A stretch of DNA of 64,000 nucleotides from Heterostelium album PN500 (Eukaryota > Evosea > Eumycetozoa > Acytosteliales > Acytosteliaceae), in NCBI RefSeq assembly GCF_000004825.1, contig NW_008805071.1:1054001-1118000 (forward strand), read 5' to 3'. The notes beneath the pieces are model-generated. The model ran no database searches, was not told where the DNA came from, and worked only from the letters and a program-made list of their open reading frames with translations. The position numbers and the translations under genes were made by a program. Shown here piece after piece: positions 1 through 64,000 of this stretch; position 1 is the first letter of the stretch; each line of letters starts with the position of its first letter.

Positions 1-1206
1 GGAAGAGGTGGTGGTAGTACAAGAGGTGGAGGTGCACCAAGAATCTTCAAAGATGGAAACAACAAGAGAAAGTCTGCCGACGATTTGGATGATGATCTAG
101 TTAGTTTCAATGATGACGGTGATAGTGATCAACCATTAAAGGTAAAAAATCAATATACAATTGATCAATTCGTTCATTTTAAATATTAATACAACAACAC
201 AATATTCTTCATAATTTTCAGAAAAGAAGAGGTGATAATGATAATCAATCGATTAGCGCAGATGATGTTGAATTGCTCGAAACAAAGAATTTAGATGACG
301 ATGAGGATGAAATGAAGATAATCGGTGAAGATAACAATAGCAATAACAAACCGAAAAGTACAAACGTTGGTATCAGCAAGGAGGAAATCAAAGAAAGAAG
401 AATCAAAGATAAGAATTTAGGTGATCTAAAATCTAGTGTCACCACTTTTTCGGCAGACAGTCAAGCTATGTTCTTAACAAAGAGAATCAAAGAGGAATTG
501 AATCAAACCGATTTAGAAGCAAAAGAATATAAGAGTAAGATGAAAATTCATACTATATATTATATATATATATATATATTGAGAGTATCATTTTCAATTA
601 ACAATAATTATCATCTATTATAATAGCTGAATATTTCATACAAGCAAATCAAAATGTTAAAGAACTTCCAGAATTACTTAGACAATTACATCCTCTACTT
701 CATGATTTACCAAAGAAGAAATTGAAATCGGGCTCACCTTTAGTAACTATAGTGACTAGTTCAGCTACAAGAGCAATTGGTATTTCAAAGTATGTTTATC
801 TCTTTCGTGATTAGTATTATTGGCACACTCTTAACTTGTTTGTTTTTATAGGGTATTAAAAGATTTCAATGTAAAATCAAAGGTTGGATTATACTTTTCG
901 AAACACAAGAAACTTGAGGAACACATCGATATGTTGAATAGATACCCGGTGAGAGTGGTTGTAGGTACACCCAGTAGATTGATCAAGGTTGCTGAGGAAG
1001 GTCATTTGAAGTTGGAGGGATCGACATTGGCCAACCCCAGAGATTCCGATCCAAACGAGGAAACACGTTGGATCCTCATTGACAATAGTTTCAAAACAAA
1101 GAACGGTCTCGACATCTTCAAAATCTGTCCAAAAGAACTAAGTGATTTCCTCAATCTAAATTTGCCAAAATTAGAATCTGGTAAAATGAAATTAATAATT
1201 ATTTAA
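1..1206 (+). CDS. CMSS1: CMSS1/Cms1-like small-subunit processome protein (5' partial)
   Basis: The gene begins before the window. Visible exons are 1-141, 222-534, 627-789 and 852-1206; phases agree across all three introns and the stop is at 1204-1206. The N-terminal part is Gly/Arg-rich, then acidic and lysine-rich. The C-terminal half has the layout of the Cms1/CMSS1 family: a segment like helicase motif Ia (VTIVTSSATRAIGI), then RVVVGTPSRLIKVAEEGHL, then a Trp-Ile-Leu-Ile-Asp segment where helicases have their DEAD box. In yeast Cms1 associates with the U3/90S pre-ribosome, so a nucleolar role in 18S rRNA maturation is inferred. No ATP-binding loop is visible in the part present. Two bona fide ribosome-assembly helicases lie within 5 kb. 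Confidence 0.72.
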
Positions 1207-1497
1207 GAAAAAAAAAAACAATAAATAAAATATAAATTTATTATAATAAACAACCAACCACACACAGAAGTCGATTAATTAATTGATAAGCTGGCATTCC
1301 AATAGTTGCAAATTTGCACTGCTTGTTTTTTGATTAGGTTTTCAAAAAATTTTCATTTTTATTTTTATTTTTTAAATTAATCATTGTATTGTTGATTAGT
1401 TTATCGATCTTTCTTTTCTTTTTACTCTGTATTTCACTAGTATTATTAATTTTATATTGTTGCCTCTATATTTAACCACTTGTATTGATATATAATA

Positions 1498-2664
1498 ATG
1501 TATTGCCCACTATTTCTATGGAAGATTTATAAGTTCTTTGTACATCTTTACACGGGTAGATGTGAAATAGAGAGACTTTGTCATAACTATGAGATAAGCA
1601 ATCACAATAGAAGACTTCTCATTGAACAGAGTATTGAGAACTCGTCAAAGTTGAATAGAATAAAGACATCGCTCTTGGCTGAATTCGATACACATACAAT
1701 TGCAATGGCAATCGTCGAAATTAAGAAAATTAATCAAGATCTTTTAGCTTTTGAATCAACGTATGTAATATAATATATTATAATATATACATTTTAAATT
1801 GAAAATAATAGTCTAATTCTAATTTGCTTTATTTTTTACTATTCTTTACACTACATTTAGTATATTACCAAATTTAGAAGCAGCATTAGAACCTTTGTCA
1901 GCATTACAATCATTGAAAGCACAAATCACTTTATTAAGAGATCAAGCTTATGATTCTGAAAATGAAATACATGAAGAGAAATTAGATCAAGTAAATATTG
2001 TTATATATTTATATGATTAATAATTAATAATATTAATATTAATATTTGTTTGTTGCTTATCAATTTAGTTGTGGAATTCTATTTTCCCAAATAAAAGAAG
2101 ATCGGCAAGAATCACAAGTGAATGGGGACATATGGGATTCCAAGGTAAGGATCCAGCAACTGATTTCAGAGGAATGGGACTTCTCGGTTTGGAGAATCTG
2201 CTCTACTTGGCAACAAACTATGAAGAGGAAACTAAATACATTCTAGAGTGCGCAAACAGCAAATTTCAATACCCATTTGCAATCACAGGAATCAACATCA
2301 CCTCAAAACTTGTAAATATGTTACTCTCCGAGAAGAATCATCTTAAAAATCATTTTATTTATACCAAACCATCGATGAGAGATTTCAATGAATTATATGG
2401 TAAGAGTTAATAATATTAAATATCAATAATAATGATTATTATTAACTAACTAACTAAACATCTATCATTATCACTTTTAATATATGAATATCTAAATATA
2501 TAGCTAAGGTATTTATATCATTTAATAATTACTATCAATCAAAGAAACCAGAGAACGTTATGCAATTTGGTCCTATCATCAATGATTTTATAGCTAATCT
2601 ACATTTAAATCTATTGGACGCATTCGATACAAATACCAATCAATATAATCTTAGCTTATTTTAA
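1498..2664 (+). CDS. ELMO-domain protein (ELMOD-like, 294 aa)
   Basis: Four exons (1498-1760, 1861-1990, 2069-2399, 2504-2664) join in frame to 294 residues. The diagnostic stretch in exon 3 reads GFQGKDPATDFRGMGLLGLE, the core of the ELMO/CED-12 domain. The Arg in DFRG corresponds to the residue proposed as catalytic in ELMOD GTPase-activating proteins for Arl GTPases. There is no PH domain or proline-rich tail, so it resembles the short ELMOD1-3 class rather than ELMO1 partners of DOCK exchange factors. Dictyostelids have several such genes linked to actin and phagocytosis; which paralogue this is cannot be decided here. It converges on the DDX10 gene with only about 100 bp between stop codons. 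Confidence 0.85.
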
Positions 2665-2768
2665 AGAAAAGAACAAACATTATAAACAAAATTAAGATAT
2701 AGATAATAAATAAATTTTGTAATTTGCATGTATAAATATTTGTTATATTTTATATTATAATATTTCTT

Positions 2769-5545
2769 TTATATTCCTCTTTTCTTTTTAGCTAAAAGTT
2801 TAAGTGCCAAATCTTCTTGATCTTCAATTGAAACTTCCTTTGTTCTCTTATTATTTTGATTCTTAATTGGTTTCTCTTCTTCTTCTTCTTCTTCTTGTTC
2901 TGATTCTTCTTGATCATCGTCATCTTCATCGTCATATTCTTCATCATCGTCTGATTGATTTTCATCTTCATCTTGATCTTCATCATCATCACCATCTTCT
3001 TCTTCTTCTTGATCTTCTGGTGGTACAAAGTAAGCTACAGTTCTATCACTTGATTTGACACCAGCTTCCTTCTCCTTTTCGATTTGTCTCTTTAATCTAC
3101 GCTTCTCTTTGTGGACATCCTTATCTTTGACATCTTCTTCTGCCATCTTTTGCTTGAGTTTCTGGAGGTATTCAGTTGGAAGTGATCCATCTTTTGGAAC
3201 AAGAGTAGATTCTACCAACTTCATATCGGACTCGTATCCCAAATCCAACTTCTTTTTGATCTTGTTTTGCTTTCTCTTTGTCAGACCCTCGCCAATGCTG
3301 TCCTCATCGGCACCCTCAATATCATGATCCTTTCTCTTGATTACAAAGACGTCGTCGTCATCCTCCTGTTTGGTCTTGTCTCTGAATCGCTCGTACTTGT
3401 CCGACAAAACATTGGAATTCTTTCTCATAAACAACTTCTCTACCTTGGTCAACTGTTTCTTTGCATTGATGACCTCATCCTCGTCCGACTCCACATCGTC
3501 GTCCTTCAATTTCGATCCATACTTCTTGTCGGCTTCATCCTCGACATCGTCATCAGCCACCTTCTCACCGGCTGCCAACTTCTTCTTCTTCTCAGCTTCC
3601 TTCTTCTTGATGTCGGCCAGCATATACGGAGTGTTCTTATCGGTCTTGATTCCACCGGTGCCAAACTGGATCTTTGGAGCACCTGGCAAACCCATACTCT
3701 TTGAGAAATCGGCGAGATTCAACTCCTCCAACTTAAACATATTCTTATTCTCCTGACGATGCAGTGACTTCAAGTAGGAAACGAATGCCTTCTGCGCCAA
3801 GTACTTGTGTTCCGGTTTCTCCGAGAGAAAACCAGCGAGCTGTGCTTGTATGGTGACCAACTGATTCGGATTGGCATCCATAATATCGTATTTAATCTTT
3901 TGTTTATCCATCAACTTGGTGAACTCCTCCTTCTCCGACGGCAACAACACAGTGAATGACTTTCCACCCTGGTGGTAACGCGCAGTTCTACCTACACGAT
4001 GAATATATGTTTGAATATCCTCTGGACAGTCCATCTGAACGACCCAGTCAACCTCTGGGAAATCAAGACCTCTCGCCGCCACATCAGTAGCAAACAGTGT
4101 ACCCTCTGAGAAATGTGAAAAGTTTTGGAACACTTCCAATCTCGTCCATTGCTTCATCTTTCCATGCAATTGGAATAATCTACATCCTGGATTACATAAT
4201 TTAAACATTTCATACATAAATCTAACCTAATAATAGTTTAGGAAATAGAATAACAAGATTAGTTTCAACAATTAGCATTTAATAAAAATCTACAATTACT
4301 ATACTTACTTGTTTACAAGTCGATAGGAAAACAATTGTTTTACTGGTGAGATGTGTTTTTATGAATGAATAGAGAAGATCGATCTTCTTGTCGAGTGCAG
4401 TCACACAGATGGTTTGTTGAAGATTCTTTGGTGTTGAAACTTGATCTTTGTCATAGACAGAGATATACTCTGGATCTTTCAATGAGAGTCTAGCGAGATC
4501 CTTGATGGATTTAGTCTGAGTAGCTGAGAACAACAGGGTTTGTCTTGCTTTCGGGAGGTTCGAAATGATTGCGTTCAACGACTTTGAGAATCCCATATCC
4601 AAAATACGATCGGCTTCGTCCAAGATCAACATCTGTAGATTCGAACATTGGAATCCATCGGTTTCGTCCATGTGTTGCAACAGACGACCCGGTGTAGCAA
4701 TCAAGATATTCATTGTGCCAATCTTTTTCTTCTCACCGGCGACGTCCTTACCACCGATAATCAAACCGGCCGAGAATGAATGTGTTTTACCTGCAATTCT
4801 CAACACTTCGAATATCTGAATGGCCAACTCTCTTGTCGGTGCCAAAATAATTGCACCTACACCATCGTTTTCAGTCCAATTATTTCTCCATAATAACTCC
4901 AACATCTTGAAAAAAAAGCAATATAAAGATAAACATTGTTAATGATTATATCCTATTGGATAGATTCGAAATCAATTCGAATATATAAAATATACATACA
5001 GGTACAATGAATGCTAATGTTTTACCTGAACCAGTTTTAGCGGCACCCAAGACATCACGGCCACAGAGAGCATGTGGAATGGCAGCTCTTTGAATATCTG
5101 TCATTTTGTTAAACTTTCCCCATTCCAAAGCCTGTATTGATTTCGCAGAGATTGGTAGATCTTTAAATTGTCTTGCAGTGGTATATGATACTTTATAATC
5201 TTTAGTTTCATTATTTTCAACTAATTCCTCTTTTGTATTTGCAAGTGGATTTGACTATAAATATATATATGTATCAGTCAGTAAGTCATTCGAATGAATA
5301 GTTTTACAAAACTAGTTTAATAGTTGAAAAGAAACACATACACCTCTTTGTGGTTGCTCATCTTCTATTCTCTTTTTAATCTGTTCGATCTCTGCTTGCA
5401 GCGCTCTGAAAGGTGCTTGTCTTTTCTCTTTATTGATCTCTTTCTTCTTTTTCCAATCGGTTTTTCTACCTCTATTTGTACTGTTATGTGGTTTATTATA
5501 ACTCTTTACTTTTTTAGAATCATCTTTTGTTGTTGTAGTGCTCAT
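2769..5545 (-). CDS. ddx10: DEAD-box RNA helicase DDX10/Dbp4 (837 aa)
   Basis: Exons on the minus strand are 5545-5342, 5254-5000, 4905-4309 and 4226-2769; every exon is a whole number of codons. Exon 2 carries the Q motif region and Walker A (AAKTGSGKT), exon 3 PTRELA, TPGR, DEAD and SAT, and exon 4 [12 protein letters not shown] and HRVGRTAR. After the helicase core comes a long lysine-rich and acidic tail (poly-Glu/Asp near the C-terminus) typical of DDX10/Dbp4. Dbp4 releases U14 snoRNA from pre-rRNA during 18S maturation in the nucleolus. The basic N-terminus with [15 protein letters not shown] also suits nuclear targeting. It shares a 316-bp divergent promoter with DDX47, another 40S-assembly helicase. 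Confidence 0.93.
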
Positions 5546-5861
5546 GATTAATTAGCAAAATTAAATAAATAAATAAAAAGAACAACAATAAATCAAAAAA
5601 AAAAAAGTTAATTTACTTCTCAATTCGTTCGATTTTGTTAAAGTGCTGCTTTCAAAAAACAACAATTTATTTTTAAATAATTAATTTTTATTTTCCAAAA
5701 AAACGATAACGTTTTTTTTTAATTATACAAATTCGAACAAATTTCACAATTTTATTTGTACTAGTTTTTTTTTGTTTTATTTGATTAATATTAATATTAT
5801 ATCTTTATTTATTACTTTTAAATATTTATTTATATTATAATTAGTTAATTTTATATAAAGA
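5546..5861. promoter_or_regulatory. Divergent intergenic promoter between ddx10 and ddx47
   Basis: 316 bp separate the two start codons. The DNA is almost pure A/T with poly(A) and poly(T) tracts (for example 5595-5608 and 5711-5720). The only more complex segment is around 5615-5660. Both flanking genes encode DEAD-box helicases for small-subunit rRNA processing, so a shared bidirectional promoter is inferred; no specific transcription-factor site is recognised. Confidence 0.55.
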
Positions 5862-7187
5862 ATGGCATTGATTGAAAATCCAGAAGAAGATACAGTTGTT
5901 ACTTTCGAAAAGTTGGGTGTAGATCCACAGATTGTAGAGGCATGTAAAAAGTTGGGATTCAAGAATCCAACAGAGATTCAGAGAAAAGCAATACCTGAGG
6001 CGTTGGCCGGTAAGGATATCGTTGGTTTGGCACAGACCGGTTCCGGTAAGACTGCGGCTTTCTCGATACCTATGCTGCAGGCACTGCTTGCCAAGCCGTC
6101 GGGTCTCTTTGGTTTGGTTCTCGCGCCGACCAGAGAGTTGGCCGTGCAGATTAGCGATCAGATAGAGGCACTCGGTGCCGTTATCGGTGTGAAGTGCGCC
6201 GTGTTGGTCGGTGGTATCGACACGATGTCTCAATCGATGGCACTCGCCAAGAAGCCACATATCATCGTTGGAACACCGGGTCGTGTTGTCTACCACTTGG
6301 AGAACACCAAAGGCTTCAACTTGAAAACGCTGAAATACTTTGTTATGGACGAAGCCGATCGTCTGCTGGGTATGGATTTCGAGGAGGAGATCAATACCAT
6401 TCTCAAGGTGATCCCAAAGGATCGTAATACATTCTTGTTCTCTGCTACGATGACATCGAAAGTTGCCAAGTTGCAACGTGCATCGCTAAACGATCCGGTG
6501 AAGATTCAAGTGGCAACCAAATACTCGACAGTCGATACTTTACAACAGGAATACATTTTCATTCCATACAAACACAAGGAGTGCTATCTCACCTATATTT
6601 TGAATGAACTCGCCGGTAACTCGGTGATTATCTTCACATCGACGTGCGCTGCATCCACAAAGTTGGCTATAATGCTGAGAAATCTTTCGTTCAAGGCGAT
6701 TCCTATCAACGGTCAGATGGATCAATCGAAACGTCTGTCGTCACTCAACAAATTCAAGGCACAAACAATGGATATTCTGGTGGCTACCGACGTTGCTGCG
6801 CGTGGTCTGGACATTCCCTCGGTCGATTTGGTCATCAACTACGATGTTCCCGTAAGCTCGAAAGAGTATATGCATCGTGTCGGTAGAACTGCTAGAGCTG
6901 GTCGTACAGGTCGTGCCGTCACACTGGTAACTCAATACGATGTCGAGATCTACCTGAGAATCGAACATGCACTCGAACAGAAACTAGAGGAATTCCCAAC
7001 AGAGCAAGAATCGGTATTAGTATTTTCAGAGCGTGTCAACGAAGCAATCCGTGTTGCAACCAACGAAATTAAAGAGGCTGGACTTTCAGAGAAAGAGAAA
7101 CGTTCGATGGACGACTCTGAACAATCAACAGGTCATTTGAAGAAAAGAAAAGTTGAAAAGAAAGTTATTAAAAAGAAAAAGTATTAA
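5862..7187 (+). CDS. ddx47: DEAD-box RNA helicase DDX47/Rrp3 (441 aa)
   Basis: Single uninterrupted exon. Helicase motifs are complete and in order: Q motif GFKNPTEIQ (about 32-40), Walker A AQTGSGKT (57-64), PTRELA (89-94), TPGR (138-141), DEAD (163-166), SAT (194-196), then [12 protein letters not shown] and [15 protein letters not shown]. Length and sequence match the compact DDX47/Rrp3 family, which acts in pre-rRNA cleavage at sites A0-A2. The C-terminus is a lysine-rich nucleolar-type tail ([17 protein letters not shown]). Start chosen at the first ATG after the A/T-only promoter. Unlike its neighbours it has no intron, and its central region is noticeably richer in G+C. Confidence 0.95.
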
Positions 7188-8217
7188 AGTAACAACAGGA
7201 CATGGTAAAATAAAGATATTTTTAATTAATTATTTATTGAACAACCATCCTTTTTCTCTATCTTTAGTATATTACTTATTTGTTTTCAAACCAAGGATAC
7301 ACTGAGTGACCAGAAAAATAATGGAAGAATTCAAGTATTGAAAAGTATACTGTACTTAAAACTTCTTAAATTTACAATTTGACTCATATTTCAAAACAAT
7401 CTTTATAAATATTTAATAACAAGTGATTAATATAAGAAACAAAATCTCTATTTATTTTATTTATTTTTCTATCATGATGGATCCAGATTGATTATTGTTA
7501 GTGTTGTGACTATGATATTATAATAAAAAGAAAGTTGATGATATGTTTTCAAAAAGAGTTGATAATTTCTCTTTCTTGAGATATGGTGCAGAAGAAATTT
7601 AAACCACCTCTCTTATCAATTCCTTGTCCAAGATACATGACTGAATTTCCAAAGGAAGATTATATTATATAGAATGAAAAGTTGACTAATAGTTGTCTGA
7701 TGTAAATGGTAGTTTTAAATACTATTTATCAACTCTGGTCTTTTTTCAAATACCATTTACAATTATATATAAATAGAATTTTTACAAACTATAGACAGGA
7801 TTCTCCAGTAGACATCTTCATAATAATAACACTGACAATAATAAAATTAACCACCTTCTGATATTTAATGAAAAGAAATCATTATGATTTCCTTAGTTCT
7901 TTTTGTGTACAAGAATAGTAATAAAACAATTAGTAAAGAAAAGGATAAATATATTTTGTTTAATTTAATACCTAGGTATTTGTTTTCAAGACAAAGATGC
8001 AACTGAAATAAAAAGGAAAAAAAGAATTCATTTTAGCTTTTATAGATAATAAAATTGTAACATGTTTCAAACTGGACAAAACTTTTAATAACTTGTGGGA
8101 AGGAAGATGAAAAGTAATGTGATGAATGTTATATTTTTTAATAGTGGACCAAAATAAGTTATGAAATTTGAGATTTAATTAATTGTATATAATATTATAA
8201 TTTTATTTTATTTTATT
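7188..8217. other. Intergenic region, A+T-rich, no gene seen
   Basis: About 1 kb between the tail-to-tail ends of ddx47 and grp94. No open frame of note and no RNA gene recognised. A perfect 10-bp inverted repeat (GTAAATGGTA at 7702-7711 and TACCATTTAC at 7751-7760) could form a hairpin with a 39-nt loop. Confidence 0.5.
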
Positions 8218-10854
8218 TTAAAGTTCATCGTGACCCTTGATTGAAGCAGCTGGGATGTCCATATTGTTGTTTTCGTCAATTGTTACATCGAGAACATCTT
8301 CTTCTGGTTCGTCGTACATTTCAACTTCTGGTTCTTGAGCTTGTTGTTGTTCTTCTTCTTCAACCTTGAATGAGGCTTCCTTGATCTTTTCACCGCTGAC
8401 TTCCATCATCTTGTAGATCCAGTTGGCGAAATTCGATGGGTTCTCAACAATGTATCCTGAGGAAAGTGAAGAGGTTTCAAAGAGAACTTGAGCAGAGACC
8501 TTGGCGACTTCGTCGTCGGCACCAAACTCATTCAATCTTGAGAGGAGTTGCTTGATCAAAGTGTGATCTGGATTGATTTCCATTATCTTCTTGTTCATCA
8601 TGGCCATGTAGTTGTCCTCTTGGGCGTTACCGAACGATTGAGCCTTCATGATACGCTCCATGTTGGCAGTGACACCCCATTGATTGGTGACGAGAACACA
8701 TGGTGAATCAGCGAGAATCTTGGAGATGACTACTTTCTCTACTTTCTTTCCGAGTTGTTTCTGGAGGAAATCAGTGAGTGGCTTGTACTCTTCGGCGACT
8801 TGCTTCTCTTGTTCTTCGTCGGCGACGGCATCCTCAAACTTGACACCCTCACGAGCCAAATTGGTCAACTTCTTGTTGTTGTAGGTGGTGATCTGTGGAA
8901 TCAAATACTCGTCGATTGGGTCAACCATGTAGATGACTTCGTAACCACGCTTCAAAGCTTGTTCGATCAATGGCGATGACTTCAAAGTCTCCTTTGACTT
9001 ACCAGAGATAAAGTAGATTTGTTCTTGTCCCTCCTTCATTCTGGAGACGTAGTTCTCGAAAGTGGTGAATTCATCCTTGGATGATGGGAACATCAACAAC
9101 TTGATCAAACGATTCTTGTTGTGAGTGTTTGATGTCTCTTCGATGACACCAAACTTCAAGTTGTTTCCGTACTTCTTGTAGAAGTTTTGGTAGACGGTCT
9201 TGTCTTCGTTGTTCGAGAGATCCTGGACGAGCTTGATGAACTTCTTGACCAAGGTGTCCTTGATCTTCTTGAGGATCTTGTGTTGTTGGAGAATCTCACG
9301 AGAGACGTTCAATGGCAAATCGTCGGAATCGATGATACCCTGGAGGAAACGCAACCACGATGGAACGAGATCCTTCATGCTGTCGGTGATGAATACACGA
9401 CGGACAAACAACTTCAAACCGTCGATGATTGCCTCTGGATCAAAGAGATTGGCTGGTGGGGTGTTTGGAATGTAGATGATCGAACGGAATTCGGTGTCTC
9501 CCTCGGTGACAAAGTGGGAGTGAGCCAATGGATTCTCGGTTCCCTTGGAGAGAGTCTTGTAGAATTCATTGTATTCCTCTTCGGTGATTTCCTTTGGTGA
9601 ACGGACCCAGAGTGGCTTGTGATCGTTGACAATCTCCCAGTCGAAGACATCGATCTTCTTCTTCTCTGCTGGCTTTGGAGCGTCGTCGATCAACGACTTT
9701 TCCTCCTCTTGCTCGTCGGTGGTTTCCTCTTCCTCGACCTTGACTTCAGTCTCGTCGACTGGCTTGGCATCGATTGGAGTCTCTTCCTCTGGTGCATCCT
9801 CTTGGTGAGATACATACATTGAAATTGGGAAGTTGATGAATTGTGAGTACTTCTTAACCAATGACTTGATAGTATCTTGGTTCAAGAATTCCAAACTGTC
9901 GTCCTTGATATGCATTGAAATCTTTGTACCTCTACCCAAAGTATTTCCCTTTGGATCCTTAACAATTGAGAATTCATTTTCAGAAGTTGAAGTCCAAATA
10001 TATCTGATTATAGTAAGTAAAAAAAAGAAGATGATGAATGAATTAGATTTTAAACATTGTTATTATTATTATTATTATTTAGTTAGTTAGTTTACTTACT
10101 GGTCATCTTCGTTTGACTTTGAGGTTACGATGACGTTGTCAGCAACCAAGAAGAGTGAGTAGAAACCAACACCGAATTGACCGATCAAGTTCGATGAGTT
10201 CTTTGGATCGTTGGATTCAGTTACCTTCTTGATGAACTCTTTGGTTCCGGATTGGGCAATGGTACCCAAGTTCTTGACGAGCTCGTCCTTGGTCATACCG
10301 ACACCTCTATCGATGATATGGATGTACTTGTTGACCTTGTCGATCATGATTCTGATATCGAGGTTGGCTTGATCACCCTCACCCAACAACGATGGGTTGG
10401 TAAGAGCCAAGAAACGAATCTTGTCCAACGCATCGGAGGCATTGGAAATCAACTCACGCAAGAAAATCTCCTTCTTTGAGTACAACGAATTGATAATGAT
10501 ATTCATCAACTTGTTTACCTCTGCTTGGAACTTGAATTTCTCTGATTGTTCCTCAATAAATTGTTGTTCGGCAACACTGAATCCCTCGGATTTAATTGCT
10601 TCATTTTCTCTGTTTTATTTGTTGTTTATTTTGTTAATAACTTAACTAATATATGTTTTTCTTTTTTGATTATTTAGTTACCTTTGAACTACTTCTGAAT
10701 CGGTTTGAAGTGGTACTTTTGGACCTTTCATATCGAGGTCTACTTTAAGGGTCTCTCTGGCGGCGTCATCTTGGTCGATGGCTCTGGTTGGTGCCAGAAG
10801 CGACAATGCAATCAATGCAAATAAAATAGTTAAAAATAAATTTAACTTTGACAT
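8218..10854 (-). CDS. grp94: Endoplasmin/GRP94, ER-resident Hsp90 (822 aa)
   Basis: Exons 10854-10682, 10609-10100 and 10003-8218 join in frame. An N-terminal signal peptide of about 25 residues ([20 protein letters not shown] then APTRA) precedes the Hsp90 ATPase domain, with [21 protein letters not shown] and GQFGVGFYS visible in exon 2. An acidic charged linker ([17 protein letters not shown]) follows, then the middle domain ([24 protein letters not shown]) and dimerisation domain. The protein ends in HDEL, the ER-retrieval signal, which separates it from cytosolic Hsp90 and mitochondrial TRAP1. It folds secretory and membrane proteins in the ER lumen. Confidence 0.96.
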
Positions 10855-11041
10855 CTTTTTATTTTAATCAAAATCTATTTGGTTGATAAAATATCAGTCA
10901 GATATCAACAAATAAATAAATGAATAATAATAATAATAATACAACACTAAATTAAATTTAAAAAAAAAAAATGGTTTGTGCACGTATGGAGATCTCCCAC
11001 CATATAAATCTTTTCCTGCCTCGTCACCTTCATTCATTGCC

Positions 11042-11072
<31 letters not shown>

Positions 11073-11615
11073 AATTGAAAAAACGCCAAAAAATGAATGC
11101 ATCGTCACGATAAACCACTTCCTTCTTATTTTAGCAGAATTGCAAATTAACGATCATAGCAAGCGTGGCATCTCAAAACGAAATTTAACCAAAACAAAAA
11201 TAAACGTTGATCTAGTGGATAATTAAAAAAAAAAATATATTATTCTTTTTGATTTTTATTTAATTAAATTGGTTGGTTCTGTATTAGTAGCTGTGATGTT
11301 GATATGGTTAATTGATTTATTACTACTGATAGTATCTTATGATTGGATTCGTATTATTATTAAAAGTTACAAAAAATATGTTTATCGTATCCATATTGGA
11401 ATATTTATATTTATGTAAATCGTTTATAAACACACGATATTCCTTTGTAATTGATAATTATTATTGTTATTATTTAGTTATTTCTAATTTATGATTCGAT
11501 TTGAATGTATATAATAAAGAAATTAATTCTATAAATAGAAAATTGGATTTTTGATTGGGATTGAATGGTGAGTGGATCGTTATAATTATACAAAAGAAAA
11601 AAAATATGATTGATA
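10855..11615. promoter_or_regulatory. grp94 upstream region with a GC-richer island
   Basis: 761 bp upstream of grp94. Most is poly-A/T, but 10975-11042 is GC-richer; on the minus strand it follows a polypyrimidine tract ending TTTACAG and starts GCAATGAATGAAGGTGACGA. It could be a 5'-UTR exon with a short upstream ORF. Further up, a minus-strand CCACG (11164-11168) resembles half of a mammalian ER-stress element, but no matching CCAAT half was found. The rest (11220-11615) shows nothing beyond A/T-rich sequence and belongs to the 3' flank of the membrane-protein gene. Confidence 0.35.
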
Positions 11616-12323
11616 TTAATTAATATAAATAGGTTGATATTCATGACCTCTACAGAAACAACGAATCGAAATGAAAATAAACAGTAGAATTAGACATAGC
11701 AGTGAAAATGAAAAGAGAATGGCGGTGGCAATTGCACCTCCTGGTGAATATTTGGGTATTGGTAGTACAGAGACTCTGGTGTCGTTGCTGACGTCGATCC
11801 AGCAATGGAATGTCTGATTGAAGTGATAGACGAACGAGTATGCATTCTTGTATTCGCCAGCGACATACAGCGATTGGTTGTAGTTGAGCAGGCTGTCGTT
11901 GCTCGCCTGATAGTGGAATCCGATGGTGCCGTTGTAGCACGGGGTGTTGGCGCTTGTCGGACAGGTATTGGGTGGTGCCGGTTCGGACGATCCGCTGTCG
12001 TCAAACGGTGAGTCGTTCGCGTCGTACTCGAAAGGGAAACGATGTCCGTTGTCGTAAAAGTACGAGGGGAATTGAATCTGGTTGGTCGATTGCTGACAGG
12101 TCTTGCTCTGCTGACACCAGCTGCCGATGTCCTGCGAATCGAGCGTGCAGTTGATTCGACGCCAACCGTCGATATACTCCATCGACGGACGCAACAGCAC
12201 ACCGACAATGACAGCACCTGCAATCAAAGTGATTAAGAAACAGATCGTATTCAGCGCGATACAACAATTCGACCAACCATGACTTTTATGATGATGATGA
12301 TGATGATGATGTTGACGTCCCAT
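11616..12323 (-). CDS. Two-pass membrane protein with polyhistidine N-terminus (235 aa)
   Basis: Not assigned to a family. The protein opens MGRQ followed by eight histidines, then a first transmembrane segment (about 20-45, NTICFLITLIAGAVIVGVLL). A loop of about 150 residues has several Cys and six possible N-glycosylation sites (NCT, NGT, NDS, NQS, NQT, NDT). A second membrane span follows (AIATAILFSFSLLCLILLFI), with a short tail containing a YQPI motif. Topology is probably both ends cytosolic with a glycosylated outer loop. The loop region is richer in G+C than neighbouring genes. A single exon is assumed from the unbroken frame and A/T-only flanks. The His tract is encoded by a (CAT)n microsatellite. 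Confidence 0.7.
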   Translation of the reverse strand: MGRQHHHHHHHHKSHGWSNCCIALNTICFLITLIAGAVIVGVLLRPSMEYIDGWRRINCTLDSQDIGSWCQQSKTCQQSTNQIQFPSYFYDNGHRFPFEYDANDSPFDDSGSSEPAPPNTCPTSANTPCYNGTIGFHYQASNDSLLNYNQSLYVAGEYKNAYSFVYHFNQTFHCWIDVSNDTRVSVLPIPKYSPGGAIATAILFSFSLLCLILLFIFISIRCFCRGHEYQPIYIN

Positions 12324-13792
12324 TCTTTCTTTTAAATATCGTTATAAAAAAAAACAACAAATTGATTCCTAAAATAACTTATAAGCTAAAAAGCAAGTTT
12401 AAATTGCTATACTATATATATTGTTTGTTTTTTCCAAAAATAATAATCTTTTATCTCTATATTGTTTTGTTTTTTTCTAAACTTTAATATTTAAAATTAA
12501 ATTAATATTTATTTCTATTTAAAAATAAATTAAAATATATATAAATAACAAATATTTAATTATAAATATGGATATGGAGGCAAATAATATAAATATATAA
12601 AGTAATTTTCAAATGAAATCTGATGTTTGTTTATGTATTTTTTGGTTTTGCTTTGTCAAGACAAACATTTAAAATATGATATTGTTAGTTGTTATTGTTG
12701 TTGCTGCCATTTTCTCTATCGTTGTACAATTTGTTGTGTTGTTGGTTTGTTTAAGATGATTTGTTTTTTTTTTTTTTTTTTATCACACCTTACAATCCTG
12801 GTGAATGACGAAAAAAAAAAAAAAACACAACATATGTGTTTATTTGCATTTGAGTGCGCAGTGGTTGTTGTGTATATGTATAATTTATAGTGGTGGTTGT
12901 GGTCGTTGGTGATGGTTGTTGTCTTGTCTTTTTATATTTCTTACATCTATCCAAATTAATAGCTTAATATAGTAATCAATTCTGAACGAAGCTTAAAAAT
13001 ATACTAATTTTAATTACTATGAGTATTATTATTACTAAGTAACTAATTAGTTGATTGATTGATTGATTATCTATAGATAGTTATTTGTCTTTCTTTCTTT
13101 ATCTTTGAATTCTCTCTCAATTTTTGTTTTGCTAATGCTAAGTTTACTTTATGAGAGGTTGTTGTGTGGAATGGGAAGCAAGGAATGTTTTTTTTTTATT
13201 ATTGTGAATTGTGCAAATTTTTGATTTTTTCATGTTTTTTTTTGAACTGATAAGTCTGAAATTTGTTATTTTTTTGGGTGCCACATTCACTATAATATCA
13301 ATTCGATCACTTGCTCACCTTTTGGAATTTTCCAATCCAATTTTGAACAAACTAAAACTGTGTGTGATTTTTGTTAAGTTAAAAATGGAAAATGATAATT
13401 TATAACATCATAAGATATTGATAAATATTTATTTAAGTTCATAACATGTTTCCAACCGCCAAATTGAAACTATAACTTATGGAACAAAATGATCATTTTG
13501 TTTAAATTGTAGATTGAATCCAATTAACTTGTAGATGTAACTGAAAAAAAAAAAAAGAAAATTGAATGCTGATTAATATTTATAACAATACAATCACTTG
13601 TGTGTTATTTGATTTGACTGATTGTTAGATTATTTATAAGTAATCTGATCTGATTGTCGAGTTTAAAAATATATTGATCAAATAATTGTTTAAAAGAGAG
13701 AGATATAATTAAAAGGTTTAATTTATATGGGTATTTTTTGGGATCATTTATTGTAAATAATGGTTCTTGAAGAGTTGCTGAAAAAGATTTGT
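12324..13792. other. Long intergenic region, no gene seen
   Basis: About 1.5 kb between the membrane-protein start and the rps8 stop. Contains poly(T) (12768-12782), poly(A), a (GATT)n tract near 13052-13068 and a GT-rich stretch around 12840-12930 in which TGG/TTG triplets recur. Open frames are short and of non-coding composition. No RNA gene recognised. Confidence 0.5.
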
Positions 13793-14679
13793 TTACTTCT
13801 TCTTCTTTTGGATCTTCTTGGCGTAGAACTCCAACTCCTTTCCTTCGAGGATGGTACCATCACACTTTCCAACTTGACCTGGACGTGAGGTGATCTTGGC
13901 GTAGAACTTACCGTCGGTGGCTTGGTTCTCCAAAGCGGTTTCCAAAGTTCTGGTCTTTAAACGTTGGGCAATACGTCTCAATACAGACTTTGATTTCTTG
14001 ACTTCAGTCTTCTCTTCGGCGTCCTTCTTGGCGGCCTTCTTCTTACCGAGAGCCATACCGTAGTGTTGCTCATACCATTGCTTGAATGGGGTACAATCGA
14101 TTTGGATGATGGATCCCTTGACCAAAGTGTTGGTACGGACCAAATCGTTAGAGGTGGCGTTGTAAACGACGTTGAGGATACGGCATTTACGGGTGACTCT
14201 CTCTGAGGACCATGAGAAGTTACCAGTCTCGAGACGGAGAGCTCTGAACTTGAGGTGACCTCCACGGACTCTGAGTGGTCTGACACGCTTGTCACCAATC
14301 TTGGTTTCGGCAGCTTGTCTACCTAACTCGTACTTTCTCTTCTTGTAGTTTGGCTTACGAGCAGCACCGGTCTTTCTGTGCTTGTGCAATGAATCACGTG
14401 AAATACCTATTTATCAAAATAGTAGATTTGATACTTTATGTTAACAACAATATTTCTAAATCTAAATGTAAATCTTTTCACCATCAAACCTATCAATCCA
14501 TCCACATTATCATCTTTCTAACCTGTATCAATCTCTGTTTCTATTCTTTTATTATGTTTTGTTTCTTTCTTTCCTATAGCGACAATACTATATCCTGTTA
14601 ACCTGTGGATTATGATGATAGATGGATGGATGTGACATAGATTCAAGGTGATAGAAATATTTCAAAGATATATACCCAT
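13793..14679 (-). CDS. rps8: 40S ribosomal protein S8 (eS8, 205 aa)
   Basis: Main exon 14406-13793 encodes nearly all of the protein. The start codon lies on a 4-nt coding micro-exon (ATGG, 14679-14676) separated by a 269-bp intron. Joining gives [20 protein letters not shown], the canonical eS8 N-terminus, and the same phase fits both splice sites. The body contains [30 protein letters not shown] and ends with [16 protein letters not shown], as in other eS8 proteins. It is a structural 40S subunit protein. The high use of C-ending codons relative to neighbours is the expected bias of a highly expressed gene. Confidence 0.96.
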
Positions 14680-14978
14680 GTTATTGTGTCTGTGAAACGA
14701 GGTGGAAAAGGGACGTTAAAACTGTGAGTTTTTTACATATGTACACTCTTGGTGTGGGCACTCACACAAGCGAATGCGAAATGCTAAAAAAATCAAAAAA
14801 TTGAAAACTTCAAAATTCAACGTTACTTGAAATTTTTACAGGACTCAAATCATAAAGTTATGCAGAATGTCATCTAACACAATAAATTAATTAAAATAAC
14901 AAAACAATTATAGAATTTGATTTATATTTAATATTTATTTATATTTATTAATATATTTTAAATGAAATGATAAGTTAT
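14680..14978 (-). promoter_or_regulatory. rps8 promoter with CA/TG-rich element
   Basis: On the minus strand, 14775-14745 reads as an alternating CA/TG-rich, GC-richer block (GTGTGAGTGCCCACACCAAG) about 66-100 bp above the start codon, followed by pyrimidine-rich DNA. Comparable blocks lie upstream of rpl24 and rpl27 in this window, suggesting a shared ribosomal-protein promoter element. Distal to it is plain A/T-rich DNA shared with the 3' flank of the CBM49 gene. Confidence 0.45.
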
Positions 14979-15440
14979 TTAATAGGTGAGTGCTTTGATG
15001 AAGAGGTTTGGAGCGACTCTACCGTGATCGATGTAACCAAAGGTGAAGGTTTGACCTGGTTTGATACCTTGAGCGTATTGTGGGAGGAGGAAGTATCCGT
15101 GATCGTAAATGATATTCCAGACAGAGTTGTTGTCACGTGGGTTCAAGGTACAGTCGGTTTCAATAACGATTTGTTGGAGTGTCATTGGTGCATAGTTGAC
15201 AACATGAACACGGTAGAGTGTGAATGGTACTCCATTCTCTTCCCAAGTACGTTCAATAGTCTGAACGATTGCAACATCGTGACATTGATCTAACAAGACA
15301 CAGTTGCTGACACCATCACGACACACACAGACTTGACCGACACCACAGACATTCGATCCACAAACTTGTTGCCATGTCGCAGAGACTGCTGACAAACATG
15401 TAATGGCAACCAACAAAAAGGCAAAACTTGTAAACTTCAT
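14979..15440 (-). CDS. Secreted CBM49 carbohydrate-binding protein (153 aa)
   Basis: A clear signal peptide (MKFTSFAFLLVAITCLSAVS, cleavage probably after ..SA near residue 21) is followed by a short Cys-rich segment (six Cys between about 27 and 53, probably disulfide-bonded). A CBM49-type domain fills the rest: the Trp-containing strand RTWEENGVPFTLYRVHVVNY, then SVWNI, and the terminal strand signature IKPGQTFTFGYI. CBM49 domains bind crystalline cellulose in plant GH9 cellulases and are greatly expanded in dictyostelids, where they occur in stalk and spore-coat matrix proteins. A cellulose-matrix role is therefore inferred. No catalytic domain is attached. Confidence 0.82.
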   Translation of the reverse strand: MKFTSFAFLLVAITCLSAVSATWQQVCGSNVCGVGQVCVCRDGVSNCVLLDQCHDVAIVQTIERTWEENGVPFTLYRVHVVNYAPMTLQQIVIETDCTLNPRDNNSVWNIIYDHGYFLLPQYAQGIKPGQTFTFGYIDHGRVAPNLFIKALTY

Positions 15441-17174
15441 TCTTTTTTATTTATTTAGCTAGAAATATTATTGTAAAGTTGATTTTAGATTTATATTTAT
15501 ATTTTGTTTTGAATGAAATTTACAAGTTTGATAACTTCTTTAAATACTTATTTGTAAACCATAATTATAACATTCAAAGTTATAAAAATAATAGATAATT
15601 GATAATTATTAGTAGATATTAATAAATATCTCTAAAACTCATAGTTTGATTCATCATTAACACACATAATACACCACAATTATTTGTTAGTCAAATTTAA
15701 AAATACTTGTGATTTTAAATAATATTGGTAATAATTACAGGAATAAATGGATACTTTATATTACAACAATAATAATATAATTTAGTAAATTTAAAAAAAT
15801 TACTTTATAATTTTTTTTTTAATAATACTAAAATTAAAAAATGATAATTATGACTATTTGAAAAAGGTAGTAATATATTCTTAAAATAAAATATTTTAAT
15901 TCTTTCAATATTAATTATTAATAATTAGAAACAAAGAAAGTTGCTAATAAACTAAAAAAAAATAGATTAAATTAACATCTTTACTTTTGGTTGAACTTTT
16001 TTATTTAAATGAATAAAAATCATTACTATTTTTCTCAGTTCAGTCATATGTGTGAAATTGTTTTTTATTCTTTTCTGTGGATAAATAAATCACAACAATG
16101 AAAATTATTTATTTATTTTTATTCTATATATAATGATATAGAGTGTAGTTTTATTGCGTCCCTAATTGTAAAGTCTGTTGAACCTACCTCCAACAGCATT
16201 TCCGAATTAGACATAAGTAGTGCATATTTCTAAAGACAATTCGGATATCATCTATACAAGTTAAAGGATTAGGTGGAAACTATTATGAACGAAAATAGTC
16301 TACATGTTATATACGGAATGAATCCAAATTTAGTGGCAACTATGTACTGTAGAAATACCAAATCACAGGACTAGGCACTCCTACTTCTAATTCAACTTCA
16401 CACCCAAGCACAAGAGCGCCCAGGGCCAACTTGGGTGCTACTACCAATTCACCTTCATGAACAAGTGAGACCTACACCAGCGCAGATTGAACCAATAGTT
16501 GTACTCAAAATACTTCCAACAATGGACATTCAGGAACAAATATTCCTTGCTCCAACATGAATGGAATATCCTATAGTAATTCTTCCAGTATTGGACATTC
16601 AGACTTTATTTGAATGGTTCAACTGATTTTACGATGAAGGATTCAGTGAAACTACATTTCAACATATAATAAGAATCATTTATATAACATAGCATTAATA
16701 TTTTTTATTTTAATCTAATATTCTCCTAATCAAATTTGAAATGGATTTGGTAATATTGTGATCCTTTTATAATCTTTAGATTCTCGGTGATCGGTACAGT
16801 TTAAATTAATTAAAGAAAGACCTTATCCAAACTGAGTATTATGAAAAGTTTAAAATACTTGTGAGGAGATTGAATAAATCAATGAAAATCATAAGTTTTG
16901 GTGACCAAATAAATCAATAACAACAGTATCTCTTATAAGATATTATAACTAACCAATTATGATGTTCATCTCATTGATTTTGAATCTGACAATGATAAAA
17001 ATAAACTCTGTGCAAATAACCAATATGACTTTCTATATCTAATGATGTGTACTTTTGTTTGTTTGTTCGATCAGCATAATGTATAATGATAAAAATAGTA
17101 GTAGGAAAGTAGTTTTGTTTTTTTTTATAATACTTTATTCATATTTAAGGGGAACATTAAAAAACACCATTAAT
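15441..17174. other. Intergenic region around a decayed relic
   Basis: About 1.7 kb between the CBM49 start and the rpl24 stop. Ends are pure A/T-rich DNA. The middle (about 16141-16660) has clearly higher complexity and is listed separately. From 16660 to 17174 nothing else is recognised. Confidence 0.5.
16141..16660 (+). pseudogene. Decayed coding-like relic, Ser/Thr/Asn-rich
   Basis: This island has codon-like composition in an otherwise A/T-only spacer. In one plus-strand frame it reads like a Ser/Thr/Asn-rich protein broken by several stops: GTPTSNSTSHPSTRAPRANL, then after stops QNTSNNGHSGTNIPCSNMNG and YSNSSSIGHSDF. Two related 20-bp units (16514-16533 and 16583-16602) lie 69 bp apart, a multiple of three, as expected for an old protein repeat. 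An 8-bp inverted repeat (CACCCAAG 16400-16407, CTTGGGTG 16429-16436) is also present. The parent family is not recognised, and no element termini were found. Confidence 0.35.
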
Positions 17175-17835
17175 TTACTTGGATTTGGCAGCAGTCTTGG
17201 TGGTCTTTGGGGCATCCTTCTTGGCAGCGGCAGCCTTTGGGGCAGCAGCCTTGGTGGAGGCGGCAGCCTTCTTCTTCTCCTTGATGTCTCTCAAGGCGGC
17301 CTCACGTTGAGCAGCACGGAACTCTGGCTTTTGCTCTCTCTTTTGCTTGATGACTTCCAAGGAAGCACCAACGATGGATCTCTCGAACTTTTGAGTCTTC
17401 TTGGTTCTCTTCTTGGCACCAGTCTCGACTGAAACGTTCTTGTTGATTCTACGGTAGACAGAGGTCCATGGGATATCTCTTGGGTTGATCTTTCTGAAGA
17501 AGAGAGATTCGACCTTACCGTTGATAAAGTGGAAAGTCTATATGTTGTGTAGTAATGTATGTGTGGAGATGATAATTAGCTTCTAACTGACTTTGTAATC
17601 TCAAACAACGTATAACAAACCTTTGAGTCACCACGGACAAACTTGATTCCCTTAGCTGGATAGATCTTGAACTCTGAGAAATTGCAAATTCCAGTCCTAT
17701 AATGTTAGATTAGGTAGGTGGGTAGGGTAGAGAATGAACTATGTTAATCATCTGTTGACCTGTCTATCTATCTTCTATCTACGATGATAACTCTTAACAA
17801 GTATTATCATTTCTATTTCTTTCTACATACTTCAT
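17175..17835 (-). CDS. rpl24: 60S ribosomal protein L24 (eL24, 147 aa)
   Basis: Three exons: a 5-nt start exon (ATGAA, 17835-17831), 17696-17621 and 17537-17175. Joined they give MKTGICNFSEFKIYPAKGIK, the eL24 N-terminus, then FVRGDSKTFHFINGKVESLF and NPRDIPWTSVYRR. The tail is Lys/Ala-rich (KKAAASTKAAAPKAAAAKKD) and ends KTAAKSK, as is common for eL24. The zinc-finger-like N-terminal fold binds 25S rRNA at the subunit interface. Codons are strongly biased to C/G endings, consistent with high expression. As with rps8, the start codon is isolated on a micro-exon. Confidence 0.95.
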
Positions 17836-18190
17836 TTTTTATTGAATCCCCTTAATGATCTGATGATTGAGAGAAGAAAACTAGTGAACGAGGATATCGA
17901 TTGCTATTGTGACAGAGAATGAGAGTGAGTGGTGTGTGCGTGTGCTGGATTGCAGGCTCAGCGACACAGAGGATCACAGCCAGTGAGTACCCCACAACAC
18001 TGAGCAATTTTGAAAAATGAAAATAAAAATTTCGAAAAAATAATATTTTGAATTTCAACTGAACTACGAAAAATCGACATAGTTTTTCAATTTGTCTAAG
18101 TCACAAACAATCAGTCAATACATTATAATGTGTTGCTGCTCTTTATCAATCTTTTAATCAATCAATCAAACTATTATATATTAGATATAA
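17836..18190 (-). promoter_or_regulatory. rpl24 promoter with CA-rich block
   Basis: Minus strand 17960-17926 reads CCAGCACACGCACACACCAC followed by TCACTCTCATTC, about 90-125 bp above the start codon. Above it is GATCCTCTGTGTCGCTGAGC; TCCTCTGT recurs in the rpl27 promoter. This GC-rich block ends abruptly in A/T-only DNA at about 18000, which also serves as the 5' flank of the divergent chaperonin-like gene at 18191. Confidence 0.45.
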
Positions 18191-20455
18191 ATGTATAATA
18201 ATAATAATAATAATTATAATGTTTTAAATGAAAGAATAGTTGAGAATTGTAAAGAATTGGAATTGATTGCAAGTTATTTGATTGATAGTTTCGGACCTTA
18301 TTCAGGTGTAAAGATTATCAGTAGAATTAGCGATGATAAACAAGAAGATGGTTCAACAAACTATGATAATCCATCTTTAATTTCAACATTAAATAGTGTT
18401 GTTACAAAAGGTTTGTTTTTATAGTTATAATTGTTGTTGTTTTTCTAGAATATGAATAGTATTTCAATAATTGAACAATAGTTTATTTATTTATTTATTT
18501 ATTTAATTTTATTAGATTCAATGACAATAGTTAGATCATTAAATATTGATTCACCTATCTATCATATTCTACTTGATCCTCTTTTAAAACATAAACAAAA
18601 GGTACCTTTTCTTTTCTTAGTATTTGAATTTCGTTGAAATAATTATCTTCTAGAACTATAGATTGATTAACATTAATTTCATATTTATATTTATATTAAA
18701 GCATGGTAATGGTGTAGGTCAAATCATATTGTTATTGAATCAGATATTAAAGCGATGTTCATCTATGCTTACAACACTTAATCTTGATCCACAATTAATT
18801 GTCAATGTATTAAATGTGAGTTTGTTTTCATATTATTTTGTTTTAAATCTCAATAATAACTTTTTATTTATAAACTTCTATCTATCGATCTTAGAAATGT
18901 AAAAAGTCGATCAATCAATATTTCAACGGAAACAAATTGAAAATAGATATAAAATGTGATGAAACTCTAAAATCGACTATCAAAACAAGTTTAGCTGGAA
19001 ATGTTTTATTTGATCATCATTTATCTTTTAATATCATTAAAGAGTAATGTATATTATTATGTTATATTAATATGAATATTTATTAATTAAAACTTGTTAT
19101 AACTATAGTTTAATTAATATTATAGGAATAGATAATTTAGATATAAATAATTATAGTATACAATCGATTATTGGTACAAAGAATAATTGTAGTAATAATA
19201 ATGATGATGATGGTAATACATTTGTTTATAGAGTAATAGATGGTATTTTATTTAAACAAACATTCTCATATGCTGGATCGAGTAGTCTACCAAGGTTCAT
19301 TAGTAAACCAAAGATTCTATTGTTGGACATCAATGTAGAGTTGAAACATCAAAAGGAATATGCAACTTTAGAGATCAACAGCATGAATCAATATCAACAA
19401 TTCATAGATTTAGAGAGGAATCTATTTTTAAATCAACTCGATAATATCTATAAGAATAATATTAATGTTGTATTATCAACAAAAGTATGTTATAATTATG
19501 TTTAATGTGTTTTGTTATTGTTTCTTAAATATTAATAACAATAATAATAATAATACTAATTGCACCCAATTTGTTTATTAAATATAAAGAGTATAGGTGA
19601 TTTTGCAACACAGGAATTTGTTAAACATGGTATACAGTGTAGTGGTAGAGTTGATGGTCAAACTATGAATAGGATAAAGTGTGCATTGGGTGGTGAGATA
19701 CAATCAACACTACTGGATCTAGCAGAGGACATACAATTCTATGGTAGATGTGATACATTCAAACAAATATTGATAGATAATGAAAAATACCAATTATTTA
19801 CAATGAATAGTGATAATAGTAGTGAGAATAATAACAACAGCAACAAAAGCAACAATAGTAGTAATAATAATAATAATAAATCAAAATTTGGAACTATATT
19901 ATTAAGTGGATCTACAAGTATATTTCTGGAGGAAGCAGAGATTGGATTGAGAGATACGATCAAAGTGATTGACAGGATTGCGAAATCTGGTGGCAATGTT
20001 GTCGTTGGTGGCGGTGCAATGGAGATGTCTTTGGCATGTCACTTGGAGTCGCTGAAATCGGAGCTCGACCTATCACCAAAGGAATCATTGGTAGTCGACA
20101 CCATCATCGATAGTTTACATTCACTAATTGTTACACTTTCAAGAAACTGTGGTTTCAACGGTTCACAACTGCTAAGTGAATTACAATCGAAATATAATAA
20201 TAATGATAGTAGTCGTAGTAAAGAATGGTAAGTGTTAATTAATTAGCTAAAATGGTTTGGTTTTTTTTTATTTTATATATTATTGGTTACTAATTTTAAT
20301 TTAATCTATTACGAAGCTGTAAATTCGGAATTGATATAGATAATGGTTGTATTGCAAATCTTTATAATTGTAAAGTATTCGAAGGATATGATTCGAAACT
20401 GTCGATTATCAATCATGTGTTGGATCTTTCTATTCTATTTCTTTCAGTGTATTGA
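18191..20455 (+). CDS. Divergent CCT-eta-like chaperonin, ATP motif degenerate (573 aa)
   Basis: Seven exons (18191-18410, 18516-18601, 18702-18815, 18895-19043, 19109-19484, 19590-20227, 20317-20455) join without frame loss. The C-terminal two thirds align by eye with CCT subunit eta: LFKQTFSYAG, KPKILLLDINVELKHQKEYA, SIGDFATQEFVKHGIQCSGR, ALGGEIQSTL, FGRCDTF-like YGRCDTFKQ, NVVVGGGAMEMSLACHL and FGIDIDNG. The N-terminal ATP site is eroded: the universal GDGTT is GNGVG (residues 104-108) and TLGPRG is SFGPYSG. An Asn-rich insert splits the apical region and the usual C-terminal tail is absent. It is probably not the true CCT7 but a non-hydrolysing paralogue. MKKS/BBS6 was considered, but the eta resemblance is stronger. 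Confidence 0.78.
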
Positions 20456-20550
20456 TTTTCACATGTGATCAGAGTTGCCTTTTATAATAAAACTACTTAT
20501 ATTTGTATAGAGATGAAACTGATAAATTATATTCCCTCTAAAATGTTTAT

Positions 20551-22119
20551 TTATTTATTCATTAATACTTTCTTTAATCTCTTACTGAAAAGATCAATGT
20601 CCTCTTTTGTAATACCGATTGCACAAGCAACAGTAAGGTAGCTGGTGGGATAGTTATCGATGTGAGATCCATAGTTTTTGAAATCGATGTTACCAACCGA
20701 TTTCTTTTGACCCGATTGTACATCGATCACTCTAGCACCTGAACACGATCTCATAAACAATTTTGAACCAATCATTGAAATGTTATCTTTTGCCAACACG
20801 CTCTTACTGACGTCATTCGAGTCAATTGCAATACCGAATGAAATGGTATTGGCCTGAGTGTTTAGAATTCTACCGACACCCACCTCCTTCACAACTTTAC
20901 TCATCTCATCGATAAAGTAAGGAAGTAGTTGCTTGCGCTCGTCGAGCAGTCTACGATATCCCGCTCTTCCCATTGACAGAAGCGTGATGAATAGATCTAG
21001 AATCGGTGCGCCACTGGCACGACCTGGATAGTTCTTGGCGAGTCGATCAATGTTCTCTGCCAGTGGACTGGCTACGATTGCACCGCCAACGGGTACCATG
21101 AAATTCTTATCGGTACTTTGCACCACATAGTCAACTCTACCCAATCTTACAGACTGTGAAATCTGATGTGTAATCTTTGTACACTGTAATCCATATGCAT
21201 TATTAATAACATGTCCAACATCATACTTTTTACACAATTCACTTATTTCTATAATTCTTTTGTTTGTCAACAATATATTTTGAATGTTAGTTACTCTTTT
21301 CCAAAAAGTATGCTGCTGCTACTACTTACTTATCAGGTATTCTAGGTGCAAAACAAGATGTAGTTGACATAACGCATAGAATGTTTTCGGCACCGAGTGA
21401 TTTGATTGTTTCTTCGATGGTTTGAAGATTGGTTGTTATGACATCGTCGATCAGCTGATTCTCAATGACGATGGGGGTTAGAGATGCTGTTACGATCGAT
21501 TTGAGACATGATTTCTGATCGATTCTAGGCCAGAGAACATAGGTTGCTTTCGGTTTGGTCTGTCTCATTGTCATGAGGGTGAGTGCAATCGTCATGCCTG
21601 TGGCCATCGGCAGAACGAGACAGGCGTCAATCGATTTCTCTAGGCCGGCAATCCTAAGAGCATCCAACACCAAGTAGTTTGTCAGTTTCTGAATGAGAGA
21701 GGATCCCGCTGCTTTCGGTTGTTGCTCGTTGATATCACCGCTGCGGCCGATGCCGTGTGCCAGTCCAAAGTGACGACGTGCAACAATCTGAGAGTAGAGA
21801 CGACCTTCACGTTCGCCAACACCGATATTCTCTATGAAATTGTTCGAGTCCATCATTGAGATCTCATTGATGAACCATTCTATAACATTGTCATCCCAAC
21901 CAACATCCGGTAGCTTTCTCTATAGAATGAATTCAATTCCAATAATCAATTAAAAAATGACCAAAATAAAAAAAAAAAAAAGAAAAAATAAAAATAAAAC
22001 ATACATGTGAAAGTAAGTTATTAATCAATGAGTTATACTGTGAGATTGCTTGTGTTGCTTGATCAACATATGATTGTTTTTATCAATGATTTACAAAGTT
22101 CTAAATTCTTTTGATTCAT
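20551..22119 (-). CDS. SEPSECS: O-phosphoseryl-tRNA(Sec) selenium transferase SepSecS (about 469 aa)
   Basis: Exons 22119-22005, 21919-21330 and 21256-20551. Hallmarks are [41 protein letters not shown] and [14 protein letters not shown], whose Lys binds PLP. The enzyme converts phosphoseryl-tRNA(Sec) to selenocysteinyl-tRNA(Sec), so this organism makes selenoproteins. Exon 1 reads [14 protein letters not shown] and then needs a one-base shift in an A5 run (plus-strand T5 at 22077-22081) to continue [20 protein letters not shown] and reach exon 2. Exon 1 is 115 nt, exactly one base too long. A sequencing error or a genuine disruption are both possible. The exon-3 acceptor at 21256 was chosen because it restores [18 protein letters not shown], which has no insertion relative to human SepSecS. 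Confidence 0.9.
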
Positions 22120-22785
22120 ATTTTATATATTAATAAATTAATATAAATTAACTATTCATAAATCATGACTAAAAAAACTTCATATGTTTTTTTTTTTTTA
22201 ATTTTTTGTTTTTGATCAATCATGATATTTCTTTTGATCTTTTTTTAAATAATGATAGATCACTGTTGTTATTAAATATGTGATAATTTAAATCTGATCT
22301 TTCTTTCAAATAATTGATAATTATTTTGTTATTATTATTAATGATATTGTTGAACAACCTAAATTTATAAATACATAAACCCGAAATTTTTTATTCTTGA
22401 TCACTTTATAAATCTCGATCGTTTTACTCAAAATTTTTGCTCAAATCAAAAAATTGCAAAGGTAGTCTGTTAACTGATCAAAAACTTTCCTAATCAAAAT
22501 TCATACCACAAATTTTTTTTGTTTTAATACTTTAAACAACAAATTATTATTGTTTTAATTTTTTTGTACATATTGTTAGGTAGTTAGTAAGTTCGTTTGT
22601 ATTGTATAGTAATTATATATAATTTTTAGTTTTAGTTATCATAAATATTTCATATTCATATTATATATATTTCATATTCACATTTTATATTTCATATTAT
22701 ATAATATTTTATCAAATCATTGTTTTTAATATTTTTCATAAATATATATATCAAATTATAAAAATTATATAATATAAATATATAA
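22120..22785. promoter_or_regulatory. Divergent intergenic region, SEPSECS / C2-WW gene
   Basis: 666 bp of A/T-rich DNA serving as 5' flank of both genes. TGATC-containing repeats (for example GATCAATCATG and TTGATCACTT between 22214 and 22410) recur, and 22640-22770 is (T/A) repeats such as TTTCATATTCATATTATATA. No RNA gene or defined motif. Confidence 0.4.
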
Positions 22786-24360
22786 ATGAGTAAAAATCAA
22801 CAAAATGGTGGTAATTCCAATGGTAACAATACTTTGGATAAGTTTAATATTGTTATCAGTGGACTGAGTGCTTCACACACTCGTCGAAATAGAAATCTTT
22901 ATATAACAACAGATTTCGACCAGTTCAAACAATGCAAGACCGATGTTGTAACCTCTTCACGTGAGGGTTCCATTCAGTGGAAGGAACGTTTCGATTTCCA
23001 GTACGAGACGAAATTCATTCACAAGTTGAACCTCAAACTCTTTAAGATATCACTGTACAAGCGAAAGTCGATCGGTTCCGACTCGCTCGTCGGTCAGGTG
23101 CTAGTCGACCTCTACACGCTCGCTACCGGACCTGTAGCACACGACCTCCTCCTCACGAAAGGAACACTCGGTGTTGGCCGTCTGCAATTCAAACTGGAAA
23201 TGCACCACATCACTCGAATTCGTTTGTGTCTCGACTACCTCTCCGTCACCAACATGCACGAGTCTCTATTCTCTTCACATCATGACTCAACCAATTTCAT
23301 TGAGTATTCATTAAAGTAAGTTAGTTATTTCAAAAACAATTATATATATATATATGTTTTAGAAAATGTTTTGATTGACTGACTAATTTTGAATTTTGAA
23401 TTCAATTTTCCACATCAACAGTAAAAACAATATTATTTCAACACAAAAGATTCAAGGATCTTCTTGTCCGACATGGGCTGGACTTACACCGATTAGTCAG
23501 GTGATTTCACTCAAGGATTTCGTCGACAGTCAGTTGCATTTCGAATTGAAGGAATCGCGTTCTCTCAAGAATGTTACACAAGCACAGATCAAGATACCCG
23601 TAAAGAGTATATTTTCATTTATCGAGGGTGATATCAAGTTGATCAAGACGTTCCTACTCGATATGGATAACAACAAAGTTGCAGACATCCAAATCAAATT
23701 GCAATTCAACGATATTCCTCAGTTGGCACAACTCAGAGACGGTCTACACAAAGAGACCGGTATAGTCAACGCCCAAGCATTCTTCTCTGGTGTACCACTA
23801 CCAAAGTTGTTAGGTGATCAAACCAGTAAGTAAAGCAAACTATTCAAAAACAAACTATTCAAACTTCAAAACAAAACAAAGTTGTCTTTTCTAACACTAA
23901 CATTTTACACACGCAAACAGAATCATCACCTGATTTAACTATAAAATTACCGGATGGTTGGGAAGCAAGAGTAGATCAATTCGGTAGAACTTACTATATA
24001 GATCATAATACTAAACAAACTACTTGGCAAAATCCAGTTTCGGGGAACGCGATTGAAAAGCGTGGACAGCTTGGAGGAAGTGGTGGACAGCTTGGAGGTA
24101 GCGGTGGTGTTGCTGGCGAGCAGCAGAAACGCGAGAAAGCGGCTGTCTTGATTCAACGTACCTTTAGAAAACACAGAAAAGATCACTACAGCAAAACCAT
24201 TCGTGGAAAGAACAACGGTAGACAACCGAACCAAAGACCACAACTTCCACCCGGTTGGGAGTGTCGTATCGATGATCACGGTCGTATCTACTATCTCGAT
24301 CACAACAACCGTGTCTCATCATGGACACCTCCACCACCTTCATTAATAACACCAGTATAA
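22786..24360 (+). CDS. C2-C2-WW-IQ-WW protein (457 aa)
   Basis: Exons 22786-23315, 23422-23825 and 23921-24360. The N-terminal region has C2-like beta sandwiches: [13 protein letters not shown]...[11 protein letters not shown] in exon 1 and a second sandwich ([17 protein letters not shown]...VKSIFSFI) in exon 2. Exon 3 has a WW domain ([20 protein letters not shown]), a Gly-rich linker, an IQ calmodulin-binding motif ([17 protein letters not shown]) and a second WW domain ([20 protein letters not shown]). The second WW ends SSWTPPP. The C2 plus WW order recalls NEDD4-family ubiquitin ligases, but there is no HECT domain; the stop at 24358-24360 is followed by A/T-only DNA. It is likely a membrane-associated, calcium- or calmodulin-linked adaptor binding PPxY ligands. 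Confidence 0.85.
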
Positions 24361-24943
24361 AACAAAAACAACAACAATATACAAATATAATAGCAACAAT
24401 CTCATATCAATATAATAATAACAATGATGTTATTTATAAATAATGTAACATACATCTTACCCTTGACCATACCCTTGTCATTCTGTAATACCAAGTTTTT
24501 TTCGAAAAAGTTTGAAAAATTAAAAATTTTTTTTTTTGAAGTGCATATTAATACAAACTAGTTTTTTGTAGTTTATTTACTTTATCTCTATCCTATCTCT
24601 CTTCCAACTATCAAATTCAAATCTATTCTTTTATAAGATAATATATATATCTATATACTATTTATATATATATTCATTTTATATAGTTAGTTAGTTAGTT
24701 TGATAGTTAGCAAACAAACTTTATAAATATTTTTTCACTTTTTTTTCATTATTATTAACTTTTATAAATATATATATAAAAGTAAAGTAAGTATATATAA
24801 TTAGAATAAAAAAAAAGAAGAAAAAAAGCATTAGTAAATACTTACTTGTTTAAACATTCAAATTAGTAGTTTGATTATTAATTATTTGTAGAGATAAAAA
24901 AAAGTAGTTATTAGTATTGGTAGTTTCTTTTTTCTACAAAGAG
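24361..24943. other. Intergenic region, A/T-rich
   Basis: 583 bp between the WW-protein stop and the TRRAP start. Mostly A/T with AGTT repeats (TTAGTTAGTTAGTT near 24688-24702). No gene seen; the distal end is the probable TRRAP promoter. Confidence 0.45.
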
Positions 24944-27900
24944 ATGTCTACACATCAAGTTAACTTTGAGCATTGCGCTCGAAGATGTTTTGAAATGCAT
25001 AACAACAATGAATTGAATGCATTGCTTCAGATAGTGACAGAGATTAGAGATAATATTGAAGTAATACATTCGAGTGAATACAGTTCGTTTCTTCAATTTC
25101 TATTTCCTGTCTTTTATAATATCGTTAGACAAGGGATACCTGTAAGTAAATCAATTACAATACCTTTGTTATTGTTTAATACTAATAACCACTATATCTA
25201 TTTATACTTATATTTGCTGTTGATGATATGATGATCAATGAATAACAACAGGTACAATTCGATGCAAATTCAACAGAACAAAAGATTAGAAATATAATTT
25301 TAGAGATATTGAATAAGCTGCCAAACAATGAGTTGTTGAGGCCGCAAGTTCAACACTTGTTGCAACTTTCAATGTATTTGCTTGAGGTTGACAACGAAGA
25401 TAATGCAATCATCTGTTTGCGTATCATTATGGAGCTGCACAAGAACTACCGTCCTAATCTGGACAGTGAGGTTCAACCGTTTTTAAATATCGTACAAAAG
25501 ATGTACAGTGACTTGCCTGCCACCGTCGACAAGCTCTTTAAACAACCACCACCTGCATTACCAGTTGCCATCGGTGCAGGTAATGCTACAACAACATCTT
25601 CTACACCTGGAATAACTTCGCCAACTGGTGGAGGTGCAGTTGTCGTCGCTACCACTCCAACTGGCGCGCCAACTACAACTACCACCACCGCGCCAACTAC
25701 AACTACCGCCGTTGCCGCCGCCGCCAATACAACATCTTCACCACCACTGGCAGCACCAGGTGCTGGCGGCACAGGACAGCGTATCACTCCGAGTATGTCG
25801 TCATTCAAAGTGATAACGGAATGTCCTGTCATCGTTGTACTTTTATTCCAGTTGTATCAGTCGTCGGTCTCTCCCAACGTCTCCAAGTTCATTCCGCTGA
25901 TTGTCAATACGCTCTCGTTGGTTCCGCCGGCGACCGCTCCCACCACACACCACGCACTCTACGTCGACTTTATCGCTGCGCAAGTCAAGACACTGTCGTT
26001 CCTCGCGTACATCTTGAAGCAGCACATGGATATGGTTCGTCCGTTTATCGACACGCTCCCCAAGTACGTCATCCAGCTGCTCCAATCGTGTCCGGCACAG
26101 TCGTCGGCCATTCGCAAGGAGCTGCTCATCGCAACGCGTTACATTCTCTCGTCGGACCTGAAGATCCGCTTCATCAACTACCTCGACGTGCTGCTCGACG
26201 AGAAGATCCTAATCGGAACATCAAAGACATCGTACGAAACACTGAAATTCATCGCCTACTCGAGTTTGGCAGACTTTATTCATCATATGCGACAAGAGTT
26301 AACACTGACGCACATCGCCAAGGTTGTGACACTCTACTCGAAACACCTACACGATTCGACCAATCATTTTGGCATTCAAACGATTTCCGCCAAGCTATTT
26401 ATCAGTATTGTAGAGTATATTCCAAGAAAACCAGATCCAGAATTCAAGGCTCGTTCAATCATATATAAGATTTTCGAGTCTTTCATTAACAAATTTGTTA
26501 GTCTAAAAAAACAAATTCCACATCTATTGAAACAACAGCAATTAAATCAACAACAACAACAACAGCTACAATTACAACAAACACAACAGACACAACAGCA
26601 GCAAACACAACAACAGCAATCAAATGTAAATACAAATGAAGATAGTTCATCATCATCATCAACATCAACAGCTTCAACAACTTCAACTTCAACAACAACA
26701 ACAACAACAACAACAGCAGCTACAACTACAACAACAACAGCAACAGCTACTACTACTACAACTACTGATACAAGTGGTGGTATGCCAGTTAGTGATCCTG
26801 TAAAGGATTGTAGAGGATTGCTTAAATGTATAATCGGTGGATTCAGAAACACGATTTGGGCATTGAATTCATGTCCGAGTCAGAGACCTATAATGACAGC
26901 AACCGGTCAACAGAATATTCGTTTTGCGCTGCCACCAGTCGATGAATCACTCATGTACATCAAACTATTCAAGAATCTTGTAAAGTGTCTACCGATCTAT
27001 GGAGGTGTCAATCCTGTACCCAACGAAGAGAAGGAGAACCTCGAACACTATGCCAACACACTGCTCCAACTGGACTATCGCACTTTCCAAGAGCTTTTCA
27101 CATCGGTCATGGGATTCCTCTATGAAAAAGCAAGCGAAGACCCAACCCTCTTAATCATTCCACAAGTTCTATTGATATCTCAACCAATACAAACCAATAA
27201 CCCAAGTAAGATATTCTCTGAGATTTTAGCACCCTTTTTAAATGAAAAATTAAAGTAAGTAAAGTTAAGAAATAACAACAACTAATAATATATATACTAA
27301 TTGATATATTGTTATTGGTTATTTAGAAATTTAACACCAAATGATAAACCTGATCCATGTTTAATTAGATTGTTGAAACATCTTTTTGGATCAGTTCAAA
27401 ATGTAAATAATGAAGTGGAACCTGCCATTCATTCGGTTCTGTCCAGTATGATATTGCAGATCATTAAGCTCGCCGTTGAATCGAAACATTCGGATTCGCC
27501 ACACTATTTCATGTTGCTAAAGATTATCTTTAGAAACTGTGCGAAATCCGACTTCCACAAAGACATAACCTTGTTGTTCCCAGCGATTCTCGAGACTCTC
27601 AATGAGTTGCTAACGAGTTCCTATTCACAAGAGATGATCTATCTCTTTATTGAGCTTACACTCATCATCCCGCTGAGAACAAGTTCATTCCTGCCTTGTA
27701 TACATCTGTTGGTTCGTCCGCTGATAATGGCACTGCAATCGAATTCATCGGATCTACTCTCGATTGCATTCAGCACTATTGAGGTGCTCATCGATAATAT
27801 CACCGGTGACTTCCTCCTGAACATATTCAAGGAGCACAAATCAGAGTTTCTCCACTCGATCTGGATACACTTGAAGCCGACGCCATACTTTTTTGGACCG

Positions 27901-30900
27901 CATGCAGTCAGAGTCCTCGGAAAGATGGCCGGAAAAAGTAGAACGCCAACCGTCATCTCTGGAACACCGCTATTCACAAGCAAACAAGTGAATCTCGATA
28001 CCTTTAGATTGTTGATGCCCATCGACTCCGCCACCAACACCCACATCAATGTTTCACTTGACAAGACGATCGAGTCAGCCACCAATCTACTCTACGGAAA
28101 CTCATCGGATTCATTCATTCAGACGAATGCATTCAATCTCCTCAAGTCTATTGTCAGTCTCAAGCTAAACACCAAGGAATCATTGAATTCACATGCATCG
28201 GAAATCTACAATACCATCCAATCGAACAAACAACTCGATAGCAATGTCAGTATAATATTCTCAGATGTCACCACTTCCAATAGTTTATCGATGGACGTGG
28301 TTCCAACTTCTCCTGTTGCCGGTGGAAATACCGGTGGTAGTTCAAATCTAAATTCATCTTCATCCTCTCTCTCTATCACACTGTTGAACACTACCAAGTG
28401 TAAAGATGAGCTGATTGAAGAGAAGCGTGTTATCAAGTTGCTGCTCTCTGGTTTCTTTGTTGCCTACGGTTGTGATGCTCTCAAGAGCGAATCACGTCCG
28501 TTCCTAACAGAGTTAATACATTCGTTCTTCTTGGTGATGTCCACTCGCAGAATGAATAGTCCACTGGCCACTGGCGAACTCAATCCCTATCTCATAATCG
28601 ATTCGTTCATCGAGTTGTTATCACGTCGCAACTCTGAATCCAAGAATGTATTGTCACTCGAAGATCAACACGGTATTCTCGAGATATTCTACAAGACCAT
28701 CAATACTATCTATGGCGCGAGTATCGATAGCTCCGATGGCAGCGCTGATTCACCACCACCCATTTGTAAATATCTCATTGAGTCGTTCATCAATCATTGC
28801 TACCAGAGTCACTACGGACAGAAACATGCTGGCGTTGTTGGTATCCAATTCTTTGTTGGCAAGTATCAAGAGTGTCGTCAATGGATGAACAAATATCAAA
28901 CGCAGCTACTCAAGGCATTGCTACACGTAGTTGACGATCTTACCTATTCCGGTTATCAACCACTCATTGACTACACCAATGAAGTTGTTGAATCGCTTGT
29001 TAAAGCATGTTCTCCAAGTAATTTAATTGTTGAACAACCAATGGATATTGACACAAATAGCAATAACAACACCAATAGCAATGGCAATAGTAATGGTGCT
29101 GCCAATCAAACTATATCATCTCCTGTTTCACCATTGAATGCCAATTCAATTGCAAACACTGAGAGTGTTATGACACCGAGTGTCACAGCTATGGATATTG
29201 AAGCGCAATCCACACCAATTCCACCCACTCCTTCGTTGGCCAATACAATGTTGGACCAAACTCCGGTGAGTATTTCCTCGCCGTCTTCACCAATGACACC
29301 TGCACCCAATGTTGTTCCTCCATCACCTTACAATGCTATGACAACAACCATCTCTACACCAACCACTGTATCAACTTCAACTTCCAACACAGCCAATACA
29401 CCTGCTGCTGTAGCCAGTAGTACTCCTGGACAACCGAATGGACCTGTCCAGCAACCTGCATTACTCCCACCACCACCTCCCATTAAACCACATGCAACAC
29501 TTGCACAACTCGATGAAACACAACGACCACTCTTTAAAGATTTCATCGAGTGTCTATTCCGCTCGTTGTTTGCCTCACAATCTCACACTCGCAAGCTCGT
29601 TCAACAGATGATTCAACTGGTTTCACAAATCACCAATATTCCAATTCACTTGCTACACGACGATCCACGTGCATTCTTTATGAGTATCTTACCCAAGTCG
29701 CTAAAGACTCTCTCGTTTGCCTCTCAGGCCGGTGTGATGGAAGCACTCACTTTTTGCATCGGTCAAAAGGTATCGATGATTCCTTTCAATCAGGAATCGA
29801 TCAAATTCATTCAAGATTGTCATAATATATCGGGTGGCGAAGATCCAAGCATTCAAATCAAAGCAAACTCGCAAAAGAACATCTCGCTTCTCGCCAAGCT
29901 GCGTCAAGCCGGCCTGGAAATGGCTGCCACCGCAATGGCGTGTCCAGAGTTTGTAGCGTATGAGGGTGTCACCGATGTAATGAATCGTATCATTCGTACA
30001 TTCTTCAAGGCAGTCACCATTCGTAACAAAGAGATCGCTGCAGTAGCAAAGCGTGGTCTACACTTGGCAATCTCACAGAACAGAATACACCGTGATCTGC
30101 TACACTTCTGCTTGAAACCGGTGTTGACTAATCTCACTGATCCCAAGAATATATCGGTGCCATTCCTGCAGGGTCTATCGCGACTACTCGAACTGCTATC
30201 GACCTGCTTCAACGCTGCACTTGGAGAACGTCTCTATGAGTATCTCAGAAATTTGACGATACCGGCAAGCTTACTCAAGCGGCCAATCGTTTCAAAGAGA
30301 CTGAAGAGGTGAGAATCTGTGCTGCCATCATTGATACTTTCCATCTCTTGCCGACTGCAGTGAAGCTATTGGAGCAGACAACTGTCCTCACATTGAAACT
30401 CGAACAGCAGTTGGGTCGTGAGGTGAACAGTCCTTATCGTGCGCCACTCATCCGATTCCTTGCGAAATATCCAGCAAAAGCTGTCGATATCTTTATCTCT
30501 CAAGCTTGGACCGTTCCTCAGTCGACTCCACTACTCCCGCAATACGCTACAACCTTCAGGCTGATTGTCAAAGCCGGTGATATCGCTCGTCCCATCGTTG
30601 ACGAGCTAGCCAGGAACTATCAACACTGGATCGATGCTATGTCTACATATAACCCGGACTATCAATTCTTGGCGCTCAGCTTGATCAACACTATCGTCAA
30701 GATCATTCCAAACTGGCTGACTCTTCATCGTCCGATACTCGATCGTCTCATCGATATTTGGCGTCATCCAGGTCGCAAAGGCCAATTGGTGTCCGGTGAT
30801 ATCGTATCGCCAAACCTCATCAAGGAGACCAGAATGATTGTCAAGTGTTTCATTCAGTGTTGTCGATTACACCATGCCGAGAATGAGTTGCTCTTCTACC

Positions 30901-33900
30901 TGTTGTTTGCCTTTACCATTCGTGGTCCAATCGATTTCGCATTCCTGCGTGACTTCTATCAGAATGAACTACCAGAGTCGACCACCGTCGAACAAAAGAT
31001 ATCGATCCTCACTGCCTACCTCGAATTTGCCAAGGCACCGACCACCACTCCAGAACTGAAGGTTCACGCCATTCAGAATATCGTGTCGCCACTCGTTCAA
31101 TCGTTCTTCCAGCACGGTCCAAACGGTGCTCACAAGTCACAGGCAGCCGACGAACTTCTTTCTAATCTGGCACGTCAGTCTCTCCCACTAGAGACAGAGC
31201 CAATCCAAGATGAGACACTCCTGATTGAACTTCTCCAACTGGAGACAACTCTCATAAAGAATGCTCCACAGATTCTCATTGATGTGCGTAAAGAACTTAT
31301 CAAATTCGCATGGAATCACTTTAAGAATGATGATTTCACTTGTCGTCAGACTGCCTATGTTTTGGCGTGTCGATTCATCGAAGCCTATGAAACACCTTCG
31401 AAGATTGTTTTGCAAGTCTACGTACAACTACTGAAAGCATTCCAAATCGAAGCGAAACATCTTGTCAAGCAGGCGTTGGACATTCTAGTTCCCACCTTGA
31501 AAACCAGATTGATTGGTGATAACATTAGAAACACTTGGATCAAATGGACAAAGAAAATCATTGTTGAAGAATCACACACACCTCAACAACTCGTGCATAT
31601 CCTTCAGCTCATTGTCAGACATCCCGTTCTGTTCTATTCCTCACGTGCACAATTCATTCCACAAATGGTCAGTTCGCTTCCAAAGCTGGGATTGGTTTCC
31701 AACATCTCACCGGAGAACAAGAAGTTGTCTATCGATCTCACAGAGTTGATTATCACATGGGAAAAGTGGCGTTTGAATCCTCATCTAATACCTTCGGGTG
31801 CTGGTGTCGCCTCGTCTTCTTCGACCACCACCGGTTCGACACCGTCCACTATCGCTTCGGTTCCACCAGTCACACCAACCACCGAAGTCAGTGTAACAAC
31901 ACCAAGTCAACAGGTAACCACACCGATCACTCAATCGGCAGACGACGAGTATCGCCCACCTGCCAACGTAGTGGAACACATTCTCCAATTCCTCATTAGA
32001 CTCATGACCAATGCAACCGATGCCAAAAACACTGCACTCGTCGAGAAATGTTCTGAACTTTTGCGTCAATCGCTCTCTATTTGGCCGGACGCATCAATCA
32101 AATTCTCGGCGTTTGAGAAATCACTGGCCAGTGACCAAGTTCTCATTCTCTCGACCACTCTAAATATTTTGAATATTATCTTGGAGTATCAGGTTGCCAC
32201 TTTTGTGCCGGCGAATCTTGCCAATCTTCCACAATTCCTACCGTCGATCAACCAAGACAATCCAAAGATTTCTCAGTTGATTTGCTCGATCATCAAGAAG
32301 ATGCTCGTTGCATTCCCGCTTGGTAAGGAGTCGACTCATCCTGACATCATCAGCTTCTACAACTCTGTCTCAACGGCAGTCGGATGGAATCTTTCCAACT
32401 TTGAAAAGAGTTTGAACGTTCAGACACTCTCGCTGATTGCCGTCTTCAAAGAGGATAATCCCGACTGGATCGAACCACACCTACCAAACATCATAAAGAT
32501 CATCCATCGTCTCACTAGCTACTTGCTCAGTCCAGAAACAGTTCCAACCATACCTGTACAACAGCCAGCCAATCCTGTGCCCGCTCAGCAGCAGCCACCA
32601 CGACCGAACCAACCCGCTGCACTCAAACCACCTGCCGCAGCACAAGTCCAATTCCAGCCGAAACGCTCTGAAAAAGAAATCATTGCCGCGCTCTCAAAGT
32701 GTTTCAATTTGATTCGACAAAAGATTACCAAACTCTCTGCCGACCACAAAAAGATATTCCTCCAATCGTTGCTGGTGTTGCTCGAGCGACACAACGATAT
32801 CGAGCTACTCACAGAGTGTCTCAATTTCACCACACAATTGATTACACAAAAGGAGTATGCAGGTGTTTTGCAATCAAAAGAAAAGGTCAATTTCATTTTG
32901 AAGATGAGTCGGTTCGGTCAGTTGGAATCAAAAGACTTGATTGCCTCCTACTTTAATTTGATTCATCAGGTCTATAGTGATCCAACATCGAGTCGTGTTG
33001 AACTCTCACAGTTGGAATCAGGATTTATGCTTGGATTACGCTCACACGATCCAAAGATTAGAAAAGGATTGTTTGAGATATTGCATCGCTCCATCAGCTC
33101 CACTCCATACCAGCGTCTCAACTATATCATTGCCAATCAGCAGTGGGATCAACTTGGAAATACCTATTGGATTAGACACGCGCTAGACTTGCTCATAGCA
33201 ATTCTACCTGTTGGCAAACCTGTATCTCTTGTACAGGGTGTTTCAAAGTTCCAATCGCTCCTACCAAATGTCGCCGGTCAATCTGACGTCGCTCCCAATA
33301 TGCCACTCGGATTCTCAGAGCTACTCAGTGGTCTTGACAAATGGCTAGATACTTGTAAGATCGTATCTGTTGGTGATATTATTTCTAGTTTGCGAGAATT
33401 GATATTCGTTGACAATCAACTCTGTCACAGTTTGTGGGTGTCTATTTTCAGTTCGCTGTGGAGCAAGCTCTCACGTGATGAACACTACAAACTCTCGAAA
33501 TCACTCACTTCCCTCCTCTCCAAAGATTACAACAAGAATGCAACAACAGCAGCTAACAATGTTGAGTCGTCGAACCAGATTATCCAGACGTTGCTAGAGT
33601 CGATATCCAAGTGTACACCTCAACCAAAGGTGCCTGTCGAGGTTATCAGTTATCTTGGTGAACACTTCAACGCGTTCTTCACAGCTATCAAGATGTTGGA
33701 GTTCAATGTTCTCGAGGGAACGAAAACACCGGAACAAACAGAGCCTGTTTGGGATGCACTCGGTTATCTCTATAAAACATTGAACGAACAGGATCTATTG
33801 TTTGGTCTACTACGTCGAAGATTCACATGTGATGAAACTAAACTTGGATTGCTTCTCGAACAGTTCTATATGTTCCAATCCGCTCAGGAAGTCTACTTGG

Positions 33901-36900
33901 CTGCTATGAACAAGTATAGTAGCAACGGTGCGAAAGCAACCAGCAAGAATGAGAATCTACTCTGGGAGGATCATTGGATTGAATGTGCCAAACGTTTGAA
34001 TCAATGGGAAGTACTGTTGGACTATGCACGCTCACAACAGAATATGAATGAGCTGCTAGTCGAATCCTCTTGGAAGTTGTCGGCTTGGCCCATCATGAAA
34101 GAAGCGCTTACAAAGTTGGCACCTCTCGAAGACACTGCCTTTAGAAAGATCCTACAAGGCTATTCACTCATTATCGATAAGCGATTCAGTGATGTCGATC
34201 CAAACATTGTTAATTCGAATCAGTTGATTCTAAAGCGATGGGTCAGTCTTCCGGAACGTTCTTTCCATGCTCACAACAAAGGATTGATTGAAATGCAACA
34301 GGTCGTCGAACTCCAGGAAGCTGTGCATCTGTTGAAGGAAGTTACTCTCTCAAGTCTACCAACTAATCAGCCATCTCGACAAGTACTTGCCAACACCATC
34401 ACCGACGTCAAAGCGATCTTTGCCATCTGGAGAGAACGTCTGCCAAGCAAGGATGAAGACACCGGTGTTTGGAACGATCTCCTCACTTGGCGTCAACAGG
34501 TATTCAGCTTAATTAACCAGGGTGTTGAACAAATCTCAGAGTTTATGAATGTCGGTACCGGTACACCAAACAAACCAATTGTACTACCAGAGACTGCTTG
34601 GACAACCAACAAATATGCACACGTCAATCGTAAGCACCACATAATTGAGCTATGTCTCAATTCACTGTCAAAGATGTTCAATCTTCAAATTGAAGTTCAA
34701 GACATCTTTTTGAATCTCAAAGAGCAAATCAAGTGTTATCTTCAACTTCCAACGCATTATGAAACCGGTATTTCGATTATCAACGGTACAAACTTGGATT
34801 ACTTCTTGCCACTTCAAAAGTCAGAGTTTTTCCAACTGAAAGGTGAATTCCAGAATCGACTCGGTCGCATCAGTGAAGCCAATCTCAACTTCTCGACTGC
34901 CATTCAACTGTTTGATAACCATTCAAAGAGTTGGGTAAATTGGGGTTACTTCTGTGATAAACAATTCACCGGTGAAACCTCTGATCCAGAGATGAAAGCA
35001 TCGTGGGCAGAGAGTGCAATCAATTGCTACATCCAAGGTATTAGATGTGATCCTAGATACGGTACTAAACTTCTTCCAAGAATACTATGGCTACTCTATT
35101 TGAATGGATGTGGTGAAGTACCACATAATATTCCTGTTCCTGCTGCTGCCGCTGCTGCCAACGCTGCCAACGCTGCCAATGCAAATCCAGGAGCACAACC
35201 AACAGCTGCCGATGGTACCAACGCTGCCGATCCAAACACTCCCGCCACTCCAGCAGTCAAGAAACCAACATTGGCACAAACAGTATTCTCTGCCATCGAA
35301 AAGACTGGATCACTCATTATTCCACATTGGTTGTGGTTGAGTTATGTTCCAACTCTTATTACCGGTGCCTACATGAGTGTGCAATTCCAAGGTTATGGAT
35401 TCCTCTGTTGGCAACTCCTCAGTAAGATTTGTTGCTACTATCCAAACTACACATACTATCATTTCAGAAAACTGGTGTCCGATATCAAACTCAATCCAAA
35501 GAATCCCATTCTTACTGCACCTGTACCTGTTGCCAATCCAACCGGACCATCTCCACCAGGCCCACTCAAAATGGCAGAAACACTCTCGGTTGGACTACAG
35601 CCATATCATTCTTGTCTGATCAGTGAAATCGATACAATGTTGAACGGATTCATTCAGTTGGCAAACACCATCCCAGCTGTTCACCACTTTACCGCTTCAT
35701 TGAATCACATTCTCCTCGAGGCATTTAGAATTCAATCAACAGAGGAAGTTCCAACTACAATCCGCGATATGATTAAACAAGTATACCAACACTATTTCTG
35801 TGGTATGGTCACAACCCTAGAGAATACTACTCAGCTTGTAGAGGAATACAAATCTCAATTCGAAGTTGATTTCATTGAGACCGAAGGACAGTCCCTCTCA
35901 AGTTTGATTGTTAAACTCATTGAATGGGTACAAAGAAAACATTCCGTAGAGTTGTGTACAATATACACAAAGGTCGATTCATCTACAACCGTTGCCAATT
36001 ACTATGGACAAAACTCTACGGTTCGATTGGATAGCCTTGTCCCAACACTTGCATCTCTTCGTCCAACGCTACTAGAGGTTCCAAGTATCTACAGGGGATC
36101 ACGTGATCCAAGTGGAGAATACAATATCAAGGTTGAGAGAATCGGTCTGACTGCACAGATGGTGAAGAACTCGAACGGTATGCTCTGTCCAAGAGTTACA
36201 CTGCACGGTATCAACGGTAACGCCTATCCATTCCTCATCGATATAGACACACCGCTCTTCCCAGCAAAGCAAGCACCAAGAACCAGTGAAAGACGTTCAC
36301 AATTCCTTTGTTCCGTAAACAATCTGCTACTCAAGTACCGTGAGACCAGACGTCGTGGTATTACATTCAATCAATATCCAACGTTGATCCCAATCAACAA
36401 CCAAATGAATCTGACTCAGGCAATCGGTGGTAATGAGCTTACCTCGCTCATCAAGGTTTGGTCCAATCAAATTCCAGAACAAGAATTGTATTCGCCACTC
36501 TTGATGTATCGTAACAAACTCTTGGGAAGTCAAGCGGCTACCTCCACCACCTCTGCCACGCCAGAGATGACACCTGCCAACGGAACAACAAAGAGTCACA
36601 AACCCACCAAACTACAAGCATTCCGTGAGATGTCAAAGTACATGACAGACACTCTGTTCTCAAATTACATTCAACGTTATATCTCAACCTACCAAGAGCA
36701 ATATGAATTCAAGCTGGCATTCGCATCACAATGGGGTCTACACTCATTGATTTCCTACATTCTATTCAGTAAGATTGCTACTCTCTCACCATCTGACATC
36801 TATTTCTCAAGAACCTCAGGAACTGTTTATTTCGGTAAATGGAACTCTGAAATATGTACATCAGAAAACTCTGATTTCAACGAACATGGTGTGGTTCCAT

Positions 36901-37389
36901 TCCGTTTAACTCAAAACATTCGAACATTCCTCAATCCTGTATTTATTGAGGGTGGTTATCAGAGTTCATTGTTGGCCACTTCTATGTGTCTTTCGGAATC
37001 AAAGGTAATTTAATCATCACCATTTACAAATAAGCAAAAAATATCAAATAACTAATATTCATTTTTTTTTAAATTAATAGGATCAACTTGTTAACCTTTT
37101 AAGTTGTTACTTATTTGATGAGATACTATGTTGGTACATATCTGAACAAAATTCACAGCAACAACCAATACCTACAGCTCAACTCTTACATAAAGAGATC
37201 TTGGACAAGACAGTAAATGTTGTCAACCAAATGCTAAATGCTAGAATCAATATAATTACTCCACCAACACAACCAGATAAAACTCTATTCCTAACACCAA
37301 TCATCAAGAAAGTCAATGAATTAATTCAACTTTCTTCCAATTCATCAAATATTAGCCAAATGGAATCGATATCCTATCCATGGTTATAA
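24944..37389 (+). CDS. TRRAP: TRRAP/Tra1, giant PIKK-family pseudokinase scaffold (about 4062 aa)
   Basis: Exons 24944-25141, 25252-27254, 27327-37004 and 37081-37389. It starts with HEAT-repeat sequence (NFEHCARRCFEMHNNNELNA; YRPNLDSEVQPFLNIVQKMY), passes through Thr/Gln/Ser-rich spacers, and continues with HEAT/TPR repeats and the FAT domain. The kinase-like domain lacks the usual HRD and DFG catalytic residues (CPRVTLHGINGNAYPFLIDI is where the lobe begins). The C-terminus is a FATC ending SYPWL, as in TRRAP. The protein tethers SAGA and NuA4 acetyltransferases to activators. The frame breaks once at 30252-30254: the upstream frame stops at 30312, and the downstream frame (DDTGKLTQAANRFKETEEVR) is offset by one base. 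Summed exon length is one base short of a multiple of three. Confidence 0.94.
26523..26783 (+). repeat. Gln then Ser/Thr homopolymer tract in TRRAP
   Basis: A CAA/CAG-rich stretch encodes Gln-rich sequence interrupted by Thr and Leu, then (TCA)n and (ACA/ACT)n encode Ser and Thr runs. It lies between two conserved HEAT-repeat blocks and therefore probably forms a disordered spacer typical of dictyostelid proteins. Confidence 0.85.
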
Positions 37390-37661
37390 ATAATAATAAT
37401 AAAAAAAATAATATTAAATATTTTAAAAAAATTTTTATAGTAATAATTTTTAGATCTAAGTAAAGTTTTTAACTATGTATAAATATTCTGGGAAACTTAC
37501 TTCAACAATTTCTTGTTTTGTTGGGAGTGTGTTAACACACTTTTTTTTAATAATTTGTTCCACAAAAATTTTTTTTTTTTAATTAAAGAACTTCATATTA
37601 ATAATTAAAAAAAATACGATATCTATAAATATCTTTTTAAATATTATATTAAAGTTTCGAA

Positions 37662-38489
37662 ATGGAAAATAATGATAAAACTAGTAATATAGATTGCGAA
37701 CTTGCAAAAAAAGTTTTAAAGAACAAAGTACTTTTATATAACATAGTTGTTCGTTTACCTTTATTTGAATTGACAAAGAGAAACTGTGTTATCTATTCAA
37801 CACCTGTTGTTTATTCACAGAATATAGAGTGGACCAACAACAATAATAATAATGAGGAAGATAAACATGGGGATACAGAGTTAAGATTGATTAAAGATAT
37901 TTATTCTGGTGTTGTCAATTGTTTTTGTTGGAGTAAGAACAAGGTGCGTCATATCTCTGGTGGCTTCATTGTGCGATTCGATTTTAAGATGGGAAAGGAT
38001 TTCCAACAGCAAGAGACACCACCAGCCGACGGATTTGCTTTCGTGATACACAACGATCCGAGAGGAACATCAGTTCGAAGCAGTTTAACTCATGGAGGGA
38101 GTGGACTTGGCTACACTGGAATAGGATCATCGATTGCCGTGGAATTTGATGACTACCAGTTTAGTGACGATCCAAATGACAATCATATTGCAGTACATAC
38201 TAATGGTGTCGGAATTAACAGCTCAGCACACAAATATGCATTAAGCTTTGCCTCACCTTCATTCAAACTTTGTGATTTCAACTATCATCAAGTAGAGATT
38301 ATATATGAACCATTTGGAAAGCAATTGATAGTAAGAGCAGATCACAACGAAGTTGTTAAAGTTAACATCGATATCAACAATACTATTGGCATTGGTGAAG
38401 ATGATTCTGCATATGTTGGATTTACCGCTGCTTGTGGAGAATACACTCAAAATGTTTTCATTAAGAATTGTTCTATTTATAGATATTAA
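37662..38489 (+). CDS. L-type (legume-like) lectin domain protein without signal peptide (275 aa)
   Basis: Single exon. Residues about 95-275 form an L-type lectin/concanavalin A-like fold, with the signature ADGFAFVIHNDP, a Gly-rich GGSGLGYTGIGSSIAVEFDD strand and the metal-site region DPNDNHIAVHTNG. The Asp of VEFDD and DPNDNH are the residues that usually coordinate Mn/Ca. The last strand has AYVGFTAACGEY as in other family members. The first 90 residues are charged and polar with a short Asn run; no signal peptide or membrane span is seen, so a cytosolic location or unconventional secretion is inferred. ER cargo lectins (ERGIC-53) were considered but lack of signal and membrane anchor argues against them. 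Confidence 0.85.
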   Translation: MENNDKTSNIDCELAKKVLKNKVLLYNIVVRLPLFELTKRNCVIYSTPVVYSQNIEWTNNNNNNEEDKHGDTELRLIKDIYSGVVNCFCWSKNKVRHISGGFIVRFDFKMGKDFQQQETPPADGFAFVIHNDPRGTSVRSSLTHGGSGLGYTGIGSSIAVEFDDYQFSDDPNDNHIAVHTNGVGINSSAHKYALSFASPSFKLCDFNYHQVEIIYEPFGKQLIVRADHNEVVKVNIDINNTIGIGEDDSAYVGFTAACGEYTQNVFIKNCSIYRY

Positions 38490-38607
38490 AATTATGTTTA
38501 AAAATAAAATAAACAGAATATATAAAATAAAAGTTAATAAAATTTTTTTATTTATCCATATAATTTTTATTCAGATCTCAAGTAATTCAAATTTCCTCCG
38601 GAATTAT

Positions 38608-41600
38608 TTACAACTGATTTTTGAGGTGAGAGGACTGATTGGTTTGGTTTAGAGTGTCTGTTGAGTGGATGGATGGTAAAATGGGTGGTTTTGGGTTTAC
38701 TACATTCGTAGAGTTGGTCGGAGAGGATTTGACGACTTCAAAAACTCTATCCGATGGTTCAGCGTTTGATTTATGGTTTTGGGTGGAGTGTGTTGTGTTT
38801 GATGGTGGAACTGATGTTGTTGTGGTAGTGGTAGTGGCGGCGGCTGTTGTGCTTGTCGTAGATGAAGATGGCAAAGTTGTTCCTGAAGCGGATGGTGTTT
38901 GTTTGATGCTATCCAAATAGTCTTTGGCAACGGTATTGAAAAGAGCGACATTCTCCAGGTCACCCTTCTTGTTTGGTTTGCCAATGGTACTGTTTGTGTC
39001 TACATTGTAAATCTTCTTGATGAGTCCGAAATCACCAGAGCTCGCTTGTGAATATAGGATTTCGTTGTTGGAATCCTCTACCAAAGCCTTCAAATGCATT
39101 TGAAGACACTTTTGTAGTGAGTTTCCTTTCTCGATACCATATCCACCTTCGAGTACAGAGATGATTCTACCTCTGCTGTGCTTGGCAGCAACCGCCTTGA
39201 TCATCTTGGTCACTGTGTAGTAATCCTCTTCACTCAACTTCAAACCGTTGGTTGGATCGTCTTTGTGACCGTCGAATCCTGCACTGAGGAAAATCAATTG
39301 TGGTCGGTATGCCTCGAGACGTGGAATGATCTTCTTGGTCCACTGTTGGATGAATGTCGCAGAACCACTGTTTCTCTTGAGACCAATGTTGAGAACGTTA
39401 CCCTCGTAGGAGCCATCCTCGTGGATTTCACCGACATCTCTTCCGGTACCTGGATAAAAGTATCGCTTCTCATCGCAAACATGAATGGAGACAAACAAAA
39501 AGTTATCGTCGCCACTCAAGATCTCTTGAGTTCCGTTACCATGATGTACGTCAAAGTCAACTACAGCAATTCTGGTGTAACCAGCTGTCAATGACGCATA
39601 CTTGGCACCAATAGCAACATTGTTGATGAGACAATAACCTTGTGAAGGTGCGTCGCTGGTACGACCGAAACGACCGGCATGATGACCTGGCGGTCTGATG
39701 GCGCAGAACGTACGATGGTAACCGAGCTTTGTAACTGCATCGACAGCAGCACAAACAGAACCGGCGGCTCTCATGGCAGCCTTCATCGAACGATGACTGA
39801 TAAAAGTATCATAGATATCATCGTCTTCACCACCTTCCTTCTGGGTGACAGTGATCATAGCACCGGTGTTGTCGCTCTCCAAATGAGTCTCCAACTCACT
39901 GTTCTCAGGTGGCAACTGTGTCTCTAACTTACGAATGTAATGAGCGTCGTGAACAGCCATCACATATTTGAGTTCTACCTCGGGTGGAGTATTGTAGACT
40001 TCGACGATCGATGGATACTTGGCAACAAAGTCGTTGATTGTATTGATGGCAACACGTATACGGTCTGGCTTCTCCAAATGGAAATCCGGTACATTATGGT
40101 CCATACAGGCAGTGTGATAGATTGCAAGAGTCTTGAATGGATTCAAGAATGATACCAACTTTTCCTCTTGATTCTCAAGAGTGACCACCGAGCTTTGATC
40201 TTCTTGAGTACTCAACTCTCTTACCATTGCCGGCTTCAGTGAGATTGCAAGTGGAATATCATTACGTGACAAATCAATCTTTTTGTTGATATCAATTATC
40301 TTTTTACAGATAGCTTGTTCACATTTACCAATCTCGGTATTATAGAAGAATTCATGTCCCCAATATACTCCTTCCATCAAACTACATAGAAATGAAACAA
40401 GAAAAGAATAATTAATTAATAATCAACTATAGTTTGCTGCTTCTAATGTTTGTTTTTTATACATACGATAATAATGAATTAAGTGCATTAATTTCATTCT
40501 CAAGAGTTGCTTTTTTAGATCTACAATCCATTTCTCTCTCTGAGATATCATTGTTTGCGAGTAAACCTTCGATCTTGATATCAGAGACTCTCTTGTTAAA
40601 AGTATCTCTGAGACCTTCGAGTTGGGTGAGACCACCACGTACCTTGGCGAGTTGCTCTAGGAGTTCGGTCTCTTGTTGCTTGAGATTGCTAATCTCGCTA
40701 TTGACAGACTTGAGTTGCTCGTCGATGGTGATGAGCTCCTGGTCGAGTCGCTCCTCTTTGTGTTTGTCACGCAGGATGTCCAACTCAAAGTTCTGAGTGA
40801 CCTCTTCGATCGTACGATGTGCACCGTCGATCGCTATCAACAAAATGTTTCTAGTGGAGCTGCTCTCCTTCTCGATCTGATTCGACAGTTGGTGATGGTC
40901 AAACACCCGGGAGATGGCACGTTCCAACGGTTGATTTCTGGTGTTGTTATTCGATGACTTTATTATGGCGTCGTCCATCGATTTGATCTCTTCTTGCATG
41001 GCAATGATCGTCTGTGAACTATCGAGGTTACGCTTGAAGAGGATACCCAACTCTTCGATTGCTCGCCACACCATTTGATAGTCGTTCGACCAACGGATCG
41101 TTCTCAATCTACTGATGGTATTCACCATGTTATTGAACAGCTGGATTGCATCGGCAGGTGGATCTTGCAACAGCGAATTGAAATACTTTATCGAATTGAA
41201 CGATTGGTCAATGAAAAAGTCTACCGGACTGATTGGATCTCTTTCCGGTGCCATAATAGAGTGATATGTATATAAATCAGGTGATGTATCATCATTATTA
41301 TTATTATTATTATTATTACTATTGTTATTATTGTTATTATTATTATTGTTATTATTGTTGTTATTGGTTGGTGATGTAGGTGCAGATGTTTCATCGTCGT
41401 AACCACGTTTACGACCTTTTCTAAAATTGATTTCATAGTCGGGTGTGGAGATTAGCTTTTTCTTACGACGACCGGGACCGGCGAGTGAACCATCGTCGAG
41501 TGTCGGTGCTTGTGTGCCTTGCAGTTGCAGTTGTTGCTGTTGGATCAACTGCGACTGTGACATTGTCGGTGCCAAGTTTGAATGTTTCAATGATAGACGT

Positions 41601-43052
41601 GGCTTACGTGGTTGATTCTGATTGCTGGGTGTCACGATCTCACGAACCCATCTGGTACGCTCTCTCTCCTTGCCACGCAACTTGACGGAATTGCAAACCC
41701 AACATACCCACTTTGGACCGTTCGGTGCATTGCCGTGCTTACCGACAATGATATTGGTGCACGGTTCACAATAACCGAAAGCACAATCATCATTGGCACA
41801 ATGTGACAACGGTTTATAAGATTCACCACAAATACCGCAAACAGTATCTTTATTACCTTTTTCATCAATACAAAACTATAATTATAATAATAATAATGAT
41901 TAATAATAATGATGATTAATAACAATTAAATAATAACAGATCTACTTATAATAATAATGATACTTACACCTTTACCAAGTACTTCATATATTCTCGTTTC
42001 AGATTTAATTGCATGAGTTTTGCAAGTTGGAATTAAACAAGGTCTAAGAATCTTCAATGATCTATCGGCTTTTGAGCATGTTGAATACCAACATGGTCTT
42101 ATCTATATATATAATTTAAAATATTGTTAATATTTGTTTAAAATAGAATATAATAATCATAATAATAACATACATCTAAAGTATTTGGTAGTGATTTCTT
42201 TGATTTTTTACTTTTCTTTTCTGAAATTGGTTCTAATTCAGCTTCGAATGCATCTTCCATGATGTCGTCTTGTACAACTCTTTTTGGTCTACCAACCTTG
42301 TTCTTTGGATTCTCTATTTTCTCTGGTGATTCTTCTTCTTCGTCTCCATATTTTCTTGGTTTCTTGGCGTGTCTCTTGTTTTGTGGTGATTCGATATCTG
42401 TCTTGTTTGGTGTGTTGTTGTTGTTATTGTTATTATTTGAAGACGATGATGAAGTTGTTGTTGTTGTAGTTGTTGTGGCAGTTGGTGTTGTTGTTGTTAA
42501 TGATGGAGAAGGAATTGATTGTTGTGACTGTGATGATGATGATTGTTGTGTTGGTTGTTGTGATTGTTGTTGCTGTTGTAATTCAGCAGCTTTCTGCGCT
42601 TCCAACAACATTCTCTTTTTGATATTCTTTAATTTTGGTTTTCTTCCACGTTTCTTTGGTTCTGGATTTACTGGAGTCTGTGCGTTGGCGTCGGTCATAA
42701 GATCGTCGTCTTCGTCATTCTGTTTGTCAGCCTTGTTGCCAGTGGCATTGGATTCGTCATAGTCTGACAACTCCTCCTCAGACTCTGGCTCGTCGTCTGA
42801 CCAATTCTCCAGTTCGCCAAACTCCTCGTCGGCATCGCCACGAATCTTGGCGGTCTTTCGCGATCTCTTGAGCGAACCCGGTGTATTGTCAACAGAGAGC
42901 GGTTCCTCTACTATCGATTTGTCTTCCATTTGATTGGTGGACATATTATTGGTTGATGATACAGGTTGTACCGTTGCTGTATTACTATTGTTTGTTGTCG
43001 TTGTTGTTGTATTATTATTTGGATTGGAATGATTATTAACTAAATCATCCAT
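38608..43052 (-). CDS. Class II-type histone deacetylase fused to AT-hooks and an ADD-like zinc finger (1398 aa)
   Basis: Exons 43052-42174, 42102-41968, 41875-40467 and 40381-38608 join in frame. Exon 1 is Asn/Thr/Gln-rich and acidic with two AT-hook-like motifs (KKRGRKPKLK, KVGRPKR). Exons 2-3 encode a Cys-rich module: CWYSTC and CLIPTC pairs, then CGIC-x9-C-x4-C-x4-C-x2-C-x18-CWVC, the spacing of the ADD PHD finger of DNMT3/ATRX. An Asn run and a coiled coil (about residues 700-800) follow. The deacetylase domain in exon 4 has RPPGHHA, DFDVHHGNGTQ, SAGFDGHKDDP and LEGGYG, so zinc ligands and catalytic Tyr are present. The C-terminal tail is Ser/Thr-rich. Inferred role: DNA- or histone-tail-targeted deacetylation. 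Confidence 0.88.
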
Positions 43053-45162
43053 GCTACTCTATCTTTACTCTTTTTTTTTTTAATTTAAATTTGAATAATC
43101 CAATCTATCTATTACTTTTTTTTGTTTGTTAGTTAACTGATAATTTTGAGTATTTGGTATAAATAATTGATATGGCTGGAAATAAATAAATAAATATGTA
43201 TGATAATTCCAGCAAAACTGGATAATAAAAAAATTTGGTTTTATCGATTTTTATCTATTTTTTTTTATATTTAGTTTTTTTATTATGGCTAATAATAAAT
43301 TTGGTAGATATTATATTATAATTATTATTTCTATAACTATATAGTAATATGGAAACAATAATAATTAAATATTTAGGTTTTGGTACTGAACTGAGTTGTA
43401 TATAAAAAAAAAAAAAAACCTGGACGATTTTTGAAAAGACTGGAATGACATGGAAGAAATTGGTGTGTGAGAATCCAAAAAAAAATTAAAAAAAAATTTT
43501 GGAAAAACAAAAAAAAAAAATTAAATAAAATAAAAAATAAAATAAAATAAAAAAATTTCAAATTTTTAAATTGTGACCAAAACTGTATAAAATTACGAAC
43601 CTCATTTGCTGGGTGTTCAAAAAAATCAAACACATTAATAATTATTGGGTGGTGCAATATTGGGGAGATGCTACATATAGCAGCCTCTTCAAAAGTAGCA
43701 CACACAAACAAACAGCCATCAAAAAAATAGTTTTAAAACCAATTTTTTTAATGGAATGGAGTTTTAATGCTGTTCTGTTAAACAAAGCAAATGCTGAGCA
43801 AGTTTATAAAAATAAAACTAGATGTTTTGACCAAATGTTTTAAAAATGATTTACAACAATAAATTTATATTTAATCGTTTCGTTTGGCAAATATCAATAC
43901 CAAATCAATGATTCCAAGATCTTTGAATGATAATATAATGATATTGGTTTGTTTGCCAGTTGATGGCTTTATATAAACAAAAGATTTATACCTTTATTAG
44001 TATATGATGATATGGCAATGAAATGTATTTTTATTTTCCTTTTTGAACAAATAATTTTTTATAAACAGATAGTATATGTATAAATATATATATGATTGAA
44101 CATGTGGTGCTAAAAAAGATATAAAATTTTAGTTTTTTTGATAACAGAATGTTCACTTGTCTATTCCCCTTGGAACCATATCGAAAAAAACAAAAAAAAA
44201 AAAAAAAAACTAGAAAAAAAAAATCGATGCTACACTTTTCTCTAATCAAATAAAATAATCGACTGGATTACAATTTGTCGATCTGTTATATGGCACATAC
44301 CAAAACTTGAACACATCAACACCATCATGGTGGCAAATGGTATTGTTTGGTAATATGTATTTGATTGTTGTTGCCAACCATTTCAGTTGGCGATGATCAA
44401 TGTTATTTGTTGGTTATTCCAGTTGTCATATAATAACATATGAATGATGTTTAGAAGTTTTGATTATCAAACTTGATATTTTGTTAATGATAGATATGAT
44501 TGTTGGATGAATGATTGATGGTCGTTTTACACGTATCAATAATGATCCATATGATGTATGTATGTGTCATATCATATCATATCATATCATTTTATGGTAA
44601 GTAAGGAAAGTTCAATGATAATAAAAAGTTATGGCAATAAAGTCAAAGAGATGATATCACGCTCCATTTGATGTAATGGTATGATATGATATGGAATGGT
44701 ATGGTATCGAACCAATTACCAAGACAATAGCAATTTGTACACCTTACCTACCGAGAGCATTAAGATCATATATGGAAATAGGTGACAAACACATTTAATG
44801 GAAACAATGTTATACAAACAGTGAATACCAGTCGTTATTCGATTGAACCGGTTAGTAAATAACAAACAAATATTAATATTACTTACTTGTTTGATTAGTA
44901 ATCCTGGAAAATAATGGAATTTATAAAAAAAGAAGTGTGTTTATATAATTTTTTTTTTTTTTTATGAATTTTTTTTTTTTAAAATTATATATTTTTATTT
45001 TTTTTCAAATTAAATATCAATCCATATTTGGATATCTAAAATGGAATTATATTAATTGTTTAATTACAAAATTCTTTTGATTTAATTTGATTTGATTTTG
45101 ATTCAATTTTTTATTTGATAATGTTATAAATACCAATTGGATTCGATTCGATTCATTGCTAA
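43053..45162. other. Long intergenic region with short satellites
   Basis: About 2.1 kb between the HDAC start and the transporter stop. It has poly(A) tracts (43404-43419, 44187-44206), a (TCATA)n-like microsatellite at about 44569-44591, and a second TGATATGATATGG cluster at about 44683-44706 that is its partial inverse. ORFs here (for example 43613-43843) lack coding character. No RNA gene recognised. Confidence 0.45.
44569..44591. repeat. (TCATA)n microsatellite
   Basis: Four to five consecutive copies of TCATA. An imperfect reverse-complement array (ATGATATGATATGG, about 44683-44697) lies 100 bp downstream, so the pair could base-pair. Confidence 0.75.
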
Positions 45163-47104
45163 CTAATGATTAGCTTTTATTGTATCCATTGGAATTAGAT
45201 CCAATTCTTGATTATCATCATTACTATGACCATATTCATCATTGATTTCGTTATCGTCGTCGTTGTCATCGTTGAGTGGAATATCATTGATATCAATGGA
45301 ATTTGACATTGGTTGTTGTAGTTGTTGTTCTTCGGCTTGTTGTTGCTGCAGTAGCTGTTGCTTAGTTCGTCTGTACGAAGATATAGTTACCAAACCGCAT
45401 CCGGCAACCACAATTGGACCACCAATATATGTAAATACACCGGGAACATCACCAACTCCAAGTACATATCCCATCAAAGTACCGATTGGCGGTTCAAGTA
45501 ATAATGTTACTGAAATCTATATATAGTAGATGAATGAATGAATATTGTTAGATAGATATTTTCATAAATATATTTTTTCGTATTCTTTTTTTTTTTTTTT
45601 TTTTAAAAAAATAAAATAAAATAAAATAAAATTGAGCAAACAACATACAACTACAGGTTCTATATATTTTATAATTGCATTCATACCGGTATGACCAACA
45701 AATCCAGGTGCTAAACATTTATAAATATTAAATATTAATAACTATTATAACTTATTAAAAAACTAATACTTTACATAATGCAACATATAAAGTTGGTAAT
45801 ATAAAGGCAGGTGACATCCAACCCCATATTCCATATGATTGTTGTTCCTTTTTTTTTTTTTTTTGAATTAATATAATTTGAAATATTAGAAATACATATA
45901 TATTATCTACTTACTGTTGGAGGTGGCATTGTTTCCAATATAAACGATCCGATTGTTAAGAATATCGATGCAACAGCAGTAACTGGAAACGCATAGAGAT
46001 AAAGGGATAGCCAAGATCTAAGATTAGATCCTGCAAAAAGATAGAATGTAACTGTTACTGCTCCAAGCAATGCTAATACATCTCCATATACCGTTGGCTA
46101 TAAGTGTATATATTATTAAAATAATGGAAATTAATTAAATTAAAGTATATTATGTTTATATATATTTTCTATAAACTTACAGATTGTCCATTATCTTCTC
46201 CAGATGAAAGAAAAAGTGAATCAAACATTGTCAATACCAATCCAAGGAAACCAATGATACAACCAATGATTTCACCTTTGGAGATTGGTTTACGCATCAC
46301 CAACATCGTGATGACAATGAGGATGGGGTTCGATGTTACAAAGAGCAGTGAGTGAGAAAGACTGGTTTCGTTGAGACTGGTAATCCAGAATCCAAAGTGT
46401 AGACCCAGTGCAATGCCTGTGCCAACCAGAATGAGCCAGGTTCGCCAAGAGAGGAACTTTGCGCGTATCTCTGATTGGAGAGAACGTCGCTCGTCGATAC
46501 TCGGCAGTTTCGAAGCGATGAGATCGTTGATTACCATTTGCCAGGCCAGTGGGAGCAGTCGGATAACCACACCCGGAACGGCACTGGCAAATGCCCGAGT
46601 GAGATGAAAGTTCAGCAGTGGATAGAGTGTATGAAGATCCGAGAGAAATCCAATCAACAAAATATAAGAGGTCGTTTGTAAACGCCAGCTTGCTTTACGG
46701 AGTGGTGGCGCATCTATCAATTTTAGAGCTGGTCCACTCGATGACATGGCAAGCAGTGCCGACACCAACAAAATCCAACACCAAAACGGTGTCTTTTTCT
46801 TTTTTCCACTGTCTCCATTATTACCACCATTACTCTTTAATTGTTGTTTCTCTATTTCCTTTTCGTCATAAGCATCAACACCACCTGTCTCATTATCATT
46901 CAAAGCCACAATAGCTCCACCACCACCACGATCATCTGCACCATTTTCACTATCTATAATAATATCATCTGATTTTTCATAGTCTACTCTATTGTTGATA
47001 TCGTCAGATTCATCATAAGGATGGCCACCACCTGACTTTAATGATTGATCTGACAAAACAGCTGTGGTTGGTAACTGATGATAATTTTTATCACTATATT
47101 CCAT
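45163..47104 (-). CDS. DMT/EamA-family membrane transporter (531 aa)
   Basis: Exons 47104-46181, 46097-45915, 45847-45775, 45710-45649 and 45516-45163 join in frame. About 110 polar acidic residues precede a run of hydrophobic segments: ILLVSALLAMSSSGPALKLI, the conserved WxLxGTG-like WLILVGTGIALGLHFGFWI, SLLFVTSNPILIVITMLVM followed by GEIIGCIIGFLGLVLTM. The second half repeats the pattern (GDVLALLGAVTVTFYLFAGS; YIEPVVISVTLLLEPPIGTL). This two-fold EamA arrangement with about ten spans marks the drug/metabolite transporter superfamily. The substrate is unknown. The cytosolic tail is Gln-rich and Asp/Asn-rich. Confidence 0.85.
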
Positions 47105-47394
47105 TCATTGAGGTTAGATCGATCTAATCTTTTTGGTTTGCAAAAAATAAATAATAATACAACAAAATAAATAAATAATAAAATGATATGATTTCACAGT
47201 GAGTGCAAATAAATCAAATATATTAAATCTATAAAAAAAAAAAAAACCAAATTTTCCGAAACGTTGGTGGGTGTTTTTAACTAAAACAGCAGTAATCAAA
47301 AACGAAATCACATGATAATTTTTCGCATTTTTAATGAACCCAGACCAGAGTTCCAACACCATTTTGATTTATTTTTTTTTTATTTTTTTGCAGT

Positions 47395-50300
47395 TTAGCA
47401 ATGTGAAACGACATCATCAATGTTGATATTTTGAATTCCAGGATTGCAACAAACTCCGAGATTTTCACATAGAAATCGACCCGGAAACAAAATTCTTTCG
47501 AAATGAATCTGAATATTTAAATAGTTTATATTAGTATTTAAAAAATATCTTTTTTGACTTATATAACTTACATAATCATTATTTTCGTCTAATATATCCA
47601 ATAGAGTTATGAAATTCATCATATTAGGTATACATTCTGATTGTTCGATAATTCTTGATTTCCATTCTGAGGTTGAAATCATTTCTAAAGGTAATTGTAA
47701 TTCATTATTATTATTATTATTATTATTTGTAGTTATATTATTATTATTATTTTTAGTTGTTTTAAGTTCTTTAAAAAGGTTCAAAAGTGAAATTGATTGA
47801 TTATGATACAGGTAGTATTGAATATTGTTTGTTGTTTGTTGTTGTAGTTGTGATTTCATTAGATTGTTGGTGAAAGACTGTATAAAACTATCTATTGGTG
47901 TAATATCAGTGTGGATTCGTTGAGGTAGACTTGGATAACATTTGATTGCTATCGAAGAGTGTAAGAGTCTACTAAGGTAGTTGGTTGAACTTGGTGATTT
48001 CGAACATATCATAGCTGGTCTATGTATATGAGTATTGAAGTTGTTACTTCGACACTCTGATATCGAAAGCGTTGTCTCTAGAATATATTCGTTGATCCAC
48101 TTTGTCTGTGCATATGCACCATAGATTATATTACTATCATGATGCTGAAAGACACTCTCATTGTTGTAAATAGTGACAAAGGTGTTGTTATTGTTGTTGT
48201 TACTGTTATCACACCACTTATCACTGTTGGAAAGTAATACAGATAGAGTAGATAAATAGTGGAATTGCTTAAGTTGACTACATTGCTGTAATAACTTTAG
48301 TAGATTTAGCAAACCTACTACGTTTTCGTTCACCATTTGTTGGAATGAATAGTTCATATGCACAGTGGCAGCACTGTGAATAACAATGGTAACAGATTTG
48401 ACAATGTCATTTAAAATGGATGGATCTATTCCTATATAACTATTACTATTACTATTTTCACTGGCTAAGAGATCACCAGTAACTAGTATGACTCTCGACT
48501 TTAACTGATTGGCAATTGGATCGTTAAGATAATCAATTTGATTGTATATAGTAGAGATTGCAGATTCTCTATTCCTAACCAATAAATAAATATCATAATC
48601 TTTATATTCTTCACTCTTTAGGATATCTAATAATATATGTGATCCTATTTGTTATTTTTAAACTATTAGTAAATAATGTTATTATTAAAATTAAATATAT
48701 TATAAGCAGCATACCTAGATTGCCAGTTGATCCAGTAAGTAGTATACTATTCTTATTATTACTACTACTATTGCTATTATTACTGTTTGCTTTAAGTGTT
48801 GTTGTTGTTTCTGTTGTTAGATAATTGTTTATCAATTGGTCTGCAATCTTTTTAAGATTTAAAACAGATTGCTCTACTTCACTATTATTGTTTGTGTTTG
48901 TACTTTTGTTGTCATTTTGATGATGATGTTGTAATGATTTAGCTATTCTCTGAATTGTTCTTTCTCTATATATTACTATTGGTGTTATATGTATTCCATG
49001 TGATCTTGCCAATTGAATAAACCTAATGGAACCAATTGAATTCAATCCATAATCCGATATAAGATCTGCATTTACATCGATACTATTTGTTGTAAGAACA
49101 GCTGACAACATAATCTGTAACAATGATTCAATAGTTTCGCTATTATTATTTGTTGATGTTGTTGATGATATATCCTCTGGTAGAGGCAATTTTGATCTAT
49201 CTATCTTCTCGTTTGAATTGATAGGAAAACCCTGCTTCATTATAACATAATGTGATGGAATCATATACTTTGGTAATCGGACTGCCAGGAACTTGTTAAC
49301 TATCGATTTAATATCATTGTTATTATACTCTTGATTGTGAATATTGGCTTGACATATTGGTATATCTTTCATTGTGATGTAGGCAACCATTATCTTATCA
49401 CCACTGTTCGGTAGTTGTTTAATATCAACGATAGCTTGTTGTACCAATGGATAGAGTTCAATCGATCGAGATATCTCATCCAATTCTATCCTCTGACCGT
49501 TGAACTTTACTTGATTATCTATTCTACCTCTAAACTCTATGGTTCCATCACTGAGCATTCTTCCCCAATCGCCTGTTCTGAACGTCTTTACACCGGTGAC
49601 GCTATCCACTGTGAATCTCTCAGCAGTCAATTCGTCAAGTCCACGATAAGCACGTGCAACACCTATTCCTGAGATATAAATCTCACCTTCCTCACCGACT
49701 TGACCAACTGAAACACGTGATTGTTGTGAAGTCACCAAATAGATATCGGTATTTGCAATCGGATTGCCAATACTATTGGTATTTGGTAGTTGTTGATTAA
49801 CTGCGTGTGACTTTGGGAAGATTAAGAGTGAACTGCAAACAGTTGCTTCTGTAGGACCGTATACACTGACCAATCTTACAAACTTGATCCAATCGCTTAT
49901 CACACTGGTTGGACATACTTCCCCTCCCACTACAATGGTTTCCAGTGACTGTGGAACAATCGAATCGATTTCACTTAGTTGAATTTGCGATATGAATGAA
50001 GGTGCCAACATAACGGTGGTGACTCGATTGCATCCGAGATAGTCAAAGAAATACTTTGGCGATGCTCTTACAATGGCGGATTGCTCGACAGACTCTGCAA
50101 TTACCAGAGTACTACCGGAGAGAAGTGAACATCCAATCTCTGACAGACTGGCATCGAAACAAACAGGCAGTGATTGAAGTATTCTCGTATGATTGCCTCT
50201 CATTTGAAATGCATCTATTTGACACTCCAGAAAATTAACAATTCCAGCATGATTGACTTCCACTCCTTTTGGTTTTCCAGTTGATCCAGAAGTATAAATT

Positions 50301-50953
50301 AAATATCTAGATCGTTAATAAGTTAGTTAATTTAAAATTAGACAAATAATAATAATAATTAATACATACGCAAGATCATCTGAATTATTATTTAATGGTT
50401 GGAAACAAATATTATTATCATTATTATAACTTAAACTACTATCCAAATGATTATCTATTAAACAATCTATACAATGATGATGTGAATCTGAAACACTACT
50501 ATTACAATCGTTGAAATAATTATGTTGTTGATGTTGTGTTATTATTAGTGAACAATCTGAATTCTCTATCATGTATAATAATCTTTCTTTTGGGAATGAT
50601 AGATCCAAAGGTAGATAAACATAACCAGCCTTGAAAATAGCAAGTATAGAAATGATTAATTGATAAGAATGTTGTGCTAATACACCTATTACTATAACTT
50701 TTTTACTCTTTATATTATTATTGCCATTGCTATTGTTAACAATATTAATCAGAGATTGTGCAACTAAATCAGATAGCCTATCAAGTTGATCAAATGTTAA
50801 ATGACTAACCAATAAACTACTACTCTGTGAATTCGATTTACTACAACTGTTTTCATCTACATATTCTTTATTAAACTTTGCAATCTCTATTGCATTAATA
50901 TTTGAATATAATCTAACAACTTCTTTAAACACACTTATAAATGATTTATACAT
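47395..50953 (-). CDS. NRPS-like adenylation-PCP-thioester reductase (1120 aa)
   Basis: Exons 50953-50370, 50306-48715, 48644-47572 and 47508-47395 join in frame. Exon 1 starts an adenylation domain; the A3 core YTSGSTGKPKG falls across the exon 1/2 junction region. A5 (VYGPTEATV), A7/A8 (RTGDWGR; GRIDNQVKFNGQRIELDEI) and A10-like NEKIDRSKLPLP follow. A carrier domain has DYGLNSIGS, the Ser (about 617) being the phosphopantetheine site. An NAD(P)-binding reductase starts ILLTGSTGNLGSHILLDIL and continues with VIHSAATVHMNYSF and YAQTKWINEYIL (Tyr-x3-Lys type active site). No condensation domain. The order equals Lys2 and fungal/bacterial carboxylic-acid reductases: activate an acid, tether it, release it as aldehyde. 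The substrate is unknown. Confidence 0.88.
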
Positions 50954-51189
50954 GAAATATCTGATGAAATGATCAACAATCAACACACAATCAAATTCAA
51001 TACAAAAAAAATGGTGTTAACCAAATAAAGACAAGTGATCACACATGGTCATAGTTTTTTTTTTGTTTGTAATTATAATTTATTTTTAGCGATAAAATGA
51101 GAAAAAAAAAGGTTATTGATTATTTAATTCAATAGTTGTAAATTTGTATTCTGTGTTTTGTTTATGTGTATTGATTTGGTTTTAGGTGT

Positions 51190-52948
51190 TTAATTTAATT
51201 TTGAGCAAACAGCCTTGGTGAAATCGGCGGTACCAGCGTTACCACCCAAATCCTTGGTGGTGAATTTACCTTCAGAGATGGTGGTGAGGACAGCCTTTTC
51301 GATCTTTTGGGCATGTTCGTTCAATCCGAGATGACGGAGCATCATGATACCTGACAAGAGGAGGGCAGTTGGGTTAGCCTTACCTTGACCGGCAATATCT
51401 GGGGCGGTACCGTGGACGGCCTCAAAGATGGCAGTACCATTCTCACCGATGTTACCGGATGGTGTCAAACCGAGACCACCAATCAAACCGGCACACAAAT
51501 CACTGACAATATCACCATACAAATTTGGAAGAACCATAACGTCCAAACGTGATGGATTCAATACCAACTTTGAAATTTAAATGAAAACAATTGTTATATA
51601 AGTATAAATGAATTGTAATTTGTTAATATTTTTGTTGTTTGTTACTACTTACTTGCATACAATTGTTATCGACAACCATTTCTTCATATTTAATTGATGG
51701 GTAACGAGTTGAGACCTCTCTGCAAGTCTTGACAAAGAGACCATCGGATTGTTTCATGATGTTGGCCTTGTGGACACAGGTAACTCTGTTTCTACCGTTA
51801 GCCAAGGCATATTGGAAAGCATAGTTTGCAACTCTTGCTGAAGCTTCCTTTGTGATGACTTTAATACTTTGGGCAACACCCTTAACTGGCTATTATTATT
51901 ATTTTAAAAATACATATATCAAAATCAATATTTAAATTCTCTATTCTAAATAACCATCATGGTTTTAAATCATTTGAGTTGTTGTTGTTGTTGTTGTTTG
52001 AAGAAAGAATAAAGAAAAAAAACAAAACAATATTGAAAGAAATTTAAGTGTAGTAATAAAATTAATTACAAAACAACCCTCTTCTTTTTCTTCTTTCTAT
52101 TTGTTTTTTTTTCTGTTTGTTTCTTTTCTTTTCTTTTCTTTCTTCTGCTGGTTGCTCTACAACTCTTAAATAATCAAACCCTGTAATATAATATTAAAGT
52201 TACTTACCATGTTTTCAATACCTGAATATTCACCCTCGGTGTTTTCTCTGATTACGACGGTGTCGACATCATCGTAACGGGTCTTGAAACCTGGGATTGA
52301 GAGACATGGACGTACGTTGGCGTACAAGTTGAATGTCTTACGGAGGGCCAAGTTGAGTGATTGATGACCAGTACCGATTGGGGTACCCAATGGACCCTTC
52401 AAACCGACCTTGTTTCTCTTGATCGACTCGATAATCTCTGTTGAAACACCAGTTTGGGCGTTGACATTGACTTCTTCCCATTCAATTGGTGCCTTGGCAG
52501 CCGAGAAAATAGTCTTGACAGCCTCTGCAATCTCTGGTCCAATACCATCACCTGGAATCAATGTGACTCTAGTGTTCTGTATTTATTTCATCAAATCCAA
52601 AAGCATATTTCCAAAATAAGACAAAATCCAATCATTAAAATCCAATCCCAATGTAAAAAATAGATATAAAAAAATGAGAATAATATTAATATTATTTTTT
52701 CTAATCTAATTAATTTTGTTTGTTTTTTTTTTTTTTTGAATAACTGATAAAATGTTGAAAGATATCTCTGATTATATTATTATTTATTGATTGATTGATT
52801 TATATTATTGTTTGCTTTCTATTTTTATTTCTTGTATTGTGAGATATCATGTGATTTTGAATATAGATCGTTGATTACATACGGCGGTGGTAGAGTATGA
52901 TCTCAAAGCAACCTTTGACAATGATTGAATAGTTGAGAATTTGAACAT
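51190..52948 (-). CDS. IDH3A: Mitochondrial NAD-isocitrate dehydrogenase, IDH3A-like (349 aa)
   Basis: Exons 52948-52883, 52576-52208, 51889-51653 and 51567-51190 are all whole codons. Exon 1 encodes only an amphipathic presequence ([20 protein letters not shown]), the mitochondrial import signal. The body has [70 protein letters not shown] and [17 protein letters not shown]. These fit the TCA-cycle enzyme converting isocitrate to 2-oxoglutarate; [20 protein letters not shown] is closest to the alpha (catalytic) subunit by eye. Dictyostelids have at least two NAD-IDH subunit genes, so whether this is the catalytic or regulatory one needs an alignment. Confidence 0.94.
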
Positions 52949-53224
52949 TGTTAACTAACTAGTTCTATAAGATAATATATCTTTATTATATATGATATTA
53001 ATCGAGAAAGTAGGAGTCCAAACAAGAAAATGTAGTGAAAAAAAAAAATAGTCAATGACCAAAAAAAAATCAAAATCAAAAAAAAAAAAAAAAAAAATTC
53101 AAAAATTTTCGTTTTTCAAAAATGAATTCGTTTGAATGATGAAAATTTAACACCATCATTTTTGATCCTAAATTAAACTGACCCTTTTTTCAACACTATT
53201 TAATTTAATTCAAATTTATGATGC

Positions 53225-53849
53225 ATGAATAACAGTAATAGTTATATCAACAACAACAACAACAACGAAAATATTAACAACTATATTAGCAATAACAACA
53301 ACAATAATATAAACAGTTATGCTAATTCTAGAAATAAGAGACTAAATGATGATCATTGGTCTTCTGATGACGTTAAATCATACAGCAATAACAACAACAA
53401 CAACACCGACAGTAATAAAATACTCATTCTCAATGAGTATCATGTAAATAGCCTAAAGAAACAGAGAGTTGGCTATGCACAAACAGACAACGATGTCAAT
53501 TGTCAAGTTATTTTAAGTGGTAAGAAAAAAATAGATACTTTAAATATTTATTTTTGTTTGGGTGAATGATAATTTAAATATTTAATCAAAGAGAGGTGAA
53601 TATAATATTTCTAATCTATTCTATTGCATCCCTTTTTCTACAGATACGTTGACAACATCATCACCATCGCAATCGCCATCCTCAACAATGACATCTAGCT
53701 CTATCAATAGACAACAGAGTAATCTCTCTTTTGGACATCATCATGAGCTGATATTAGATCGACCACAAACCAGCAACAACACCAACAATCGACCACCACC
53801 ACTTCCACCACCACCTTCCTTTTTGAAAAGAGCAGCACTCAAACATTAA
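53225..53849 (+). CDS. Small Asn-rich protein of unknown function (about 170 aa)
   Basis: Two exons (53225-53519, 53644-53849) join in frame. The N-terminal third is Asn-rich with short Ser/Tyr/Ile interruptions, followed by a charged patch (NKRLNDDHWSSDDVKS) and LKKQRVGYAQTDNDVN. The C-terminal part is Ser/Pro/Thr-rich with HHHELILDRPQTS, a polyproline stretch (RPPPLPPPPSFLKR) and a basic end. No known domain. The polyproline could bind SH3/WW/profilin-type domains. It diverges from the IDH gene across 276 bp of A/T-rich DNA (52949-53224). Coding status rests on the spliceable frame, composition and the conserved-looking charged patches. Confidence 0.6.
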
Positions 53850-53976
53850 TATTTTATTATAATAAATGTAAAAAAAAGCTGATAATTATCAAAGATTGAT
53901 TGGTTTTTATTTTAATTATTAACTTTTTTTTATTCTTGATTGTCAATGGATTATTTATTTGTTAAAGTGAGTTAGT

Positions 53977-55986
53977 CTAGTATCTACCTTCAGATTGTTG
54001 TCTTAGATCCTGGTATTCTAGAGAACCTAGTCTAGCAGTAAAACTTTCTTTGCTATCTACAACTGTAGTAAGAGGTTTTGCAGGCAATGTCTTACTGTAT
54101 CCTGCCTCTGCACTTCTGGCACCAGTATTCTCAAATGTATAGTCTCTGACGAACGGTCCCGAAATAGCAATGACCAAAATGTTTTTGGAAAGACAATCGA
54201 TCGAAATCAGACAATCTTCTTTGGCACAAAGAGCTGGGCAATATCTAATTTCATTATCAGCCAGCAATTTAATGTTCATCAATACAAATACCTGTGCGAA
54301 CTTGATTGAGGGAGGCTCTTCACTTTGAGGTCGATCCCCTCTTTTAAAAGAAAGTAAACCAATTCCTAATTATAACAATCAGAGTACTCATTAGATTTAA
54401 AATAATAATAAATAAATATAATGATTTTGTATACTTACTATCTTTATAAGATTCCATCAATATCTCTAGAGTCCCCATATATGCAGTCCAACCTATATCC
54501 ATTGTTTTCTGCAATGAATAAACAGAATCATCAATGGTCCAACAGTACTCTAATCCAAAAAACTCTGCCAACTTTTGAATCCAATAACGCACATATCCAA
54601 CACCAGCTTGTGGTAAAGGTAATCGGATCATGTGCAAGCCACTCCACCGATCAAAATAATTATCCCATTCACTTGGTCTTACTACTAGGACTGTAATATA
54701 ATCTTGACTGACTACCTTCGATCTATTTAAAAATGCACAATTGGATCTTTGAGTGGATGGTGTGAAAATAACCTTTTTGGTTATCTTTAGGTCGTTCAAA
54801 CTCTTTTGGCCAACTGGGGTAGACATCATAAAATCAAAGTGATCTAACGTGAAGTGGTTAATTTCTGGATTGCCAGAACTTGTTGGTGGTGGAGAGCTAG
54901 TAGCTCTTAGTTCCCCATAGCGAGGCTGCTGATCGTGCTTAGTTTGTGGAGGAGATATCATTCCATTAATCAAAGGAAAACGGTCAGCAGGAAATGATGA
55001 GCGACTTATACTCTGGTCATTTACGATTATTGAAGCTATTTCTTTCATCTCCGTATAGTATGAAATGTCATGCGTAATATCTTGAATAAATTTACTTCTA
55101 TTCATTGATATTTTTTCCACATCTAAATATTCATAAGGACCTTTAAATTTCACATATTCTGAGGGCACTGGATAGGTTTTACCTTTTGAAATCTATTGAG
55201 ATATTAAAAATTTATTCGGAATAAATATAGTTTATAGTTTAATACATACACTCAGATCCTTCAAAGGGTTTGGGTGTTCCAACAGCTTTTTAATTGCTTT
55301 TTCCCATTCTTCTTTAGTTTCTGGTGTACCGGCTGAAGTTGAAGTTTGTGGGAAGTTTGAATGCGAATATTGTGAATAGTTGGAGTTAGCTTGTGGGGAG
55401 TTTGAAGGCGAATATTGTGAATAGTTGGGGTTGGTTTGTGGGGAGTTTGAAGGTGAATATTGTGAATAGTTGGGGCTAGTTTGGTGGGAAGTTTGAAGGC
55501 GAAGATTGTGAATAGTTGGGGTTAGCTTGTGGGAAGTTTGAATGCGAAATATTGTGAATAGTTGGGGCTAGTTTGTAGGAAGTTTGAAGGCGGATATTGT
55601 GAATAGTTGGGGTTAGCTTGTGGGAAGTTTGAATGCGAATATTGGGAATAGTTGGGGCTAGTTTGTGGGAAGTTTGAAGGCGGATATTGTGAATAGTTGG
55701 GGCTAGTTTGTGGGAAGTTTGAAGGCGAAGATTGTGAATAGTTGGGGCTAGCTTGTTGGAAGTTTGAATGCGAATATTGTGAATAGTTGGGGCTAGTTTG
55801 TGGGGAGTTTAAAGGCATATATGTTAAATAGGGGGAGAAAGAAGTTGTAGTAGTTGAAGTAGCTGGACTAACAGGTGTTGTGGATTGTAAACTGATCGTT
55901 GAGAGTGCACTACACAATTCATTCTCAACATTTGGTTTTACAGCTCCTTGCTCCTGTGATGAGAAGGCTGAGTTTTTTGTAATCAT
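53977..55986 (-). CDS. Tandem-repeat protein with possible glycosyltransferase-like domain (about 625 aa)
   Basis: Exons 55986-55250, 55192-54439 and 54365-53977. The N-terminal half holds about ten 15-residue repeats (consensus NFPQTSPNYSQYSPS). Then come EEWEKAIKKLLEHPNPLKD, a linker, and a domain with VLVVRPSEWDNYFDRW, LPLPQAGVGYVRYWIQKLAE and EYCWTIDDSVYSL. The Arg/Gly-x-Gly-x-x-Arg...Asp-Asp pattern recalls the glycosyltransferase-like domain of GREB1 and TET/JBP-associated proteins; this is inference. The repeat array contains two extra single bases relative to its own consensus (about 55481-55485 and 55546-55550), so the frame is lost inside the array. Total exon length exceeds a multiple of three by exactly two. 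Sequencing or assembly error in a repeat is likely; a recent pseudogene is possible. Confidence 0.6.
55345..55812 (-). repeat. 45-bp tandem repeat array, about 10 copies
   Basis: The plus-strand unit contains GTGAATAGTTGGGGCTAGTT followed by TGTGGGAAGTTTGAAGGCGA and ATATT. About ten copies can be counted from the recurring AGTTGG(G/A)G box. On the minus strand it encodes a Pro/Ser/Asn/Tyr/Gln-rich 15-residue repeat. Two variant families (GGCG versus TGCG; GGCTAG versus GGTTAG) are interspersed, suggesting unequal exchange. Confidence 0.88.
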
Positions 55987-56497
55987 TTTATTCAAATAAA
56001 ATATATGAGAATAATAAATGAAATAAAACAATTGTGATTTTGGATAAAAAGAAATGGTTAAAAAATCAATTGATTTAGCTTTTAAAGAGATTTTTAGACT
56101 GAGAACCAACTTGTCAACTCAGTTTAAGAAAGATATTAAAATCAAGTGGATTTTTAATTTATTTTTAAAATGAATTTATTTCGGCTAGATATAAACATCT
56201 CTATAAAAATTTTCAAAAAACATCTTTCCCCAACAAATCTTGAGTAGCCCTATCTCAAACAACTTAATTGTTGATTAGCAAATGTTTAATTCCATTCATT
56301 GACAGATGGAAAAAATTAAAATTTGGGGTCAACCACACATATTTTTTTTAATTTGTAGAAGCAACAAATGGACAAACTACAAATTTTTTTTAAAAAAAAA
56401 AATTAATTGCGAATATCCAAATCCATTAAACGTACATCACAACAGTTTGTTAAGTTTAGAAAAAAATACTAAGTTTTATTTTATTTATTTACAAAAA
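55987..56497. other. Intergenic region, A/T-rich
   Basis: 511 bp between the start of the repeat protein and the stop of the LRR gene. A/T-rich with poly(T)/poly(A); the short frames present (for example 56306-56518) look non-coding. Confidence 0.45.
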
Positions 56498-58342
56498 TTA
56501 GAAATCTGTCAACTTTGAGTGGAAATCCATGATTGTTGTATAGATTTGATCGATTTCCTTATCACTTTTACATCTTAACAGATACATATAGATTGCTGTG
56601 GAGTAGACGGTTGCCTTTTCGATTTTGAGGTTGATTACCTTTTTGAGTTGCACGATCTTGTCTTCGGTGGGTAGCGGTGTTTCCGAGTTGAATTTGAATT
56701 GCGGTTTCTTGAGTAGCTCTGACATGCACTCAAAGTTCTCTTGTGTCGATCTGATAGCATCGCCACATAACAAGAGGAAATCCAGCTGCACTTCGGGATC
56801 ATTCACTTTGTTCTGGATGCGATCGATTGCATACTTGAGATCGTTCTTTATGAATTCCAAGGCTGCTTGCTTCTGATTGGTGGAGCTCATCTTTGCTTGC
56901 TTCAAACCATTACCACGCGATTGATTCGTTGGATTACCGTTGCTGTTGTTGTTGTTGGCACCTCCACCGCCTGCTCCTCCGCTCCTGCTAATTCTAATCT
57001 TTGAAAAGATATCGTTGAGTGAGAGATAACTAATGGAACCGAAACTGACACCGTCTCTAGTTTGAATCTGTTTGGCTTTGCCTTGCGCAGAGGTGTTGGT
57101 GTTGGAAGTCTGTAGGTAGTTGTGATCCTCGACACGTCTTGTGAGGTAGTTGATAATGGTTTGAGAGCACTTGTTGGCGAGTAGTGTTTTGTCCTCGAGT
57201 GGATTACCGAATATCTGAATCTCAGTGATGCAACTGCAGCAGCCGAGTGAGAGTGGCAACGTTCTGAGAAGGTTGTGTGATATGTCCAGGTGAGTGAGTC
57301 GCTCTAGTTTGCCAATGGAGATCGGTATCTCTTCGATGCGATTGTTCGATAGCTTTAGGACGAGCAGACTGGTGAGGTTACCCAACTCAATTGGAAGTGT
57401 CTGGAGTGCGCAGAACGAAACCTGAAGAAACTCTAGATTCGCGAGTGAGGTTATAGACGAAGACAGCGAAGACAACTGTGAATTCCTGCAGAGTCTAATA
57501 TGCTTGAGTTGGAGATTAGTCTTGAATGCATTCTGCGATATACTTTGAATTTGATTGTTTTGTAGATCGAGTATTTGGATGTTTGGAAACAGAGTAAAGT
57601 CAGTGTCACCAATCGACTTTATCTTGCAGTTTGAGAGGATCAACTGACTTAGATTCTTCATCCACAACAATGGATCGACAATCTTTGGTGGCAATGATAT
57701 TGATGGTAATGCCAAGTTATTATTGCTATTGTTATTGGCAGCGGACAATGAAAGTAGTGTAGTTAAAAGGGGTGAAGATGTAATGGGTGAAGAGTGTTGT
57801 GAGTTTGAAAATATTTTCGGTGATGAATTACCACTATTACTAGTTTGGTGTGGTGAGTGTTCAGATGTTGCTGTTAATGTTGTTGATGTGGTTGTTGTTG
57901 TCGTTGTTGATACCAATGTTAATTTGGTATTTCCACCACCAATTGAATTCAATTGGAGTGTCAATGGAGGTGTGGACGATGTTAGGTGTGGAGACGAACA
58001 TCCACTTAGCAGTGGTGAGTTAAAGTTGACCTCGAGTGAAACAATGTTATTGTGAGACAAATTCAATACTCTTAGACAACTGAAAGATTGTGGAAGTGCA
58101 AACAACAGCGATTCAATCTGATTGTTTTGTAAATTCAGTTCGACAATAGGATCGACGCAATCCGCCAGGAATCTTGGAACTCTTTTCAGCTGTTTGCCAC
58201 TGAGATCCAATATTCCCTTGAATTCAATGTCATCGATCATATTATTGATTTTAGTTGAAACTGATTTTGGTCTACCACCACCGCCGCCATTGTTAATCAC
58301 TTCATTATTATTGTTGTTGGTAATAATTTGATGAACATCCAT
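56498..58342 (-). CDS. Leucine-rich-repeat protein with helical C-terminal domain (614 aa)
   Basis: Single exon. After an Asn/Gly-rich start come LRRs of about 22-24 residues: LDLSGKQLKRVPRFL, LRVLNLSHNNIVSLE, then a Ser/Thr/Pro/Asn-rich insert (about 115-215), then more LRRs (IQILDLQNNQIQSISQNAFK, LLVLKLSNNRIEEIPISIGK, LTHLDISHNLLRTLPLSLG). The last 130 residues are helical and lack recognised motifs (QAALEFIKNDLKYAIDRIQN...IYTTIMDFHSKL). No kinase, GTPase or membrane segment is seen. LRRs are probably a protein-binding scaffold of the LRRC40/Shoc2 type, but no specific orthologue is claimed. Confidence 0.85.
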   Translation of the reverse strand: MDVHQIITNNNNNEVINNGGGGGRPKSVSTKINNMIDDIEFKGILDLSGKQLKRVPRFLADCVDPIVELNLQNNQIESLLFALPQSFSCLRVLNLSHNNIVSLEVNFNSPLLSGCSSPHLTSSTPPLTLQLNSIGGGNTKLTLVSTTTTTTTSTTLTATSEHSPHQTSNSGNSSPKIFSNSQHSSPITSSPLLTTLLSLSAANNNSNNNLALPSISLPPKIVDPLLWMKNLSQLILSNCKIKSIGDTDFTLFPNIQILDLQNNQIQSISQNAFKTNLQLKHIRLCRNSQLSSLSSSITSLANLEFLQVSFCALQTLPIELGNLTSLLVLKLSNNRIEEIPISIGKLERLTHLDISHNLLRTLPLSLGCCSCITEIQIFGNPLEDKTLLANKCSQTIINYLTRRVEDHNYLQTSNTNTSAQGKAKQIQTRDGVSFGSISYLSLNDIFSKIRISRSGGAGGGGANNNNSNGNPTNQSRGNGLKQAKMSSTNQKQAALEFIKNDLKYAIDRIQNKVNDPEVQLDFLLLCGDAIRSTQENFECMSELLKKPQFKFNSETPLPTEDKIVQLKKVINLKIEKATVYSTAIYMYLLRCKSDKEIDQIYTTIMDFHSKLTDF

Positions 58343-59716
58343 TATTTATTATATTTATTATTTTTTTTGGAGGATAATATTAAAGTAATAACAATAAATG
58401 GTTTGTTATTATATATTTGTTTTGGTTTGGTTTGGATGTTTGTTTGTATAATATAGTAATAAAAAACAAAGACTACGAATAACTAACAAAACTATTTTAT
58501 TATGTGTTCAAACAAACAATATAAAGAAAAACAACTGCAACTACAACTACTACGATGTGTTTTATTTATTTATTTTGTTTGTTGTTGTTTATTTTTTATT
58601 TTTGTTTGTTTGGTTATTAATTAAAATAAAATTACATACCTAAATTGCAGTGTTGTTTAAAATTCAATTAAAGATCAGGTGATTGATTGAATTGATGCTT
58701 TGTTACTTTACTTTAGTGAATGAATGAATGAATTGCTCACACAAATGACACCGCTGTGTTAATAAAGTAAAGTGGAATAGAGTGGTGATGATATGCTACA
58801 GGGTTGCTGGCACAGAGTTTGAACAATACAATATTGTATGTACTATAGAGTGTGTTTTCTATCTATCAACAAACAAAAACACCCAAAAAAAATATTGTTC
58901 TAAATCTGTTTGACTTGATTGATTGATTGATTGATGATTTAATAGGTTTTAAATTTAATATAAAAATATTGACATTGATGGTGTTTGTGTGTTTGTGTGT
59001 GCGTGTGTTAATATTTTATTTTTTAATTCACTTATTCTCCAACTCATAGCGCCAATCAAAATGTTAAAGTGTGAATGAAAAACAATAAATTTTTTGGAAA
59101 AAGTTAAATGAAATGACCCATTAAGATGGAATTGATGTTATAAAAGTTTTGTGGTTTCTTCTAAAAATATACTTTCAACAAGTTATATATATAACTTGGC
59201 ACATGATTTAAAAATACATTAAATTAATTGAAAAAAATAAAATAAACACAAGAAATTAATTTAAATTAAAAAAGATTAAAATTATGATAATTTCAATCCT
59301 TATTCCAAATTATTATTTATTAATAAAATTTATAAGTTTGAATCTAAGAATTCAAGTTAAATGAATTAAAAATAATAGTTCCATTTTAAAGTTCGTTTGA
59401 TTTTCAACAACAACAAACATTATCATGATGTCGTTAGAAATTTTAAAATTTAACTAAAATTTCATTTAATTTTTTTTTTTGAATATTTTTATTTGATTTA
59501 TTCAAATGTCATTATCATTATTATGTTATGTTTTGTTTGGACTGAATAAAAAAAGAATTGATCTTTTCTTCTTTCCTAGTTTAATTAATTAGAGAGTCAG
59601 AGACATCCTTATTTATTTATTATTTCTTTTAATTTTTATTTGCAATTTTTATTTTTAATTTTATTTATTTTTGTTTTTTTTTTTATTTTTAATTTAAGTA
59701 GAAGACAATAATCAAT
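58343..59716. promoter_or_regulatory. Long divergent intergenic region
   Basis: About 1.4 kb separating the LRR gene and the Asn/Gln-rich gene, both transcribed away from it. It contains (GATT)n at about 58916-58933, a GT-rich run at about 58981-59009 and many A/T tracts. No gene or RNA recognised. Its length relative to the 300-bp promoters of housekeeping genes in this window suggests regulated genes. Confidence 0.4.
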
Positions 59717-60364
59717 ATGAATATATGTGTATATCATCTTAATTTAGCGTCACTCAATAACAACAATTTGAATATATATCAACAGCAACAACTATTACAT
59801 CTTCAACAGCAACAGCAGCAAAGAATATATTATCAAGAATGTGAGTCTTGTAGGATAGAGCAACAACAACAACAACAACAATATATTCTTCAAACTCAAC
59901 CGAATACACTTGATAACAACAACAACAACAATAGTAATCATTCACCTCTGTTATTAAGAACAACTTTATCTCCTCAAATTAATTCACTTTCACTTAATGA
60001 TAATAATAATAATAACAACAATAATATAGATAGTTTTAATAGTAATAATAATAATGTAAATTATAGTTTTAGTAATATTAGCTTAAATAGTGGTGTTAAT
60101 AATAGTAGTAGTGGTAGTTTATCAACGACAAGTACACAACAACAACAACCTAAATGCTCAACAGAAACAAGAAGTAATAAACAACAGAAACAAGATGATC
60201 ATATGAACAGTCAAGATAATCAAGATGTATGTTAATTTAAATCGTCAATGCAAAGTTTATTTAAACCTACTTACTGACAACCACTTTATCAGATTTATTA
60301 TGTATCAGATAAGTTTAATAATATGGAAATGGACGATGAAGATCATATGCCATATATTTGTTGA
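59717..60364 (+). CDS. Asn/Gln-rich protein of unknown function (193 aa)
   Basis: Two exons (59717-60226, 60293-60364) join in frame. Exon 1 encodes alternating poly-Gln and poly-Asn with few other features: a CESC pair near residue 43 and SPLLLRTTLSPQINSLSLND. The short exon 2 is acidic: IYYVSDKFNNMEMDDEDHMP then YIC and stop. No domain recognised; prion-like composition suggests an aggregation-prone or regulatory protein. The unusually long upstream region fits developmental regulation. Coding status depends on the consistent splice and on the acidic tail, which is not simple repeat. Confidence 0.6.
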
Positions 60365-60624
60365 ACAGTAGTCATTCATTTAAATTCAAATGCAACAAAT
60401 TAAAAAAGAAGAAATGTGATCATCAATAAAACAAAATTATTATTCAAATTATAATTAAGATTATATTTGTATTAACGTTTAACTCCTAATCGATTAACAA
60501 CAACAACAATTGAATAATATTTGAAATAAACTAATAAACCAGAAAATACAATAAATTTTGTATATATTAAGTTTTATACTTTAGAAGAGACATTTATTGA
60601 TCAATAAGGAAGACCAAAGATAAT

Positions 60625-61560
60625 TTAGAATCTCAATTTGGTGAAGAACCACTTGGATTTACCGGCCTTGTACCTATTTAGTTTTTAAAAGAATCAATAA
60701 TATTAATATTTACTCATCTCAAACTTAAATTAAATTCATTTGATGATAACATACTTGTCTTGGAAAATCTTCTTTACAGCGTACTTGGTGTTCAAACGCT
60801 TGGCTGGCTTGGCGGTTTCCATGGTGACAGATTCCTTGATACCGTTGAATGAGTTCTCTTCACGGGTCTCGAAATTGTAACTAAATTATTATTATTATTA
60901 TCATCAAATTATGTTAACATTAATTGCTCTAACTCTTTCATAAACAACATGATCATCCAATTTTCATTATCACTATTTCGCTATAAAAAAACTTGAATGA
61001 CTCCTGTGTTGTTTTGTTTCTGTTACTGTTTGTGTGGTACATACCGAGTTGGCATGATGTGGTTGTAGTTGACGACCTTGACGAATGGACGGATGGCGAT
61101 TCTCTTCATGATGACCTTTCTGCTCATCTTTCTGACGATTCTACGTGGGTATTTGTCGATACCAGCGACGAGACAGTGACCATATGGACGCTCCTTGTTT
61201 GGCTCATCGAAAGGTAAACTAAAGTCATTTAAATCTCTAATAATAAAATATCGTTGGAAATAAAGATAGATTCACATCATAAAAGCGATATAATGATCAT
61301 CTATGATAGAGTAGTTTGGAGAGTAAAGATTCGATAGATTCTAGTAGCGCTATACTTAAATTGGTATTTTTAACGACGACAGCTTTACGACCGGCGTACT
61401 TTCCGTTCAATAAGATGACTAATCTTCCTTGTTTGATGCTAGTAGTGGTTTAGATAGGTAGTAGTTTAGGTAGTAGGTGGGTAGTAGTATGATGTTAGTA
61501 ATCTCTTCTTCTTCTTTGTGGATAGTAGTGTAAAAGTAGAGATACATACAACTTTTGCAT
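60625..61560 (-). CDS. rpl27: 60S ribosomal protein L27 (eL27)
   Basis: Exons 61560-61550 (11 nt), 61438-61356, 61218-61045 (or from 61236), 60880-60755 and 60673-60625. Joined: MQKFIKQGRLVILLNGKYAG and RKAVVV, PYGHCLVAGIDKYPRR, FVKVVNYNHIMPTR and the terminal SKWFFTKLRF, all signatures of eL27. The third exon could start with DLNDFSLPFDEP if the 61236 acceptor is used. Exon 2 leaves in phase 1 at the only GT donor (61355-61354), while both acceptors need phase 2, so one base appears to be missing, most simply in the A5 run of GTTAAAAATACC. Five exons for a protein of about 150 residues is unusually dense. Confidence 0.92.
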
Positions 61561-61931
61561 TCTGTGGGGCGTAGTCTCTGTGGGAATCTAAAGATTGACT
61601 AATAGTAGGGAGTAAGAAGTCCTCATGTAACGAGTGGTTTCTGAAGACAGAGGAACTCGCGCAGTGCTGAGAGCGGCTCGCTCACCACACACCACCCACA
61701 CAGCACCAATTGAAAAAAAAAAATTAATATTTAATTTTTAAAAATGAAATTTTCATTTTTTTCACGAACTTCTTTTAAAAGACGACTAAAGTTCTTATGA
61801 ATAAGAAATGATGATAATAATAATCGAGTCGATGAATAAAGAAAATAGTATAGTCTAGTTTTGGATCAATTTAAAATTATATATTATATTATATTTTGAT
61901 TTTATTTATATTTAAATATATTATTATAAAA
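61561..61931 (-). promoter_or_regulatory. rpl27 promoter with TG-rich, GC-rich block
   Basis: Minus strand 61711-61660 reads GGTGCTGTGTGGGTGGTGTG, then TGGTGAGCGAGCCGCTCTCAG and CACTGCGCGAGTTCCTCTGT, 100-150 bp above the start codon. This is one of the most GC-rich non-coding segments in the window and ends abruptly in A/T-only DNA at about 61715. Related blocks precede rps8 and rpl24. From 61720 to 61931 only A/T-rich DNA, the 3' flank of the TTM gene. Confidence 0.45.
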
Positions 61932-63927
61932 TTATTGTTTTATAATTTGTTTTGATTGTTGTTCTTGTTGTTTTTGTTGTTGTTGTTGTTTAATTTTCTT
62001 TGATGTATTATTCTTTTGAAGTTTTGAATCGATAATGGTGTTGCTGTTGGTGTTGTTGGTATTATTGCTATTATTCTTGTTTGCTTCCGATCTTAATTTG
62101 TTTTTCTTCAACTTTTTGAAATAGAGATAAAGGAATGTCTGTGGTACGTGTATGTTTGTCATCTTGAGTTTATCGGCAAACTCAATGACCTCTCTTCTGT
62201 TTTGACCTTTGATCTGGATGAAATACTTCTCCAACTCCTTGATATACTCTTTGGTGACGATGATTCCACTCTTCTCATACCAAACCTCGACCGTTCTATT
62301 CAAGATTGCACCGATCTGATAGCCCAGCGATAACAATCCACCAATAGTCTTTACTGAGATCTCAAAGTTTAATGATGGTCTAGTATTAATAGTTGCATCC
62401 ATAACCTAAAAACAAATTAATTCATCACGGGAATTATTATTATTAGTATAAAATATACATTTAAACAAACATAATAACAACATACTTCTCTATAGAAATA
62501 AATATTGAATTGACCTTTATCAGTACGTCTTATACGAATCCAATTGGTTTTGTCAGCCTGTGAGATACCATCGATAGATTTGGGTGGGTAGAGATACATG
62601 TCGGAGAAGATCTTCTTGACTGGTTTGACATCTTTGTTTAGCGATGTCAAGAATTGATCGAAATTCTCTTTGTGTGACTCGTACTTTGCTTTGCAAACAT
62701 AGGTTGGTTCCACCACCTGACTCATTGGATTGTAAGATGAATGAATCTTTATCTTTGCTTGATCCAAATCTGGTTCTACAAATGCTTTAAACATTGGGAA
62801 TACTACATTTGTAATTTGTAATAAAACATCCTATAATAATATATTGTTTTTAATATAATTATAATCAGTTTTGAAAAGTTCATATAAAAGTACAATTTGA
62901 TATGTTTGTTTGTTTGATTGTTTGTTATTTACCTTTGTTGAACTCTTGGCAATAACAATATCTCTCATGATTCTCTTAATTAAATCGAGATGAACACCAC
63001 CAGTGATTGCAATACTAATATCCAAAAGTGGTCTGATCTTGGCACTCAGTGCATAGGAACCTTCGAGAATCAGCACTTTCGAGGCTGGCAATGTGACTCG
63101 TTTGATCTCAACTCTTGCAATACCAGTCTCCTTATGCTTGATAATGGTTGGTAAATCAACTGGTTGATTCTTTTTCAAATTATTAAGTGATTCCTAATAA
63201 TAATTAAATGTGAATGTGTGTGTGAAAATAAAAATAGAATTAGAATTAGAATTTTCCATATAAATTATTATAATTATTATTATAATTTAGAATAATATGA
63301 AATAACCAAAAAAAAAAAAAAACACTACTTACAACAACTTTATCATAATCAATTAAGATTGGATCATCGTAATTGTTATCTTTAACCATTTCTAGTTTGA
63401 CAAAATCCTGTAGATCGATGACCAATGCGTTGACGAGACCAGAGATCTTTTGGGCGAGTGTCGTCTTACCGGCACCGACTGGACCAGCGATACCAATGAC
63501 GATTCCACGTTGTGGGTCGGCCTCTGCCAACAACTCGATGGCACGAATCGCATGGAAAAATCCTTGATCGAACGACAATGTATTTGGCACTGTCTTTATC
63601 TCATATTGATTGGTCTTTGTGTTCATCTCTACAGTGATATCCAATTCCTCTTCATTCAACTTTTCTCTTGCAATACTAAAATAATAGATAGTTATAGTAA
63701 TTGGTAATAATTATAAGTAACTTAAATAAATGATCGATATCTAGTTATACATACGATCCATCAGATTCAATATCGGCATCATGCTTTGATTTCTTAACAA
63801 CAGCGGTTTTGGCGGCAGTGTTAGTAGTATTAGCTACTGTTTGTTCAGATTCTAAAGTTGCACTGGTTGGATTTACAACAAGTAAATGCTGAGTAAGATT
63901 TAAAATTCTATTATTAACTTTATCCAT
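61932..63927 (-). CDS. Uridine-kinase-like plus CYTH (TTM1/TTM2-type) protein (531 aa)
   Basis: Exons 63927-63755, 63675-63333, 63193-62933, 62830-62486 and 62405-61932 join in frame. The P-loop kinase-like domain has GIAGPVGAGKTT (residues about 119-130), VLILEGSYALSAKIRPLLDI and VTGG-like ITGGVHLDLIKRIMRDI. A CYTH/triphosphate-tunnel region follows (FKAFVEPDLDQAKIKIHSSY; RPSLNFEISVKTIGGLLSLG; YFIQIKGQNRREVIEFADKL). Order and wording match plant TTM1/TTM2, which are pyrophosphatases linked to immunity and senescence rather than uridine kinases. The tail is Lys/Asn/Gln-rich. Plant TTMs carry a C-terminal membrane anchor; none is seen here, and the canonical ExExK triad was not found. Confidence 0.88.
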
Positions 63928-64000
63928 ATTTTAATAATTATAATATAATAAAGTAAAATAAGAAATAAAACAATCTTTAAGAAAAAAGAAATATAAAAAT
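63928..64000. other. 5' flank of the TTM-like gene
   Basis: A/T-only sequence up to the window edge, no motif recognised. Confidence 0.4.

What the first reader, a model, noticed from the sequence alone, without database searches (positions are those of the whole stretch)
38608..43052. Histone deacetylase fused to AT-hooks and an ADD-type zinc finger
The Cys spacing CGIC-x9-C-x4-C-x4-C-x2-C-x18-CWVC equals the ADD PHD finger of DNMT3/ATRX, which reads unmodified H3K4. A single protein with AT-hooks, an ADD-like reader, a coiled coil and an intact deacetylase would couple chromatin reading to deacetylation. I know of no animal or plant HDAC with this arrangement.
Basis: partly seen in the sequence, partly recalled or inferred. 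Interest (0 to 1): 0.7.

Follow-up and report, generated by a model that had tools for sequence, protein, structure and literature searches.

The report
Histone deacetylase with DNMT3-type zinc finger

Summary
Minus-strand exons 43052-42174, 42102-41968, 41875-40467 and 40381-38608 splice at GT..AG introns of 71, 92 and 85 nt into 1,398 aa. The C-terminal half is a class II-type deacetylase with the six expected active-site residues. A same-genome paralogue continues through the exon 3/4 boundary, supporting one protein.

The Cys spacing is exact. The PHD half resembles DNMT3 ADD: 12 of 13 PDB hits at E<=1 are DNMT3L/3B/3A. Pfam's DNMT3 ADD PHD model gives E 3.4e-5 to 0.0064 by query length, always below its curated cut-off. 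Cys-fixed shuffles give no DNMT3 match in Pfam (0 of 9) or the PDB (0 of 3). Canonical PHD and CDCA7-type models miss it; so do two further ADD models.

The N-terminal four-Cys finger is unrecognised and lacks C-x2-C spacing. Of three H3K4 contacts one is kept (D342); the others are K344 and D348. AlphaFold2 was uninformative. AT-hooks are weak.

Verdict: a real deacetylase with an ADD-type PHD finger; full ADD and H3K4me0 reading unproven. New variant of a known kind.

The parts
42174..43052 (-). exon 1, aa 1-293: low-complexity acidic/basic N-terminus with two AT-hook-like basic motifs (aa 135 RGRKP; aa 254 GRPKR)
   Evidence: gene model, motif scan; no Pfam AT-hook hit at E<=10
41968..42102 (-). 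exon 2, aa 294-338: four-Cys finger C297-x4-C302-x12-C315-x4-C320 in the place of the ADD GATA-like finger
   Evidence: 0 Pfam families at E<=10 for this exon with six residues of exon 1
41633..41875 (-). start of exon 3, aa 339-419: ADD-type C4-C4 PHD finger (aa 351-399) plus following charged, possibly helical stretch
   Evidence: Pfam PF21255 E 1.3e-4 (99 aa) and 3.4e-5 (62 aa), both below the curated cut-off; PDB phmmer top 12 of 13 hits DNMT3L/3B/3A, best E 7.6e-5
40467..41632 (-). rest of exon 3, aa 420-808: Asn-rich linker, then helical/coiled-coil region with heptad signal about aa 699-776
   Evidence: 0 of 200 shuffles reach the heptad score; last part colinear with the paralogue
38608..40381 (-). 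exon 4, aa 809-1398: linker, class II-type deacetylase domain (aa 909-1240), low-complexity C-terminal tail
   Evidence: Pfam PF00850 E 9.4e-74; H1041 H1042 D1085 H1087 D1178 Y1222
42103..42173 (-). intron 1, 71 nt, GT..AG
41876..41967 (-). intron 2, 92 nt, GT..AG, splits the Cys-rich region between its two fingers
40382..40466 (-). intron 3, 85 nt, GT..AG, between coiled coil and deacetylase
   Evidence: the paralogue reads through this point in one open frame

Best explanation
One nuclear protein couples a histone-tail reader of the DNMT3 ADD type to an active class II-type histone deacetylase. Proposed mechanism: the basic AT-hook-like N-terminus gives general DNA contact, the ADD-type PHD finger docks on the N-terminus of histone H3, the coiled coil makes it a dimer or oligomer, and the deacetylase removes acetyl groups from the same or a neighbouring tail. 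By analogy with DNMT3 ADD the preferred ligand would be an H3 tail not trimethylated at K4, so active H3K4me3 promoters would be spared and other chromatin deacetylated. Shown here: gene structure, deacetylase with its active-site residues, DNMT3-ADD-like PHD finger, heptad repeat. Inferred: fold, zinc binding, H3 binding, K4 sensitivity, oligomer, nuclear site, substrate.
For: Deacetylase Pfam E 9.4e-74 with the His-His, Asp-His-Asp and Tyr residues kept (roles recalled). PHD half: of 13 distinct PDB sequences at E<=1, the best 12 are DNMT3L, DNMT3B or DNMT3A (several being constructs of one protein) and the 13th is a GATA factor at E 0.41; the alignment runs on into the stretch after the PHD. 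Pfam lists DNMT3 ADD PHD first among finger families. 0 of 9 Cys-fixed shuffles give a DNMT3 match in Pfam and 0 of 3 in the PDB. The canonical PHD model lists 31 matches in this genome and not this one. Junction: residues 770-850 align to the C4 paralogue without a gap across the exon 3/4 boundary, score 56, reached by 0 of 500 shuffles; the 20 exon-3 residues before the junction rank 1 of 410 offsets. Context: DNMT3A ADD binds H3K4me0 through D529, D531 and Q534 (PMC6316889, passages); HDAC1 is recruited by the PHD domain of DNMT3L (PMC5807744, passages).
Against: Pfam scores stay below the curated cut-off (17.1-24.3 against 27 bits); another, surely spurious family reaches E 0.0088 elsewhere in the same protein; in a six-frame search of the genome an antisense frame scores slightly higher than this finger (23.5 against 23.1 bits). 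ADD_ATRX and ADD_DNMT3 models do not match here, and exon 2 matches nothing. By the alignment, D529 corresponds to D342, but D531 to K344 and Q534 to D348 next to a one-residue insertion. Single-sequence AlphaFold2 gave pLDDT 41.6 and 40.3, useless either way. Over longer stretches the paralogue match in the helical region is weak (7 and 10 of 500 shuffles reach it), and each side of the junction alone is not significant in a free search (171 and 51 of 500). In D. discoideum the H3K4me3-acetylation link was traced to the acetyltransferase side (Sgf29; PMC8053100, passages and Discussion read), not to an excluded deacetylase.
Confidence: 0.5

Rival explanations
1. The finger is ADD-like in descent, but no longer reads H3K4: it serves as a protein-protein docking module or an autoinhibitory module for the deacetylase, and targeting comes from DNA contact or partners.
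For: K344 and D348 stand where D531 and Q534 are reported to contact K4; the four-Cys partner finger is altered. In DNMT3A the same loop also works as an autoinhibitory element (PMC6316889, passages).
Against: One acidic contact and a neighbouring acid are kept (D342, E343), and an acid (D348) lies near the Q534 position, so a lysine pocket could persist in altered form.
Confidence: 0.33
2. Not an ADD relative at all but a convergent Cys-rich finger (CDCA7-type, ZZ-, RING- or PHD-like) whose spacing happens to look like DNMT3.
For: Pfam score under cut-off; weak secondary matches to CEBP_ZZ (0.012) and zf-RING_2 (0.13); noise in the genome reaches the same Pfam score; ADD_ATRX and ADD_DNMT3 models do not match.
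Against: The 12 best PDB hits are DNMT3 proteins; the CDCA7-type model lists 5 matches in this genome and not this one; Cys-fixed shuffles do not reproduce it.
Confidence: 0.12
3. Two separate genes: an ADD-like/coiled-coil protein (exons 1-3) and a deacetylase beginning at the Met just inside exon 4.
For: Exon 4 has an in-frame ATG starting at its fifth base, and exon 3's frame stops just inside intron 3. No transcripts were available.
Against: Only 85 nt separate them, with GT..AG ends and GC 0.22; the paralogue encodes both sides of the junction in one open frame and aligns without a gap.
Confidence: 0.05

Closest known systems
ADD domain of DNMT3L / DNMT3B / DNMT3A
   Same: C4-C4 PHD finger with the same C-x2-C ... 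C-x4-C ... C-x2-C ... C-x2-C ligand pattern; nearest sequences in the PDB; alignment continues past the PHD
   Different: N-terminal finger C-x4-C-x12-C-x4-C instead of C-x2-C-x16-C-x2-C (read from the DNMT3L letters; which Cys bind zinc is recalled), though the outer Cys-Cys distance is 23 in both; 30 instead of 19 residues between the two fingers; K4 contacts changed; attached to a deacetylase, not a methyltransferase
Class II-type histone deacetylases (animal HDAC6, plant HDA15, yeast HDA1, bacterial relatives)
   Same: Whole Pfam domain and active-site residues; PDB hits include HDAC6 domains, the bacterial 5ji5, HDA15, HDAC4, HDA1 and clr3
   Different: None of the named relatives carries a DNMT3-like finger as far as I recall; the best single-domain PDB score is 5ji5 (170.9 bits), against at most 128.4 for single-domain HDAC6 entries
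Dictyostelium discoideum HdaD
   Same: A social-amoeba deacetylase shown to act on H3K27ac and needed for timely multicellular development (PMC8094536, passages)
DNMT3L-HDAC1 partnership
   Same: PHD part of an ADD linked to histone deacetylation (PMC5807744, passages)
   Different: There two proteins in trans; here one polypeptide

Membership tests
Zn-dependent histone deacetylase, class II type | Complete Hist_deacetyl domain over curated cut-off | tested here: met
   PF00850 248.9 bits, cut-off 27.9, profile 1-297 of 298
Zn-dependent histone deacetylase, class II type | His-His dyad, Asp-His-Asp zinc ligands, catalytic Tyr | tested here: met
   H1041 H1042, D1085 H1087 D1178, Y1222; residue roles recalled
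Zn-dependent histone deacetylase, class II type | Deacetylase activity | not testable with these tools
   needs enzyme assay
ADD domain (ATRX-DNMT3-DNMT3L) | PHD finger with eight Cys in ADD spacing (no His ligand) | tested here: met
   Cys 351, 354, 364, 369, 374, 377, 396, 399
ADD domain (ATRX-DNMT3-DNMT3L) | Profile match to ADD models | tested here: inconclusive
   PF21255 E 3.4e-5 to 0.0064 depending on query length, 17.1-24.3 bits against cut-off 27; PDB phmmer DNMT3L 7.6e-5; PF17981 ADD_ATRX and PF17980 ADD_DNMT3 do not match this locus at E<=5
ADD domain (ATRX-DNMT3-DNMT3L) | N-terminal GATA-like finger (C-x2-C ... C-x2-C) | tested here: not met
   four Cys present but spaced C-x4-C-x12-C-x4-C; exon 2 alone 0 Pfam families
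ADD domain (ATRX-DNMT3-DNMT3L) | C-terminal helix after the PHD | tested here: inconclusive
   alignment to DNMT3L extends through RGKERERTRWVREI; no usable structure
ADD domain (ATRX-DNMT3-DNMT3L) | H3K4me0 contacts D529, D531, Q534 of DNMT3A | tested here: inconclusive
   equivalents D342, K344, D348 by the alignment to DNMT3L (DNMT3A-to-DNMT3L correspondence recalled); contacts from PMC6316889 (passages)
Canonical C4HC3 PHD finger | PF00628 match | tested here: not met
   31 matches listed in the genome at E<=5, not this one; not listed for the protein at E<=10
CDCA7-type zf-4CXXC_R1 | PF10497 match | tested here: not met
   5 matches listed at E<=5, not this one
AT-hook | RGRP core in a basic setting, profile match | tested here: inconclusive
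   GRPKR at 254 and RGRKP at 135; no Pfam hit at E<=10, though so short a profile can be missed

The most novel reading that the evidence does not exclude
An ADD-type reader works outside DNA methylation: in a genome whose only cytosine-methylase match found is DNMT2-like, an ADD-HDAC fusion reads histone H3 without K4 trimethylation and deacetylates there directly, forming the counterpart of the Sgf29-Gcn5 H3K4me3 reader-acetyltransferase. ADD would then be an old chromatin reader later recruited by animal DNMT3.
Probability: 0.3. Interest if true: 0.72.

Novelty: new variant of a known kind. Interest (0 to 1): 0.52.

Why it matters
A reader and an eraser in one polypeptide would make the link between H3K4 state and deacetylation a one-gene experiment, in D. 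discoideum if its orthologue shares the finger. It would also bear on the origin of ADD, which a 2025 survey describes in animal DNMT3s but not in protist or algal DNMT3s (PMC12344493, passages).

Tried and rejected

Relatives: viral contigs and genome contigs gave no relative of the finger at tblastn E<=1e-3; both need near-exact peptide seeds and hold no eukaryotic collection. Metagenome scans were capped at zero and not tried. Conservation in other amoebae could therefore not be tested. The own-genome search with the finger found only this gene at E<=1. PF21255 matches on C17 and C28: C17 lies antisense to a 415-aa frame and was taken as noise; C28 (E 0.15) was fetched (L018) but not read. 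The other deacetylase genes on C3, C8 and C30 were fetched (L015-L017) but not read; only the C4 paralogue was compared.

Canonical PHD and CDCA7-type fingers were considered and rejected. Two genes were considered and rejected. A bacterial contaminant was rejected because of three introns, amoeba-style low-complexity runs and an in-genome paralogue (inference).

Literature: in ten searches (the last two aimed at H3K4 questions) I saw titles and abstract starts of the listed papers only, e.g. 20 of 1,167, 20 of 48, 20 of 25, 10 of 24; none names an ADD-deacetylase fusion. Seven papers were opened, as passages found by term, one of them also in one section. The library lacks most subscription papers, and UniProt, InterPro or dictyBase could not be consulted, so the architecture may already be recorded there.
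Full report
What is there. On the minus strand four exons (43052-42174, 42102-41968, 41875-40467, 40381-38608) join into an open frame of 1,398 codons plus stop; the introns are 71, 92 and 85 nt, begin GT and end AG and have GC 0.10, 0.13 and 0.22 against 0.33-0.44 in the exons. The window lies in a 32.9-Mb assembly of 39 contigs that the tools leave unnamed.

Deacetylase. Residues 909-1240 match Hist_deacetyl over nearly the whole profile at E 9.4e-74. The His-His pair, the Asp-His-Asp zinc set and the Tyr are H1041, H1042, D1085, H1087, D1178 and Y1222 (roles recalled). PDB relatives include HDAC6, HDA15, HDAC4, HDA1, clr3 and bacterial class II-type enzymes; the best single-domain score is the bacterial 5ji5 at 170.9 bits, against at most 128.4 for single-domain HDAC6 entries. 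The genome has 8 Hist_deacetyl matches at five places. The one on C4, the only one compared, is 55% identical over 222 aligned residues of the domain core (121 of 222) and shows no such finger in its deacetylase-bearing frame.

One protein or two. Exon 4 could in principle start its own gene, since an in-frame ATG begins at its fifth base and exon 3's frame stops just inside intron 3. Against this, in the C4 paralogue the corresponding stretch is a single open frame, and residues 770-850 align with it across the junction without a gap (score 56; 0 of 500 shuffles reach it). The exon-3 side alone is not significant in a free search (171 of 500 shuffles reach it), nor the exon-4 side alone (51 of 500), but at the register fixed by the junction the 20 residues before it rank first of 410 offsets. 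Over longer stretches the helical region is only weakly conserved (7 of 500 and 10 of 500 shuffles reach the score). I take one protein as very likely, not proven.

The finger. For the 99 residues from exon 3, 13 of 177,635 distinct PDB sequences reach E<=1: the first 12 are DNMT3L, DNMT3B and DNMT3A, several being constructs of one protein, and the last is a GATA factor at E 0.41. In Pfam the best finger match is PF21255, described as the DNMT3 ADD PHD zinc finger, with E 0.0064 for the whole protein, 2.6e-4 for 150 aa, 1.3e-4 for 99 aa and 3.4e-5 for 62 aa, in every case below the curated cut-off of 27 bits. Nine shuffles that keep the Cys in place give no DNMT3 match in Pfam (7 of 9 nothing, 2 of 9 one unrelated weak hit each), and three give none in the PDB (unrelated hits at E 0.62 and 0.044, and nothing). 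Across the genome, canonical PHD (31 matches) and CDCA7-type (5 matches) models do not list this locus.

Results against ADD. Two further ADD models also miss it: ADD_ATRX lists nothing in the genome and ADD_DNMT3 lists one other, weak place (E 0.32). The six-frame PF21255 search ranks an antisense frame on C17 just above this finger (23.5 against 23.1 bits), and a spurious family reaches E 0.0088 elsewhere in the same protein. So the Pfam score alone would not carry the case; the PDB result and the complete eight-Cys spacing do.

What is missing from a full ADD. The review PMC6316889 (passages) describes ADD as GATA-like finger, PHD finger and C-terminal helix. Here the finger before the PHD has C-x4-C-x12-C-x4-C instead of the C-x2-C-x16-C-x2-C that the DNMT3L letters show. 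The outer Cys are 23 residues apart in both, but 30 instead of 19 residues separate the two fingers, and exon 2 alone matches no Pfam family. The alignment to DNMT3L runs past the PHD through RGKERERTRWVREI, where the ADD helix should lie. So I file it as an ADD-type PHD finger with an unrecognised partner finger, not as a complete ADD.

What it may bind. DNMT3A ADD holds unmethylated K4 with D529, D531 and Q534. By the alignment these positions are D342, K344 and D348 here, with a one-residue insertion between. A lysine pocket may persist in altered form or may be gone. AlphaFold2 without relatives could not help.

Mechanism. My best reading is reader plus eraser in one chain: docking of the finger on the H3 N-terminus, oligomer through the coiled coil (heptad signal, 0 of 200 shuffles), deacetylation nearby. 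The genome has 20 SET matches at E<=1e-5, so histone lysine methylation is plausible, and the only cytosine-methylase place found at E<=1 (two matches on C2) is DNMT2-like by PDB match, so no DNMT3 was found that the finger could serve. In D. discoideum, HdaD removes H3K27ac and its loss delays multicellularity (PMC8094536, passages); loss of set1 lowers H3K9/14 acetylation (stated with a citation in PMC13186565, passages). The second fact would fit a deacetylase kept off H3K4me-marked tails, but another study assigns the K4me3-acetylation link to Sgf29 on the acetyltransferase side (PMC8053100, passages and Discussion read). Whether this gene is the orthologue of hdaC or hdaD is untested.

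Novelty. I found no description of an ADD-deacetylase fusion among the titles and abstract starts listed by ten library searches, which miss most subscription papers and all sequence databases. Linking ADD to deacetylation in trans is known: HDAC1 is recruited by the PHD domain of DNMT3L (PMC5807744, passages). The single-chain form would be a new variant of a known kind.

Noticed in passing
window 38608-40381 and L027-L106: The deacetylase domain core is 46-51% identical over about 210 residues to proteobacterial class II-type deacetylases (six of 80 fetched loci compared; tblastn gives 39-48% for the 80), close to the 55% with its C4 paralogue. Both amoeba copies share a stretch AGRxGxTxxxxSQG absent from the six. 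No tree was made.
   Followed up: partly
window 30240-35039: Plus-strand Tra1/TRRAP-like gene (Tra1_ring E 1.1e-291, FAT 6.9e-43), an acetyltransferase-complex subunit by family; adjoining plus-strand frames (25309-30312, 35040-37389) may belong to it but 35040-37010 matched no family and the others were not scanned. One gene lies between it and the deacetylase. Probably chance.
   Followed up: partly
window 37662-38489: Legume/L-type lectin-domain gene (PF18483 5.5e-20, below its cut-off; PF00139 8.6e-15, above) ends 118 bp from the deacetylase stop, convergent.
   Followed up: partly
L014 4408-4103, minus strand: Upstream of the C4 deacetylase paralogue sits a short frame with a zinc ribbon like InsA (PF03811 E 0.0013, below cut-off). 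It may be a separate gene or, if a possible GTAACT..AATAG intron further down is real, a 5' exon of the paralogue, which would give it a different N-terminal finger.
   Followed up: partly
G000 C2, C5, C17, C28: Five CDCA7-type zf-4CXXC_R1 matches (best E 3.4e-9; two adjacent on C5) in a genome whose only cytosine-methylase place found is DNMT2-like.
   Followed up: no
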